Translations under genes and position numbers: made by a program | NCBI GenBank assembly: GCA_017881265.1 | Contig: JADGRA010000047.1 | Span: forward strand, 54,793 to 118,792 | Source: Myxococcaceae bacterium | GTDB taxonomy: Bacteria > Myxococcota > Myxococcia > Myxococcales > Myxococcaceae | Length of the DNA: 64,000 bases | Direction: 5' to 3' | The notes under the pieces: model-generated | Told to the model about the DNA's origin: nothing | The model's database searches: none | The model's input: the letters and a program-made list of their open reading frames with translations, nothing else | Part shown: in pieces, positions 1 to 64,000 of the stretch | Layout of the letters: every line of letters begins with the position of its first letter | How positions within the stretch are numbered: the first letter of the stretch is position 1

Positions 1-100
1 AGCATTCCCCACCGGGTGGGCTAGGCTTACAAGAAGGGGCGCGGCGCCCAGCGCGGGCCCCCCCCGGGGCGCTGGGGGTCCCGGGGCCCTCCTTCTGGCT
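1..100. other. Hairpin-rich leader upstream of pgeF
   Basis: No gene is seen. An 8-bp perfect inverted repeat (CCCAGCGC at 47-54, GCGCTGGG at 69-76) lies inside a larger imperfect one (AGAAGGGGC near 32-40 against the GCCCTCCTTCT near 87-97). It could be the terminator of a gene left of the window or a structured leader. A TAGGCT hexamer at 22-27 resembles the -10-like hexamers seen elsewhere here. Confidence 0.4.
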
Positions 101-841
101 ATGCTCTTCCTCACCTCGTCGGTGTTTGCGGTGCCCCACGGCTTCACGCTGCGGACGGGCGGCGTCTCCCAGGGGCCCATGGCTTCCCTCAACCTGGGCG
201 AGTCGGTGGGCGACCGGCCGGGGCACGTGCAGGAAAACCTGCGCCTGCTCGCCCAGTCCGCGCGGCAGCACCCGGAGCAGCTGGCGACGGTGCGCCAGGT
301 GCACGGGGACCGCGTGGTGCGGGCCGCGCCGGGCGCGGCCGAGGAGGCCGATGCGCTGTGGACGGAGGAGGGCAACGGGGTGTGGGTGGGCGTCAAGTCC
401 GCCGACTGCGTGCCGGTGCTGCTCGCCTCCGCCGACGGCCGCCGGGTCGCCGCGGTGCACTCCGGCTGGCGGGGGACAGCGCTGCGCGTGGCGGCACGGG
501 CGGTGGAGGCGCTGGTGGCCCAAGGCGCGGCCACCTCCACGCTGCGTGCGGCGGTGGGGCCCTGCATCCAGGCCTGTTGCTACGAAGTGGGGCCGGACCT
601 TGCCGAGCGTTTCCGGGCGGACTTCGGCGACGCGGTGGTGCGGCCAGGGGGCACACGTCCCCACCTGGACTTGAGTGGCGCGGTCCGCGCCACCCTGCTG
701 GCTGCAGGCCTGTTGCCCCAGCACGTGGACGTCCAGGCGGCCTGCACCGCGTGCGATGCGGCCCGCTTCTTCTCGCACCGGCGGGACGCCGGCGTGACGG
801 GGCGCCACCTGGCCTTCATCGCGCCGGCGCCGCTTTCTTGA
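101..841 (+). CDS. pgeF: Laccase-domain protein / peptidoglycan editing factor PgeF (YfiH family)
   Basis: The 246-residue protein has the whole YfiH/PgeF (DUF152, multicopper 'polyphenol oxidase') signature: QVHGD at residues 66-70, SADCVP at 100-105, HSGWRGT at 120-126 and GPCI at 153-156. The metal-site His and Cys residues of these motifs are all present. Family members are cytosolic; different members have been described as purine nucleoside-processing enzymes and as a factor that removes wrongly incorporated residues from peptidoglycan precursors, so the in vivo role here is not settled. Length is normal for the family. The ATG at 101 is the first start in frame. A promoter-like element for the next gene overlaps its stop codon. 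Confidence 0.88.
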   Translation: MLFLTSSVFAVPHGFTLRTGGVSQGPMASLNLGESVGDRPGHVQENLRLLAQSARQHPEQLATVRQVHGDRVVRAAPGAAEEADALWTEEGNGVWVGVKSADCVPVLLASADGRRVAAVHSGWRGTALRVAARAVEALVAQGAATSTLRAAVGPCIQACCYEVGPDLAERFRADFGDAVVRPGGTRPHLDLSGAVRATLLAAGLLPQHVDVQAACTACDAARFFSHRRDAGVTGRHLAFIAPAPLS

Positions 842-867
842 CGCTCTTCTTCGGGCCTTCCTATCCT
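838..867 (+). promoter_or_regulatory. Predicted sigma70-type promoter for the TPR lipoprotein
   Basis: TTGACG (838-843) and TATCCT (862-867) are separated by 18 nt and overlap the pgeF stop codon. Transcription would begin near 874. That favours the ATG at 896 over the upstream ATG at 869 as the start of the following gene. Prediction from sequence only. Confidence 0.45.
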
Positions 868-895
868 CATGAGTGCTAGCGGCAACGGCCTCCCC

Positions 896-1672
896 ATGCG
901 TCTTCACATTCTGCCCCTCGTCCTGGCGTGCGGGTGCGCCACTGACGTGGCCAGCAAGGCCGACGTGCGCGCGCTGCAGGAGCAGGTGCAGTCGCTGCAG
1001 CGAGAGAATGTCCAGCTGCTGGGCCGCCTCGACGCGCTGGAGCGCGACCGGGCGGTGTCCACGGCGTCGGCCGTCGCCGCGTCGCCCGCCGCCGTTCCCA
1101 GCCCGGCGCCCGCCGCCGCCGTGCCCGAGGCCGTCCCGGCCTCCCCGCCAGCACTCACTGTGGTGAAGCTGAAGCCGAAGGCGGCGCCGCCGCCGATTGA
1201 CGTACGGACGCCGGTGCAGGAGCCGGACCCGGCGGTGCTGGAGGAATTGGACACCAAGGCCGAGGTGGCCGCCCCGGCCACGGCGCCGAATTCCGCGGAC
1301 CAGGAGTACCAGGCCGCGCTGGAGGCGCTGCGCACCGGCAACGTCAGCGGCGCCATCGACCGGCTGAAGCGCTTCGCCGGCAGCTACCCCAAGCACCCCA
1401 AGGCCGACGACGCCCTGTACTACGCGGCGCTGGGGGAAGTGGGCCGCGGGGAACTGGCGCGCGCGGCCACGCTGCTCGAGTCGGTGGTGCAGCGGTACCC
1501 GGCCGGGGACGTGGTGCAGGACGCAATGCTAAAGCTGGGCGAGGTGCGCGTCCGGCTGCGCCAGACAGCCGAGGCACGCGCCACCTACGCGCTTCTGGTC
1601 CAGAACTTCCCTGGGACGGCCGCCGCCGTCCAGGCGCAGGCCCGCCTGTCGACGCTTTCGAGGAACCCCTGA
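896..1672 (+). CDS. Lipoprotein with coiled coil and C-terminal TPRs (CpoB/YbgF-like)
   Basis: A 258-residue exported protein. The ATG at 896 gives a short hydrophobic signal ending in LVLACGCAT, a likely lipobox. A heptad-type coiled coil follows (ADVRALQEQVQSLQRENVQL, about residues 20-50). Then comes an Ala/Pro-rich linker, and the last ~110 residues hold about three tetratricopeptide repeats with the YbgF pattern ('EYQAALEALRTGNVSGAID', 'ALYYAALGEVGRGELARAA'). Coiled coil plus TPR is the architecture of CpoB, which links peptidoglycan synthesis to the Tol-Pal system. CpoB normally sits beside pal/tol genes, and here a tolQ/tolR set lies only 4 kb downstream. The stop overlaps the next start (TGATG), so the two are probably co-translated. 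Exact function is inferred. Confidence 0.75.
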   Translation: MRLHILPLVLACGCATDVASKADVRALQEQVQSLQRENVQLLGRLDALERDRAVSTASAVAASPAAVPSPAPAAAVPEAVPASPPALTVVKLKPKAAPPPIDVRTPVQEPDPAVLEELDTKAEVAAPATAPNSADQEYQAALEALRTGNVSGAIDRLKRFAGSYPKHPKADDALYYAALGEVGRGELARAATLLESVVQRYPAGDVVQDAMLKLGEVRVRLRQTAEARATYALLVQNFPGTAAAVQAQARLSTLSRNP

Positions 1673-2913
1673 TGAGACTTCCCCTTGCTGTGTGTGTGCT
1701 GCTTCTTGCCGCGTCGGTGCGCGCTCAAACCCCGCCCGTGCCGCCGGCGCCGCCGGCGGACCAAGACACCTCCGAGGCCGCGGGCAAGCCGGTGCAACCG
1801 GGCCCGGAGTCCCCCGCCGCCCCCCCCCCGGCCAACCCATCCCAGCCGCGCACCAAGGCCGACGCCGCGGCGCAGCCGGAGGCCCCGGGGACGACGCACA
1901 CCGTGGTGAAGGGCGACACGCTGTGGGACCTCTCCCAGACGTACCTGGGCAGCCCCTGGTACTGGCCGAAGGTGTGGTCCTACAACCCGCAAATCGCCAA
2001 CCCGCACTGGATTTACCCGGGCAACCGGGTCCGCTTCTATTCGGGCTCGGGCGAGGAGCCTGCGGGCCAGGTGGAGATGGAGACTGAGCCGGGGTCTGTC
2101 GCGCCCGGGGAGGGAGACATCGGCCTGGTCGAGCCGGTGGACGACAACAATGTCGCCATGGTGGGCACCAAGCCCTACCAACCGCAGGTGGGCCGCGAGC
2201 GGCTGCCGCGCGAGGGCTTCGTCACCGACCGGGACCTCGTGAACACCGGGGTGCTGGCCAAAAGCTTCGCCGAGACGGAGATGCTGTCCACCGGCGACAT
2301 CGTCTACCTCACCTTCCGGGACCGGTCGGCCGCGGTGGTGGGCAAGGACTACCTCATCTACCGGCCCAACCGGAAAGTGTACCACCCGCGTAGCGGCAAG
2401 CTGGTGGGCTACCTGACGTCCCTGGTGGGGCAGGCGCGCGTGCTTCAGACGAACGACCCGTACTACGTCCGCGCGCGAATCAGCTATACCTTCGACGCCA
2501 TGTACCGCGGGGACCTCGTCGGCCCGCCAGGCGAGCCGATGGTGCTCACCGGGACCGTGGTGCCCAACACCAACGCGCGGGACCTGCAAGGGGCGGTGGT
2601 GGCGAACCTCAACCCGTACATCACCGTCAACGCCGAGCGCAGCCAGATTGTGGTGGACCTGGGCAGCGCCGACGGCGTGCAGCCGGGCAACACCTTCACC
2701 ATCATCCGCCAGTCCGACCCGCTGGACCAGGGCGTGGACCCCTCGGCGTGGCAGGACACCCGGCTGCCGGTGGAACAAATTGGCCGCTGCATCGCCGCCG
2801 AGGTGAAGGAGCATGCGAGCACCTGCATGCTGACACGCACCATCCGGGAGATTGTCAGCGGCGACCGCATCGTCCTCCTCGCGCCCAGCAAAACCCCCGT
2901 TTCTTCTCGGTAA
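1672..2913 (+). CDS. Exported LysM-domain protein
   Basis: A 413-residue protein with a clear signal peptide (residues 1-18, ending SVRAQ). A Pro/Ala-rich linker follows, then one LysM domain at about residues 76-125 (HTVVKGDTLWDLSQTYLG, with IYPGNRVRFY at its end), which binds peptidoglycan glycan strands. The remaining ~285 residues match nothing I recognise by eye and look like a globular beta-rich domain. The start overlaps the stop of the coiled-coil/TPR lipoprotein by one base, suggesting a two-gene envelope operon. Such LysM proteins are common in Myxococcota and are usually 'hypothetical, LysM peptidoglycan-binding'. Confidence 0.82.
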   Translation: MRLPLAVCVLLLAASVRAQTPPVPPAPPADQDTSEAAGKPVQPGPESPAAPPPANPSQPRTKADAAAQPEAPGTTHTVVKGDTLWDLSQTYLGSPWYWPKVWSYNPQIANPHWIYPGNRVRFYSGSGEEPAGQVEMETEPGSVAPGEGDIGLVEPVDDNNVAMVGTKPYQPQVGRERLPREGFVTDRDLVNTGVLAKSFAETEMLSTGDIVYLTFRDRSAAVVGKDYLIYRPNRKVYHPRSGKLVGYLTSLVGQARVLQTNDPYYVRARISYTFDAMYRGDLVGPPGEPMVLTGTVVPNTNARDLQGAVVANLNPYITVNAERSQIVVDLGSADGVQPGNTFTIIRQSDPLDQGVDPSAWQDTRLPVEQIGRCIAAEVKEHASTCMLTRTIREIVSGDRIVLLAPSKTPVSSR

Positions 2914-2951
2914 TCTCGCCCTTTTTGGGGAGGCCCCGGCGGGTCAGCCGC

Positions 2952-2980
2952 TTGACCGGACTGTCCTTGGTGCTTATGAC
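2952..2980 (+). promoter_or_regulatory. Predicted sigma70 promoter for topA
   Basis: TTGACC (2952-2957), a 17-nt spacer, then TATGAC (2975-2980): the best sigma70-like element in the window. It is the only promoter-like signal in the 292-nt gap before topA. The implied 5' leader is about 215 nt and contains a GGGC-N7-GCCC hairpin near 3043-3057. Confidence 0.55.
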
Positions 2981-3205
2981 AGCCGGCCCCAAGCGGACCC
3001 GGGTCACTTCTATAGAGGTGGCGCCCCCCGGGGACGTCTGAAGGGCTTTTTCGGCCCCCCGACCGCCATGCCCCTCGCTTCCTCCCTCGCCTGTGTCGCC
3101 CACGCCCCGCCGCCGGGGTGCCTAGGCCAGGCGGCGGGCCGGCCTGGACACGCAGTGCGGGGGACTTCGTGCCAACAGACGCAGCGCGAGAGGGTGTGAC
3201 ACACG

Positions 3206-5719
3206 ATGGCTCAGCGAACCAAGAAGGCCACGGCAGAGAAGGCCAAGCCTCCCAAGGCGCAGGTGCGCACTGCCGCCGCCCCGAAGGCCGCCGCGCCAGC
3301 CGCCACCCGGGCGCGCCGCGCGCCGGCGGTACGCCGCAGCTCGGCCAAGACGCTGAGTGCTGCCGCGGCCCCGGCCAAGGCCATTCGGACGTTGGCCACG
3401 GTGAAGGCCGCGCCCGCGGCGCGGCGCCCCGGCGCCCGCTACCTCGTCGTCGTCGAGTCGCCGGCCAAGGCGAAGACCATCAAGAAGTACCTGGGGCCGG
3501 GCTACACGGTGAAGGCTTCGGTGGGCCACATCAAGGACCTCCCGAAGTCGAAGATGGGCGTGGACGTCGAGCATGGTTTCAAGCCCGAGTACGTCGTCAT
3601 CAAGAGCAAGGAGAAGGCCCTCGGTGAGTTGAAGAAGTACGCCGAGAATGCCGACACCGTCTTTCTGGCCACCGACCCCGACCGCGAGGGCGAGGCCATC
3701 GCCTGGCACATCTCCGAGGAGCTGCGCCACCCACACGCGGTGCGCGTCCTCTTCAATGAGATTACGAAGAAGGCCATCCAGGCGGCCATCGCCCAGCCGA
3801 TCGAGCTCGACCGAAGCAAGTACGACTCGCAGCAGACCCGGCGCATCCTCGACCGGCTGGTGGGCTATGAAATCTCCCCCATCCTCTGGGCCAAGGTCCG
3901 CCGTGGCCTGTCCGCCGGCCGCGTCCAGTCGGTGGCGGTCCGCCTGGTGGTGGAGCGCGAGCGGGAGATAAAGGCCTTCGTCCCGGTCGAGTACTGGACG
4001 CTGGACGCCGAGCTCGAAGGCCAGGAGCCGCCGCCCTTCCGCGCCCGCCTTTTGAAGCTGGACGGGCAGAAGGCCGAGGTCAGCGACCGGGCCACGGCCG
4101 AGGGGCTGTTGGCCGAGCTGCGAGGGGCGGAGTTCCGGGTGGCGAAGGTCGACCGGCGCGAGCGCCGGCGCAATGCACCGGCCCCCTTCATCACCAGCAA
4201 GCTGCAGCAGGACGCGGCCAACCGGCTGCACTTCACCGCCAAGAAGACCATGATGCTCGCCCAGCGCCTGTATGAAGGCGTGGAGCTCGGCGAGGAGGGG
4301 CAGGTCGGCCTCATCACCTACATGCGCACCGACTCGGTCCGGCTGTCGGCGGACGCGGTGGAGGCGGTGCGTGGCCTCATCCGCACCCGCTACGGGGCGG
4401 AGGCGCTGCCGGAGGAACCGGTCGTCTTCAAGGGCCGAAAGAGTGCCCAGGATGCGCACGAGGCCATCCGGCCCACCTCGCTCGACTACCCGCCGGAGCG
4501 GGTGAAGCCCTTCCTCGAGCCGGACATGGCCCGGCTGTATGAACTCATCTGGAACCGATTCGTGGCCTGCCAGATGAAGCCCGCGGTGTATGACGCGACG
4601 ACGGCCGACATCTCGGCCGGGCGCGCCACCTTCCGCGCCACCGGCTCGACGCTGAAGTTCGCCGGGTGGCTGGCCGTCTACGGCGAAGTGCCGGTCGACG
4701 AGGAGCCGGAGAAGCGGGAGCCCGGGGAGGAGGCGGAAGTGGAGGCGACCGGGGCCCTGCCGCCGCTGTCGGAGGGGGAACTGCTGACGGTGCGCCAGCT
4801 GCTGCACGAGCAGCACTTCACCCAGCCGCCGCCCCGCTTCACCGAGGCCAGCCTGGTGAAGGAACTGGAAGAGCAGGGGATTGGGCGCCCGTCCACCTAC
4901 GCTGCCATCCTCAGCGTCATCCAGGACAAGAAGTACGTGGAGAAGCTGGAGGGCCGCTTCCACCCGACCGAGCTCGGAAAAATCACCACCGAGGAATTGG
5001 TGAAGCACTTCCCCCACGAGATGGACGTCACCTTCACGGCCGGGATGGAGGAGAAGCTCGACCGGATTAGCGAGGGGGAGGCGAAGTGGAAGACGGTCCT
5101 GCAGGAATTCTGGGACCCCTTCAAGGTGACGCTGGCGCAGGCGGCGGTGCAGATGCGAGACGTCAAGCGCGAGGAGACGCCCACCGACATCGTCTGCGAG
5201 AAGTGCGGCAAGCCCATGTCCATCAAGTGGGGGAAGATGGGCCGCTTCCTCGCCTGCACCGGCTACCCGGAGTGCAAGAGCACCAAGGACTTCAAGGAAG
5301 TCGACGGCAAGGTGGTCCCGGTGGAGGAGCAGCCCACCGACGAGGTGTGCGAGAAGTGCGCACGGCCGATGGTCATCAAGCGGGGCCGCTTCGGCCGCTT
5401 CCTGGCGTGCTCGGGCTACCCGGAGTGCAAGAGTAGCAAGCCCCTGTCCATCGGCGTGGCTTGCCCCACCTGCAAGGTGGGCTACCTGACCGAGCGGCGC
5501 AGCCGGCGGGGCAAGGCCTTCTTCGGCTGCAACCGCTACCCGGACTGCACCTTCGCGGCCTGGGACCGCCCGTTGCCGGAGGCCTGTCCCAGCTGCGCCT
5601 CGCCATACCTGCTGCAGAAGTACAGCAAGCGCGATGGGGCGAGCGTGGTGTGCCCGAACAAGGACTGCGGCTACCGGCGCTCCGTCGACGAGGGCGGGAC
5701 CTCCTCCTCCGCCGCCTGA
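3206..5719 (+). CDS. topA: DNA topoisomerase I (type IA) with basic N-terminal tail
   Basis: The 837-residue enzyme relaxes negative supercoils. The Toprim domain starts at about residue 72 (LVVVESPAKAKTIKKYLG). The catalytic tyrosine is Y372 in LITYMRTDSVRLS. GIGRPSTYA and the rest of the topoisomerase IA core follow. From about residue 664 there are four tetra-cysteine zinc motifs (CEKCGKPM...CTGYPEC, CEKCARPM...CSGYPEC, CPTCKVGY...CNRYPDC, CPSCASPY...CPNKDC). The unusual part is residues 1-70, an Ala/Lys/Arg/Pro-rich low-complexity tail like histone H1, ahead of the conserved start of Toprim. The ATG at 3206 is preceded by GAGAGGG. It lies upstream of the tolQ-like operon but is separated from it by 158 nt. 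Confidence 0.97.
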   Translation: MAQRTKKATAEKAKPPKAQVRTAAAPKAAAPAATRARRAPAVRRSSAKTLSAAAAPAKAIRTLATVKAAPAARRPGARYLVVVESPAKAKTIKKYLGPGYTVKASVGHIKDLPKSKMGVDVEHGFKPEYVVIKSKEKALGELKKYAENADTVFLATDPDREGEAIAWHISEELRHPHAVRVLFNEITKKAIQAAIAQPIELDRSKYDSQQTRRILDRLVGYEISPILWAKVRRGLSAGRVQSVAVRLVVEREREIKAFVPVEYWTLDAELEGQEPPPFRARLLKLDGQKAEVSDRATAEGLLAELRGAEFRVAKVDRRERRRNAPAPFITSKLQQDAANRLHFTAKKTMMLAQRLYEGVELGEEGQVGLITYMRTDSVRLSADAVEAVRGLIRTRYGAEALPEEPVVFKGRKSAQDAHEAIRPTSLDYPPERVKPFLEPDMARLYELIWNRFVACQMKPAVYDATTADISAGRATFRATGSTLKFAGWLAVYGEVPVDEEPEKREPGEEAEVEATGALPPLSEGELLTVRQLLHEQHFTQPPPRFTEASLVKELEEQGIGRPSTYAAILSVIQDKKYVEKLEGRFHPTELGKITTEELVKHFPHEMDVTFTAGMEEKLDRISEGEAKWKTVLQEFWDPFKVTLAQAAVQMRDVKREETPTDIVCEKCGKPMSIKWGKMGRFLACTGYPECKSTKDFKEVDGKVVPVEEQPTDEVCEKCARPMVIKRGRFGRFLACSGYPECKSSKPLSIGVACPTCKVGYLTERRSRRGKAFFGCNRYPDCTFAAWDRPLPEACPSCASPYLLQKYSKRDGASVVCPNKDCGYRRSVDEGGTSSSAA

Positions 5720-5877
5720 GGCACACGCCGCCCTCCTGACTTCTTGACACCTCCGCCTCGAAACGGGACGATTTAGAAGATGGCACCGAGGGACGCCCGC
5801 TTCTCGCGGGGCCGCTTTCACCCGTCTTCCCTGCCCGCGCCCTTGAGCGGCGCTCCCGCTCCGAAAGGAACCATCCG

Positions 5878-6615
5878 TTGGTACTCTCCGCACTGAACCA
5901 CATCTTGGATGTGGTGGTCCTCGCTGCCGCGCCAGTCGCTGGGGGCGGTGTCAAGAACAGCATTGTCCGCTTCTTCCAGGAGGGCGGACCGCTGATGTAC
6001 GTCAACATCTTCTGGATGGCGGTGGCCATCGCCGTCATCGTCGAGCGGATTGTGACGTTGCTGTTCCGCTACAACCTGAATGCCGAGCCCTTCATGGACC
6101 AGATTACGAAGCTGGTCCTTCAGGGCAACGTCGACCGGGCGGTGAAGCTGTGCCGGGCCGCGCCCAACGCGCCCCTGGCGAAGGTCATCAGCGCCGGCCT
6201 CACCCGTGCCAACCGCGGCGAGATGGAGGTGGCCAAGGCGGTGGAGGAGGCCATCCTCGAGCACACCCCGCCCATCCAGACGCGCATCCCCTGGCTGTGG
6301 TCGCTCGCCAACATCGCCACTCTGGTCGGCCTCATCGGCACCATCGTCGGCCTGATTGGGACCTTCCAGGCACTGGGCAACGTGCCGGCCGACCAGAAGC
6401 AGGCCCTGCTCTCCAACGGCATTTCCGAGGCGATGAACAACACCGCCTTCGGGTTGTCCATCGCCGTGACCTGCATCGTCGCCCACCTCTTCCTCTCCTC
6501 GTACGCCAAGCGGATGGTCGACACGGTGGAACTGAGCGCGCTGAAGCTAGAGAACATCCTCTCCCGGCGCGCCGCCGGGGAGACGTCGGCCATGGACTAC
6601 GAGAAGTCGGCCTGA
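5878..6615 (+). CDS. MotA/TolQ/ExbB proton channel protein (AglX-like)
   Basis: A 245-residue membrane protein with three predicted membrane segments: about residues 35-60 (YVNIFWMAVAIAVIVERIV), then after a long cytoplasmic loop about 140-165 (LWSLANIATLVGLIGTIVG), and about 190-215 (TAFGLSIAVTCIVAHLFLS). This is the TolQ/ExbB fold. These proteins form the stator ring that uses proton flow to drive a TolR/ExbD partner. I chose the TTG at 5878 because GAAAGGAA lies 8 nt before it. It is followed by two TolR/ExbD genes with gaps of 4 and 0 nt. In Myxococcus xanthus a topA-linked TolQ/TolR set is, as I recall, the gliding-motility-associated AglX/AglV; the match is inference. General envelope Tol function is the alternative. 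Confidence 0.87.
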   Translation: MVLSALNHILDVVVLAAAPVAGGGVKNSIVRFFQEGGPLMYVNIFWMAVAIAVIVERIVTLLFRYNLNAEPFMDQITKLVLQGNVDRAVKLCRAAPNAPLAKVISAGLTRANRGEMEVAKAVEEAILEHTPPIQTRIPWLWSLANIATLVGLIGTIVGLIGTFQALGNVPADQKQALLSNGISEAMNNTAFGLSIAVTCIVAHLFLSSYAKRMVDTVELSALKLENILSRRAAGETSAMDYEKSA

Positions 6616-6619
6616 CGGG

Positions 6620-7159
6620 ATGGCGTTTTTCTACAGCCGCCGGAAGCTGAAGGTCCGGGACGAGCACGAACTCGGGGAACTGAACATCGTTCCCTACCTG
6701 GACATCCTCATGAACCTCATCATGTTCATGCTGCTGTCTATCACCGGCCTGGCGGCCTTCGGCATCCTCAACGTGAGTGCGCCGAGCTACGGCGGGCCGA
6801 GCGCCGCGGCGCAGGATGACAGCGACAAGCCCAAGCTCTTGCTGTCGGTGCTGGTCTCCAAGAAGGGCTTCTACGTGGCCGGGGCCGGCGGCTTGCTCGG
6901 CCCGCAGACCGGCTCCGTCAACCCGGACGAGGTGCCGCCCACCCTGCCCAAGAATGCCGACGGCACCTACGACTATGCGGCGCTCACCGCGCAGCTGGTG
7001 GGGGTGAAGAAGGAGTTTCCCACCGAGACGAAGGTCATCATCGGCGCCGAGGCGGACATCCCCTATGAAGTCCTGGTGGGCACCATGGATGCGGTGCGGG
7101 AGTCCCCGCCGCCGGACCGCAAGGTGCTGTTCCCCGACGTCACCCTGGGAGCGCTGTAG
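6620..7159 (+). CDS. TolR/ExbD-family protein 1 (AglV-like)
   Basis: A 179-residue protein with a short cytoplasmic N-terminus, one membrane helix (about residues 24-46) and a periplasmic C-terminal domain. LNIVPYLDILMNLIMFMLL carries the essential membrane Asp (D28) that takes protons in the ExbD/TolR family. The periplasmic part ends in a stretch (KVIIGAEADIPYEVLVGTMD) typical of ExbD domains. It begins 4 nt after the tolQ-like gene and its stop directly abuts the next start. Together the three genes make one stator complex. The periplasmic domain has an insertion around 'GAGGLLGPQTGSVNPDEVPP' compared with classical TolR. Confidence 0.87.
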   Translation: MAFFYSRRKLKVRDEHELGELNIVPYLDILMNLIMFMLLSITGLAAFGILNVSAPSYGGPSAAAQDDSDKPKLLLSVLVSKKGFYVAGAGGLLGPQTGSVNPDEVPPTLPKNADGTYDYAALTAQLVGVKKEFPTETKVIIGAEADIPYEVLVGTMDAVRESPPPDRKVLFPDVTLGAL

Positions 7160-7759
7160 ATGGCCGGCCCGCAAGCCCCGGCGGCCGCACCGCTGGACGA
7201 CGAGACGCTGCAGCGGCTGATGTTCCGCAAGGCGATGACGCGCAAGAAGCGCATCGAGCGGGACAACGCGGGCCAAATCCGCGAGCTCAACATCGTCGCG
7301 ATGATGGACATGATGACCATCATCCTGGTCTTCCTGCTCAAGTCCTACACCGCCTCGGCCATCTCCCTCACCCAGTCCGAGGACATCAAGCCTCCCGTCT
7401 CCTCCACCCGGGCCACCCCGCGCGACACGGTGGCCGTCACCATCACGCCCAAGGACATCCTGGTGGGCGACCGGGTGGTGGTGGCCCTGGAACATGGCCA
7501 GGTCCCGCCGGCCGCCCTCAACGGCCGGCTGGTGGTCCCACTCGACCAGGCCCTGCGCAAGGAAGTGGAGAAGCTGAAGTACATCGCCGAGCGCAACCCG
7601 ACCGCCCCCTTCAGCAAGGAATTGTCCGTCATCGGCGACCGCCGCATCCCCTACGACTTGCTCCTCACCGTGCTGTACACCGCCGGGCAGAACGAGCTCG
7701 AGAATTACCGCTTCGTCGTCCTGCAGAAGGAAGCAGGGCCGGGCGAGACCACCAACTGA
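7160..7759 (+). CDS. TolR/ExbD-family protein 2 (AglS/AglV-like)
   Basis: A 199-residue second ExbD/TolR paralogue. The N-terminus is basic and charged for about 40 residues, longer than in its neighbour. RELNIVAMMDMMTIILVFLL follows, with the conserved membrane Asp at D50, and then a periplasmic domain ending VIGDRRIPYDLLLTVLYTAG. Two different TolR-type subunits with one TolQ is the layout of the AglR-AglQ-AglS gliding motor of Myxococcus, in which AglQ and AglS are both TolR-like. A heteromeric stator is therefore likely. It abuts the upstream gene without spacing. A 190-nt gap with no clear gene follows before the next lipoprotein. Confidence 0.87.
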   Translation: MAGPQAPAAAPLDDETLQRLMFRKAMTRKKRIERDNAGQIRELNIVAMMDMMTIILVFLLKSYTASAISLTQSEDIKPPVSSTRATPRDTVAVTITPKDILVGDRVVVALEHGQVPPAALNGRLVVPLDQALRKEVEKLKYIAERNPTAPFSKELSVIGDRRIPYDLLLTVLYTAGQNELENYRFVVLQKEAGPGETTN

Positions 7760-7949
7760 CGGCCCACCGGGCGCACCCGCCAGGGGGCGCTGAGGCGGGC
7801 CCCCAAGCTGCACCTGCCGCCCGGGTGGCAGGCGCCCCAGGGGCGTCCACTCCAGGCCAGGCCATCTCCTCCGGCAAAGGGCTTCCCTGCGTCGAAGAAA
7901 CACCGTTGAATGCCCCGGGCCGCAGTCGGCCACTCGGGGAGGGCGGCAC

Positions 7950-10900
7950 ATGCCGGTGGGAGAGAGTCCGCGAGGCGGTTTCCCGCTGCGTCCGGCCGCC
8001 GCATCCCTCCTCCTCGCGCTGTTGCTGGGCCTGGGCTGCCTCAACCTGGACTTGCCCACCGTCCCCCAGACGCCTCCCCCTCCGTCGCTGGACATCCTCG
8101 CGCCCAAGTCGGGCGACGTCATCAACCTCACCGCCCAGGTGTCGGTGGCGGCGGCCTCGGTGGACGGCATCCGCCAGGTGAATGTCCTGTGCGGCCCCCC
8201 CGACGGCGGGGCGCACGTCATCTACACGTGGGCATCGGCGCCGTACCAGGCGCTGGTGGACTTCTCCCTCTGCCAGGACGTTACCCAGGTCAACCCCGAC
8301 GCCGGGCACCCGTTGCTGCCGGTGCAGGTGACGGCCGTCAGCGGGGGCGACGCCGGCGCGACGCAGCAGAAGGGGGTCGACGTCTTCCTCAACACCGACG
8401 GGCCCGTGTTGAGTGTCCTCTACCCGCCCACTGCGCAGCCGAAGACGCCCTTCACGGTGCTGGTGGCCACCGATGGCGGGCTGCGCAGCTTTCCGCAAGT
8501 CCTCCTGGACGGACTTCCGGCCACCAGCGTCACCGCTACCACCGGACCCTCCGGCGTCGTCACCTACAGCGTCTACTTCCAGAGTACGCCTGGCCTTGGG
8601 ACGGACAGCTACCCGTACACCCCGGGCGTGCCCGTCCCCATCGAAGTTCTCACCGACACGCAGCGGGCGGTGCGCCTGACGGTGAGTGCCACCGGGGAAA
8701 ACGGCAACACCACCCAGGTGGACCTGGGCGTGCAGCTCACCCGCGTGGTGTGGGACCGCTACATTCCGGGGCAGCCGGCGGCGAGCGGTCCGCTGGCCTG
8801 GGCCACCCAGCCACTGGCCTTCGACGGGGGCCTCATCCTGCCCCTGGCCACCTCGGCGCCGGTGAGCTCCGCCTCCGCCTGGATTCCGGGGCGTCTGGAC
8901 GCGGTGGACGGCACCTTCTACGGGTTTGACCCCGCCGCGCTGCCGGACGGCGGTTACCTGGCGAAAGGCCTCAACGCGCTGGGACAGAGCCTTTTCGCGC
9001 TTCCCCAGGGCAATTCCAGTCAACTTCTGCTGGCGCCGCCGCCCCCGTCCAGGGCACCGCTGGTTCCCGGCGGAACGCTTTTGGGCCAGGTGGTGCCGCC
9101 GCTGACGCGCGTTGCCAACCTGTTATGCCTGCCAGACTCGGTGACGGGCTGCTCCGACGCCGGTGACAGCGTGACGTGCCTCAACCCGCAGCTGCAGACG
9201 GTGACAGCTTCGGACGCCGGCCTCACTGGCCCGCCCAGCGGCGGCGGGGTGGCCGGCAGCGGGTCCAGTTACCTGTCGCCCAATGACGTCATCTCCACTT
9301 GCGCCGGCAGTGCCAGCTGGAACCTGGCGAACCTGGGCGACGGCGGCCTGAGCTTTGGCCCGACGGCGGACCCCAACGGCACCGCCCGCGGCTGCCAGGT
9401 GACGGGCGTCCACAAGCTGCTGTCGGTGGGGGACGGCACCTTCGTCGTGCAACTCACCTCCCGCTGCGGGGTGACGGCGGCGCTGCCGCCCGAGTACCCC
9501 ATCCTCCGGGTGGGGGCCGGCAGCACCATCCTCGGGGCCTACACCGCGCCGCTGGGGACGCCTGCCACCACCCAGCTGGAAGTGGTGGGGGTGCTGGCCG
9601 ACGGCCGAGTCGTGACGCTGGTGAATGCGCCGCCGTACACCAACTTCGAGCTGTGGAAACTCAACAGCACCACCCCGGACATCATCACGTCCATCGCCGG
9701 GCTGTACGACGCGGCGGACGCGGTGCTGACGTCCACGCTGGCGCAGAATAGCTACTCCGCGGCGGACGGCAGCTTCGCGGTGCTGCTCAGCGGGACGTCC
9801 AGCTTTGGCGCCGCCATCGCCGCCTTCGGACCGGACCTGCAGCCGCGCTGGCTGTACCTGTACCCGCGCATCGCCAACGCCGGCACGGCGCGCCTCGTCT
9901 CCTCGCCCGCGGCGGGGGACATCTACCTGGTGGACGAGGCCAACAACCGCGCCGTGGCGCTGCAGGTGGTGCCGCCGCCACCACCTCCGAAGCCCGACGG
10001 CGGCGCTGCCTGCGTCGTCGACGGAGGGGTGTCTCTCGCCGTGACGGTGCCGTCGCAGTTCCTCTGCCACGACCCCTACCGCGCGACCTACCAGGTGACG
10101 AACGGGTCGTGCCAGCCAGTGACGGTGAAGTCCCTCACCGTCAGCGACACCATCACGTCGGGAACTTGCACTCCCTTTTCCCCCGGCACGTATACGCCGG
10201 CGACGCCAACTGTCCCCCCGGGACAGACAGTCTCCGTGCTCGACGTGGTGAGCGGGCCTTTCTGCTGCACCAGCCCGGGCTGTCCCCCCGTCTTCGACTG
10301 CACGGCGACCAATACCTTCACCGCTGCCTTCACCACCCCGGTGTTCTCGGGCCAGCTGACGGCGACGGCGGACTACAGCACGCACCTGGGCGGCTGCAAC
10401 GAAGTGTGTGGGGCCGCCACGCCGGGGGCTGGCATCTACGTCAGCCAGGCGGGAAATTCGGTGCTGGTCTTCCCGTTCGGCGCAAGCGGGAACGTGGCCC
10501 CGGTGCGCACCATCTCCGGGGCGCAGACCGGCCTGTCGATTCCCATCGGACTGAGCACCGATAGCCAGGGCAGCCTCTACGTGGCCAACCGGACTGGCGC
10601 GGGCGTCACCGTCTACGCGCCCAACGCCAACGGCAACGTCGCGCCGCTGCGGACGCTGACGGCGACGGGGCTTGCGTCGGCCCAGGGCCTAGCGCTGGGC
10701 CCCGGCAACGACGTCTACGTGTCCGCCTGCCCAAACTGTGGGGCCTCCGGCGGGGGAGCAATAGGCGTCTGGCACTTCCCCGCCGGCAGCACCACGAGTG
10801 ACTACACGCTGTCCGGCACCAACACGGACATGGTGAACCCGAGTGGGGTGGCCCTCGGCGACGTTTCCGCCGGGCAGCCCCTCTACGTGGCCAACTCCTT

Positions 10901-11309
10901 TAACGGCGTTGTCAGCACCTTTGATGCGGGCGCCTCCGGTAACGTCTCACCCATCCGCAACCTCAACACCCCGGGCAACGTGCAGGGCTTCGCCTACGCC
11001 AGCAACACCTTCTTCCTCGCCCTCCCCAGCGTGGGCGTCAACCTGTACCCCACGTCGGCGACGGGCTTCGCGTCTGCCTCTTCCACCCTCGCCCCCTCGG
11101 CGGCGTTCCCGCTATCCTACCCCGGGGGCATCACCGTCGACGCCACCGTGTCGCCGCCAGTCGTCTACGTCGTTGACTACGGGGGCAACGCTGTCTACGT
11201 CGTGCAGACGGCCGGTACGCTTCCCAACCTCACCATTCAAAGCGTCACGACAATTTCGGGAACGGCGACGGGACTCGCCTCGCCCCTCGGGGTGCACCTG
11301 GTGAAGTAG
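7950..11309 (+). CDS. Large outer lipoprotein with C-terminal NHL/beta-propeller repeats
   Basis: A 1119-residue lipoprotein. The signal peptide is followed by a lipobox (LLGLGC, Cys near residue 30). The N-terminal third contains Ig-like beta segments rich in Asp-Ala-Gly. The middle has Cys pairs ([21 protein letters not shown]). The last ~300 residues repeat a [26 protein letters not shown] pattern, typical of NHL/YncE six-bladed propellers. Propeller lipoproteins of this size are a hallmark of Myxococcota surfaces; substrate or partner is unknown. The ATG is preceded by GGGGAGGG. Alternative: a predation- or adhesion-related surface protein, but nothing in the sequence decides this. Confidence 0.8.
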
Positions 11310-11383
11310 GCGAATGGCCGGCCCCTCTCGGCGACGGGGCCCCTGGACTTCCGCGGTCAGCCGTTGCAGGAAGCTGGCAAGCC

Positions 11384-12766
11384 GTGGGCACCCCAGTCGT
11401 CACAGTCATTGGCGGTGGTCTCGCCGGAAGCGAGTGTGCCTACCAGCTCGCCCGCCGCGGCGTGCCGGTGGTGCTGCGGGAGATGAAGCCCACCCGGCGG
11501 TCCCCGGCCCACCACAGCGACGCCTTGGCGGAACTGGTCTGCAGCAACTCCTTTCGTTCCGACGCGCCGGACAGCGCCATCGGCATGCTGCATGCTGAAC
11601 TGCGGGCTCTGGGGTCGCTGGTGCTGGGCCAGGCGGACCTGGCGCGCGTGCCGGCCGGGGAAGCGCTGGCGGTCGACCGGAGCCGCTTCTCCTCCGGCGT
11701 GACGCAGGCGCTGGCGGTCGTCCCGCACCTGTCGCTGTGGCACGGGGAGGTGGAGGCGCTTCCCGCTGGCACGGTGGTGGTGGCCACCGGCCCGCTCACC
11801 GCGGAGGCCCTCACCCGGGAACTGGAGCGGCACGTCGACACGCGCCTGTACTTCTACGACGCCATCGCCCCCATCGTCTCCGCCGACTCGGTGGACATGC
11901 GCTTTGCCTTCCGGGCCAGTCGCTGGGGGCGGGGAGAGGGGGCGGACTACCTCAACCTGCCCTTGGACGAGGAGGCCTACCGGCGCTTCGTCGAAGCGCT
12001 GCGGACGGCGGAGAAGGTGACGCCACACGACTTCGAGGAGCCGCGCTACTTCGAGGGGTGCCTCCCCATTGAGGTCATGGCCGAGCGGGGGGACGAGGTG
12101 CTGGCCCACGGGCCGATGAAGCCGGTGGGGCTTCTCGACCCGCGCACCGGCAAGCAGGCCCATGCCGTGGTGCAGCTGCGGCAGGAGGACGCCCATGGGA
12201 CGGCCTACAACCTGGTGGGCTTCCAGACGCGCCTCACCTGGCCGGAACAGCGGCGCATTTTCCGGACGCTGCCCGGGCTGGCCGAGGCGGAGTTCCTGCG
12301 CCTGGGCCAAATCCACCGCAACACCTACGTGGACGCGCCCCGGCTTTTGGCAAGGGACTTCTCGCTGCGCAGCCAGCCGCGCCTCTTCTTCGCCGGACAA
12401 ATTACCGGGGTGGAGGGGTACGTGGAGTCGGCGGCCTGCGGCTACCTGGTGGCGCTCGCCGTGCACGCGCGCCTGTCCGGCCGCAGCTTTCAGCCGCCGC
12501 CGGCCGGCACGGCCTTGGGGGCGCTGTACCGGCACGTCACCGGGGAAGCGCACCCCGACGGGCACCCCCACACGCCCACCAACGTCACCTTCAGCCTCTT
12601 CCCCCCGCTTCCCGGGCGCGTCCGCCGAGAGGACAAGCGGGGGGCCTACCTAGCCCGGGCCCGCGGGGAGATGGTGGGCTGGCGTCGCAACCTGGGGAGT
12701 GACCCGGCGGCGCTCCACGCCGGCGCAGTGGGCCTCCCAGCACCACCGCGGAGGGCCGTCGGATGA
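11384..12766 (+). CDS. trmFO: Methylenetetrahydrofolate-tRNA-(uracil-54-C5)-methyltransferase TrmFO
   Basis: The 460-residue flavoprotein makes ribothymidine at position 54 of tRNAs using methylene-THF and FADH2. The N-terminus holds the FAD dinucleotide motif [18 protein letters not shown]. The Gid/TrmFO hallmark [18 protein letters not shown] is at about residues 43-60, including the catalytic-region Cys, and [16 protein letters not shown] at about 345-360 near the C-terminus. GTG start at 11384. The last codons overlap the next gene by an ATGA. Bacteria use either TrmFO or the SAM-dependent TrmA; TrmFO fits the methylene-THF supply genes (folD, gcvTHP) elsewhere in the window. Confidence 0.95.
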
Positions 12767-14358
12767 GAGCGCCTCTGGCATGCACGTGTCTGGCGGTGGT
12801 GCTGTCCGGCTGCCCGCAGAAGGCCGAGGCCCCGGCCAAGCCGCTGGTGGGGGGGCTGGGTCGGCGGCTGGTGGCCGGTGCCGGGGCGGACTTGCGCCTG
12901 TCCAGGGACGGCACCTGGGCCACCTTCCTGAAGAGTCCTGTCCGGCCCTCCCTGGAAGGCGTCAATCCGGACAGCATCAACCCCAAGGCGGCGGTCGGGG
13001 AATTGCTGGCCGTCAATCTCGGCACCGGCGAGGCGCGGAGCCTGGCCCCCCGCGTCCCCAACAAGCCCGGCGCGGCTCTCCTCAGCCCGGACGGCAAGTG
13101 GCTTCTCTTCCTCACCGACTTTGAGTTGGCAACCGGCACCGGGACGCTGAGGACGCAGCGGCTGGACGCCCCCGGCCCGCCCGAGACGCGCGGGGCGGCG
13201 GTCAGCTTCGTCACCGTCAGCCCGGACGGGCGCTTCTTCGCCTTCGTCGACGCGGGCGTCCTGAAGCTGGCGACGCTGGAGCCGGGGAGTACGGCCCGCA
13301 GCGTGGCGGGGGACGTCTCCACCGCCAAGTTTGCCCTCGGTGGCAGCCGGCTGCTGGCCCTGCGCCGGGCCTCGGCCGGTGGTGCCCTGCTGCAGGTGCG
13401 CACCGAGGGGGGCGCGGCCGGCAAGCTGGCCGAGCGGGTGGCGGACTATGAATTGTCCCCCGACGGACGGCACCTGGCCTTCACCGAAGCCAGTCCGGTG
13501 GCGCGCGACGTGTGGGACCTCTTCGTGACGTCACTGGACGGCGCGCCAGCGGTGAAGGCGGCCAGCGGCGTCGGGCTGTATGGCTTCTCCCCCGACAGCC
13601 GCTGGCTCGGCCGCATTGAAGGCAAGCGCAACGCGCTGGGACGGGTGGTGGTGGGGGCGCTGCAGGTGGGCCCCGCCAGCGGCGCTGACGCCCACCCGGT
13701 GGGCAGCAAGGTGGGCCGCTTCGGCTTCGCGCCGGACGGGACGGCCGTCTGGGCGCTGGACGGCTACAACGAGCAGCACGACCGGGGGACGCTGCTGGTG
13801 GCCGACCTCCCGGCCGGCAAGCTGCGCACGCTGACGGAGAGGGCGCACACCGGGGAGTGGGGCAAGGACGGCCGCTTCCTCGCCTTCAACGTGGAAGTCA
13901 TCCAGCCGCTGCCGAGCATGGACCTCTACCTCTACGTCCGGGGCGAGGAGCAGGCCTTCCGCGTCAAAGAGGGGGTGTACGGCTTCGGCATTGTGGCCGG
14001 GGACGTGCTGCTGTTTCGCAGCGAATGCCTGCGCCAGTCCCAGCGCGACCAGCCGCGGGCCTGCTGGCTGAGCGAACTCGACCTCTCCAAGCCCCACGAG
14101 GCCCCCAAGCAGGTGCTGGAGGGCATCTACAGCTTCAAGGCCTCGGAGACGGGAGAGCGCCTACTGGTGTCCTACGCGCGGCTGGACTCCGACACCTATG
14201 ACACGGCCGTCTACAACCGGCGCACCGGCGAGCGGAAGACGCTGGACACCTTCACCCTGCTGCCCGCCCTCTTCGTCGACCCGGCGGGCAAGCGCGTGGT
14301 GTACCTCGTCTCGGAGAAGGACCGCTCGGGCCTGTACCTGTGTGACCAGGGGCCGTGA
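12763..14358 (+). CDS. Lipoprotein with TolB/WD40-like beta-propeller
   Basis: A 531-residue lipoprotein (signal peptide with VVLSGC lipobox, Cys near residue 18). The mature part is a chain of about six or seven blades with the TolB/PD40 pattern: [65 protein letters not shown], '[13 protein letters not shown]'. It starts on an ATGA overlap with trmFO, so it is translated from the same mRNA, though no functional link to tRNA modification is apparent. Only 39 nt separate it from xerC. No function assignable. Confidence 0.8.
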
Positions 14359-14361
14359 AAT

Positions 14362-14390
14362 TTGGGCGAAGGCCCCGGCTGCCCTAGCGT
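14362..14390 (+). promoter_or_regulatory. Possible promoter for xerC (near-leaderless)
   Basis: TTGGGC (14362-14367), 17-nt spacer, TAGCGT (14385-14390). Transcription would start at about 14397, right at the GTG at 14398. The same TAGNNT hexamer recurs before other genes in this window. Confidence 0.35.
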
Positions 14391-14397
14391 AGCCAGC

Positions 14398-15297
14398 GTG
14401 CCTGTGTCTTCCGACTCCCTCCTCGCCGACTTCCGGAAGGCGCTGCTGCGCCGGGGCGCCTCGGTGCACACCGTGCGCAACTACCTGCGCGACGTCGCGG
14501 CCTTCGCCAAGTACCTGGACGGCCTGGGCCAGGGGCTGCTGGAGGCGACGCACGGCAGCGTGCGCGGGTGGCTGGGCGTGCTGGCGGTCGACCACCAGCC
14601 GCGCAGCCGGGCGCGTGCGCTGGCCTCGGTGAAGGCCTTCTACCGGCAGCTGGTGCGCACCGGGCAGCTGACGGCCAGCCCAGCCGGCAGCATGCGCGGG
14701 CCGAAGCTGCCCGTCACCCTGCCCAAATTTCTCCCCGTCGACGAGGCCTTCGCGCTGGTGGAACAGCCGGGGGAGGCGACGCTTGTGGCACTACGGGACA
14801 CGGCGCTTCTGGAAGTCCTGTACGGGGCCGGCCTCCGGGTGAGCGAGGCATGCGGGCTGTCCCTGGACGACGTCGACTTGCCGGAGCGGGTGCTGCGCGT
14901 TCTGGGCAAGGGCAAGAAGGAGCGGCTTTGCCCGCTGCACCCGGGCGCCGCGGAGGCGCTGCGGCAGTGGCTTTTGCGGCGGGGCGAGCTGCTGGCCAAG
15001 CGCCGGCGTGGGCAGGACGCCCGCGCGGTGTTTCTCAACGTCCGCGGCGGCCGGCTGACGCCCCGCAGCGTGGCCCGGCACCTGGACGCCTACGCGCGCG
15101 CCGCCGGGCTGCAGCGCCACGTCAGTCCGCACGCCTTGCGGCACAGCTACGCCACCCACCTGCTGGCCGGGGGCGCGGACGTGCGCAGCATTCAGGAATT
15201 GCTGGGGCACGCCAGCCTCTCCACCACCCAGCGCTACACCCACGTCGGGGTCGAGCTGCTGCAGGCGGTGTATGACAAGGCCCATCCGCACGCCTGA
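14398..15297 (+). CDS. xerC: Tyrosine recombinase XerC
   Basis: A 299-residue site-specific recombinase that resolves chromosome dimers at dif with XerD. The N-terminal SAM-like domain spans about residues 1-90. The catalytic core has the Arg in YGAGLRVSEACGL, the Lys in GKGKKERLCP, His-x-x-Arg in SPHALRHSYATHLL, the His in LLGHASLSTTQ and the nucleophile Tyr in QRYTH. I prefer GTG 14398 to the TTG at 14362 because the extra 12 residues are not family-like and because of the promoter-like element just upstream. xerC followed by hslVU is a widespread bacterial gene order; here a release-factor-like gene is inserted between them. Confidence 0.94.
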   Translation: MPVSSDSLLADFRKALLRRGASVHTVRNYLRDVAAFAKYLDGLGQGLLEATHGSVRGWLGVLAVDHQPRSRARALASVKAFYRQLVRTGQLTASPAGSMRGPKLPVTLPKFLPVDEAFALVEQPGEATLVALRDTALLEVLYGAGLRVSEACGLSLDDVDLPERVLRVLGKGKKERLCPLHPGAAEALRQWLLRRGELLAKRRRGQDARAVFLNVRGGRLTPRSVARHLDAYARAAGLQRHVSPHALRHSYATHLLAGGADVRSIQELLGHASLSTTQRYTHVGVELLQAVYDKAHPHA

Positions 15298-15457
15298 GGG
15301 CGGTGCGAGCGGCGCGTTTCATCCAGAAGGACGGCGAAGGGCAGATGGCCCGGAAGCGGAGCGCCACAGCAGCGTCACCCGAACGGGACCTCACCGAGCT
15401 GGCGCGCGCTGGCGCCGCTCCGAGGCGCGGCGGGAGGTGGAGCCCCGCACCGCCGTC

Positions 15458-16491
15458 ATGCTGCCGCGGCTCGGGGCTCCCGCCGGCCGTCGGCGCCTGG
15501 ACCGCCGCGCGCTGCCGACCGAAGCCACCGAGCTCCGAGACCGCGCGGACAGGGTGGCACTGGCCCTCGAGGGGCGACGCTGGCCGAGCGCCGGGCAGAC
15601 GTCCTCACCCAGACGCAGGTCCCGGACTTCTGGGATGACCCCGAACGTGCCTCGCACTTGCTCCGGGCGTTCCGCGCCATCGAGGCGCAGCTGCAGGCCC
15701 TGGACCACCTGACCCGGACTTGCGAGACGGCCCAGCGGCTGGTGCGCGAGTCCAAGGGAGAGGCGCGGCTGGCAAAGGCGGCCCGCGCGGTGGAGGTGGC
15801 TGCGCGGGAGGTCGAGCTGGCCGAGGCCCGGGTGGTGGCCGGGGGCCGGCAGGGTGACGAGGCGTTGCTTCACCTGACGCTCTTCGGCGCGGAGGACGAG
15901 TCCCACCAGCGCTGGCTGGACACGTTGGTGTCGATGTACCGCGGCTGGGCCGAGCGGCGCGATTACGGCGTCTCCGTCCTCGCTGAGAGTGACCGGCCCT
16001 CGGGCGCTCTGCTGCAGCTGAGTGGTCCGGGCGTTCTGGGCTTTCTCGCCGCCGAGGAAGGCATCCACCGCTGTCACGACGAGGCGAGCCGCGTCTCGGC
16101 TCGGGTCCGGGTGCACCGCTGGCCCCTCGAGTCAGGTGATGCGAAAGGCATGCGGGTGAAGGCGCGGTCGGTACGTCGGCGGGCGGGCAGGCACGTCGCC
16201 CGCATCACCAGCGAGCTGCACGCGATGGACGACGGGTCGGGGCGGGAGGTGCAGCTGCATGGGGGTGGGACGCCCGAGGAGATGCGCTCGCTGGCCTCAG
16301 TGCTGCTGCCGGCGGTGCCGGCGGGGACGGACGCACGGCAATACTTTCTCGCCCGTGCGGCGCGCGTCGAGGACCCTCGTACCGGAGCGGCCACGCCGCG
16401 GGTGAAGGACGTCCTTCGGGGGGAACTCGAACTCTTCATCGCGTCGTGGTTTGCGCGTGCCCGGGCCGGGGCCGCGTCGCCGGAGGCTTGA
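15458..16491 (+). pseudogene. Release factor 2-like gene lacking GGQ, apparently frameshifted
   Basis: The frame open to 16491 encodes a clear peptide chain release factor 2 relative. It contains PDFWDDPERA (15622-15651), the RF2 N-terminal hallmark; AEDESHQRWLDTLVSMYRGWAERRDYGV, the first core block, in normal RF2 a GGTEAQDWAEML...RMYLRWAERR-type sequence; EEGIHRC; and the C-terminal block DPRTGAATPRVKDVLRGELELFIASW. The segment that should hold the stop-codon reading SPF loop and the catalytic GGQ is instead an unrelated-looking basic stretch, so it cannot hydrolyse peptidyl-tRNA as usual. No ATG/GTG lies in this frame before FWDDPERA; the only start is TTG 15658. The matching upstream coil (ELRDRADRVALALEG) is in another frame, joinable by one extra G in the run at 15570-15574. 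So it is either a pseudogene, a -1 frameshift, or a sequence error. No CTTTGA frameshift site, as in normal prfB, is visible. Confidence 0.7.
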
Positions 16492-16536
16492 CGGAGGGAT
16501 GGAAGGTCAGCGGCGGGCCTGTTACATGGCCCAGCC

Positions 16537-17064
16537 ATGCTGCATGGAACGACCATCCTCTGCGTGCGCCGGGACGGGAAGGTGGCGCTCGGCGGCGACG
16601 GGCAGGTGACGCTGGACAAGACGGTGATGAAGGCCACCGCGCGGAAAGTCCGCCGGCTGGGCGACGGTTCCGTGTTGGCCGGCTTCGCCGGCGGCACCGC
16701 CGACGCGTTCTCCCTCTTCGAGCGCTTTGAAGCCAAGCTGAAGGAGCACCGCAAAAACCTCACCCGGGCGTGCGTCGAGCTGGCCAAGGACTGGCGCACC
16801 GACCGGGCGCTTCGGCGACTGGAGGCGCTGCTCCTGGTGGCGGATATGGAGAAGACGTTCCTCTTGTCCGGGAGCGGCGACGTCATCGAGCCGGATGGCG
16901 GTGCCGCGGCGGTGGGAAGCGGCGGCCCGTACGCGCTGGCCGCGGCGCAGGCGCTGCTCGCCCACTCAGCGCTTCCGGCGCGCGCGGTGGCGGAGGCCGC
17001 GCTGCGGATTGCGGGCGACATCTGCATCTACACCAACGACCAGCTGAGTTTCGAGGAGCTATGA
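16537..17064 (+). CDS. hslV: ATP-dependent protease subunit HslV
   Basis: The 175-residue peptidase of the HslVU (ClpQY) proteasome-like complex. After removal of MLHG the N-terminal Thr5 ([20 protein letters not shown]) is the nucleophile. The conserved [20 protein letters not shown] and [16 protein letters not shown] blocks are intact. It ends in an ATGA overlap with hslU, the normal hslV-hslU arrangement. The ATG at 16537 gives the standard short propeptide. Confidence 0.97.
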
Positions 17065-18419
17065 GCAACCTGACGCCACGCGAAATCGTCAGCGAGCTCG
17101 ACCGCTACATCATCGGCCAGACGGCGGCCAAGCGCGCAGTCGCCATCGCCCTGCGGAACCGCTGGCGCCGGCAGCAAGTCCACACCGACCTGCGGGACGA
17201 AATCACCCCCAAAAACATCATCCTCATTGGCCCCACCGGCGTCGGCAAGACGGAGATTGCGCGGCGCCTGGCCCGGCTGGCCCAGGCCCCCTTCGTCAAG
17301 GTGGAGGCGAGCAAGTTTACCGAGGTGGGCTACGTCGGCCGTGACGTCGAGTCGATGGTGCGAGACCTGGTGGAGGCCTCGCTCGCCCTGGTGCGCGAGG
17401 AGGAGGAAGCCAAGGTGCGCATACGCGCTGCCGAGCGGGCCGAGGACCGGCTGGTGGTCCTGCTGCAGGGCGGAGGCACACGGGCCCCCGGCGTGGGCTT
17501 TTCGCCCCCTCCGGCGGCGCGCATGACCGACGCCGAGCGTGAGAAGCTGCGCGCACAGCTGCGGGCCGGGACGCTGGATGACCGCGTGGTGGAGCTGGAC
17601 GTGCAGGACGTTCCAGCCGGCGTCCTCCGGGGCTTCTCCGGCCCCGGCCTCGACGAGATGGGGGCCAACCTGGCGGAGATGTTCAAGTCCATTCCCGGGA
17701 TGCAGCGGACGCGCCGGCGCACGGTGGGCGTGGGGGAGGCCCTGCGGCTGCTCGAGCGCGAGGAGTCGGAACGCCTGGTGGACCAGGACCGCGTCACCCG
17801 CGAGGCGCTCCAGCGCGCCGAGACGAGCGGCATCATCTTCATCGACGAAATTGACAAAATCGCCAGTCGCGAGGGCGCTCACATGGGCGGTCCGGACGTG
17901 TCGCGGGAAGGCGTTCAGCGCGACATCCTCCCCATTGTCGAAGGCAGCACCGTCACCACCAAGTACGGACAGGTGAAGACGGACCACGTCCTGTTCATCG
18001 CCGCAGGCGCCTTCCACGTGAGCAAGCCCTCGGACCTGATTCCGGAGCTGCAGGGGCGCTTCCCCATCCGGGTGGAGCTCGAGCCGCTGGGCCGGGCGGA
18101 CCTGGTGAGAATTCTCCGGGAGCCGAAGAATTCTCTTCTGCGCCAGTACACCGCGCTGCTGGAGACGGAAGGGCTGCGGCTGCACTTCACCGATGACGCC
18201 ATCGAGGAGCTGGCCGCGGTGGCCCAGTCGGTGAACGAGCGGACGCAGAACATCGGCGCCCGGCGTCTGCACACCGTGCTGGAGCGCCTCTTGGACGAGG
18301 TGTCCTTCTCGGCCAGCGACCCGGGTGCGCCCCGCGACGAGCAGGTGGATGCGGCCTACGTGCGCCGCCGGCTGGCCGCCGTCGTCGAGGACGAGGACCT
18401 TTCGCGCTATATCCTCTAG
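17061..18419 (+). CDS. hslU: ATP-dependent protease ATPase subunit HslU
   Basis: A 452-residue AAA+ unfoldase that feeds Hsl[18 protein letters not shown] is at the N-terminus. Walker A GPTGVGKT is at residues 57-64. [20 protein letters not shown] is the conserved pore and I-domain boundary, followed by the variable I domain. Walker B is [15 protein letters not shown]-terminal sensor-2/D2 domain ends in [10 protein letters not shown], the C-terminal tail type that docks into HslV. The start overlaps the hslV stop. The I domain keeps the usual length. Confidence 0.97.
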
Positions 18420-18446
18420 TAACCTCCCACAGGAGGAGTCCCGCCC

Positions 18447-19697
18447 GTGCTCAATCCGCTGTCCCCCACCGCCGCCGTGCAGCGCCCGTCCACCGCGCAG
18501 AGCCAGGCGTGGATGGAGCGCGCGCGCATCAACCTCCTGCAGAACTACAAGCAGCAGCCGCTGGTGCTGGAACGGGGGCAGGGGACGCGGGTGTGGGACG
18601 CCGACGGGCGAGAGTACCTGGACCTCTTGGGGGGCATCGCCACGCTGCCCTTCGGCCACTGCCACCCGGAGATTACGGCCGCGGTGAAGGCGCAGCTGGA
18701 CAAGCTGTGGCACGTCTCCAACGTCTTCTACAGCGAGCCGCAGATTGCTCTGGCCGAGAAGCTGCTGCTGGCCTCCGGGCTGGACCGGGCCTTCTTCTGC
18801 AACTCCGGGGCGGAGGCCAACGAGGCGCTGCTGAAGCTGGCCCGGAAGACGCAGAAGGAACGCGGCCAGAAGGAGCGCGTCGAGTTCATCTGCTTCGAGC
18901 GCAGCTTCCATGGCCGCACCCTGGCCACCGTCACCGCCACCGGGCAGCCCAAGTACCAGCAAGGCTTCGAGCCGCTGCTGCCCGGGGTGCTGCACGTCCC
19001 GTATGGGGACCTCGCGGCGGTGCGTCGGGCGATGGGCCCGCGGACGGCCGCGGTGCTGGTGGAACCCATTCAAGGCGAGGGCGGTGTGCGGCCCGCGCCA
19101 GAAGGCTTCCTGCGCGCGCTGCGCGCCCTGTGTGATGAGGCCGGGGCGCTGCTGTTGGTGGACGAGGTGCAGACAGGCCTTGGACGGACGGGGCGGATGT
19201 TTGGCTTCCAGCATGCGGGCATCCGTCCGGACGGTTTCAGTCTCGCCAAGGGCCTGGGCAACGGCCTTCCCATCGGCGCCATGGTGTGCACCGAGGAGGC
19301 GGGCCGGGCGCTGGTGCCCGGGACGCACGGCAGCACCTTCGGGGGAAACCCGGTGACGGCTGCCGCCGCCCTGGCCACGGTGACGCTGGCCATGGAGCCC
19401 AGTGTCCTGGCCAGTGTGCGCACCAAGGGGGAGTACTTCCTCACCGGGCTGCGGAGGCTGGCGGCGGAGTTGCCAGGGCAGGTGGTGGACGCCCGCGGGC
19501 AGGGGCTGCTGATTGGCGTCGAGCTAGCCGTGGACGCCGGTCCGGTGGTGGGACGCATGCGGGAGCAAGGCGTGCTGAGCAACCTCGCTGGGGAGCGCAC
19601 CGTGCGCTTCGCCCCGGCCTATACGGTGACGGACGAGGAGATGGACCGAGGCATCCTTGCGCTGCGGCGCGCCCTGGCCGCGCCGCCGCCCGGGTGA
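18447..19697 (+). CDS. argD: Class III aminotransferase, acetylornithine aminotransferase type
   Basis: A 416-residue PLP enzyme. Conserved blocks: LDLLGGIATLPFGHCHPEI near the N-terminus, FFCNSGAEANEALLKLAR, LLLVDEVQTGLGRTGRMFGF with the PLP-ring Asp, and the Schiff-base Lys in FSLAKGLGNGLPIGAMV. It best fits ArgD (N-acetylornithine to N-acetylglutamate semialdehyde; also succinyldiaminopimelate), but ornithine or 4-aminobutyrate aminotransferase cannot be excluded by eye. The GTG at 18447 has a near-perfect AGGAGGAG 8 nt upstream. The stop overlaps the GTG of the DnaJ-like gene (GTGA). Confidence 0.85.
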   Translation: MLNPLSPTAAVQRPSTAQSQAWMERARINLLQNYKQQPLVLERGQGTRVWDADGREYLDLLGGIATLPFGHCHPEITAAVKAQLDKLWHVSNVFYSEPQIALAEKLLLASGLDRAFFCNSGAEANEALLKLARKTQKERGQKERVEFICFERSFHGRTLATVTATGQPKYQQGFEPLLPGVLHVPYGDLAAVRRAMGPRTAAVLVEPIQGEGGVRPAPEGFLRALRALCDEAGALLLVDEVQTGLGRTGRMFGFQHAGIRPDGFSLAKGLGNGLPIGAMVCTEEAGRALVPGTHGSTFGGNPVTAAAALATVTLAMEPSVLASVRTKGEYFLTGLRRLAAELPGQVVDARGQGLLIGVELAVDAGPVVGRMREQGVLSNLAGERTVRFAPAYTVTDEEMDRGILALRRALAAPPPG

Positions 19698-20719
19698 GTC
19701 CAGACCCGCGATTTGACAAGCGTTTCCACCCGACCCCTAGAGTTGATGCCGACGTGCTGAGCGAGAACGTGCCGCCCAACACCGACCAGGAGGCTGCGCT
19801 TGCCGAGGCGGTGGAGCTACCGCTCGACCGCAAGCGGGAGATTCTTGCGCGCGAGGCGGCCCTCGGCGAGGACCACTACGCCGTCCTCGGCCTGAAGCCC
19901 GGCGCCACCAAGCAGCAGGTGAGCGCCGCCTACCACGAGGCCAGCCGCGTCTTTCACCCGGACCGCTACTTCGGTAAGCAGCTGGGCAGCTACCAGGGGC
20001 GGCTGGAGCGCGTCTTCCGCCGGCTGGCGGAGGCGCATGCCACGCTGGTGGACGACGCCAAGCGCGACGCCTACCTGAAGGCCAACCCGCGCCTGCGGGT
20101 GGCCGCGGCGGCGGCCGGTCCGGTGCGCCCTCCCACCACCGAGGACGCAGCGGCCCGCGCCGCCGAGCGCCGGGCCCGGCTGGCCCGCCACCCGTACCTG
20201 GCCCGGGGCGCCCAGGCCAAGACGCTGGTGGAGGAAGCCAAGTCCCAGCTGCAGTCCGGCGCGCCGGAGCGGGCCCTGGGGCTGCTGCACCGCGCCCAGC
20301 AGCTCGACCCGCGGGCCAAGTCCAGCGCCAGCGTGCGTTCGCAGGCGGAAGCCCAGAAGAATGCCGAGCGCGCCAAGGCGGAGCTCGCCCACGCGCGCGA
20401 GCTTGCCGCGGCGGGCGATGGGGCCGGCGCACTCAGCGCCTACCGCGAGGTGCTGGCGCTCGAGCCCTCCTCGCACGAGGCGGCCCTGGCGGCGGCGCAG
20501 ATGTTGTTTCGCACCGGAACGCCGGCCGAGGCTCGCACGTTCGCCCAGAAGGCGGTCGACCTGCGGCCAGACCATGTCGGTAGCCTGGTGCTGCTGGGCA
20601 CGGTGTGCAGCCTGCTCGGGATGAACAAGGTGGCTCGCCGTCACCTGGAGTCGGCACTTGCGCGGGATGCGGACAATGCCGAGGCGAAGCAACTCCTCAA
20701 GAAACTCCGCTGGGTGTAG
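19694..20719 (+). CDS. J-domain protein with C-terminal TPRs
   Basis: A 341-residue co-chaperone. The J domain lies at about residues 53-125 (DHYAVLGLKPGATKQQVSAA, then the essential HPD in FHPDRYF). An Ala/Arg-rich linker follows and then about four TPRs (AKSQLQSGAPERALGLLHRA, GAGALSAYREVLALEPSSHE, 'ARTFAQKAVDLRPDHVGS'). There is no Gly/Phe region or zinc-finger domain, so it is not the general DnaJ. The next gene is an Hsp70, so the pair probably works together. The start is uncertain: GTG 19694 overlaps the argD stop, but a promoter-like element at 19713-19743 would favour GTG 19755 or 19767. Confidence 0.85.
   Translation: MSPDPRFDKRFHPTPRVDADVLSENVPPNTDQEAALAEAVELPLDRKREILAREAALGEDHYAVLGLKPGATKQQVSAAYHEASRVFHPDRYFGKQLGSYQGRLERVFRRLAEAHATLVDDAKRDAYLKANPRLRVAAAAAGPVRPPTTEDAAARAAERRARLARHPYLARGAQAKTLVEEAKSQLQSGAPERALGLLHRAQQLDPRAKSSASVRSQAEAQKNAERAKAELAHARELAAAGDGAGALSAYREVLALEPSSHEAALAAAQMLFRTGTPAEARTFAQKAVDLRPDHVGSLVLLGTVCSLLGMNKVARRHLESALARDADNAEAKQLLKKLRWV
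19713..19743 (+). promoter_or_regulatory. Possible promoter for the J-domain/DnaK cassette
   Basis: A perfect TTGACA (19713-19718) is followed after 19 nt by TAGAGT (19738-19743). Spacing is one or two nt long for sigma70. If used, translation would begin at GTG 19755 or 19767 from an almost leaderless mRNA, shortening the J-domain protein by 20-24 residues. Confidence 0.35.
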
Positions 20720-20733
20720 GGTGTGAACGGGGG

Positions 20734-22574
<1,841 letters not shown>

Positions 22575-22578
<4 letters not shown>

Positions 22579-23867
22579 GCGGCGGACGGGCCATCCAGCT
22601 CGTGGAGGCGGGACTCTGGTTGCGGATGAGTGGCGACCTGGACGGGGCCCGCCGTCTCTTTGAGCAGGCCCTCCGGCTCGACCCGACGTGCGAGCGCGCG
22701 CGCGAGCTGCTCGGGACGAAGCCGGCCGAAGAGGCGCTCCCCGAGGAGCTGCAGCACGTACCGAGCTCCGCCACCAACCTGTTTGCCGTGCCGCTCCCGC
22801 GCCTGTTTTCGGAGCCCACGGCCGAGAGGCCCGAGGCCCCCACCGACCCCTTCATCCCCCTGGCGATGGTGCGCCCCCTTCCGCCCATGTCGGAGCTCCC
22901 GGCGGCGGCCCCGCCGCCAGCGGCGCCACGCGCCTGGACGCCGCTGCCGGTTCAGCTGCCCCCCGTCCCCGCTCCCCAGGCGGCACGGACCGTGGCGCCG
23001 GCCGTTACCCTGCCACCCTTGCCCGTGCCGCTGCCGGCACGTGCGGGCAGGACGCCCCCCCCCCAGCCAAGGGCCCCGGTGGCCCCGCTGGGGACACCGG
23101 CTCCCGCTCCGCCCGCGGCGCGTGGCACGCCGCTTCCTTCTGTTGCGCCCCAGGCCCCCCCGCCGCCTCCCACATCCTCCCTGTCGAGCCGGACGCCAGT
23201 GCCGCCGGCCCCGTCACCGTCCTCGACGTGGGCTGTCGGCACCACCGCCCTGCCGCCAGAGCCAGGCCCCAGTGGCGACAGCCCCGGGGCGGTGGGGTCG
23301 GACGACTGGTGGACGGACGGCGTCACCACGCCCGCCCCGCCCAAGGACGCCTGGGAAGTCGGGCGGCCCCGTCCGACGACGCTGCCACCCTCCGAGGCGA
23401 CCGAGGGGGACGCGCTGAACCTGGTGGCGCCCCTGCCGGCGAGCGCGGGCGGGACGCCGCTTCCGGCCAAGATGCCGTCCGACCCCCGGCAGGAGGCGCG
23501 CAAGCTGCTGCAGCGGGCCCGGGAGCTTCAAGGGCTGGATGACCACAGCGGAGCCCGCGAGCTGCTGCTGCAGGCCCAGGCCCTCGACACCGAGGACCCG
23601 GACGTGGCGCGGGCCCTGGCGGAGAGCGAACAGACGCTGCAGGCGCTCTACGAGTCCAAGCTGGGCAAGCTGACGACGGTTCCGCGGGTGCGCCTCCGCG
23701 AGGACGAGGTCATCTGGCTCAACCTCGACCACCGGGCGGGCTTCATCCTCGCGCAAATCGACGGCACCCTGACGTTTGACGACCTCTTCAGCGTCTCGGG
23801 CATGTCGCGGCTGGACACCGCCCGCATCCTCGTCCAGCTGCTCGAGCAGCGCGTCATCATCCGATAG
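22575..23867 (+). CDS. Proline-rich TPR protein with conserved C-terminal ~60-residue domain
   Basis: A 430-residue protein that starts on the dnaK-paralogue stop (GTGA). The N-terminus carries one TPR (GLWLRMSGDLDGARRLFEQA). Residues ~75-285 are a low-complexity Pro/Ala/Thr region. A second TPR-like pair follows (KLLQRARELQGLDDHSGARE). The C-terminus has a compact domain (EVIWLNLDHRAGFILAQIDG then FDDLFSVSGMSRLDTARILV). I have seen that ending on other Myxococcota TPR proteins but know no function for it. No signal peptide, so probably cytosolic. As the third member of a J-domain/Hsp70/TPR cassette it may be a client adaptor; that is inference. Confidence 0.75.
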
Positions 23868-23903
23868 TCGCCAAGCGGCGGGCGGAGCCCCCCCAAGAGA
23901 AAG

Positions 23904-24380
23904 TCAGCCGCGGACGAGTCCGGTGAAGAGGCCCCGGACAGCCGTCCGGCCGTGCTGGTTGACGGACTCGGTGCGGACCACCAGCACCTCGTGACGTCCG
24001 CGCATGGACACCTCCACCAGCTCGCCGTGCGTGGTTAGCACGTCGCCGGGCCGCAGCACTTCGAGGAACTCGAAGTCCTGTCCCGCGTGGACCAGCCTCA
24101 GCAAGTCCACGCCGAGGGCCGGGTCGAGCACGGCCGCCCCGAAGGGGGTGATGGCGAAGGTGACGGCGAAAGTGGGGAAGGCGATGACGCCGTGGTACGG
24201 CCCGCGCGCCGCCGCGCCCTCGTCGTGCAGCACCGGGTGAACGTCCTCGGGCAGGCCGGACAGCCCGAGGTTGGGCATCCCTCCGGAGATGGCGGAGGCG
24301 TACTCGCGCAGCTTCTCCAGCCCTACCGTGTAGCGGAAGGGCCCCCAGCGACGCCCGACTAGCGCAGGGTCGATGGGCAT
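23904..24380 (-). CDS. MaoC-like dehydratase N-terminal (FAS1-DH type) hot-dog protein
   Basis: A 158-residue hot-dog-fold protein beginning MPIDPALVGRRWGPFRYTVG, a typical start for the N-terminal MaoC/'FAS1_DH_region' half of split (R)-hydratases, followed by AISGGMPN, a proposed acyl-chain side. It lacks the active Asp/His pair, which its neighbour carries. Start ATG 24380 shares one base with the stop of the upstream partner (TAATG), so the two subunits are translated together and likely form a heterodimer like mycobacterial HadA-HadB. Substrate chain length unknown. Confidence 0.8.
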   Translation of the reverse strand: MPIDPALVGRRWGPFRYTVGLEKLREYASAISGGMPNLGLSGLPEDVHPVLHDEGAAARGPYHGVIAFPTFAVTFAITPFGAAVLDPALGVDLLRLVHAGQDFEFLEVLRPGDVLTTHGELVEVSMRGRHEVLVVRTESVNQHGRTAVRGLFTGLVRG

Positions 24381-24787
24381 TACCGCAACCCTTCCGGGCG
24401 CGTGCGCCCCTCGACGGCGACGTCCTTGAGCACCTCTTCCCCCCGCTGGTTCTCGGCACGCACGGTGGCATGCACGCGCTCGCCGTCGACGGCCGTCACC
24501 ACCCCGCGGAAGGTGAGGGTGTCGTCGAGCGCCACCGGCCGGCTGAAACGCGCCTGCACCCGGGTGACGGCTCCGGGGTCGCCCAGGTAGCGCGCGAAGC
24601 AGTCCACTGCCCAAGCGAGCGTGCACAGCCCCTGCAGGATGTTGCCGCCGAGGCCCGCGAGTCGCCCCACCTCGGGGTCGATGTGGATGGGATTGAAGTC
24701 TCCCGAAGCGCCCGCGTAGTAGATGGGACGGTAACGGTCGACCTCCCGCACCAACTCGAACGTTTCTCCCACGCTGTGGCTCGCCAT
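24380..24787 (-). CDS. MaoC-like (R)-specific enoyl hydratase, catalytic subunit
   Basis: A 135-residue hot-dog hydratase. YYAGASGDFNPIHIDPEVGR carries the family's catalytic Asp and His (D-x4-H in GDFNPIHID), and GNILQGLCTLAW the oxyanion-side Gly. It adds or removes water at the 2,3-position of acyl-CoA or acyl-ACP with (R) stereochemistry. Paired with the following non-catalytic MaoC-N subunit it resembles HadB of HadAB. ATG at 24787, 28 nt downstream of the SDR gene's stop on the same strand, suggesting an operon SDR-hydratase B-hydratase A. Confidence 0.85.
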   Translation of the reverse strand: MASHSVGETFELVREVDRYRPIYYAGASGDFNPIHIDPEVGRLAGLGGNILQGLCTLAWAVDCFARYLGDPGAVTRVQARFSRPVALDDTLTFRGVVTAVDGERVHATVRAENQRGEEVLKDVAVEGRTRPEGLR

Positions 24788-24815
24788 CAGGGTCCCAACT
24801 CCTTCTGTTTGTGGG

Positions 24816-25934
24816 TTAGCTGCGCGCCTCATCCAGCGGGTCTTCCACCTCGTCCCGGGCCTCAGCGCGCCGCTGGTAGACGTCGCGCACATAGGCCACC
24901 AGCCGGTCGAGGTAGCTGGTGAGGGGGGGGCAGCGCACGCCCGTCCGGTCCAGTAGCTCCTGGGTGGCGTGGCTGGTGAAGAAGGCCATCTGGCTGACGT
25001 AGCTGAGGGCGGCTCTTTGGGGACGGGCCAGCTTGTCGAGGAAGGGCAGGCGCAGAAAGACGTCGGCTGCCAGCGCCGGGAATTTGAAGCGGGGCACGCG
25101 CTTGTTGGAGCGCTCGGCGATGATTTCGTAGACGCGCCCGGTGCTCATCGGACTGGGGTCCACCAGGTGGAAGGTGCCCCCGGCGCCCCGCGCATCGCGG
25201 GAGATGGCCCAGGCGGCCTGCACCACGAAGTCCACCGGCACCACGTTGAGTGGGGCCGCGCCGCCCCCGGGGAGCGGTAGCGGCACTACCAGCGGGCTCA
25301 TCACCAGCAGGATGGCCAGAGCGTAGGGGCCCTCAAAGCGGTCCACCTCGCCGGTGGTGGAGTCGCCAATCACCGTCGAGGGGCGGAAGATGGTGACCGG
25401 CAATGCCGCGGCGGCGCGCGCCACCAGCTGTTCGCCCTGGAACTTCGTCTCCTCATAGGCGTTGCGGAACGACTGGCCGCGGTCCAGCTCGTCCTCGGCG
25501 ATGATGCCCACCCGGTCGCCGGCCACGTGGCAGGTGGAGAAGTGGTTGAAGCGGCGAAGCTGGGTGCATTCGCGCGCGAGCTCCAGGACGTTGCGGGTGC
25601 CGTCGACGTTGACGCGCGTCGCGGTGTCCCGCGACACGGTGAAGTGGCTCGCGGCGGCCAGGTGAAAGATGTCCGTCACGCGCTCCGTCACCCGCGCCAC
25701 TTCCTCGCCGCTCAGGCCCAGGTGCAAGTCGGTGACGTCCCCCGACAGCACCTCGGCCGAGGCGCCCTTCAGCCGCTTCGCCTGGGCCCGGGCCTCCTCG
25801 AGGAATTTCGGCTGCGCCAAGAGGAAGAGGTGCCCCTTGGCGTCATTGCGCGCGATGTGCTCCACCAGGCGCTTCCCGATGAACCCGGGATAGCCAGTGA
25901 CGAGGTAGGTGCCGGGGTCTCGGGTCTCTGCCAT
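24816..25934 (-). CDS. NAD(P)-dependent SDR, thioester-reductase/male-sterility type
   Basis: A 372-residue extended SDR. The Rossmann motif is TYLVTGYPGFIGKRLVEHIA (TGxxGFxG). The catalytic Tyr-x3-Lys is in AYEETKFQGEQLV, with HFSTCHVAGD upstream. The C-terminal half (FHLVDPSPMSTGRVYEIIAE) matches the fatty-acyl reductase / thioester reductase (NAD_binding_4) family rather than sugar epimerases. It may reduce an acyl thioester or act on a beta-hydroxyacyl chain; the downstream MaoC pair favours acyl chemistry. The ATG is 18 nt from coaE's stop; TAGACT, whose TAG is the coaE stop codon, lies 15 nt before the ATG. Confidence 0.82.
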   Translation of the reverse strand: MAETRDPGTYLVTGYPGFIGKRLVEHIARNDAKGHLFLLAQPKFLEEARAQAKRLKGASAEVLSGDVTDLHLGLSGEEVARVTERVTDIFHLAAASHFTVSRDTATRVNVDGTRNVLELARECTQLRRFNHFSTCHVAGDRVGIIAEDELDRGQSFRNAYEETKFQGEQLVARAAAALPVTIFRPSTVIGDSTTGEVDRFEGPYALAILLVMSPLVVPLPLPGGGAAPLNVVPVDFVVQAAWAISRDARGAGGTFHLVDPSPMSTGRVYEIIAERSNKRVPRFKFPALAADVFLRLPFLDKLARPQRAALSYVSQMAFFTSHATQELLDRTGVRCPPLTSYLDRLVAYVRDVYQRRAEARDEVEDPLDEARS

Positions 25935-25952
25935 TTTCGCGCCCCGGGGAGT

Positions 25953-26552
25953 CTACCCAGCTCCGCCCCCGAGCGCCTTCCAGATTTCCACCACCTGGCC
26001 CCGCGTCTGCTCCCGGCTGCCCGTGTTGTCCACTACCCAGGTGGCCACCGCGCGCTTGTCGTCGAGTGGCGCCTGGGCCTGGATGCGGCGGTCCGCCTCC
26101 TCGGCCCCAAGGGATTCGCGGGCCATCAGCCGGGAGCGCTGCACCGGCAGCGGGACCCAGACGACGATGACGCCGTCCATGGCGTGGTGCAGCCCGTTCT
26201 CGATGAGGAGCGCGGCGTCGTAGACGCACGTGCTGACGCCGGCCCGCTCCAGGAGTTCCGTGCGCCGCGCCACCTCCGCCTGGATGCGGGGATGGACGAT
26301 GGCGTTGAGCGCCGCGCGCTCGGCCGGCTCGGCGAAGATGCGGGAGGCGAGTGCGGCGCGGTCGAGCTGCCCCGTGCCATCGACCGTCCCGGGGAACCGC
26401 CTGGCAATCTCCTCGAGGGCGGGCTGGCCCGGGCGCACCACGTCGCGCGCGACCTGGTCCGCGTCGATGATACTGGCCCCCAGGCTCCGCAGCATGTCGG
26501 CGACGGTGCTCTTCCCCGAGGCAATGCCACCGGTGAGGCCGACCAGGCGCAA
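25953..26552 (-). CDS. coaE: Dephospho-CoA kinase
   Basis: A 199-residue P-loop kinase for the last step of CoA synthesis. RLVGLTGGIASGKSTVADML contains Walker A (GGIASGKS). SIIDADQVARDVV carries the catalytic Asp. The lid region GTVDGTGQLDRAALASRIF and HPRIQAEVARR are normal. TTG start at 26552, as no ATG/GTG fits the conserved N-terminus. It is in line with the SDR/MaoC genes, so CoA supply and acyl-CoA chemistry may be co-transcribed. Confidence 0.94.
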   Translation of the reverse strand: MRLVGLTGGIASGKSTVADMLRSLGASIIDADQVARDVVRPGQPALEEIARRFPGTVDGTGQLDRAALASRIFAEPAERAALNAIVHPRIQAEVARRTELLERAGVSTCVYDAALLIENGLHHAMDGVIVVWVPLPVQRSRLMARESLGAEEADRRIQAQAPLDDKRAVATWVVDNTGSREQTRGQVVEIWKALGGGAG

Positions 26553-26565
26553 GGGCGCGCCTCCG

Positions 26566-27045
26566 TCAAGGAGTGTGCGTGGACTTCACCGACTGGAAGA
26601 CGAAGGACTTCACCTTATCCCCCTCCTCGTCGAAGAACACCGCCATCCCGAGGCGGGGGTAGAGGTAGTAGGTGCGGAAGTCCTCGGTCAGCTTCTTCTG
26701 GAAGCAGTTGCCCGCCGCGGGAGGGCCCGCCGCGGGGCAGGGGGGCCCGTAGCTGCTTTCCACCGTCTCTCGGTCCACCACCGGCCCGGGGAAGACGTCG
26801 ATGCGCTCTACCAGCCCAGTGGCCGGGTCGACGCGGAACTGTGCCTCCGCCGTGCCCTTGATGGCCGAGGTCCCGTTGTAGGCCAGCACCTGGTGCCCCT
26901 CGAAGCTGAGCGTCTTGGACGGGGGGCCGAAGCGCTTGAGCACCTCCTCCTTGGCGGTGACGCCCGGCTCCACGCCGTTCCAAGCACGGGCGTGGGCCAG
27001 GGCGGGAAGCAGCAGGGCGAAGGAAAGGAGAAAGGCGAAGCGCAC
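26566..27045 (-). CDS. Small exported protein (SmpA/BamE-like pattern)
   Basis: A 159-residue protein. The GTG at 27045 gives a good signal peptide (RFAFLLSFALLLPALAHA). The mature part starts WNGVEPGVTAKEEVLKRFG and ends with TYYLYPRLGMAVFFDEEG. The 'PGVTAKEEVLKRFGPPS' pattern is typical of the two-helix start of SmpA/OmlA (BamE)-type folds, but the overall match is weak. Two Cys lie in PPCPAAG and GNCFQKK. It ends 13 nt before coaE on the same strand. Function unknown. Confidence 0.7.
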   Translation of the reverse strand: MRFAFLLSFALLLPALAHARAWNGVEPGVTAKEEVLKRFGPPSKTLSFEGHQVLAYNGTSAIKGTAEAQFRVDPATGLVERIDVFPGPVVDRETVESSYGPPCPAAGPPAAGNCFQKKLTEDFRTYYLYPRLGMAVFFDEEGDKVKSFVFQSVKSTHTP

Positions 27046-27154
27046 GGGTGATTCCAGTCTATTCGAAGCGAGCCAGAGTCCCTCAATCTGGGCGTTGCTC
27101 CCACACAGGGGTTGCCGGTGCGCGCAACCGTCTGTTACGCCCCCCTCTGGCACC

Positions 27155-27652
27155 ATGCTCACAGGCCCGCTTCGACGTGTAGGGGTGGCAGCGGTGGGCG
27201 TGGCGGCGCTCAGCTCGGCAGTGGCGCTGGGCGCAGACTTTCTCGGGCCGGACAGCTGCAAGGCGTGCCACGCAGAGGCCTATGCCGCCTGGAGCACCTC
27301 CAAGCACGCGCGCAGCGCCGAGTCGCTGACGCGCGAGCAGCAGCGGGACCCGCGCTGCACGGCCTGCCATTCCCCCAACCTGGCCGAGCAGCGGTTGGCT
27401 GCCGTCAGCTGCGAGACGTGCCACGGCGCCGGCCAGTACTACGCCCCGTCCTACGTCATGAAGGACCCCGAGCTGGCGCGCCTGGTCGGGCTGCTGGACC
27501 CCGGCGAGCGGTCCTGCCGAAGCTGCCATGACCCCGGCTCGCCCTCGCTGTTGCCCTTCGACTTCACCAGCAAGCTGAAGGCGATGGACCACTGGAGCGC
27601 AGCGCGCAAGGGACGCTCGGCCGAGGCCGCGCCGGCGCGCGCGACGCAGTGA
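27155..27652 (+). CDS. Exported tetraheme c-type cytochrome
   Basis: A 165-residue protein with a signal peptide (residues ~1-26, ending ALGA) and four CXXCH heme c sites: CKACH, CTACH, CETCH and CRSCH. Extra His residues (SKHARSAES, KAMDHWSAARKG) could be distal ligands. This is the small multiheme 'cytochrome c554-like' type that moves electrons in the periplasm. The stop overlaps the GTG start of engB (GTGA), an odd partner for a periplasmic electron carrier. ATG 27155 chosen because it directly precedes the signal peptide. Confidence 0.85.
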   Translation: MLTGPLRRVGVAAVGVAALSSAVALGADFLGPDSCKACHAEAYAAWSTSKHARSAESLTREQQRDPRCTACHSPNLAEQRLAAVSCETCHGAGQYYAPSYVMKDPELARLVGLLDPGERSCRSCHDPGSPSLLPFDFTSKLKAMDHWSAARKGRSAEAAPARATQ

Positions 27653-28284
27653 GTATTCGTCCCGTCGAGGCGCGCTTCGTCACCACGGCCGTAGGCCCGG
27701 AGGGCTACCCTACTGGAGGGACGCCGGAGATTGCCTTCGTCGGGCGAAGCAACGTCGGCAAGTCGTCGATGATTAATACGCTGTCGGGCAGGAAGAAGCT
27801 GGTGCGCGTCTCGAACACCCCCGGTCGCACCCGGACCCTAAACTTCTTCGACGTCGACCTGGTGCGCGGCGACGTCCGCCGCAGCGTGCGCTTCGCCGAC
27901 CTTCCGGGCTACGGCTTTGCCAAGGTGCAGAAGACGCAGCGGGCCACCTGGGAGGAGATGATTACCAGTTACCTCGAGCGCCGCGAAGAGTTGCGGGGCG
28001 TGGTGAGCATTATTGATGCCGAGGTCGGACCGACCCCGGACGATGTGCGTACCCTTGGCTACCTGCGCCGGGCAGGGCGCCCGACGTTGGTGGTCGCCAC
28101 CAAGCTGGACCGCCTGGCCAAGGCGCGCCGCCGCCCCAAGCTGCGTGCCATTGCACAGACGCTGGGCGTGGAGCCCGAGTGGGTGCTCGGTTTCTCAGCA
28201 ACGGAAAAACTGGGCCTCACTGAAGTGCTGGAGGCCGTCTGGGAGCTAACAGGTATGCGCGACACCTCTGTTGACCCGCCCTGA
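27649..28284 (+). CDS. engB: Ribosome biogenesis GTPase EngB (YihA/YsxC)
   Basis: A 211-residue GTPase required for 50S assembly. G1 is FVGRSNVGKSSMINTL. G2 is NTPGRTRTLNFF. G3 is FADLPGYGFAKVQK. G4 is VVATKLDRLAK and G5 is FSATEKLGL. These are exactly the EngB motifs. GTG start overlapping the cytochrome stop. A promoter for the next gene appears to overlap its 3' end. Confidence 0.95.
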   Translation: MSIRPVEARFVTTAVGPEGYPTGGTPEIAFVGRSNVGKSSMINTLSGRKKLVRVSNTPGRTRTLNFFDVDLVRGDVRRSVRFADLPGYGFAKVQKTQRATWEEMITSYLERREELRGVVSIIDAEVGPTPDDVRTLGYLRRAGRPTLVVATKLDRLAKARRRPKLRAIAQTLGVEPEWVLGFSATEKLGLTEVLEAVWELTGMRDTSVDPP

Positions 28285-28299
28285 ACCTACGCCGATGAT
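28271..28299 (+). promoter_or_regulatory. Predicted promoter for the propeller lipoprotein
   Basis: TTGACC (28271-28276), 17-nt spacer, GATGAT (28294-28299), overlapping the last codons of engB. The start site would be near 28306, which favours ATG 28321 (RBS GGAGAA at 28311-28316) as the translation start. Confidence 0.45.
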
Positions 28300-28320
28300 T
28301 CCTAGATGGTGGAGAAGCAG

Positions 28321-30309
28321 ATGATGCGCGGGGCAATCCCTGTCCTGCTCCTGGTCTTCGGAGCGATGGCTGGCTGCACCTGCAACGGCGCCGTCTCGCC
28401 CGACATGGACGCGGGCCCTGATGGCGGAGATGCGGGTGCGGACGGAGGTGACGGCGGCAAGCTCGTCGACCCCTGCGCCTATTACTACTGCCCGCCGCCG
28501 AGCACCGACGGTGGGCCCATCAGCATCGGCTTCGGGGGGAGCCCGGACGGGGGCGACGGCGGAAGCAACGGCTTCACGCTCGATGGCGGCTCGGCGGGCA
28601 GCTACGGCAACGGCGTCACGGTGGACCCCAATGGCCGCGTCACGCTGAGCAGCACCGACGTGCAGCTCAACTTCGCGCTCATCGCCAACTGGACGATGGG
28701 CACGGTGTCCAAATACGACACGAAGGACCTGCTGCCGGACGGCGGAATCCACGAGGTGGCGCGCTACATCAGCGTCATCCCCATCGACGGACTCGGCAAC
28801 CCCAACCACTCCAGCTCGGCCCAGACCTACAACCCGAGCCGGACGGCCATCGACATCAACAGCGACTTCTGGGTGGCGAACTTCGCCGCCAACAAAAACC
28901 AGTACTTCTCCGCCACGAAGATTGCGGGCAACACCTACGACTGCGTCGACCGCAACGGGAACGGGAAAATCGACACCAGCTTCGACGACCCGAACACCCC
29001 CGGGGGCACCTACGGCGTCATCGACCCGTCCGAGTACGCCAACCCGGTCGACCCGACGAACGTCCTGCAGTACGACGAGTGCGTCCTCTTCACGCAGGAA
29101 CTCGGAAACATCAACACCAACGGCGCCTTCGGCGAGGGCGCCATCTCCATCGCCGGCGGCTATGAGGGTGCCCCGGGCGACGTCTGGGCGGCCACCTGGC
29201 TGGACCGGAAGGTGTTCCGGCTCGACGCTCGCACCGGCCTGCCCCAGGCCGTGCTCCCGGATGGCGGTGTCTACTTCAACGTGCCGGACATCGAGCCCTA
29301 TGGCGCGGCGGTGGACTCCCTCAACCACCTCTGGGTGGTGGGCCGCGTTACCGACCAACTGGCGCTCATCGACGCGACCTACCCCTTCGCGCTCCTCGCC
29401 GGAAACACCGGCCTGGGCGTCCCTCGCATCACTCCGCCGAGTGGGCAGGGCTTCGTGACGGGCGGCTACGGCATCGCCGTGGACGGGCTGGGCCGCGTCT
29501 GGATTCCCAACTGGCAGAGCGGCCCCTACGCGGTTGCCTTCACGCCGAGCGCGGGCAACCCGGCCGTCGGGTCCTGGACCCAGTACAACTTCGCCGCGCT
29601 CACCAGCGCACAGGGAACGCACATCGCCCGGCCCCGCGGTGTCGCCACCGACGTGGACGGCAAGGTGTGGATGACGTCGGACAGCAAGACCGGCACCAGC
29701 AGCGGCTCGGCGGCCATGGTCTTCGCCATCGACGGACGCGACGGGGGCTACCCCTACTACTTCTCCACTGACGCCGGCCCCAGCCCGCTCATCGATGCGA
29801 CGGATGTCTACAGCAAGACCAGCATCGGCGTCGGACTCGACCAGGACGGCAACCTGTGGATTAACAACTCGAGCGGCAACGTGATGCGCGTGGACCGCAA
29901 CACCGGGGCCGTCATCAAGAGTCCCAACCAGGTCGGCTCGCTCTACAGCTACTCGGACTTCACCGGCTACCAGCTGCGCCACATCACCACCAACCAGGGC
30001 AGCTTCTACCAGACGGTGGCCGGCTGCTCGCGCTTCGCCCAGTGGAACAGCGTCACCTGGGATGCCACGACGCCCGTGAATACCAGCGTGGTGCTTTACG
30101 TGCGCGGCTCCAACAACTTCGACTTCACGCTCAGCCAGCAGTACGGCCCGTGGACGCCCTCGCCGGCCAACCTGCAGGCGGCCCCGGGCCCCGTGCCGCA
30201 GTTCAAGTACCTGCAGCTGCAGTTCGTCCTCGTCTCCAACGACCGGAAGAGCCAGCCGTACCTCAACAGCTTCACCATCAACACCAGCTGCAGCACGCCC
30301 ATCAACTGA
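28321..30309 (+). CDS. Surface lipoprotein with Vgb/NHL-like beta-propeller
   Basis: A 662-residue lipoprotein (signal MMRGAIPVLLLVFGAMAGC, lipobox MAGC). A Cys/Asp/Gly linker with DAGPDGGDAGADGGDGG follows, a spacer very common in myxobacterial lipoproteins. The large middle part has blades with the streptogramin lyase (Vgb)-like pattern: GGYGIAVDGLGRVWIPNWQS, RPRGVATDVDGKVWMTSDS, 'TSIGVGLDQDGNLWINN'. The C-terminus looks like a beta-sandwich ending in a Cys (NTSCSTP). It contains 'CVDRNGNGKIDTSFDDP', a calcium-binding dockerin-like loop. Function unknown. A perfect hairpin follows the stop. Confidence 0.8.
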   Translation: MMRGAIPVLLLVFGAMAGCTCNGAVSPDMDAGPDGGDAGADGGDGGKLVDPCAYYYCPPPSTDGGPISIGFGGSPDGGDGGSNGFTLDGGSAGSYGNGVTVDPNGRVTLSSTDVQLNFALIANWTMGTVSKYDTKDLLPDGGIHEVARYISVIPIDGLGNPNHSSSAQTYNPSRTAIDINSDFWVANFAANKNQYFSATKIAGNTYDCVDRNGNGKIDTSFDDPNTPGGTYGVIDPSEYANPVDPTNVLQYDECVLFTQELGNINTNGAFGEGAISIAGGYEGAPGDVWAATWLDRKVFRLDARTGLPQAVLPDGGVYFNVPDIEPYGAAVDSLNHLWVVGRVTDQLALIDATYPFALLAGNTGLGVPRITPPSGQGFVTGGYGIAVDGLGRVWIPNWQSGPYAVAFTPSAGNPAVGSWTQYNFAALTSAQGTHIARPRGVATDVDGKVWMTSDSKTGTSSGSAAMVFAIDGRDGGYPYYFSTDAGPSPLIDATDVYSKTSIGVGLDQDGNLWINNSSGNVMRVDRNTGAVIKSPNQVGSLYSYSDFTGYQLRHITTNQGSFYQTVAGCSRFAQWNSVTWDATTPVNTSVVLYVRGSNNFDFTLSQQYGPWTPSPANLQAAPGPVPQFKYLQLQFVLVSNDRKSQPYLNSFTINTSCSTPIN

Positions 30310-30310
30310 C

Positions 30311-30330
30311 CTCCCCGCTGTGGCGGGGAG
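30311..30330 (+). terminator. Hairpin after the propeller lipoprotein
   Basis: CTCCCCGC-TGTG-GCGGGGAG: an 8-bp perfect stem with a 4-nt loop, starting 2 nt after the stop. There is no T-run, as usual in this GC-rich window. Confidence 0.55.
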
Positions 30331-30370
30331 GTCCTGCGCTCCCGGCCGACGTGCTAGGAGCGTCGGCAGC

Positions 30371-32014
30371 ATGGCGCGACACGAGAAGGGCAATGGCCGG
30401 GACCGCGCCGCGGCCCGGACGCAGCTGGTTCGCCAGCTGCAGCGCCTGGAGCCCAAGGCGCGTCTGGACGCCCTCACCAGTAGCAAGCGGGCCGCTGCCC
30501 TGGTGCGCAGCCTCCCGGCTGACCGCTTGTATTTCGACATCCTCTCGGTCGGACTGGCCGATGCCACGGATGTGGTGCAGCTAGCGTCCCCGGCCCAGTT
30601 TCAGGCCTTCGTGGACCTGGGTGCCTGGAAGGGCGACCACCTCGACCACCGTGCCCTGCTGGCGTGGATACGCGCCGCCCGCGGGGAGGACACCCCGACC
30701 TTCCGCGCTCAAGTGGCCGGCCTGGACATGGAGCTGGTGGAGTCGCTGCTGCGGGGCCACACCGTCATTCACGACTTGGAGGAGGACCCGGACCTCCACA
30801 TCGAAGGGCTGACGCTGGACTCGGCCGACGGCCGTTACCGGGTGGAGTTCCGTGCCGAGGAGGCACTGGACCAATCCGCCCTTCGGACGCTGCTGCAGGA
30901 CTTCATCGCCGAGGACGCCCTAGGCTTCAGCCGGCTGCTCGAGTCGGCGCGCTGGGCCTTCCCCAGCGAACTCGAGGAACTGGCCTACAACTTCCGCAAC
31001 GCGCGACTGGCGGACCTCGGCTTCCCGGACCCGGAGACCGCGCGCTCCCTCTTCGCCCGGGTGCCACTGCCGCCACCGCCGGCGGAGACGGGCGGCACGG
31101 CGCTGGCCGCGGCGCACCAGCGGCCGCAGCTGCTCGCCGCCGCCCTGGAGGCGCTTACCGCCGATGAACGGGACAACCTCGAGGACGAGCTCCGGACGGT
31201 GGTGAATTCGGTGCTGGTGGACGAGCGGGCAGACGCTGGCGACCCGGAGGCCATCCGCAGCGCCAGCGAGCGCGCCCGGGACACCTTAGAACTAGGCCTC
31301 GAGTACCTCTCGGGGGGCAGCCCCGCCCGTGCGGTGGACGTGGTGCGCGCCGACACCTCCCGCCACGTCTTTCAAGTCGGCTTCACCTTGGGCCTTCTCC
31401 TCAAGCACCGGGCGGACAGGCTTGCGCGGCGCCCCCTGGCCCGGCTGGACGGGCAGCTGCTGCTGTGGCCGGACGCCGCGGCCGCGGTGGAGGCGCTGCG
31501 CCGCCCCCGCCCCCTCCGGGCGCTGCGGGTGGAGGGGGCCGAGCCTGTCCCCTTCCGCAGCCTCCGGGAGGTGCAGGAGACAGAAGGGCTGCTTGGCCGG
31601 GCGGAGCAGCAGCTAGCGGTGTTTTCCGCCCTCCTCGGTGGGACGGAGGAGAAGGCCCGCGCGGCCCTCGCCTCCTTGGGAGAGGACTGGCGGGTGGGAG
31701 GGACGCCGGCCGTGCTGCTGGCAGCACTGGCCCAGGCCGCCCTCGGCGGCGCCCTTCAGGTGGCGCCCGTGCAGAAGGCCCGTGTGGGCGCTCTCGGCGC
31801 CGCGCTTCTCGAGGGGCCGAAGGAGGCCCCCCATCTGCAGAGGACGACGCGAGACCGCCTCGTCCGCGCCCTGGCCGCCCTGGCGCCGGACAGCGGCGAG
31901 GAGGCAGCCCGGCTTGTCGACGCGGGCCTCGAGAAGCTGCTGAGGGAGGCGGGACCGGCGCTCGCGCACGGGGAGTTGCCCCCGCAGCTGTCCACGCTGC
32001 TGCCGGTGCGCTAG
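30371..32014 (+). CDS. DUF6178-like protein
   Basis: A 547-residue, helix-rich, Arg/Glu/Leu-dominated cytosolic protein without signal or membrane segments. The N-terminal part (RLDALTSSKRAAALVRSLPA, then DILSVGLADATDVVQLASPA) looks like what I know as DUF6178 in Myxococcota and deltaproteobacteria; no biochemical function is known to me. ATG 30371 is chosen over 30320 because TAGGAG lies 10 nt upstream and the 17 extra residues overlap the hairpin after the previous gene. It converges on pyrD with 16 nt between stops. Confidence 0.65.
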   Translation: MARHEKGNGRDRAAARTQLVRQLQRLEPKARLDALTSSKRAAALVRSLPADRLYFDILSVGLADATDVVQLASPAQFQAFVDLGAWKGDHLDHRALLAWIRAARGEDTPTFRAQVAGLDMELVESLLRGHTVIHDLEEDPDLHIEGLTLDSADGRYRVEFRAEEALDQSALRTLLQDFIAEDALGFSRLLESARWAFPSELEELAYNFRNARLADLGFPDPETARSLFARVPLPPPPAETGGTALAAAHQRPQLLAAALEALTADERDNLEDELRTVVNSVLVDERADAGDPEAIRSASERARDTLELGLEYLSGGSPARAVDVVRADTSRHVFQVGFTLGLLLKHRADRLARRPLARLDGQLLLWPDAAAAVEALRRPRPLRALRVEGAEPVPFRSLREVQETEGLLGRAEQQLAVFSALLGGTEEKARAALASLGEDWRVGGTPAVLLAALAQAALGGALQVAPVQKARVGALGAALLEGPKEAPHLQRTTRDRLVRALAALAPDSGEEAARLVDAGLEKLLREAGPALAHGELPPQLSTLLPVR

Positions 32015-32030
32015 TCCCAGCCGTCCAGGG

Positions 32031-33119
32031 TCAGTTGCTGCGCACGTCCGCGCCAATGGCGTCTTCGACGCGGCGGTAGCCGTCGCGGGCCAGCAGCGCC
32101 TGAAGGCCCTGCAGCAGCCGGTGCACCAGGCCCGGGCCCTGGTACACCAGGGCCGTGTACAGCTGCACCACCGAGGCGCCGGCGCGCAGCCTTTCGTAGA
32201 CGTCCTCCGGCGTCGCCACCCCGCCCACGCCCCACAGGACAAGTCGACCGGCGGCCCGTCGCGCTGCCCGTCGCAGTGTCTCCGCCGCCAGCGCGCGCAA
32301 GGGGCGCCCGGACAGGCCGCCTTCCTCGGAGGCCAGCGGGTGGGCGAAGGGGCGGGTGATGGTGGTGTTGGTGGCGATAAGGCCCGAGGCCCTGGCCGCA
32401 AGCGCCACGTCCACCACGGCGTCCACCACTTCCGGAGCGAGGTCCGGCGCAATCTTCAGAAGCAGCGGCCGCCCCGGGGCCACCGCGTCCATGCGGGCGC
32501 GCACGGCACCCAGCAGCGCTGCCAGCAACTCCGGCTGCTGCAGCTGACGCAGCATGGGGGTGTTGGGGCTACTGGCATTCACCACCAGGTAGTCGGCGTG
32601 GGGGGCGAGCGCGCTGACGCAGGCCAGGTAGTCCTCGGCCGCATCCTCCAGCGGCGTCGCCTTGTTCTTGCCGATGTTGATGCCTAAGGGGCCGGGCCGC
32701 CACTGGGCCCGGCGCAGGTGGGCGGCTGCCGCCTCCGCGCCGGCGTTGTTGAAGCCGAGGCGGTTGATGAGGGCCCCATACTCCGGCAGCCGGAAGAGGC
32801 GCGGGGCGGGGTTGCCGGGCTGGGGACGGGGGGTGACGGTGCCCACCTCAACCGCGGCGAAGCCGAGCGCGAATAAACCCGAGACGGCGTGGCCGTCCTT
32901 GTCCAGGCCCGCCGCCAGGGCCAGCGGGTGCTCGAACTCCAGCCCCGCCGTTCGCACGCGCAAGTCGACGCTGGTGCCACCCGCTGTCGAGAGGGCCCGC
33001 CGCCGGGCCCGACGACAGAGAGACGGCCAGCGGCCCAGCAGGGCGAGCAGGCCCATGCCCAGTGCGTGGGCGCGCTCGGGCGGCAGCAGGAAGAGAAGCT
33101 TGCGGAAGACGCGGTACAA
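32031..33119 (-). CDS. pyrD: Dihydroorotate dehydrogenase (quinone), class 2
   Basis: A 362-residue FMN enzyme that oxidises dihydroorotate to orotate using quinone at the inner membrane. The N-terminal extension (MYRVFRKLLFLLPPERAHAL) is the membrane-associating helix of class 2. FMN and substrate motifs: LALAAGLDKDGHAV, INRLGFNNAGAEAAA, GINIGKNKATP, YLVVNASSPNTPMLR with the catalytic Ser of class 2 (NASSPNT), LLKIAPDL and GLIATNTTITR. TTG start at 33119. Directly downstream (15 nt) of the adenosine-deaminase-like gene on the same strand, so a nucleotide-metabolism pair. Confidence 0.95.
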   Translation of the reverse strand: MYRVFRKLLFLLPPERAHALGMGLLALLGRWPSLCRRARRRALSTAGGTSVDLRVRTAGLEFEHPLALAAGLDKDGHAVSGLFALGFAAVEVGTVTPRPQPGNPAPRLFRLPEYGALINRLGFNNAGAEAAAAHLRRAQWRPGPLGINIGKNKATPLEDAAEDYLACVSALAPHADYLVVNASSPNTPMLRQLQQPELLAALLGAVRARMDAVAPGRPLLLKIAPDLAPEVVDAVVDVALAARASGLIATNTTITRPFAHPLASEEGGLSGRPLRALAAETLRRAARRAAGRLVLWGVGGVATPEDVYERLRAGASVVQLYTALVYQGPGLVHRLLQGLQALLARDGYRRVEDAIGADVRSN

Positions 33120-33134
33120 GTCGCCAGGGGGGCG

Positions 33135-34130
33135 CTAGGGGATGAAGGACGCCTCGCGGGCGGTGGCCAGGGCGCGGTCCACCTGGGCCGGCGTCATGAT
33201 GCCGTGCATCTCGACCAGCTGCACCTCGGATTGCATGTCCGTCTCCAGCAGGTAGGGCCCATCGGTGTTGAGGGTCACCTTCACCTGCCGGTCCAGCAGC
33301 GTCTGCACAATATGGCGCAGCTCCTCGATGCCGGACACGGCGTGGGTGTGGAGGTTGGACGTCGGGCAGATTTCCAGCACCACGTCCTGCTCGCGCAACG
33401 CACGCATGGCCGACTCGTCATAGGCGGCGCGGATGCCGTGGCCAATGCGGTTGGGCTTCAGCCGCTCCACCACCGCCATGACGCCCTCTGCCCCCGTTCC
33501 CGCCGTCTCCCCGGTATGGACGGTGGTTTTCAAGCCCGCGGCGCGAGCCCTGGCGAACAGGTCGCTGTAGAGGTCGAGCTGCGAAGGGTCCTTCTCCAGT
33601 GCCTCGTTCTCGGTGCCGGCCAGGTCGATGCCCACCACCCCGCGGTGCCGGTAGCGGATGGCCTTGTCGAGGATGATGGCGTTCAGCGCGTGGTCGAACT
33701 CGCGGGCCAGGCAGAAGATGAGGCCGGCCTTCACCCCATACTCCAGCACTGCCCGGTCCATGCCGCGCAGCGAGGCGTGGATGATGTGGTCGAGGTCGAG
33801 CTCGGCATGGAGGTTGCGCTTCATGGGGTTGAAGCGGAGCTCCATCTGGCTCACCCGGCTGCCGCGGTACTCCTTGCCGAAGACTTCGTAGATGCTCCGC
33901 TCCATGGCCATGGGCGAGCTCTGAATCTTCTCCGTCCAGGTGTGCATGATGGCCAGGTAGTCATCGAGGTTGGCCACCTTGTCCGCGCGCGCGGTGATGA
34001 GTTCCACGAATTCGAAATAGTTCTTCGTCGGCAGCTTGAAGCCCTGGGCGTGGGCAATGCTCCAGAGCACATGCGGGGCGACGGCGCCGCCCACGTGGAT
34101 GTGCAAGTCGATGAGGTCGCGCGGGGCCAT
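33135..34130 (-). CDS. Adenosine/adenine deaminase-family amidohydrolase
   Basis: A 331-residue metal-dependent deaminase. Zn ligands are in DLHIHVGGAV (HxH near residue 10) and TTVHTGETAGTGAEG (His, with the catalytic Glu). Others are NRIGHGIRA (His) and VTLNTDGPYL (Zn Asp). Classical adenosine deaminases have two Asp (NTDDP), the second contacting the purine; here it is Gly. It may therefore prefer another aminated purine or nucleoside, or belong to a subfamily in which this is normal. ATG 34130. Divergent from folD with 59 nt between starts, and followed by pyrD. Confidence 0.82.
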   Translation of the reverse strand: MAPRDLIDLHIHVGGAVAPHVLWSIAHAQGFKLPTKNYFEFVELITARADKVANLDDYLAIMHTWTEKIQSSPMAMERSIYEVFGKEYRGSRVSQMELRFNPMKRNLHAELDLDHIIHASLRGMDRAVLEYGVKAGLIFCLAREFDHALNAIILDKAIRYRHRGVVGIDLAGTENEALEKDPSQLDLYSDLFARARAAGLKTTVHTGETAGTGAEGVMAVVERLKPNRIGHGIRAAYDESAMRALREQDVVLEICPTSNLHTHAVSGIEELRHIVQTLLDRQVKVTLNTDGPYLLETDMQSEVQLVEMHGIMTPAQVDRALATAREASFIP

Positions 34131-34170
34131 GGGCGGAAAAGCAGGGTACGCGAGCGACGGTGCGGTCGGC

Positions 34171-34176
34171 TAGAGT
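34171..34176 (+). promoter_or_regulatory. -10-like hexamer upstream of folD
   Basis: TAGAGT, 13 nt before the folD ATG in the 59-nt gap to the divergent deaminase gene. No good -35 is visible. One of a series of TAGNNT hexamers in this window. Confidence 0.3.
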
Positions 34177-34189
34177 GCCCGGCCACGAC

Positions 34190-35041
34190 ATGGCGACCCT
34201 GATTGACGGAAAGGCCATCGCCGCCAAGGTCCGGGCCGAGGTGGCAGCGGGCGTGGCGGAGATGAAGGCGAAGCACGGACTCGTCCCGGGCCTGGCGGTC
34301 ATGCGGATTGGCGAGGACCCGGCGAGCAAGATTTATGTCACCAGCAAGAGAAAGGTGGCGGCCGAGCTTGGCTTCCATGCCCTGGAGGTCCACCTGCCGG
34401 AGGACGTCAGCCACGCGGTGGCCCTCGAGCGGCTTCAGGCCCTCAACGTCGACCCGGCCATCCACGGAATTCTGGTGCAGCTGCCCGTGCCGAAGCAGAT
34501 AGATGCCGACAGCCTGCTGGCAGCGCTCCGTCCGGAGAAGGACGCCGACGGGCTGAATGCCGTCAACGCTGGCCTCTTGGCCCAGGGCCGGGAAACGACG
34601 CTTCCCTGCACTCCCTGGGGCGTCATGCGGATGCTCGAGGAGATTGGCTTCAACCCGATGGGCAAGCGCGCCGTCGTGGTGGGCCGCAGCATTCTTGTGG
34701 GCCGGCCCATGGCGCTGATGCTCGTCAACGCAAGTGCCACCGTCACCATCTGTCACCGAAAGAGCAACCTGCCGGAGGAGGTGGCGCGGGGCGAGCTGGT
34801 GGTGGTGGCGGCCGGCGTCCCGGAGCTGGTGAAAGGCGCCTGGATTCGGCCCGGGGCCGTCGTCATCGACGTCGGGATGAATCGCCTCGCCGATGGGAAG
34901 CTGGTGGGCGACGTGGAATTCGCGGCCGCGGCCGAACGGGCCTCTGCCATCACGCCCGTCCCAGGTGGGGTCGGACCGATGACCATCGCCATGCTGATGA
35001 AGAACGCCCTGCAGAACGCCCAGCGCACGCTTCGGCGTTAG
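34190..35041 (+). CDS. folD: Bifunctional methylenetetrahydrofolate dehydrogenase/cyclohydrolase FolD
   Basis: A 283-residue enzyme interconverting 5,10-methylene-, methenyl- and 10-formyl-THF. Catalytic Lys in SKIYVTSKRKVAAELG (Y-x3-K). HGILVQLPVPKQIDADSLLA and KDADGLNAVNAGLL form the folate site. The NADP site is VVVGRSILVGRPMALML, and the C-terminal PVPGGVGPMTIAMLM is canonical. ATG 34190. Convergent with metF, next to the glycine cleavage operon: a one-carbon gene cluster. Confidence 0.96.
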   Translation: MATLIDGKAIAAKVRAEVAAGVAEMKAKHGLVPGLAVMRIGEDPASKIYVTSKRKVAAELGFHALEVHLPEDVSHAVALERLQALNVDPAIHGILVQLPVPKQIDADSLLAALRPEKDADGLNAVNAGLLAQGRETTLPCTPWGVMRMLEEIGFNPMGKRAVVVGRSILVGRPMALMLVNASATVTICHRKSNLPEEVARGELVVVAAGVPELVKGAWIRPGAVVIDVGMNRLADGKLVGDVEFAAAAERASAITPVPGGVGPMTIAMLMKNALQNAQRTLRR

Positions 35042-35155
35042 GGCGCGCCTGGAAACGGGCACTCTTCCATCGCCGTTGGTGAAGTCGCCGGCTTCGGCTA
35101 TTTGCTCGGGCGAGTGGCTGGCAACGCGGCCTTCCCCTCGAGCGTCTCGGTGCAC

Positions 35156-36028
35156 TCAGCCATCCTGCGCCCGCAGCGCGGTGACAATCATTCGTGAGGC
35201 CGGGCTGCGGTTGAGCGTGTAGAAGTGGATGCCCGGCACGCCTCGTCGCAGCAACTCCGTGCACTGCAGCACCGCGTGCGCCACCCCCAGCTGGATGACG
35301 GCTTGGGCGTCGTGGCGCACGCGTTCCAGGGCAAGCTGCAGGCGCATCGGCACGGTGGCGCCGCACATGCGGGTGAAGCGTGCCAGCTGCTCGAAGTTGG
35401 TGATGGGCATGATGCCCGGGACGATGGGCACGTTGACGCCCAGGCGGCGGGCCCGCTCCAAGAAGTCGAAGTAGAAGGCGTTGTCGAAAAAAATCTGGGT
35501 AATCAGGAAGTCGAGTCCGGCATCCACCTTCGCCTTCAGGTGGCGCAAGTCGTCCTCTCGGGACAGCGTCTCCACGTGCCCCTCGGGGTAGCAGGCGCCG
35601 CCGAGACAGAACGGGTAGTCCCGCTCGCGGATGAAGCCCACCAACTCCGAGGCGTGAGCGAAGCCATCCGGGGCCGGGACGAAGGTGCGGTCACCCGCCG
35701 GAGGGTCCCCGCGCAAAGCGAGGACGTTATCCACCTTGGCGGCGGAAAGCTGGTCGAGAAGGAGCGCCAGGTCTGTCCGGGCGTGGCCCACGCAGGTGAC
35801 GTGGGCCATGGCTTCAATGCCGCGGGCACCGATGGCCTTCACCAGGTCCACCGTCTGGCCGCGCGTGCTGCCCCCCGCCCCGTAGGTGACGGACACGAAG
35901 CCCGGGGCCAGCGGCTCCAAGTCGTCGAGGGTGTGGAGCAGATTCTTCAGCCCTTCTTCCGTCTTCGGGGGGAAGAACTCGAAGGAGAAGCAGGGATTCG
36001 ACGGGTTGAGGCGGTTTCGGATTTTCAT
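35156..36028 (-). CDS. metF: Methylenetetrahydrofolate reductase
   Basis: A 290-residue FAD TIM-barrel that reduces 5,10-methylene-THF to 5-methyl-THF for methionine synthesis. SFEFFPPKTEEG near the N-terminus includes the catalytic Glu. FVSVTYGAGGSTRG and VLALRGDPPAGD (the folate-binding Asp) follow. ACYPEGHVE, FLITQIFFDN and PIVPGIMPITN are family blocks. Length equals E. coli MetF. ATG at 36028. TAGACT lies about 22 nt upstream. Divergent from gcvT across 135 nt. Confidence 0.96.
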   Translation of the reverse strand: MKIRNRLNPSNPCFSFEFFPPKTEEGLKNLLHTLDDLEPLAPGFVSVTYGAGGSTRGQTVDLVKAIGARGIEAMAHVTCVGHARTDLALLLDQLSAAKVDNVLALRGDPPAGDRTFVPAPDGFAHASELVGFIRERDYPFCLGGACYPEGHVETLSREDDLRHLKAKVDAGLDFLITQIFFDNAFYFDFLERARRLGVNVPIVPGIMPITNFEQLARFTRMCGATVPMRLQLALERVRHDAQAVIQLGVAHAVLQCTELLRRGVPGIHFYTLNRSPASRMIVTALRAQDG

Positions 36029-36163
36029 CGCAGACGGTGACTTCTGGCCAGTCTATGTCCCCTCGGCCCGTCCGCGCCGCTTCCTGGGCGCGCTTCGCTG
36101 CCGACGGGGGGGTACGGCAGCGCTTGAATCCGACGGGATGCTCTGGAATGGTGCCCGCCGCCC

Positions 36164-37246
36164 ATGGCACGCAAGACGCCGCTCTACGAGGCTCACCGCG
36201 CCCTCGGCGCCCGGCTGGTGGACTTCGCGGGCTGGGAGATGCCAGTCCAGTACACGTCCGTCATCGCCGAGCACGAGGCCGTCCGCAACGCGGCCGGTCT
36301 CTTCGACGTCTCCCACATGGGGGAGGTGGAATTCCGCGGCGCGGGGGCCCTCGCGTCGGCCAACGCCCTCATCACCAATGATTTGGCCCGGATTGCCGAC
36401 GGCCAGGCCGTCTACGCGGGGCTTTTGAACGAGGCGGGCGGCTTCGTCGACGACGTCGTGGCCTACCGCTTCTCGCCCGAGCGCATCCTCATCTGCGTCA
36501 ATGCCAGTAACCGCGCCAAGGACTTCGCCTGGATGGCCGAACATGCCAAGGGCGTGAAGCCCGTCGACCGCGGCGACGACTATGCCCAGCTGGCCCTCCA
36601 GGGCCCGAAGGCGCCTGCCATTCTCCAGCGCCTGACGCCAGTGCGGCTGGAAGGCATCGCCACCTACCACTTCGCCGAAGGCACGGTGGCCGGGGTGGGG
36701 TGCATTGTTTCGCGCACCGGCTACACCGGCGAGGACGGTTTTGAAGTGTACTGTCCACCGGAGCGCGCGGTGGAGCTGTGGAATGCGCTGCTCGAGGCCG
36801 GCGCCCAGGACGGGCTCCGGCCGGCGGGCCTTGGGGCGCGCGACACCCTGCGCACCGAGATGAAGTACGCCCTGTACGGCAACGACATCGACGACGTCCA
36901 CACGCCGCTGGAGGCGGGCCTCGGGTGGATTGTGAAGTGGGATAAGGGGGACTTCGTCGGCCGGGCTGCGCTGGAGCGTCAGAAGCAGGCCGGCGTCCCG
37001 CGCAAGTTGGTGGGCTTCGAAATGCGCGAGCCCGGAATTCCGCGGCACGGCTACCCGCTTCTGGAAGGCAGCACCGCCGCGGGCGTCGTCACCTCCGGCA
37101 CCATGGGCCCCAGCGTGAAGAAGGCCATCGGGATTGGTTACCTTCCCGCCGCCCTGGCGCGCGAGGGCGCGCAGGTTGCGGTTGAAATTCGTGGCCGCCC
37201 GGTGAAGGCCGAGGTGGTGAAGACGCCCTTCTGGCGCAGGAGCTGA
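36164..37246 (+). CDS. gcvT: Glycine cleavage system T protein (aminomethyltransferase)
   Basis: A 360-residue THF-dependent aminomethyltransferase that takes the aminomethyl group from lipoyl-GcvH, forming methylene-THF and ammonia. RKTPLYEAHRALGARLVDFA is the standard N-terminus. QYTSVIAEHEAVRNAAGLFD, the catalytic-Asp region (LARDTLRTE-like; here LGARDTLRTEMKYALYG) and GFEVYCPPERAVELW are all present. First gene of gcvT-gcvH-gcvP. No Shine-Dalgarno is obvious before ATG 36164. I looked for a glycine riboswitch in the 135-nt upstream gap and saw none. Confidence 0.96.
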   Translation: MARKTPLYEAHRALGARLVDFAGWEMPVQYTSVIAEHEAVRNAAGLFDVSHMGEVEFRGAGALASANALITNDLARIADGQAVYAGLLNEAGGFVDDVVAYRFSPERILICVNASNRAKDFAWMAEHAKGVKPVDRGDDYAQLALQGPKAPAILQRLTPVRLEGIATYHFAEGTVAGVGCIVSRTGYTGEDGFEVYCPPERAVELWNALLEAGAQDGLRPAGLGARDTLRTEMKYALYGNDIDDVHTPLEAGLGWIVKWDKGDFVGRAALERQKQAGVPRKLVGFEMREPGIPRHGYPLLEGSTAAGVVTSGTMGPSVKKAIGIGYLPAALAREGAQVAVEIRGRPVKAEVVKTPFWRRS

Positions 37247-37254
37247 GCGGACCT

Positions 37255-37647
37255 ATGGCCGACAACCCGAAGGACCTTCGCTACACCAAGGAGCACGAGT
37301 GGGCCCGGCGCACGGGCGCGACGGTGGTGGTGGGGGTGACAGCGCACGCCCAGGAGGCGCTGGGCGACGTCGTCTACGTCGACTTGCCCAAGGTGGGGGC
37401 CTCGCTGGTGGCCGGCTCCAGCTTCGGCACGGTCGAGTCCACCAAGGCTGTCAGCGAATTGTTTGCCCCGTTGGGCGGCAAGGTGGTGAAGGTGAACCAG
37501 GCGCTGGCGGATGAGCCTGCCCTCATCAACCAGGACCCCTACGGGAAGGGATGGATTTGTGAAGTCGAGCCGTCCAAGCCCTCGGAGCTGGATGCGCTCA
37601 TGGACGCCGACGCGTACGCCGCCCTGCTGGCCTCGGCTCCGGCCTGA
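37255..37647 (+). CDS. gcvH: Glycine cleavage system H protein
   Basis: A 130-residue lipoyl carrier. DLRYTKEHEWARRTGATVVV opens the family fold, and the lipoylated Lys lies in FGTVESTKAVSELFAP. The C-terminal GWICEVEPSKPSELDALMDA is standard. 8 nt from gcvT. A GC-rich hairpin separates it from gcvP. Confidence 0.97.
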   Translation: MADNPKDLRYTKEHEWARRTGATVVVGVTAHAQEALGDVVYVDLPKVGASLVAGSSFGTVESTKAVSELFAPLGGKVVKVNQALADEPALINQDPYGKGWICEVEPSKPSELDALMDADAYAALLASAPA

Positions 37648-37652
37648 GGGGT

Positions 37653-37688
37653 CTCCCCCGCCCGCGCTGCGGGGCAAGGCGGAGGGGG
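37653..37688 (+). terminator. Hairpin between gcvH and gcvP
   Basis: CTCCCCCGCC (37653-37662) pairs with GGCGGAGGGGG (37678-37688) with one bulge and a 15-nt loop, just after gcvH and 85 nt before gcvP. No T-run. It could lower or protect gcvT-gcvH message ends, so that more H and T than P is made. Confidence 0.4.
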
Positions 37689-37773
37689 CCTCATACCAGT
37701 GAGAAGCCCCCCCGGAAGTCCCGCCGCCGGTGCTGGGCACCGTCGGGCTGGACTGTTAGTAGGGCAACTACCC

Positions 37774-40652
<2,879 letters not shown>

Positions 40653-40656
<4 letters not shown>

Positions 40657-41870
40657 TTGTTGCGGAAGAGGCGCATCCGCGGACCACCGCCAAACTCCAG
40701 CATGAAGCCGAACTGGAAGCGGATGGCGTTGTCCTTGTCCACCAGCCCGGGCGGCGGGTTGGGGAAGGGCTGACTCTTCTGGAAGGCGGCGATGGCCGCC
40801 TCGTCCAGAAAGTCGACCCCGCTCGACTTCTCCACGTGCACGTCGCGCAGCGAGCCAGTTGCGTCCAGGGTGATGCTGAGCAGCGTGTAGCGGTCGCGGC
40901 CGCTGTAGATGTTGCCGGTCGGGTCCCGCTGGCGCAGGGGCGTGTGCGGGTCCCAGTGCGTCCCGACGGCCTGCTTCACCCGGTTGAAGAAGCTGGCGAA
41001 TTTCCACTCGCGCGTGTTGAGGAAGGTGCCGTCCCCCTCCTCGGCGTCGAGATGGTCGTTGGGCGCGGCGCCGATAATCTTGTCCAGCGCGGCCGCGCTG
41101 GGCATGAGGTTCAGCACGCCCACCTGGCCCTTGCGCCCGTCGGAGGCGTCCTCCCCGCTGCCCCCGCTCGAGCCGGGAGCGATTTTCAGCCGGCTGGAGT
41201 TGCCCTGCACCTCGGCGCTCTCGGCGCGGTTGGCCACCTGGGCGCCGGGGCCCAGCGTCTCCGGTGCCTTCAGCGCAATGCGCTCGGAAGCCGCCGTCTT
41301 GGGAATCTCCATCGCCCCCTTCTTCTCCGCTTGGCGACGCGGACGGTCGTCCTGTCCCGCCCCGTTGTTGCCCGACAGCTGCGCCTGCAGGGCGGCGTCC
41401 CGGCCGAGGTCCGCGCGCTGCGTGTCGGCCGTTTGCCGCGGCATGGCGTTTCGGTAGAAGGGTGTCTGGACGCGGGACTTCGTCTCTTTCTCCACGCGGT
41501 TGTTCTTTTCCGCCAGGTACTTGGTGTCCTGCGGCGGCTGCTGTTCGTTGCCCGGGGCCACTGCCACCACCTGGCCGTGCGGCTGCTGTTCCTTCTTCTC
41601 CTCCGGCGGCCGCTGGGCCGTGGGTGGCCGGGTCGCGCCGGATTCGGTCGTCCCGCGGTTCCGGGCCCACTGCTGGCTGGACAGCGGGCGCAGCTCCACT
41701 TGCTGGGGTGGGGGACGGTTCTCCATCCACGGCAGGTGGACGAGGTCGAGCAGCAGCACCAGCCCCACCGCCAACAGGTGCAGCAACACCGCGGCCGCTA
41801 AGGCGACGAGCGTGCGCCGCGGGTCGTCGCGCCTTCGGCGGTTGGGGGTGGGGGCGGACACGCTCTTCAC
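40653..41870 (-). CDS. TonB-like energy-transducer C-terminal domain protein
   Basis: A 405-residue protein with a basic cytosolic N-terminus ([10 protein letters not shown]), one membrane anchor (about residues 21-44, [20 protein letters not shown]), a long Pro/Gln/Lys/Glu-rich periplasmic linker, and a C-terminal TonB-type domain ([40 protein letters not shown]). It could couple an ExbB/TolQ motor to an outer-membrane partner; the trio at 5.9-7.8 kb is one candidate. GTG start at 41870 with TAGACT 12 nt upstream. Several myxobacterial gliding and envelope proteins have this layout, so a classical TonB transport role is not certain. Confidence 0.8.
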
Positions 41871-41979
41871 GCTTGAACGAATAGTCTAACGGTCGAATTC
41901 AGTCAGGTTGCGCTGCCGGCCCGACTCCGTCGCATACCCCGAGGCCCCTCGCCCGTCCAGCCAGGCCAACCGCCCGCAG

Positions 41980-43704
41980 TCACTGGTAAATTTTAGCGAC
42001 TTCGGCCCCGTTGAAGTAGTAGCGCAGGATGGCCCGGTAGTCCTCCCCGGCGTCTGCGCGGCCGATGGCGCCGGTTTGACACATTCCGACGCCGTGGCCC
42101 CAACCCCCGCCGTGGAAGACCCACGCGCTGGGCGCGCCCTGGGCATCGCGCTCGGTGGAGACGACGAAGAGAGAACTATTCAACATGCCCAGGCTGCGGC
42201 GGATGGTGAGCTCGCCGCGGAGTTCCGTGGCCCCCGTGTCGCCGGAAATGGCCAGCAGCAGGGCCCGGCCCGAGACACCGCGCTCCACCACGCGGAGCGC
42301 CTGGATGGCGCCCAGGCCGAGTGGGGCGAGGAGGGCGTCCAGCTCCGCCGCGGAGAAGCGCTTCTCCCAGCGGTAGCGGCTGCCTTGGGCGAAGCGGTTC
42401 TTCCGACAGGCCGCGGGCAGCTCGGCGTGCAGGAAGGCGGCGGTGTCGGTGCGGGCTGACGGCAGGGCCGGCACCGCTTCGAGGAGGTCCGGCCGCCCGC
42501 GCAGGCTGGGGTCCGGCACGCCGCCCCACACGGCCTCGTTGTCCTCGGTGTGGCCCCCGCACACCGCGCTGTAGACGCTGTCCACCAGCCGGCCCTCCGG
42601 GCTGAAGAGGGCCTGGCCCCGGGTGGCTTCCACCGCGGCGTTGGTGGAGGCGGCCTCGCCGCTTTTGCCGCGGTAGACGGCGCAGTGCTGCTCAGAACAC
42701 AGGAGGTACGGGTCCGCCAGGTGCCGGGTGCCCACCTTGGCCAGCACCTCGCCGCGGGCGGTGACGGCCTGGGCCTTCAAAGCTTCCATCGGCGCGGCGG
42801 CATACGTCTCCGAGGGCACCAGTCCCTTCAGCAGGTCCTCCAGCGCCACCTCGTTCACCACGGCCAGCGTGCCCCGCGCATCCACCGTCAACACCAGCGC
42901 GCCGCGGTAGTTACGGTTCTCCAGCCCATGGGCGCGGTAGCCAACGTCGTGCTCCACTTGCTGCACCTCGAAGCCACTGCCGTCGCGTGTCTCGGCCCGG
43001 ACGGTGTCCACCGCGCGCCCGAGGAGGACGCCGTTGGCCTGTCGCACCTCGAGGGTGGCGTGCGCCGGGCTGAGGACTTCCTCGGCCAGGGTGGCGTGCA
43101 CCCCCCACTGGCGCAGCACGTCCCCCAGGCGCGTCCGTGCCTCGGCCTCTGGCAGTGCCTCCTCCAGCAGCAGCGCGTAGCGGCGGTTGTCGATGACTTT
43201 TCCGGCAATGCCGTAGACTTGCCCCAGCGTCTGCACGCGCACCCGGACGCCGCGGCGGGCCCAGGTGTCCAGCTCCGACTGCAGCCCGGCCTTATCCGCG
43301 AAGGCCAATTCGGAGAGTTGCAGGCGAAACACCCGCGTGGCGGGATTGCCGCTGACGAGTCGGACGCGCAGCAGCTCTCCGGCCGGTGCCTCGGCCGTCG
43401 TCTCCACGGGTCCGGGCAACAGCAGGCGCACCCGGCCCCGGGGGATGAAGTCCACCTCCCGCTGTCCCTCCATCAACCGGACGGGCAGGGTGGGCTCGCC
43501 GGCCCGAACATCCACGCGCTTCCAGGCGCCGCTGGGTGCTTCCAGGCCCTGTGCCGAGGCCGGGGTGCGCGCAGGGCCGGGCTCGGCGTCCGGCAGGGGG
43601 GGGGGCGCGCCCGCGTCGGAGGCCGTGGCGCGCGCCGCGCTCAGGAAGCAGGTGGCAAGCACCCACGGCCCGAGCAGGAGCGCGCGTGGAACGGGCCTGG
43701 GCAA
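41980..43704 (-). CDS. Exported SpoIID/LytB-domain protein
   Basis: The domain spans the last ~300 residues: PSETYAAAPMEALKAQAVTA, 'YSAVCGGHTEDNEAVWGG', and the hallmark GGWGHGVGMCQTGAIGRADA followed by ILRYYFNGAEV. SpoIID-type proteins are peptidoglycan lytic transglycosylases that act on denuded glycan, important in sporulation of Firmicutes but widespread elsewhere. About 574 residues from TTG 43704, which gives a signal peptide (PRALLLGPWVLATCFLSAARA). The open frame continues to 43893, but that longer form would run through the tRNA-Cys gene, so I reject it. Confidence 0.82.
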   Translation of the reverse strand: MPRPVPRALLLGPWVLATCFLSAARATASDAGAPPPLPDAEPGPARTPASAQGLEAPSGAWKRVDVRAGEPTLPVRLMEGQREVDFIPRGRVRLLLPGPVETTAEAPAGELLRVRLVSGNPATRVFRLQLSELAFADKAGLQSELDTWARRGVRVRVQTLGQVYGIAGKVIDNRRYALLLEEALPEAEARTRLGDVLRQWGVHATLAEEVLSPAHATLEVRQANGVLLGRAVDTVRAETRDGSGFEVQQVEHDVGYRAHGLENRNYRGALVLTVDARGTLAVVNEVALEDLLKGLVPSETYAAAPMEALKAQAVTARGEVLAKVGTRHLADPYLLCSEQHCAVYRGKSGEAASTNAAVEATRGQALFSPEGRLVDSVYSAVCGGHTEDNEAVWGGVPDPSLRGRPDLLEAVPALPSARTDTAAFLHAELPAACRKNRFAQGSRYRWEKRFSAAELDALLAPLGLGAIQALRVVERGVSGRALLLAISGDTGATELRGELTIRRSLGMLNSSLFVVSTERDAQGAPSAWVFHGGGWGHGVGMCQTGAIGRADAGEDYRAILRYYFNGAEVAKIYQ

Positions 43705-43747
43705 CAGTGGAGCTGGCCTCCAGACAACTTGGGGGGACAAACGGGAG

Positions 43748-43819
43748 AGGCGCCACCCGGATTCGAACCGGGGAATGAGGGTTTTGCAGACCCTTGCCTT
43801 ACCACTTGGCGATGGCGCC
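43748..43819 (-). tRNA. tRNA-Cys (GCA)
   Basis: Read on the minus strand, the acceptor GGCGCCA (43813-43819) pairs with TGGCGCC (43749-43755). The discriminator is U (43748), the known cysteine identity base. The anticodon loop CTGCAAA gives GCA, and the T-arm is CCCGGTTCGAATCCGGG. CCA is not encoded. It lies 43 nt upstream of the SpoIID-like gene on the same strand. Confidence 0.93.
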
Positions 43820-44448
43820 GGACCTACGGAATCACTCAGGAAACCGCGCGGAATAGGGCAAGTACATGGCCCGCAGCAATACCAGACTTGCAACCATCAG
43901 CTCACTTTGCAACCTCCAGGGCGACCAAGCCAGCCGCTTGCTTGCAGATGTTGTCTAGCACGTGGCCGCGCGGTGCGGCGCGCGTCAGCCGTCCGCGAGG
44001 CCCAGCCGGGCCGTGCGCCGTCGAGTTTCGCTCGCGCTCCGGCGCTCGGGAGCGAAGCCGTCGAGCGGGCGGCCTAGCAGCTCGCCCAAACCGGCCAGCA
44101 AAGGAACTGGCCAGAACCCAAAAGGACGAGCCGCCCGCCCCGCTTAGCTCGGCGGCCCGACGAACGGGGGCACCAGGGCCGGTAACGCGTTCGACGAGTC
44201 CTCGCTCCACCCTCCGGCCTGCGACCGCACCGATGGAATGGTCCGTCTGGAACGTCAACGGGGCTAGTGCGTGTAGCGTGGCGCCGGGGTTCTGGTCGAG
44301 CTGTCGCCATGACGACTCTTCCGCGCTGAGAAGCGGTGCGCGGCACGAGCACTTCGCGCGGACGTGGTCGCCCCCTGCAACGTTTCATCGAGCCGGTGTC
44401 CATCCGGAGGGATTCGTGTCGAGTCGCCGCTTCGAGGAGGAGAGGACA
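43820..44448. other. 629-nt stretch without a recognisable gene
   Basis: No ORF here has family-like sequence. The only open minus-strand frame (43902-44258, TTG start) is Arg/Ala-rich, but its last residues (VLDNICKQAAGLVALEVAK) look more protein-like than the rest. Inverted repeats occur near 44036-44055 (CGCTCC...GGAGCG). I looked for RNase P, tmRNA and SRP RNA signatures and saw none. Base composition is more even than in neighbouring genes. Confidence 0.5.
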
Positions 44449-44922
44449 ATGGCAAAGGTCTACATTTTTTCAGTGCTGGCGTTGGCCGGAGCAATCGGTT
44501 GCGGGAGCAGCACCACGACAGCACAGGCGAAGACATTCAACGTCACATTGGCAGTTGCCAACGAGACGCCTCCTTGCGCCCAAGCTGGCGCCACCGCCAC
44601 CGGCACGGCGATGGTCACCATCTCCGCCGACAACACCTCCATCGCGGTCAACGCGACGTACTCGGGGCTGTCAGGTCCGGCAGTGGCCGCTCACATCCAC
44701 TACGGCACTCCCGCGGCGGCGGGTCCCGTCGTGTTGCCCTTTTCCGCGCCCCTGACTTCACCCGTGAGCGAGACTCTCACGGCCGCCAACTACGTCGCCG
44801 CCACGGGCGCTCCCACGGATTTCCCTACGTTTGTGACGGCGCTCAGAGCCGGCGGTGCTGGGTACATCAACTTCCACACTGCCGCCTGCGGTCCAGGGGA
44901 AATCCGCGCCGAGATTCAGTAG
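44449..44922 (+). CDS. CHRD-domain lipoprotein
   Basis: A 157-residue lipoprotein (signal VYIFSVLALAGAIGCGSS, lipobox AIGC). The mature part is one CHRD (chordin-type) domain: YSGLSGPAVAAHIHYGTPAA and a C-terminal AGYINFHTAACGPGEIRAEI. CHRD domains in bacteria are secreted beta-proteins of unclear role; the AHIHxG and HTxxxxxGEIR motifs are diagnostic. A strong GAGGAGGAGAGG ribosome binding site precedes ATG 44449. Codon choice is less G/C-extreme than the neighbours, and it lies near a tRNA gene, so acquisition by transfer is possible. Confidence 0.85.
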   Translation: MAKVYIFSVLALAGAIGCGSSTTTAQAKTFNVTLAVANETPPCAQAGATATGTAMVTISADNTSIAVNATYSGLSGPAVAAHIHYGTPAAAGPVVLPFSAPLTSPVSETLTAANYVAATGAPTDFPTFVTALRAGGAGYINFHTAACGPGEIRAEIQ

Positions 44923-45098
44923 AGGCGAGCGTCAAGCCGGAAGGAGTGCGCGGCGTCGCGCACTCCTCCCGGGTGTCGAACGGGCGAGCGCGCGGTTGGT
45001 CGGGCTGTGCTCGGTCCGGGCCCTTGGGCTCCAGCTCGGCAATAAGTGCCAGGTGTGCATTGACCGCGGGGCCGCTCAATGGCACTCACCGGCCTCAC

Positions 45099-46169
45099 AT
45101 GGCCAAGCTGCGTGCAGTCCTCTTTGGTGCCACCGGGCTCGCCGGGCAGCAATTCGTCTCGGCCCTCAGCGCGCACCCGTGGTTCGAGTTGGTTGCCGTC
45201 GCCGCCTCGCCGCGCAACGCGGGGCGTCGCTACGGCGAGGCGCTGGCGGAGGGCGGCTGGTTTCTGACGGAAGCCATCCCGGCGGCGGTGGCCTCGCTCG
45301 TCCTGGCCGACCCGCTTTCGGTGGACCCCTCGGGCTTCGACCTCGCCTTCTCGGCGGTGGAGGCGGACGTAGCGCGCGAGCTGGAACCGCGCGCGGCGCG
45401 GGCCATCCCGGTGTTCAGCACGGCCAGCGCCTTTCGCTATGAAAAGGACGTCCCGCTCTTGCTTCCGCCCGTCAACGGCGGGCATCTGGGGCTGGTGCGG
45501 GCGCAGGCCGCCCGGGGCTTTGCCGGCTATGTCGCCCCCATTCCCAACTGCACCACCACCGGCCTGGCCGTCAGCCTGGCCCCGCTCGTGGAGCGCTTCG
45601 GGGTGCAGGCCGTGCTCGTGACGTCGCTGCAGGCCGTGTCCGGCGCGGGCCGCTCCCCCGGGGTGCCGGCGCTGGACGTCCTGGACAATGTCCTGCCCTT
45701 CATCGCCAAGGAGGAGGGCAAGGTGGAGGTGGAGACGCGGAAGATTCTCGGCACCTGGGCGCCGGGGCGAACCGAGGTGCAGCCGCATGCCATGCGCGTC
45801 TCGGCCACCTGCACCCGCGTGGCGGTGCTGGAGGGGCACACCGAGACGGTGTCCGTTTCCCTGGGACGCCCGGCTAGCCTGGACGAGGTGGCGGCTGCCT
45901 TCGGCGAGTGGAAAGGGGACGCGACGGCGCGGGATTTGCCCTCGACGCCGCCTCGGTGGATTGAGGTGCTGCAGGCGCCCGACCGGCCCCAGCCACGACT
46001 GGACCGCGAGACGCACGGCGGCATGGCCACCAGCGTGGGCCGTCTGCGCGAGGACGCCGTGCTGGCCAACGGGGTGAAATTCGTCCTCGTCTCGCACAAC
46101 ACAAAACTCGGCGCGGCCAAGGGCGCCGTGTTGGTGGCCGAACTGGCCAAAGCGCAGGGGTTGCTCTAG
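45099..46169 (+). CDS. asd: Aspartate-semialdehyde dehydrogenase
   Basis: A 356-residue NADP enzyme making aspartate-4-semialdehyde from aspartyl phosphate, for Lys/DAP, Met and Thr. The Rossmann start is KLRAVLFGATGLAGQQFVSA. The catalytic Cys is in PIPNCTTTGLAVSLAP, the form typical of the archaeal/fungal-type ASADH branch rather than the E. coli type (NCSTI). The C-terminal VRVSATCTRVAVLEGHTET-like block holds substrate-binding Arg/His. ATG 45099 matches the conserved N-terminus. It supplies the same pathway as thrABC at 56-60.7 kb. Confidence 0.92.
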   Translation: MAKLRAVLFGATGLAGQQFVSALSAHPWFELVAVAASPRNAGRRYGEALAEGGWFLTEAIPAAVASLVLADPLSVDPSGFDLAFSAVEADVARELEPRAARAIPVFSTASAFRYEKDVPLLLPPVNGGHLGLVRAQAARGFAGYVAPIPNCTTTGLAVSLAPLVERFGVQAVLVTSLQAVSGAGRSPGVPALDVLDNVLPFIAKEEGKVEVETRKILGTWAPGRTEVQPHAMRVSATCTRVAVLEGHTETVSVSLGRPASLDEVAAAFGEWKGDATARDLPSTPPRWIEVLQAPDRPQPRLDRETHGGMATSVGRLREDAVLANGVKFVLVSHNTKLGAAKGAVLVAELAKAQGLL

Positions 46170-46252
46170 CGAATGGCTTCCATCGCCTGAGCCGTTGCTC
46201 CCCTGAAGGAAGTTTTCCGCCCCGCCACCCTGAGTGAACTAGTGTCCGTTGC

Positions 46253-46274
46253 CTAGCAGTCTGCTAGCAGTCTG
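46253..46274 (+). repeat. 11-bp tandem direct repeat upstream of fdxA
   Basis: CTAGCAGTCTG occurs twice back to back (46253-46263, 46264-46274), 27 nt before the fdxA start. An 11-bp period is about one helical turn, which would suit a dimeric or cooperative regulator. TAGTGT at 46240-46245 lies just upstream. Confidence 0.6.
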
Positions 46275-46301
46275 CCCCCGAGACCGAGGGAGAACGCCCA
46301 C

Positions 46302-46646
46302 ATGGCCTACTACGTCGCCGAGCCCTGCGTGAAGTGCAAGTACACCGACTGTGTCGAGGTGTGCCCGGTGAATTGCTTCTACGAGGGGGAGAACTTCCTC
46401 GTCATCCACCCGGACGAGTGCATCGACTGCGGCGCGTGTGAGCCCGTCTGCCCCACCAAGGCCATCTTCCCGGAGGCGGACCTTCCGGAGAAGTGGGCGG
46501 AGTACAAGGAAATCAACGTGACGTACTCCAAGCAGTGGCCCAACATCTCCGAGAAGCGCGAGCCGCTCCCGGAGGCCGAGGAATTCAAGGACGTCGAGAA
46601 GAAGCGCCACCTCTTGGTGCTCGCCCCGGGCAAGGGCAAGGGGTAG
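46302..46646 (+). CDS. fdxA: 7Fe ferredoxin (FdxA type)
   Basis: A 114-residue ferredoxin. [17 protein letters not shown] at residues ~9-25 and [12 protein letters not shown] at ~40-51 hold one [3Fe-4S] and one [4Fe-4S] cluster, the Azotobacter FdI/FdxA pattern. The C-terminal extension ([20 protein letters not shown]) is typical of this type. Soluble low-potential electron carrier. Own promoter region, with an 11-bp tandem repeat upstream and a strong hairpin directly after the stop; probably monocistronic. Confidence 0.95.
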
Positions 46647-46673
46647 AGCGGCCCCCCCGAGGGGGGCGCCGCT
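46647..46673 (+). terminator. Strong GC hairpin after fdxA
   Basis: AGCGGC-CCCCCC (46647-46658) faces GGGGGG-C-GCCGCT (46661-46673) with one bulge, beginning right after the fdxA TAG. No T-run. Confidence 0.5.
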
Positions 46674-46754
46674 GGCCCCGCCGTGGCCACCCCCAAGCCC
46701 CACTGTGGGGGACTGGTGCGGAGTGGACCGAGTCGCATAGGGTCCGCGCCCGCA

Positions 46755-47219
46755 ATGGCCGAAGCGGCGAACTCCATCGTCATCTCACCCGTCAGCAATG
46801 AAGCGGAGCTGATGCAGGCGCTCGCCATCCGCGAGGTGGTCTTCATCGAGGAGCAGCACGTCCCCGAGGGCATTGAACGCGACGCCGAGGATGCGCGGGC
46901 TTTCCACGTGCTGGCCTTCCAGGGCGGGCACGCCATCGGCACCGGCCGGCTGGTGACGCTGTTGGGTCCGCCGTCGGACTCCGGAACGTGGGGGCAGATT
47001 GGCCGGATGGCGGTGCTGTCCGCCCACCGCAAGGCACGGGTGGGGAGTCACCTGCTCGCCGCCCTGGAGGCGGAAGCCCGACGCCAGCAGCTGACGGGCA
47101 TCCTCATGCACGCGCAGCTGTACGCCATCGGCTTCTACCGGCACCACGGGTACGAGCCGGTCGGTCCGGTCTTCGAGGAGGCCGGCATCGACCACGTGGA
47201 GATGCGCAAGCGCCTCTAG
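46755..47219 (+). CDS. GNAT-family N-acetyltransferase (YjcF-like)
   Basis: A 154-residue acetyltransferase. The N-terminal ALAIREVVFIEEQHVPEGIE is the mark of the YjcF/ElaA-like GNAT branch. The acetyl-CoA-binding segment is QIGRMAVLSAHRKARVGSHL (RxxxxG), and GFYRHHGYEPVGPVFEEAGI is motif B with the C-terminal Tyr. Substrate unknown. ATG 46755; TAGGGT at 46738-46743 lies 11 nt upstream. Its TAG stop lies in the same CTAG as the stop of the opposite-strand glycosyltransferase. Confidence 0.85.
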   Translation: MAEAANSIVISPVSNEAELMQALAIREVVFIEEQHVPEGIERDAEDARAFHVLAFQGGHAIGTGRLVTLLGPPSDSGTWGQIGRMAVLSAHRKARVGSHLLAALEAEARRQQLTGILMHAQLYAIGFYRHHGYEPVGPVFEEAGIDHVEMRKRL

Positions 47220-48478
47220 CGGCTCTGGCTGGAGACGGCCCCGGCGGCGGTGCCCCGCAGGGCGCGCTCCCCGCACACGCGGGCCAGAAACCCTGGCAGC
47301 CGCATCGCCCGCTCCACGCTGCGGCGCCGAAGCTCGCGGGCGCGGTCGCGGAAGCCGTCGCGCACCAGCGCAATGCGCGGCGAGACGCGTGCCAGCCCGA
47401 CCGCCTCGCGGATAATCTGCAGCATCGCCGGCGCGTCCGGCTCGTACACGCCGAGGCGGTGCGCCTCGATGTGGCTGACGTGGCTGCGCTCGGCGCCGGG
47501 GATGTAGTGGAACAGCAAGAGGGGGCCGAGCTCCGTCTCCAAAAGCTCCTGGAGCGTCGCCGGTGCGAGGCTGCCGAGCACCGGAATGTCGGCCAGGCCC
47601 ATCAGCGCCGCCAGGATGGCGGGGGACACGTAGCCGAAGACGTGCACCCCGGCGGCGGCCTCAAGAGCGAGTGCCTCCTGGAAGCTCCGGTCCCGGCCAC
47701 ACACCACCACCAGGTTGACGCTGGCGCGCAGCGCGCCGTCGGCCAGCACCCGACGCAGCACCGGCTCGGTTTTCGCCGTCCAGGCAGAGCCACCGAGGAA
47801 GAGCAGGGTGGGCCGGTCGAGGTCCAGCGCGGCAAAGCCCGGTGTCTCCTGGGCCACCTCGGCGCGCAGCGCGACGCGTGCCGCAGCGCGCGGCTCCGTC
47901 CGCATGCGGTGCCCCACCCGGGAGAAGGCCTCGCGGGTGAGGAAGCCGGAGAGGTGCAGGCGCTCCTCACTCACGCCCTCGCCCCGGTAGTGGGCGAGCG
48001 TGTCCTCACCCATGACGATGAGGTAGTCCGGCTGCAGGCCCGGGCTGTGGGGGAAGTAGCCCCCGCTCGGAGTCCCGTAGTCCGGCACGGCCCCGACGAT
48101 GGGCATGTGGACGCCCAGCTGGGCGCGGGCGCGCGCCAGCATGATGCTAAAGAGCGCGTGGGTGGAGACGATGGCGTCGAAACGCCCCTCCGTCAGCAGC
48201 GTCCGGGTCTCGCGCTGAATGAGCGGGGTGAGCCACATGCCGACCTCCATCGCCCACCGCTGGCCGGTGAAGGTGAAGATGGTCCCCTGCAGGCGGGTGA
48301 AGTGGTGGACGCAGATGGCGTAGAAGCGCTGGACCGAGCGGTCGGCGCTGGTCCAGCTGACCGGCTCGAAGCTGCGGTGCTCCGGGTCGACGCGGCGCAT
48401 GGCGGCCACCATCGAGTCGCGCAGCATGTTGTGGCCGGCACCGGCTTCGATGGAGCCGAAGAGAATCCGTCGTGTCAT
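47216..48478 (-). CDS. GT28/MGDG-synthase-like glycosyltransferase
   Basis: A 420-residue GT-B glycosyltransferase. The N-terminal RILFGSIEAGAGHNMLRDSM is the MGDG synthase/MurG-type glycine loop for lipid-linked acceptors. VGAVPDYGTPSGGYFPHSPG follows in the acceptor domain. The C-terminal donor domain has LLFLGGSAWTAKTEPVLRRV and VHVFGYVSPAILAALMGLAD. Likely transfers a sugar to diacylglycerol or another membrane lipid. ATG 48478 at the end of a HAD-hrpB-GT minus-strand series (64 nt after hrpB). No membrane segments; peripheral membrane enzyme expected. Confidence 0.8.
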   Translation of the reverse strand: MTRRILFGSIEAGAGHNMLRDSMVAAMRRVDPEHRSFEPVSWTSADRSVQRFYAICVHHFTRLQGTIFTFTGQRWAMEVGMWLTPLIQRETRTLLTEGRFDAIVSTHALFSIMLARARAQLGVHMPIVGAVPDYGTPSGGYFPHSPGLQPDYLIVMGEDTLAHYRGEGVSEERLHLSGFLTREAFSRVGHRMRTEPRAAARVALRAEVAQETPGFAALDLDRPTLLFLGGSAWTAKTEPVLRRVLADGALRASVNLVVVCGRDRSFQEALALEAAAGVHVFGYVSPAILAALMGLADIPVLGSLAPATLQELLETELGPLLLFHYIPGAERSHVSHIEAHRLGVYEPDAPAMLQIIREAVGLARVSPRIALVRDGFRDRARELRRRSVERAMRLPGFLARVCGERALRGTAAGAVSSQSR

Positions 48479-48542
48479 GGACCGCGCCGCATGTAACACC
48501 GCGACTTCATGGTGACAACGAAGTATGTCGGCGCGGGCAGCC

Positions 48543-51101
48543 TCAATGGCGTGCGCCTCGCTGCGGCGGGACCGCACGTGTCGGGTCCTCCGGCCAGGCG
48601 TGGCGCGGGTAGCGCCGGCCGAGCTCCCGTCTCAGCGCCGGGTAGTGCCTTTCCCAGAAGCCGCTTAGGTCCGTCGTCACCTGCACCGGCCGCTGGTTGG
48701 GTGCCAGAAGGTGCAAGACCAGCGGGACCCGCCCGTCGCAGATGCGCGGTCCTTCCTTCATGCCGAAGAAGTCCTGCAGCCGGGAGGCGACGAAGGGCTG
48801 CGCCCCGCGCGGATAGTGGACAGTCAGGTTGCGGCCGCTGGGCAACGTCACCGACAGCGGCAGGGCGCGCCGCAGCAGCCCGCGCGCCGCGGGCGGCAGC
48901 AGCGCCTCCAGCGCGCTTGTCGCCGCCGCTGCGTCGACGCCCTCCAGCCCGGCCCGCCCCTCGGCCAGCGCCTGGGCGAGGGCCTCGCGCGGGTCCGGCA
49001 GCGGCAGGCGGATGCCCGCCTCCGGGTAGGCTTCGGCCAAAAGCGCGACGCGTGCCGCCCAGGCGTCGAGCGCCTCGGCGTCGAGAAGTCCCGACAGCCC
49101 GCCGCGCCGCAACTCCTCCGCCAGCAGGCGAGAGACGTCTGCTGAGGGCTGGGCCGGCTTCCGTGACTCGTCCAGCACCAGTTCGCCGTAGAGGAGCTGG
49201 CTCAGCTGTTCCACCCGGGCCTGGGCGGCATTCCACACCAGGGCCTCGCTGTCGCGCAGGCGTGCCGGAAACAACTCCAGCAACCACTCCTCCTGCACCT
49301 CGCTGGCCACGCGCACCCGGGTCTCGGGCCCGCGGGGGCCCGTCCGCACCTCCGCGTCCAGTGCCACCAGCAGTGGCGGCTCGCGCACGGCGCTCGCCTC
49401 ATCCAGGGTGGCGCTCCCGCCTCCCGACAGCAGCAGCTCCGGGGCGTGTGGCCGGCGACGGCGGGCCACGCGGTCCGGAAAGCCGGCCAGCACCGACAGC
49501 AGCAGGGCGTCCTCGCGCGCGCTCTCCGTCCGCGGTGCCGGCAGCCGGACGTCCACCAGGCGCTCCAGCTGTCGGGCGGCGCGCTGGACGGCGGCAAGGG
49601 CCGCCGGGTCCAGTCCGGCGTGCGTGTGGGCCCCTTTGCCGTCCACGTCCGCCAGCCGTTCCAGCACGTCGGACCGCGCGCTGGTGACGGCGGCGCGGGT
49701 GGCTGGCCCGCCCAGCCGCGTGCGTGCCGAGCGGCGCAGGTCCCGCTCGCCCAGCACGGCAGCCGCCAGGGCGGCGGCCCGGCCCACGCCGCGGCGTTCG
49801 CCCTCCACCACCAGCCGGGCCAGCCGGGGGTGCAGGGGGAAGGACAGCATGCGCGTGCCCACGGCGGTGAGGCGTCCGGCCGTGTCCAGGGCGCCCACGT
49901 CCGACAGCAGGCACTCCGCGGCCTCCAGCGCCGCCGGCGGCGGCGGCTGAAAGAAGGGAAAGCTGCGGCGGTCCGCCACGCCCGAGGCGGCCAGCGCGAG
50001 GACGGTGTCCGAGAGGTCGGACCTCGCAATCTCCGGCGTCTCGTGCGCGGGCCGAGCTTCGAAGTCGCCCTTGGTGTACAGCCGCAGCGCCCGGCCAGCG
50101 CGGGTGCGGCCCGCCCGCCCGGCCCGCTGCACGCAGCTGGCCTGGCTGATGCGGACGGCCTGGATGGAGGGCAAGCCGGACCACGGGGAGTGCACCGGGA
50201 TGCGTGCCAGGCCGGAGTCGATGACGGCCGCCACGCCTGGAATGGTGACGGAGCTCTCGGCCACGTTGGTGGAGAGGATGACTTTGCGCCCCGGGCCCGG
50301 GCGGACCGCGCGGTCCTGGTCGGCCACCGGGAGGTCTCCGTGTAGCGGAAGCACGCGGAAGCCGTGGCGCTCGGCGAAGTCCGCGCAGGCTGTCTGGGTG
50401 CGACGGATTTCGGCCGCTCCCGGAAGGAAGACCAGGACGTCCCCGTCCGGAAGGGTGGGGACGAGGCGCTTCAGTGCGGCCAGCACCTGCGCCTCGAGCG
50501 GGCGGGCGTCCGTCGCGGCCAGGTACTCCACGTCCACCGGGAAGGTGCGGCCTTCCGAGGAGAGGACGGGGCAGCCGCCGAGAAAGGCCTCGAGGGGCCC
50601 TGTCTCTAGCGTCGCCGACATCACCACCAGCTTCAGGGGATGGCCGCCCAGCTGCAGCTGCCGCAGCAGCGCCAGCGCCAGGTCTCCCTGCAGGTGCCGC
50701 TCATGAAACTCGTCCAGCACCACCGCCCCGACGTGGGGAAGCCCCGGCTCGGAGAGGAGGCGGCGCCCGAGGACGCCCTCGGTGACGAAGCGCAGCCGGG
50801 TGCGCGGGCCGGCGCGCTCCTCGAAGCGAATCTGGTAGCCCACCGTCTCGCCGAGCGGCTCCCCGCGCTCCTCGGCCACGCGCGCGGCGGCCAGCCGCGT
50901 GGCGAGTCGCCGAGGCTCAAGCACCCAGACGTCGCGGCCGCCGGCCAGCCCCGCGTCCAACAGGGCCGGCGGCACCCGGGTGGTTTTCCCGGCGCCCGGC
51001 GCGGCCTGCAGCACCACCGCCGGCCCCGCGTGCAGCACGTCCAACAGTCGCGGCAGCAGGGCGTCGACGGGCAGCGGCAGCGCTGCCGGGCGACGACTCA
51101 A
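48543..51101 (-). CDS. hrpB: ATP-dependent RNA helicase HrpB
   Basis: An 852-residue DEAH/RHA-type helicase. Walker A is APGAGKTTRVPPALLDAG (K39). The DEAH-box is VLDEFHERHLQGDLALALL. Motif III is LVVMSATLETGPLEAFLGG, IV-V STNVAESSVTIPGV and VI QRAGRAGRTRAGRALRLY. The C-terminal HrpB domain (LLPPAARGLLRRALPLSVTL, HPYPDDP-like VTTDLSGFWERHYPALRREL) is complete. I chose TTG 51101 since it overlaps the HAD stop (TTGA) and lies just before LPVDALLPRLL; the longer frame would run through the HAD gene. RNA target unknown. Confidence 0.92.
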   Translation of the reverse strand: MSRRPAALPLPVDALLPRLLDVLHAGPAVVLQAAPGAGKTTRVPPALLDAGLAGGRDVWVLEPRRLATRLAAARVAEERGEPLGETVGYQIRFEERAGPRTRLRFVTEGVLGRRLLSEPGLPHVGAVVLDEFHERHLQGDLALALLRQLQLGGHPLKLVVMSATLETGPLEAFLGGCPVLSSEGRTFPVDVEYLAATDARPLEAQVLAALKRLVPTLPDGDVLVFLPGAAEIRRTQTACADFAERHGFRVLPLHGDLPVADQDRAVRPGPGRKVILSTNVAESSVTIPGVAAVIDSGLARIPVHSPWSGLPSIQAVRISQASCVQRAGRAGRTRAGRALRLYTKGDFEARPAHETPEIARSDLSDTVLALAASGVADRRSFPFFQPPPPAALEAAECLLSDVGALDTAGRLTAVGTRMLSFPLHPRLARLVVEGERRGVGRAAALAAAVLGERDLRRSARTRLGGPATRAAVTSARSDVLERLADVDGKGAHTHAGLDPAALAAVQRAARQLERLVDVRLPAPRTESAREDALLLSVLAGFPDRVARRRRPHAPELLLSGGGSATLDEASAVREPPLLVALDAEVRTGPRGPETRVRVASEVQEEWLLELFPARLRDSEALVWNAAQARVEQLSQLLYGELVLDESRKPAQPSADVSRLLAEELRRGGLSGLLDAEALDAWAARVALLAEAYPEAGIRLPLPDPREALAQALAEGRAGLEGVDAAAATSALEALLPPAARGLLRRALPLSVTLPSGRNLTVHYPRGAQPFVASRLQDFFGMKEGPRICDGRVPLVLHLLAPNQRPVQVTTDLSGFWERHYPALRRELGRRYPRHAWPEDPTRAVPPQRGARH

Positions 51102-51790
51102 GGGCCGAGCACCGCTTCCATCGCCCCAGGCGCGGCGAGGGAGGGGAAGGCCCAGGTCGCGCCGGCGTCCAGCAACTCCTCCGGCGAGAAGGAGCCAGTG
51201 CCCACGCCCACCGACTCGGCGCCGATGCCACGGGCCGCCGCGACGTCCTTCGGCGTGTCGCCGATGACGACGACGCGCGCCTGCCCCAGCGCCACGCCGA
51301 GTGTCGCCGCGCCACGCTCGGCCCCCAGACGCAACAGGGTGGTTCGGTCCTCGTCGTCGCAGCCGAAGCCGCCGAAGCCGAAGCGGTGGTAGAGCCCCAC
51401 GCGTTCGAGCTTGATGCGGGCCCCGGCGCGGATGTTTCCGGTGCCGAGGCCGACGGCGAACTGGGGCCGGGCCGCCGCCGCGTCCAGCGTTTCGCACATG
51501 CCCGCGTGCACCCGGTAGCGTTCCGCCGGTGCGGCGGCCACCTCCTCCGCCAGCACTTCCAGGTAGCGCTGAAGGACGACGTCGATGGAGGCGGCGGTGG
51601 GGGCAAGGCCGAGGGCCAGAAGCCCGCCCCGGACAATGGCCCGGTCCGTCATCCCGTCAAAGCGAAAGCCCGAGCAGGCATCCCGGCGGCCATGGGCCCT
51701 CTCAAAGGCAAGTTCCAACGCGCGCCGGCCGACGCCGCCGGTGGTGACGAGCGTCCCGTCGATGTCGAACAGCAGGACCGTGGGTCGCAT
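51098..51790 (-). CDS. HAD-family phosphatase (phosphoglycolate phosphatase-like)
   Basis: A 230-residue hydrolase. Motif I is LLFDIDGTLVTTGGVG (nucleophile Asp and second Asp). A helical cap follows. Motif II lies near VGLGTGNIRAGARIKLERVG and motif IV in VVVIGDTPKDVAAARGIGAE. Closest in pattern to PGP/beta-PGM-type HADs, though QFAVGLGTGN instead of the usual TNK at motif II is a variation seen in part of the family. ATG 51790 is preferred to TTG 51796. Overlaps hrpB at its 3' end. Confidence 0.86.
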   Translation of the reverse strand: MRPTVLLFDIDGTLVTTGGVGRRALELAFERAHGRRDACSGFRFDGMTDRAIVRGGLLALGLAPTAASIDVVLQRYLEVLAEEVAAAPAERYRVHAGMCETLDAAAARPQFAVGLGTGNIRAGARIKLERVGLYHRFGFGGFGCDDEDRTTLLRLGAERGAATLGVALGQARVVVIGDTPKDVAAARGIGAESVGVGTGSFSPEELLDAGATWAFPSLAAPGAMEAVLGP

Positions 51791-51913
51791 CGGCAAAGGG
51801 GGGCACTTCTAGCCCTCTTTGCCCGGGTCGGCCAAGGGCGCCTGGCCCGGCAGCGTCCGGCCTGGCAGTGGCACGGCGGCGTGTGGGACACTTTGCGGGT
51901 AACTGAGATTCCC

Positions 51914-52306
51914 ATGGCCGGGCGCGTACTCTTCTTCTTGCAGCACGGCGGCTACCAGCCAGCCTACCAGGCGGCCTCGATGGGGATTACTGCCGCGGCG
52001 CTGGGCGACACCGTCCTCTTCGTCTTCGCCTTTGACAGTCTGCGCCAACTCGTCCGGGGAGACTTCGGGCGGCCGCAGTCGGACCGCGAGGCGGTGGAAA
52101 GCGCGAGAGCCGAGGGGCTGGGGCTGCCGCCGCCGGCCACCATGCTGGCGGAGGCCCGCGGCCTGGGAGCGCGCTGCGTGGCCTGCGACAGCATGCTGCG
52201 CATCGTCGGGGTGAGTGCGGACGAAGCGGCGCAGGCGCTGGACGAAGTCATGGGCCTGCCGGCGCTGTGGCGACTCACCGACGGCGCCCGCGTGCTGTCC
52301 TTCTGA
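51914..52306 (+). CDS. DsrE/DsrF-like protein
   Basis: A 130-residue small cytosolic protein. RVLFFLQHGGYQPAYQAASM and ALGDTVLFVFAFDSLRQLV fit the DsrE/DsrF sulfur-relay fold. It carries two Cys in LGARCVACDSMLRIVGV; the second aligns with the active Cys of DsrE-type proteins. Not in a dsr or tus operon, so the substrate or sulfur link is unproven. ATG 51914. A short hairpin (GGCGC-GCCAGG-GCGCC, 52319-52334) follows it. Confidence 0.7.
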   Translation: MAGRVLFFLQHGGYQPAYQAASMGITAAALGDTVLFVFAFDSLRQLVRGDFGRPQSDREAVESARAEGLGLPPPATMLAEARGLGARCVACDSMLRIVGVSADEAAQALDEVMGLPALWRLTDGARVLSF

Positions 52307-52410
52307 CCCCCTCCTAAAGGCGCGCCAGGGCGCCAACCGGAGGGAAGGTGGGATAGACGACAAGATGGCGAGCGTCAGTGTACGAAGGGTATGCTGAAGA
52401 CTCGCCGCCC

Positions 52411-53703
52411 ATGCCCAAACGCTCGAAGTCCCCGCAGTCCATTCTGCTCGTCCCGCTGGCTGCTGCCGCCGTGTTTCTCGGCTGCCAGGTGTACGACTTC
52501 GAGCCGGTGACGCCGCTGTCGCTCGGGCAGACGGCGCAGGTCACCACGCTGACGGTGACGCCCTTCAAGCCCAACCTGCTGCTGCTGGTGGACAAGTCCG
52601 GTTCGATGGACCTCCCCGTCGACACCACCAACCTGGCCTGCTTCACCGCCCCCGGCGGCGAGGTGTGCGGGCAGGACAAGTCCTACCCGTGCGACGTGGC
52701 GACGTGCCCCACGCGCTGGAGCACGCTGTCCAGCACCCTCACCGAGTTCCTGGCGTCCAACTATGCCTCCGCGCGCTACGGACTCACGTTCTTCCCGCAG
52801 CCAGCGGGCAGCAACATCATCCACCAGTGCGAACCGACCTCGTACGTGGTAGCGCCCATCCCAAGTACCCCTGACGATTCGACCGACTTCCAGCAACTGG
52901 CGGACGCCGGCATCCACGCACTCCTGGCGGTGCAGAGCACCAACCCGATGGGCGATGCCGGGACGGGCGGTGGGACCCCGACGGGCGACAGCTTCAAGTA
53001 CTTCAACTCCCACCCCACGGCGGTGGTGGACCCGGTGCGAGACGCCTACGTCCTGCTCCTCACCGACGGCCTTCCCAACTGCGATGGGAATCTCGCCTCG
53101 ACGGTGGGGACGTCGGCCTGCGTCTGCACCCTGTCGTCGGACCAGGACTGCGTCGACGCCCAGCCGAAGGGCATTGGTTGCCTGGACGACACGGCCACGG
53201 TGAATGTCATCAGCGAGCTCAAGTCGGTGCAGAAAATCACCACCGTCGTCCTGGGCTTCGGGGCCGACACGGCGGCCCCGGCTGCGCGCAGCACCCTCGA
53301 GGCGATGGCCGTCGCCGGTGGGTTTGCACCGAGGCTGTGCCCCAACAAGAAGGACTCCTGCGGGCCCACCAACCCCTGCGACCTGGCCACCGGGCTCTGC
53401 TCGAAGCAGTACTACGAGGCCACCGACGGGACGAGCCTGGCCGACGCCCTCAACCAGATTTACGCCGGGGTGGGTGCCAAGGCCTGTGTCGTGCCCTTGA
53501 CGGTCGTCCCCGCCAACCAGGACCTCATCAGCGTGCTGGTGAACGGCACCCCCGTCCTGAGTGGCCCGGACACCTGGATGTATGAGCCGACCGACGGCGG
53601 GACCCCGACGCTGACCTTCGTCGGCTCGCTCTGCACCGAGATTCAGGCCTCGAGCAAGGCCAACCCGCTGCAGCTGCAAATCCGCATCGTCACGCCGCTG
53701 TAA
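52411..53703 (+). CDS. vWA-domain lipoprotein
   Basis: A 430-residue lipoprotein (signal PQSILLVPLAAAAVFLGC, lipobox FLGC). A von Willebrand factor A domain starts at about residue 52 with the MIDAS loop LLLLVDKSGSMDLP (DxSxS). The metal-site Asp/Thr of later strands lie in YVLLLTDGLPNCDG and VVLGFGADTAAPAARSTLEA. Cys-rich inserts (CVCTLSSDQDC, CPNKKDSCGPTNPCDLATG) are typical of extracellular myxobacterial vWA proteins. Surface adhesion or protein-protein contact via a metal ion is likely. ATG 52411 preferred to GTG 52378, which lacks an RBS. Confidence 0.85.
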   Translation: MPKRSKSPQSILLVPLAAAAVFLGCQVYDFEPVTPLSLGQTAQVTTLTVTPFKPNLLLLVDKSGSMDLPVDTTNLACFTAPGGEVCGQDKSYPCDVATCPTRWSTLSSTLTEFLASNYASARYGLTFFPQPAGSNIIHQCEPTSYVVAPIPSTPDDSTDFQQLADAGIHALLAVQSTNPMGDAGTGGGTPTGDSFKYFNSHPTAVVDPVRDAYVLLLTDGLPNCDGNLASTVGTSACVCTLSSDQDCVDAQPKGIGCLDDTATVNVISELKSVQKITTVVLGFGADTAAPAARSTLEAMAVAGGFAPRLCPNKKDSCGPTNPCDLATGLCSKQYYEATDGTSLADALNQIYAGVGAKACVVPLTVVPANQDLISVLVNGTPVLSGPDTWMYEPTDGGTPTLTFVGSLCTEIQASSKANPLQLQIRIVTPL

Positions 53704-53807
53704 GCCAGCCCCCGGTCCGCGCCGTGGCCATCTGCGCCCCGTGCGCCCCGGGTCAGGCTTGCGGCTGGGCCCCCCGCTGTGCCTAGCGTCCGCAGGTCGG
53801 CTCCCCC

Positions 53808-54746
53808 ATGCGGCTCACCATCCTCTCGCGCTCAGTGCGCATTGCCTCCACTGCACGCCTCGTCGAGGCGGCCCGGGCGCGCGGTCACGCGGTGCAGGTG
53901 CTCGACCCGGTCCAGGTGGAGATGCACCTGGACCGAGACCGGGCCACCCTCTACTACCGGCGACGCCGGCTGCCTTCCACCGACGCGGTCATCCCCCGGA
54001 TTGCCCAGTCCATCTCCACCTACGGCATGGCCGTAGTGAACCAGTTCGCCCTGCAGGGGGTGCCGCTCCTCAACGGCACGCAGGGCATCTCCGGCGCCCG
54101 CAACAAGATGCGCTGCCTGCAGCTGCTCGCCTCCAACGGGGTCAACATCCCCGCCACGGTGATGGCCCGCAGCGCCGGTGACTTGCGGGCGATGGTGAAA
54201 CTGGTGGGCGGCGTCCCGGTGCTGGTGAAGCTTCTGCGCGGTCAGGAGCGGCGCGGGGTGATGGTGTGCGAGAGCCTCGCCTCGCTGGAGGCGGCATTGG
54301 AGGCCATCCTCGGGCTCGGCCAGGACCTCATCCTCCAGCAGTACGTGCGCCGGGGTGGCCTGGACGTGCGCGTCCTGGTGGTGGGCGGCGAGGCGGTGGC
54401 GGCCGTGCGGCGGCGCCCGCGGATGAACCGGCTGGCGCACACGCTCAACCGGGGTGCGCGCCTGGAGCCCATTGCCCTGAGCGAGGCCCAGCGCAGTGCC
54501 GCGGTGAAGACGGCCCGTCTGGTGGGGCTGGAGGTTGCCGGCGTGGACCTCATCGACGTGCGCGGACAGCCGAAGGTCTTCGAAGTCAACGCCTCTCCGG
54601 CCCTGGCCGAGATGGAGCGCGCCACCGGACTCGACCTGGCGAGCCGGATTGTCGCCCGGGTGGAGGCCCTGGTGGCCGAAAGTGCGCCGGTGGGCCGCCG
54701 CGCCCAGACGCGGGTGCGGCCGCTGCCACGCGCCCAGGTCCGGTGA
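53808..54746 (+). CDS. rimK: RimK-type ATP-grasp alpha-L-glutamate ligase
   Basis: A 312-residue ATP-grasp ligase. ISGARNKMRCLQLLASNGVN and VPVLVKLLRGQERRGVMV form the ATP-binding lysine region. GLDVRVLVVGGEAVAAVRRR is the RimK hallmark and KVFEVNASPALAEMERATG carries the Mg-binding Glu/Asn. RimK adds glutamates to ribosomal protein S6; close relatives act on other substrates (LysX, MptN). TAGCGT at 53784-53789 lies 18 nt before ATG 53808. Start of a possible operon with the exported DsbD-like protein and rlmB. Confidence 0.88.
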   Translation: MRLTILSRSVRIASTARLVEAARARGHAVQVLDPVQVEMHLDRDRATLYYRRRRLPSTDAVIPRIAQSISTYGMAVVNQFALQGVPLLNGTQGISGARNKMRCLQLLASNGVNIPATVMARSAGDLRAMVKLVGGVPVLVKLLRGQERRGVMVCESLASLEAALEAILGLGQDLILQQYVRRGGLDVRVLVVGGEAVAAVRRRPRMNRLAHTLNRGARLEPIALSEAQRSAAVKTARLVGLEVAGVDLIDVRGQPKVFEVNASPALAEMERATGLDLASRIVARVEALVAESAPVGRRAQTRVRPLPRAQVR

Positions 54747-54758
54747 TAGGAAAGGGGG

Positions 54759-55187
54759 ATGCGTTCATCTCTGCTTTCCCTCCTCGTCCTGCTCGCGCCT
54801 TCTGCTTGGGCGGCCGACCCGGACCCCTCCTCCCTCTACGTCGTCTCCACTGAGGGCAGCAGCACCGTCCTCAAGCCGGGCAAGCCCGGCACCTTCGTGC
54901 TGTCCATTCGCACCACGGCCGGGGCGCACATCTCCGAGGATGCGCCCCTCAAGCTCACCCTCAGCGGCTCGGGGGGCGTGGAGCCAGCCAAGGCCTCGCT
55001 CGGCCGCAGCGACGCCAAGACGGTGCGCAAGCCGGACGGCGCGGCGGACCCCCGCTTCGAGGTTCCGCTGACCGCTGTCTCCAAGGGGCAGGGCGCGGTG
55101 GAAGCGAAGCTGACCTTCTTCGTCTGCACCGAGACGCTGTGCAGCCGTCAGCAGAAGACGCTCCGCGTGCCCGTGACGGTGGACTGA
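54759..55187 (+). CDS. Exported protein resembling the DsbD alpha (N-terminal) domain
   Basis: A 142-residue protein with a signal peptide (RSSLLSLLVLLAPSAWA). The mature part is an all-beta domain: GTFVLSIRTTAGAHISEDAP and a C-terminal FFVCTETLCSRQQKTLRVPV with a Cys pair five residues apart. Thiol:disulfide interchange DsbD alpha domains end similarly (Cys ... Cys ... LxVPV). It may be a stand-alone periplasmic thiol domain; no DsbD transmembrane partner is adjacent. 12 nt after rimK and one base overlap (TGATG) with rlmB. Confidence 0.65.
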   Translation: MRSSLLSLLVLLAPSAWAADPDPSSLYVVSTEGSSTVLKPGKPGTFVLSIRTTAGAHISEDAPLKLTLSGSGGVEPAKASLGRSDAKTVRKPDGAADPRFEVPLTAVSKGQGAVEAKLTFFVCTETLCSRQQKTLRVPVTVD

Positions 55188-56032
55188 TGGCCCGGCACCG
55201 GGCGGCCCCGGCCGCGCGGGAGCGGCGCGGCCCGCCTCCGCGCGAGCAACGCCGGGCCTCCAGCGCCGAGCGGCTGGTGTACGGCATCCACCCGGTCCTG
55301 GAAGCGCTGCGCGCCCATGCCGGGGAGGTGGAGCGGCTTCTCCTGGTGGAGGGCGCGCTTCCTTCCCGCCAGGCGGCCGACGTGCTGGCGCTGGCCGAGG
55401 CGTCTGGCGTCCCCGTGCAGCGGGTGCCCCGCGAGCACCTCCTGGAGCTGGCCGAGGGCGGCGTGCACCAGGGCGTGGTCGCAGAGTTGCGCGCCTATGC
55501 CTACGCCGGGCTGGAGGAGCTGTTGGCCATCGCCCGCACGGCCAACCAGCCGCCGCTGCTGGTGGTGCTGGATGGCATCCAGGACCCGCACAACCTGGGA
55601 GCCATCATCCGCTCGGCGTATGCCTTGGGCGCCCACGGCGTGGTGCTGGGGCGGGACCGCGCCGCCGGCGTGACGGCGGCGGTGGCGAAGGCCTCGGCCG
55701 GGGCGGTGGAGCACCTGCGCGTCGCCCGCGTCACCAACCTGTCCCGCGCCATCGAGGAACTCAAAGCCAGTGGCCTTTGGGTGGCGGCGGCGGACCCGGG
55801 CGGCGACACGCCGCTGTGGGGGGCGCCGCTGGACGGGCCGCTGGCCCTGGTGGTGGGTGCCGAGGGGGAGGGCGTGCGGCCGGGCGTGCTGGGCCACTCG
55901 GACTTTCGCCTGCGCATCCCTATGGCCCCGGGCCTCGGCTCCCTCAACGCTTCGGTGGCGGCGGCCCTGCTGCTGTATGAAGTTGTCCGGCAGCGCGCCA
56001 AGCCTCCTGTGCCCCGCGGCCAGAAGGCCTGA
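55187..56032 (+). CDS. rlmB: 23S rRNA (guanosine-2'-O)-methyltransferase RlmB (SpoU/TrmH family)
   Basis: A 281-residue SPOUT methyltransferase. The basic N-terminal tail (residues 1-27) precedes LVYGIHPVLEALRAHAGEVE, the ribosomal-substrate-binding domain. The knotted catalytic domain has LVVLDGIQDPHNLGAIIRSA with the catalytic Arg/Asn, LALVVGAEGEGVRPGVLGHS and IPMAPGLGSLNASVAAALLL. It methylates G2251 of 23S rRNA in E. coli. ATG 55187. Converges on thrC with 2 nt between stops. Confidence 0.92.
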   Translation: MARHRAAPAARERRGPPPREQRRASSAERLVYGIHPVLEALRAHAGEVERLLLVEGALPSRQAADVLALAEASGVPVQRVPREHLLELAEGGVHQGVVAELRAYAYAGLEELLAIARTANQPPLLVVLDGIQDPHNLGAIIRSAYALGAHGVVLGRDRAAGVTAAVAKASAGAVEHLRVARVTNLSRAIEELKASGLWVAAADPGGDTPLWGAPLDGPLALVVGAEGEGVRPGVLGHSDFRLRIPMAPGLGSLNASVAAALLLYEVVRQRAKPPVPRGQKA

Positions 56033-56034
56033 CG

Positions 56035-57327
56035 CTAGGTGCCGGGACGGCGCAGCAGCCACGTCCGTAGGGCCTGGGAGTCGGCCGCCAGGGCCTCGGC
56101 TTGCGCCGGACGTGAAAGCAGCGCCGCCAGCGACGCCGGGACGTCCACCGGGTGACCCACCAGCGGCTCCACCACCGTCTCGAACTTGGCCGGGTGCGCG
56201 GTGGCGCACACCGCCCAGGGGCGGCGGTCTCCGCGGGCGCGCAGCCCTTCCAGGACGTGCACCGCCGTGGCGGTGTGCGGGCAGAAGAGATGGCCGTGAC
56301 GGCCTTCCCCCTGCCGGAGGGTGTCCTGGATGTCCGCGTCCGCGACGGCCACCGCCGTCAGCTGGGCCCGAAGGACGGCGTCGTCGGGAAACGTCCAGCG
56401 CAGCCTTTCGAAGTTGCTCGGGTCACCGACGTCCATGGCGCTGGCCAGCGTCGACACGCTGGGGCGTGGGCGGAAGGGGCCCCCTTCGAAGAAGTCGGCC
56501 AGCACTCGGTTGGCGTTGGTGGAGAGGACAATCTCCCCCACCGGGACGCCCACCTCGCGGGCCCACACCGCCGCCACCGCGTCGCCCAGGTTTCCAGTGG
56601 GCACCACCAGGTTGAGTGGGCCACCGTGGGTCCACGCGGCGTGGGCGTGGAAGGCCACCTGCGGAAGTAGCCGCCCCAGGCTGATGCTGTTGGCCGAGGT
56701 GAGGTGTCGCCCTTCGCGCAGCTGGGTGTCGGCGAAGGCCGCCTTCACCATCCGCTGGCAGTCGTCGAAGGAACCGGCCACGCGCAGGGCGGAGACGTTG
56801 TCCCCGAAGCACCCCAGCTGGTGCGCCTGGCGGGGGGACACCCGGCCGTCCGGGTACAGAAGGACGACGTGCACCCCGGGCGCGCGGTGAAAGGCCGCCG
56901 CGACCGCACTGCCGGTGTCCCCGGACGTCGCGACCAGCACGGTGAGCGGCGCCTCTCCCGGCCGCGCCAGCCGCCGTAGGCAGGCCGCCAGAAAGCGCGC
57001 CCCGAAGTCCTTGAAGGCGGCGGTGGGGCCGTGGAACAGCTCCAGCACCCAGTCCTGCGGCGTGCCCATCGGCAGAAGCGGGCATGGGAAGCTGAAGGCC
57101 TCGCGGCAGATGGCCTCCAGCTGCCCTTCAAGGACGTCGCCCGCGAAGAAGGGGCCGAGCACCGCCTGGGCAGAGGCGGCAAGCGTGCCGGCCGGGCGCC
57201 CGGCGCCGCTTTCAAGCCGCGGCAGCCGGGCGGGGACGAAGAGGCCCCCGTCGGCGGCTGCCCCGGCGGCCATCGCCCCGCTGAGGCTGGTGGGCGGGAC
57301 GCCCCCCCGGGTGCTTACGAAGTGCAC
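56035..57327 (-). CDS. thrC: Threonine synthase
   Basis: A 430-residue PLP enzyme converting O-phosphohomoserine to threonine. The N-terminal start [20 protein letters not shown] is the E. coli-type pattern. The PLP Lys is in [40 protein letters not shown] binds phosphate, and [20 protein letters not shown] and [19 protein letters not shown] are conserved. GTG 57327 overlaps the thrB 3' end by 13 nt. Last gene of thrABC. Confidence 0.94.
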
Positions 57328-58247
57328 GACAGCACCCGCGCCGCCGGCCCGGCGACTGGAGAGACCAAGACGTCGCAGCCGATGGAACGTCCGGCGAAGG
57401 CGGCCGCCATCGCCTCCGCGATGCGCGCGGCGCCGGCGGCCGTGCACCAGGCGAAGACGCTGGGCCCGCCGCCGGAGATGCTCGCCCCCAGGGCCCCGGC
57501 TGCCAGCGCTGCCGCCTGCACCTCGGCGAAGCCCGGTACCAGCGGAGCCCGCAGGGGTTCCACCAGCACATCGCGCAAGCCGGCGGCGATTAAGTCCAGG
57601 TCGCCGCGGTAGCAGCCGGCCAGCACCAGGGCGAGGTTCGCGCTCTGGGTCACAAACTGCGGCAGCGTAAAGGGCCGTGCCAGCACCGCCCGCGCGGTGC
57701 GCGTCTCCAGCACCTGGTGTGGGTGCACCAGCACGCAGGTGAGTCCCGCGGGCACCGGCACTGGCACCAGCCGGTCGGCCGTCGCCAGCACCAGGCCGCC
57801 CAGCAACATCGGCCCGACGTTGTCCCCATGCAGGCTGCCGCTGGCCACCGACTCCCCCTCCAGCGCGCAGGGGTAGAGGGCCTCCACGTCCACCGGCGCG
57901 TCCAGCACCGCGTTGGCCGCCACCAGGGCCGCGACACAGCTGGCCGCCGAGCCGCCCATGCCGGAGCCGAGCGGGATGCCCTTCTCGATGGACAGCTCGA
58001 AGCCGTGCGCGAAGCCCAGTCTCTCCCGCAGCGCCAGCAGGGCCCGGCCGGCGGTGTTGGCCCGAGCCTCCAGCGGCAGCCCGGGCACCACGCCGCCGAT
58101 ATGCGTGATGCGCACATCAGGCTGCTCTAGGCGCACCACCGTCACCGTGTCGGCCGGACCCTCGACGCTGTGGCCGAGGATGTCGAAGCCGACGCCCACG
58201 TTGCCCACCGAGGCCGGTGCCGAGGCGGTCGCCGCCCGGGCCGTCAC
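57315..58247 (-). CDS. thrB: Homoserine kinase (GHMP family)
   Basis: A 310-residue kinase phosphorylating homoserine. The N-terminal [20 protein letters not shown] and the GHMP ATP loop [20 protein letters not shown] are diagnostic. [16 protein letters not shown] and [20 protein letters not shown] complete the fold. GTG 58247 overlaps the thrA stop (GTGA). Confidence 0.95.
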
Positions 58248-60712
58248 GGCGACACCCCGAGTGCGGCGGTGATGCGCAACAAGTCCGCGAAGACGCCGGC
58301 CGCAGTGACTTCCGGCCCGGCGCCCGGCCCCTGCACCACCAGCGGTCGCTCGCGGTAGCGGGCGGTGGTGAAGCGCACGATGTTGTCGGTGGCCTGGCCG
58401 TGGGAGAAGGGATGGTCCGGGCTCAGCTCCATCAGCCCCACCGTGGCCGCCCCGGCGCGGTCGAGGCGCGCGACGTAGCGCAGCACCTTGCCCCGTCCGT
58501 GCGCCTCGGCCACCCGGGCGGCCAGCGGCGCGTCCATCTCGGGCAGACGCTCGAGAAACGCCTCGCGGGAGAGGGCCTGGAGGCCTTGTGGCACCAGCCC
58601 CTCGACCGCCACCGAGGACAACTCCAGGACGCCGTCCATCTCCCGGCCGAGGATGACCAGCTTGCGCGCGACGTCCATGCCGTTCAGGTCATCGCGGGGG
58701 TCCGGCTCCGTGTAGCCGGCGGCGCGCGCTTCCCGCACCAGGGCGGAGAAGGGCGTCCTGCCGTCGAAGCGGTTGAAGAGGTAGGCCAGCGTTCCGGAGA
58801 GGATGCCTTCGATGGAGAGCACCTCGTCGCCGGTGTCGAGCAGGTCGCGCAGCGTGGTGATGATGGGCAGGCCGGCCCCCACCGTCGCCTCGTAGCGGAA
58901 GCGGGCCCCGTGCTGGGCCGAGGCGCGGCGCAGGGCGCGGTAGCGCTCGAGCGGCCCGCTGCCGGCGTGCTTGTTCGGCGTGATGACGTGGATGCCCTGG
59001 GCCAGCCAGCTGGCATACGCATCCGCCACCCCGCCGCTGGCGCTGCAGTCAATGATGACAGCGTGGGGCAAGTGGCTCGCCCGAACGTGCGCTGCCAGCC
59101 GGTCGAGGTTGGCCTCCAGCGTCGCGCTGGCCAGGCGGCCTGGCGCCTCGGCAGGGGACAGCGCGAGTTCCTCCAGCACCATCCGGCGGCTGTCCGCCAC
59201 CGCGCGCACCCGGAGGTCCAGTTGCGCCTCTTTCCGGAGGCGCGGCGCGGCCCCCTCCAGCTGCCGCAGGAACGCCCGGCCGACTTGGCCCGGGCCGACG
59301 AGACCGAGGGAGACGGTTTGCGGCGACAGGTAGAAGCCTGCATGCGCTGCGCGCAGCGCGCGTGCCGCGTCGGCGCTGGAGATGGCCACCGAGATGTTTC
59401 GCTCCGAGGCGCCCTGCGCGATGGCGCGCACGTTCACCCCGGGCCGGGCGAGGGACTGGAAGAGGCGGGCGGCTATTCCGGGCGTCCCCGCCATCCCGTC
59501 CCCCACCGTGGCCAGCGCGCTGATGCCGGCCTGCACCGTGATGCGCTCGATGTGCCCTTGCTCCAACTCGCGCGCGAACGCCTCGCGCAGGGCGGTCTCC
59601 GCCGCCTCGGCCTCGACGGCGCGCACCAGGCAGCAGATGGAATGCTCGGAGGACCCCTGCGAAATCATCACCACCGAGACCCGTGCTGCGCGCAGCGAAC
59701 CGAAGACGCGCTCGGCGGTGCCCGGGACACCAATCATCCCAGCTCCCTCCACGTTCAGCAGTGCCAGGCCGGGCATGGTGCTGATGCCCTTCACCGCGCG
59801 ACTCAGGTCGACTTCGGCGTCGATGCGGGTGCCGGGATTCTCCGGCCGGAAGGTGTTTCGGATGTGCAGCGGGATGCCGCGGGCGATGGCCGGAGCCATG
59901 GTCTGTGGGTGGACGACCTTCGCGCCGAAGTAGGCGAGCTCGCATGCCTCGTCGTAGGACAGGTGCGGGATGAGCACGGCCTCGGGCACCAGGCGCGGGT
60001 CGGCCGACAGGACGCCGTCGACGTCTGTCCAGATGTGGATTTCCTCTGCGGCGAAGAGAGCACCGAAGATGGAGCCGGAGTAGTCGCTCCCGTTTCGGCC
60101 GAGGGTGGTGGGCCGGCCCCGGCCGTCGCGCGCCACGAAGCCTGTCACCACCACCCGGAGCTCCGGGTGGTGCGCACGCCAGGCGGTCAGCCGCCGCGCG
60201 CTGTCCTGCCAATCCACCGACACCCCGAGCTCGCCGGTCGAGACGACCAGGACGTCCCGCGCGTCGAGCAAAGCCGCCGGGCTGCCCAGCGCTGCGAAAT
60301 GCGCGGCCAGAAGGCGCGCCGAGAAGACCTCGCCCAGCCCCTGGATTCGGTCCACCGTTTCCGGGGCGGGCAGGCGAAGCAGTGAGAGGCCCTGGAGGAG
60401 TTCCGCCAGCTCGCCGAAGCGCTCCTCGAGCCAGTCCTGCACCTCGGCGGCGGCGGCGCCGAGCAGCTCGTCGGCGATGGTCCGGTGCCGGTCGCGCAGG
60501 GCCCTGCAGGCCTCTCGCCATCCGCCAGTGTCTGCCGCCGCGTCGCGGGCGAGGTGCAGCAGTGCGTCGGTGACGCCCTGGATTGCGGAGACGACGACGA
60601 CTTGTTCGGGTTCGGGACGGGCGCGCAACAGTTCCGCCACCGCCCGGAACCGCGCCGCGTCGGCGAGGCTGGAACCTCCGAATTTGTGGGCTACCCGTCT
60701 CAGAAGCACCAT
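58244..60712 (-). CDS. thrA: Bifunctional aspartokinase / homoserine dehydrogenase (ThrA type)
   Basis: An 822-residue fusion, the length of E. coli ThrA. The aspartokinase part has [20 protein letters not shown] at residues ~8-27, [20 protein letters not shown] and [19 protein letters not shown], followed by two ACT domains ([40 protein letters not shown]) for feedback by amino acids. The homoserine dehydrogenase part starts at about residue 465 ([20 protein letters not shown]), with [59 protein letters not shown] and '[15 protein letters not shown]'. ATG 60712. It is first in thrA-thrB-thrC; no Thr/Ile-rich leader peptide is visible. Divergent from the DUF3300 gene across 106 nt. Confidence 0.96.
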
Positions 60713-60818
60713 TCTCGCCGATTCTGCAGCCTCTCGGCGGTCCCACGAGAACCAGCAGGGGCCGCCCACCCAATTCCCCGGCCGCACGCCGGCGAAAAGT
60801 CTGCGAGAGTGGCGTTGC

Positions 60819-62111
60819 ATGGCGTCCCAGCGCCCCTTTGCCATTCTCCTCGTCTGCGCAAGCACCGTGGCCGCGGCCCAGACTGCACCGCCTCCACCGG
60901 GGGCGGCTCAGGCCGGCGAACTGCTGCCCGAGCAGCTGGAGGCGCTGGTCTCGCCCGTGGCCCTCTACCCCGACCCACTCTTGGGGCAGATTTTCGAGGC
61001 CGCCGGGCAGCCCTCGCAGGTCATGGACGCGGCGCAGTGGAGCAAGGCGCACCCGGGAGTGTCCGGAAAGGACCTCGACGCGGCACTGCAGAGTCAGCCA
61101 TGGAGCGCGAGCGTCAAGGCGCTGGCCTCCTTCCCGGACGTGCTGAAGATGATGAGCGAGCACCCGGACTGGACGCGCGACCTCGGTGCCGCCTACCAGA
61201 CGCAGAAAGACGACCTTCTGTTTGCAGTGCAGCAGCTTCGCGCGCGCGCGATGGAGGCGGGAAACCTCAAGTCCAACGAGCAGCAGAACGTCAAGGTGGA
61301 GCCCGCCCCGGCTGCGCCCGCCGACGCCGGTGCGGCGCCGGCCACCACCGTCATCCGCATTGAGCCGGCCAACCCGCAGGTCATCTACGTTCCCGTCTAC
61401 AGCACGACGGTGGTGTACGGGACGTGGGTGTACCCCGCATACCCGCCGCCGCCCGTCTACCCTCCGGGCTACGTGGCCGGCGTGGCAGTCGTGTCATTCA
61501 CCGTCGGCGTCGCCATCCGCAACAGCTACTGGCGTTACCCGCCCTACCCGCCGTACCCGCGCTACCCGCCGCCCCGGTATGCACCCCCCCCCGGATACCG
61601 GCCACCCGGCGGTTACCCGCCCGGATACCGGCCGCCGCCCGGTGGCTATCCGCCTGCAGCCCGTCCTTATGGGGGGACGGGCCAACAGCCCGCCCAGCGT
61701 GCGGCGGGAGGAGCCCCTTCGTCGGGCCAACAGCCCGCCCAGCGCGCGGCGGGAGGAGCCCCTTCTGCGGGCCAACAGCCCGCCCAGCGTCCGGCGGGAG
61801 GAGCCCCTTCTGCGGGCCAACAGCCCGCCCAGCGTCCGGCGGGAGGAGGGCCGTCGGCCGGGCAACAGCCCGCCCAGCGTCCGGCGGGAGGAGGGCCGTC
61901 GGCCGGGCAACAGCCCGCCGGCGGCGCCGGGGGCAACAAAGGCTGGGGCGCCAGCCCGTCCACGGGGCAGGCCCACTCAGGCGGGCAGGCCTTTGGCGGG
62001 ATGAACAACGGCGCGCAGACTCGACAGGCGAGTTCGCGCGGAAACGCCAGCATGGGAAGTGCTTCCCGCAGTGGCGGCGGTCGGGGCGGTGGCGGCGGTC
62101 GGCGGCGGTAG
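60819..62111 (+). CDS. Exported DUF3300 protein with Tyr/Pro and Gln/Ala/Gly repeats
   Basis: A 430-residue exported protein (signal AILLVCASTVAAA). The conserved DUF3300 domain covers about residues 35-200: QLEALVSPVALYPDPLLGQI, DAAQWSKAHPGVSGKDLDAA and WSASVKALASFPDVLKMMSE. After IYVPVYSTTVVYGTWVYPAY come a Tyr/Pro-rich region, then a 15-residue tandem repeat (GQQPAQRxAGGxPSx, five copies), and a Gly/Ser/Arg-rich C-terminus. No enzymatic role is known. Followed 12 nt later by a DUF2950 gene, a frequent partner in proteobacteria. Confidence 0.86.
   Translation: MASQRPFAILLVCASTVAAAQTAPPPPGAAQAGELLPEQLEALVSPVALYPDPLLGQIFEAAGQPSQVMDAAQWSKAHPGVSGKDLDAALQSQPWSASVKALASFPDVLKMMSEHPDWTRDLGAAYQTQKDDLLFAVQQLRARAMEAGNLKSNEQQNVKVEPAPAAPADAGAAPATTVIRIEPANPQVIYVPVYSTTVVYGTWVYPAYPPPPVYPPGYVAGVAVVSFTVGVAIRNSYWRYPPYPPYPRYPPPRYAPPPGYRPPGGYPPGYRPPPGGYPPAARPYGGTGQQPAQRAAGGAPSSGQQPAQRAAGGAPSAGQQPAQRPAGGAPSAGQQPAQRPAGGGPSAGQQPAQRPAGGGPSAGQQPAGGAGGNKGWGASPSTGQAHSGGQAFGGMNNGAQTRQASSRGNASMGSASRSGGGRGGGGGRRR
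61680..61904 (+). repeat. 45-bp minisatellite in the DUF3300 gene, 5 copies
   Basis: Five in-frame 45-bp units, each coding GQQPAQR[A/P]AGG[A/G]PS[A/S], with a partial sixth (GQQPAGG). Units differ by a few bases. The copies are near-identical at DNA level, so expansion or contraction by slippage or recombination is likely and always stays in frame. Confidence 0.9.
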
Positions 62112-62123
62112 CCCAGGGCTCCC

Positions 62124-63038
62124 ATGAAGACATCGCCCTTCCGCTACCTGGTGCCCCTCCTCGTCACGCTGTGGGGCATGCGCGCAATGGCCACGCCGCC
62201 GGAGGCCTTCCCCACACCTGAGGAGGCAGCGCAGGCCCTGGCTGATGCTGCCAGCACTGGCAGCCTGGACGATGCCCTACGCGTCCTCGGCACCGGCGCG
62301 CGGCCGCTGCTCGTCTCCGGGGACGTGGTCGCGGACAGGGCAGCGCTGAAGCTCTTTTCTGACAAGTACGCCGAGGCTCACCAACTCACCAAGAGCGAGG
62401 ACGGCTCTCAAATCATCGTGCTGGGGACGGACGAATGGCCGTTCGCCATTCCGTTGGTTCACGGCAACGCCGGCTGGACGTTCGACGCCAAGGCCGGGCA
62501 GGCGGAGATTCTCGCGCGGCGCATCGGCGAGAACGAGCTGAACGTCATTCAAGTCTGTCTCAACTACGTGGATGCCCAGCGGGAGTACCGCGAACTCAAT
62601 CCAGACGGAGATGCCGTCGCGCACTATGCGGACCGGCTGATGAGCTCGCCGGGCAAGCACGACGGCCTGTACTGGCCCAAGGAACCAGGCAAGGCCGAGA
62701 GTCCCTTCGGGCCCCTGGTGAGTCGCGCCCAGCAGAAGGGCTACGCACCCGAGGCGGGAAAGCCCATCGCCTACCACGGATACTTCTACCGGATACTGAC
62801 CGCCCAGGGGCCCGAGGCGGACGGGGGCGTGCTCAACTACCTGGAGAGCGGGAAACGGTCCTTGGGCTTTGCGCTGCTGGCCTACCCAGCCTCCTACGGA
62901 AACTCCGGCGTCATGACCTTCATGGTCAACCAGGAGGGCGTCGTCTTCCAGAACGACTTGGGCCCGAGCACGCTGCAGGCCGAGAAGTCCATCACGTCCT
63001 TCAACCCGGGCGAAGGCTGGACCCGGGCCGCTCCCTGA
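62124..63038 (+). CDS. Exported DUF2950 protein
   Basis: A 304-residue exported protein (signal MKTSPFRYLVPLLVTLWGMRAMA). Conserved DUF2950 blocks: FPTPEEAAQALADAASTGSL near the start, GWTFDAKAGQAEILARRIGE, NELNVIQVCLNYVDAQREY, SPGKHDGLYWPKEPGKAESP, AYHGYFYRILTAQGPEA and GNSGVMTFMVNQEGVVFQND. Found next to DUF3300 in many proteobacteria; no function is established. The gap before it is 12 nt, so co-transcribed with DUF3300. A hairpin follows about 60 nt later. Confidence 0.87.
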   Translation: MKTSPFRYLVPLLVTLWGMRAMATPPEAFPTPEEAAQALADAASTGSLDDALRVLGTGARPLLVSGDVVADRAALKLFSDKYAEAHQLTKSEDGSQIIVLGTDEWPFAIPLVHGNAGWTFDAKAGQAEILARRIGENELNVIQVCLNYVDAQREYRELNPDGDAVAHYADRLMSSPGKHDGLYWPKEPGKAESPFGPLVSRAQQKGYAPEAGKPIAYHGYFYRILTAQGPEADGGVLNYLESGKRSLGFALLAYPASYGNSGVMTFMVNQEGVVFQNDLGPSTLQAEKSITSFNPGEGWTRAAP

Positions 63039-63097
63039 AGGACCGCCGCCGGGGGCCAAACCCGGGCCACGCGCAGGCCCAAAAAGACACGCGGCTT

Positions 63098-63125
63098 GGG
63101 CCGCTCGGGGCCTCCGGAGCGGCCC
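63098..63125 (+). terminator. Hairpin downstream of the DUF2950 gene
   Basis: GGGCCGCTC (63098-63106) and GAGCGGCCC (63117-63125) form a 9-bp perfect stem with a 10-nt loop. It is followed, about 100 nt later, by a T7 run (near 63228-63234) that has no hairpin before it. The rest of the 260-nt gap up to the tRNA operon shows no gene. Confidence 0.55.
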
Positions 63126-63298
63126 GGCACCGGGTCTGGACAAGTCCGGAGGTTCGCGGTAGGACGCGCGACCCCCGGGTGGACCCCCACTGGATAGGTG
63201 TGCATGTAGGGTACGGTCCAGGGGAGGTTTTTTTGAGGGCCCCACCGGTTGCAGTGGCAGTGCCGTAGACAGAAGAAACTTGAGTGAAATCAGCCGGT

Positions 63299-63371
63299 GC
63301 CGGTGTAGCTCAGGCGGTAGAGCAACTGATTTGTAATCAGTAGGTCGCGGGTTCGACCCCCGCCGCCGGCC
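63299..63371 (+). tRNA. tRNA-Thr (TGT)
   Basis: GCCGGTG acceptor (63299-63305) pairs with CGCCGGC (63364-63370) with one G-U. The anticodon arm CTGATTTGTAATCAG gives TGT. The T-arm is GCGGGTTCGACCCCCGC. First of four tRNAs before tuf, in the same order as E. coli thrU. Confidence 0.94.
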
Positions 63372-63426
63372 ACGGGAGGCTGCAAGAGACGACGGACGAA
63401 CGGAAAACCAACGAAGGAGAGCGTGC

Positions 63427-63510
<84 letters not shown>

Positions 63511-63530
63511 TGGAACCAAGGGACCCCCCG

Positions 63531-63606
63531 GCGGGAATAGCTCAGATGGTAGAGCGTCAGCCTTCCAAGCTGAATGTCGCGGGTTCGAATCCCGTTTCCC
63601 GCTCCA
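63531..63606 (+). tRNA. tRNA-Gly (TCC)
   Basis: GCGGGAA (63531-63537) pairs with TTCCCGC (63596-63602). The anticodon arm TCAGCCTTCCAAGCTGA gives TCC. The discriminator U is followed by an encoded CCA (63604-63606). Third in the operon. Confidence 0.94.
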
Positions 63607-63655
63607 TACGAAGTACGCGTTGTGCGAACGAAGGCGACGGCAGCTTAAACAGAAA

Positions 63656-63731
<76 letters not shown>

Positions 63732-63753
63732 TTTCGGAACGGAAGAGAGCGAC

Positions 63754-64000
63754 ATGAGCAAGGAGAAGTTCGAGAGGACGAAGCCGCACGTGAACGTTGG
63801 CACCATTGGCCACGTGGACCACGGCAAGACGACGCTGACCGCAGCCATCACCAAGGTGCTGGCGAAGTCGGGCGGGGCGACGTATTTGGCGTACGACCAG
63901 ATTGACAAGGCGCCGGAGGAGCGGGAGCGAGGCATCACCATCGCCACCGCCCACGTGGAGTACTCGACCAAGAATCGCCACTACGCCCACGTCGACTGTC
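63754..64000 (+). CDS. tuf: Translation elongation factor Tu, 5' part
   Basis: The first 82 residues of EF-Tu, running off the window. [20 protein letters not shown] leads into G1 [10 protein letters not shown]. The switch I region [15 protein letters not shown] contains the conserved Thr of RGITI. AHVDC starts G3. GGAAGAGAG lies 6 nt before ATG 63754. EF-Tu delivers aminoacyl-tRNA to the ribosome; the four tRNA genes upstream in the same order as in E. coli mark this as the tufB-type copy. Confidence 0.97.

Follow-up and report, generated by a model that had tools for sequence, protein, structure and literature searches.

What is the open reading frame that lies between a xerC-type recombinase gene and hslV in this myxobacterial genome, resembling peptide chain release factor 2 (RF2) yet lacking its catalytic GGQ? 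The original prediction took it for an RF2 relative that had lost its active site, either as a decaying paralogue or as a non-hydrolytic factor. We propose instead that it is, almost certainly, the severed C-terminal domain of a fusion protein, found intact in most of the family's genomes that were searched, in which a Clp-type AAA+ ATPase is joined to an RF2-like domain. Our best explanation of the whole, which we hold with a probability of roughly 0.6, unites this fusion identity with the death of the present copy and with a role of the intact protein as a ribosome-docking Clp machine. The features on which the argument draws, in the window (the entire 64,000-nucleotide stretch of DNA that was analyzed), are these:

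14362..15297, forward strand: gene for a xerC-type tyrosine recombinase, the left neighbor (recomb_XerC 308.5 bits, cut-off 335; PRK00283 282.4 bits, cut-off 279)
15345..15416, forward strand: remnant 1, the N-terminus of the AAA+ fusion (MARKR...ERDLTELARAG), from the ATG at 15345 in frame 0
15413..15421, forward strand: deletion junction with a frame change, where matches to the relative P0134 jump from residue 22 to residue 577
15416..15572, forward strand: remnant 2, the post-AAA+ linker and first helix of the RF2-like domain, in frame 2
15570..15580, forward strand: second frame change, from frame 2 to frame 1, between adjacent tblastn pieces in different frames
15574..16491, forward strand: remnant 3, the RF2-like domain (PCRF, domain 2/4 core and a reduced domain 3), open to a TGA and 69% identical to P0134
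15658..16491, forward strand: a 277-residue ORF from TTG, the first ATG, GTG or TTG after the upstream stop of its frame, equal to the database entry P0001
16078..16084, forward strand: site of the absent SPF segment, a 6-residue gap in the alignment with RF2
16159..16200, forward strand: site of the GGQ loop as aligned with RF2, with RSVRRRAGRHVA in its stead
16372..16440, forward strand: conserved C-terminal block DPRTGAATPRVKDVLRGELELFI, with DPRTG in 151 of 155 family proteins
16537..17064, forward strand: hslV, the right neighbor (PRK05456 HslV 278.5 bits, cut-off 137)

Much of what had been read from the sequence stands. The segments PDFWDDPERA, MYRGWAERRDYGV and DPRTGAATPRVKDVLRGELELFI do share a single frame (15574-16491), and the suggested profile searches returned the PCRF domain at 43.6 bits (Pfam cut-off 24) and no match to the RF-1 model (PF00472) at E<=1; the NCBIfam prfB model (TIGR00020) gave 70.6 bits, short of its cut-off of 370. 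The alteration of the SPF/GGQ region was borne out by alignment with the genome's own RF2, the 363-codon gene on C2, against which SPF falls in a 6-residue gap and other residues stand in place of the GGQ loop. This is one of three genes with an RF-1 domain elsewhere in the genome, with open frames of 365, 363 and 150 codons. The coil foreseen in another frame was likewise recovered by tblastn with full-length relatives, which placed it in frame 2 between 15416 and about 15571, with frame 1 taking over at 15574, and these pieces confirm a one-base frame change near 15570-15574 in this sequence. No RNA element reached the Rfam gathering score over 14200-17200.

The identity of the frame emerges from its relatives. 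A protein search recovered 15 proteins including that of the window; P0004, P0010 and P0011 carry Clp-type domains before the PCRF domain, and P0014 is a normal RF2. The complete gene, obtained from genome searches, encodes about 940 residues, with two AAA+ domains (D1 and D2), a ClpB_D2-small domain and, as its last third, the RF2-like domain. Against the full-length sisters P0134 (928 residues) and P0120 (935 residues), the window yields three tblastn pieces, in frames 0, 2 and 1. Remnant 1 is 64% identical to residues 7-28 of P0120 (15360-15425, frame 0; E 6e-5) and weakly matches residues 12-22 of P0134 (E 0.06). Remnant 2 is 49% identical to residues 577-646 of P0134 in tblastn (E 6e-15), the likeness ceasing at about 15571, and 53% identical to residues 573-629 in the search of the window's own genome with the full-length sister. 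Nothing in the window interval corresponds to residues 23-576 of P0134, which hold both AAA+ domains, and about 550 codons are missing; elsewhere in the 4.4-Mb assembly the ATPase part found no close match, only frames of 25-33% identity from other Clp-type ATPases and RF2.

The loss of the release factor motifs is a property of the whole family. SPF occurs in 0 of 155 family proteins; the string GGQ occurs in three of the 155, always within LTMT(V/L)LGGQGEGG and never at the catalytic place. The family, which has intact copies, lacks SPF and GGQ as a fixed trait. The possibility that a corrected read would yield a full GGQ-containing RF2 is contradicted, as GGQ is found at that place in none of the 155 aligned full-length relatives. 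The M. xanthus fusion nonetheless matches PCRF at 58.7 bits and prfB at 81.7 bits, against 32.1 for the best RF1 model, and the RF2 fold is predicted in the domain model over 311 aligned residues including domain 1, although the Foldseek TM-scores to RF2 and RF1 chains, normalized by query length, reach only 0.33-0.62 and are highest for free RF2.

In the ATPase half, Walker A and Walker B of the second AAA+ domain are present in all 155 proteins, and the Walker B of D1 is altered: at the aligned D, 150 of the 155 have R, and at the aligned E, 149 have D. An IGF/LGF/MGF/VGF loop in the last AAA+ domain (151/155) aligns with the AGF loop of S. aureus ClpC; the GF loop of ClpC contacts ClpP. The pore-loop motifs of ClpA and ClpC were not recognizable in either AAA+ domain; a Trp lies near the pore-loop place of D2 in 153 of the 155. 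Three fusion proteins missed the curated NCBIfam cut-offs for ClpB (286-312 bits against 1232) and ClpA (280-309 against 993), and such proteins bear database names as varied as 'AAA family ATPase', 'PCRF domain-containing protein', 'Chaperone ClpB' and 'ClpC'. With dN/dS values of 0.14 for the AAA+ half and 0.26 for the RF2-like half, the fusion is under purifying selection. Going by these sequence features, we classify the family as a variant of the Clp/Hsp100 ATPases and not as a release factor, two defining motifs of the latter (SPF and GGQ) being absent.

Most of the members found are myxobacterial. Named genomes furnished 49 loci, 47 of them labelled myxobacterial (including M. xanthus, Corallococcus, Archangium, Hyalangium and Pyxidicoccus), one Comamonas and one a distant chloroflexotal match of 28% identity in a frame of 362 codons. 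The gene in the locus labelled Comamonas sp. KCTC 72670 (L128, BNCN01000002.1) adjoins that of M. xanthus (L125:4054-6873) in the tree, and either its label or its sample is probably mistaken. A query restricted to the RF2-like part of the M. xanthus fusion gave 121 clusters; AAA+ domains are present in all 120 listed, and the named organisms among these 120 are myxobacterial except for one 'Deltaproteobacteria bacterium' and one 'Comamonas'. Across 195 Myxococcota genomes, the RF2-like profile matched at E<1e-45 in 87, namely 86 of the 96 from the window's family (its own genome included) and one of the 99 others; the weaker matches listed had E>1e-24 and mostly RF2-sized frames. The distant query P0015 likewise matched 87 of the 195 genomes at E<=1e-6 and left the identical ten family members without a match. 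As candidate homes of the gene, viruses and plasmids were both rejected: there were no confirmed IMG/VR relatives at the patterns used, and of 1635 matched plasmid records none reached 80% coverage of P0010, the 20 plasmid matches listed being restricted to its first third, in the AAA+ part.

Nearly everywhere the gene is read without interruption. In 40 of the first 48 named loci it forms one frame of 900 codons or more, seven more being cut by a contig end and one, L111 (SECN01000190.1), having a fusion frame that starts late, at 856 codons, away from a contig end. Among the 87 matched genomes, 77 have an open frame of at least 934 codons; the other ten comprise seven that end with the contig, the window's genome, G121 (856 codons) and G146. 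These uninterrupted frames speak against the suggestion that the gene has its own frameshift control. A programmed-frameshift gene was rejected on the same ground, a frame change at the same place not being seen in the relatives read. The one other frame change read is in G146, a 2-contig genome of the same family, whose fusion is split elsewhere, at the AAA+/RF2-like linker (L168, G146:C1:3001000-3006500), owing either to faulty sequencing or to a second broken copy.

Set against intact orthologues, the window copy is disrupted twice, by the domain loss and by the frame change, as is characteristic of a pseudogene; a clear excess of substitutions at conserved sites, the other such hallmark, was not seen in its RF2-like domain. 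Over 40 non-redundant rows all 34 invariant positions are kept, and changes at near-invariant positions number 6 of 76, which places the window copy fifth-highest of the 40; for the intact sisters P0134 and P0120 the counts are higher still, at 7 of 75 and 7 of 77. In a 64-row tree its end branch measures 0.35 and that of P0134, the nearest row at 69% identity, 0.27, in a pairing that is weakly supported (90/34). Going by the branch length and the counts at conserved positions, the break appears to be recent. We regard the window copy as probably a dead, non-functional remnant, likely of recent making. A separate 271-residue RF2-like protein, P0003, on a 2282-bp contig, begins near the TTG of the window copy and has three of 37 invariant positions changed; it is possibly another detached copy.

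Could the frame nevertheless be a working RF2-like protein, split from its ATPase? Its 305 open codons, the retention of every family-invariant residue and a still coding-like GC3 of 0.86 favor this, but its first start, the TTG at 15658, has no visible Shine-Dalgarno sequence and falls within helix 3 (67-103) of the modeled domain, entailing the loss of the first two helices. Moreover, GC3 drops from 0.90 in the first half to 0.82 in the second, as against 0.90-0.92 in TolB, xerC, hslV and argD, a slight hint of relaxation, and the other frames below 900 codons in the 87 genomes are those at contig ends (seven), the 856-codon fusion and the G146 gene with its ATPase in the adjoining frame. 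We consider such a stand-alone protein improbable. There is a similarly slim chance that the lesions were made by assembly or base-call faults and the real gene is intact, as might be imagined in an 81-contig assembly from the lack of clear excess decay and from a single-base frame change of the size of a sequencing error; yet base-call errors do not cleanly remove about 1.66 kb from within a 119-kb contig, and the assembly holds no close match to the ATPase part elsewhere. The notion of a decaying prfB paralogue divides in two. A copy broken by internal deletion and frame change is indeed what we observe, but its derivation from an RF2 that lost GGQ, for which the PCRF match and RF2 fold might speak, is refuted by the N-terminal and linker remnants of an AAA+ fusion and by the absence of GGQ at this place in all 155 full-length relatives, and the genome has an intact RF2 and a second release-factor-sized gene with an RF-1 domain elsewhere; we give this derivation next to no credence.

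The genomic setting of the remnant is peculiar to the window's genome among the genomes compared. A conserved xerC-RF-hslV locus was considered and rejected: the 19 other hslV loci with xerC show gaps of 64-222 bp (nine) or 513-1170 bp (ten) and no RF2-like match, xerC lies outside the fetched flank in ten further hslV loci, and an RF2-like match beside hslV (about 1.5 kb of flank) is found in 0 of all 29. The ten longer gaps are those of L064, L070, L072, L073, L075, L077, L079, L082, L083 and L086. Neither xerC nor hslV occurs in any of 20 fusion loci of 11.6-16 kb. A conserved operon was likewise rejected, the commonest non-overlapping neighbor, an upstream gene that in M. xanthus looks like one for an HNH-type protein, being present in 10 of 25 fusion loci; no conserved operon partner pointing to translation was found among the neighbor clusters shared by six or more of these 25.

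Beyond the myxobacterial fusions we found a small set of related RF2-like proteins, among them P0136, P0139 and P0015; one of the set is attributed to a Planctomycetaceae bacterium and another annotated as 'peptide chain release factor 2'. P0136, P0139 and P0015, when aligned, have in common a gap of six or seven residues at SPF and no GGQ loop, and they are closer to the domain of the fusion than to three RF2s compared (for P0136, E 1e-25 against 3e-10). The branch of dead RF2s may be older than, or wider than, the myxobacterial fusion, and the related planctomycete module hints that it predates it. Another protein, P0141, joins a Maf-like N-terminus to a GGQ-less RF2-like tail; it is likely a contig chimera, because P0140 has the same tail without the Maf-like part.

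What, then, might the intact protein do? With its ATPase residues intact and its loop like that of ClpC, a D2 ring would be an ATP-driven unfoldase, possibly serving ClpP, and an RF2 fold without the codon-reading and hydrolysis motifs would permit docking without termination. We envisage that the RF2-like module docks on ribosomes, be they stalled, damaged or hibernating, or on ribosome-bound partners, and that the ATPase ring would remodel the docked targets or feed them to ClpP. It is for this intact fusion that the non-hydrolytic factor of the original prediction remains plausible. The likely contact of the RF2 fold with the ribosome, the engagement of ClpP by the ring and the substrates are what we infer from sequence, and the recruitment of the Clp machine to ribosomes by its RF2-like modules is a tentative proposal, to which we give somewhat less than even odds. 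As the stop-codon and catalytic motifs are gone, the contact is argued from the fold and the conserved C-terminal block; given the altered D1 Walker B and the unrecognizable pore-loop motifs, threading may be atypical; and ClpP might be kept from docking by the roughly 340 residues of C-terminal domain that follow the D2 ring. In its most specific form, which we advance more tentatively still, each subunit of the AAA+ ring would end in a hydrolysis-dead and codon-blind RF2-shaped module that, on a stalled or damaged ribosome, would enter the A site or else the stalk/RF3 docking region, and the machine would pass nascent chains or ribosomal proteins to ClpP, as a myxobacterial, single-polypeptide counterpart of Vms1-Cdc48.

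The main rival to ribosome docking is that the RF2-like domain acts off the ribosome, as a borrowed scaffold for oligomerization or for binding a further protein on which the Clp motor would act. Accessory domains on Clp proteins are known to vary, SPF and GGQ are both lost across the family, and the RF2-like half evolves with about twice the dN/dS of the AAA+ half, all of which would suit a scaffold. That the modeled RF2 fold is kept over its 311 residues, domain 1 included, exceeds what a generic scaffold would need, and the strong conservation of the C-terminal block (DPRTG in 151/155) points the same way. We rate the scaffold as rather unlikely and retain ribosome docking as the preferred reading.

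If true, the joining of a release-factor module to a Clp unfoldase would be a direct bacterial link from termination or rescue to unfolding, of a kind familiar mainly from eukaryotic ribosome quality control. An apparent release factor decaying around its active site turns out to be the fixed property of another family, seen in a broken copy, and the presence of the fusion gene in the genetically tractable Myxococcus xanthus makes the question directly testable. None of the open-access papers found in our searches describes a fusion of Clp with a release factor; the published Clp/Hsp100 chaperone of M. xanthus sporulation, which we take to be MXAN_4832, could be the fusion. M. xanthus DK1622 has eight clpA/B/C copies, with mutants cited in clpB (MXAN_5092) and clpC (MXAN_4832), according to one study (PMC11423568), and several Clp ATPase genes rise under chloramphenicol in this organism (PMC6617876); the fusion may be among them.

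Among known systems, the intact fusions resemble the class I Clp/Hsp100 proteins ClpC and ClpA in having two AAA+ domains followed by ClpB_D2-small. They differ from these in lacking the Clp N-domain (the alignment begins at ClpA residue 171-172) and the long middle domain (against ClpA it is one continuous aligned stretch), and in the altered D1 Walker B and the C-terminal RF2-like domain. With RF2 they have in common the PCRF match and the fold, but they lack SPF and GGQ, have a shrunken domain 3 and carry the module behind an ATPase. ClpI of Actinomycetota is a recently named additional class of Clp unfoldase, as the fusion would be, for which the opening of the abstract mentions no release-factor domain (PMC10149685). 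Dom34 and the baeRF-1 proteins have also lost the catalytic Gln and are proposed to act on ribosomes without hydrolysis, but their fold is unrelated and the consulted sections of that source mention no AAA+ fusion (PMC6514570). The closest conceptual parallel, as a functional analogy only, is Vms1-Cdc48: in the ribosome quality control of eukaryotes, Vms1-like proteins of release-factor fold bind Cdc48, an AAA+ ATPase (PMC6514570), coupling a release-factor module to an AAA+ motor as the fusion does, with the difference that their fold is that of the aeRF-1 superfamily and the coupling is by a binding motif instead of by fusion.
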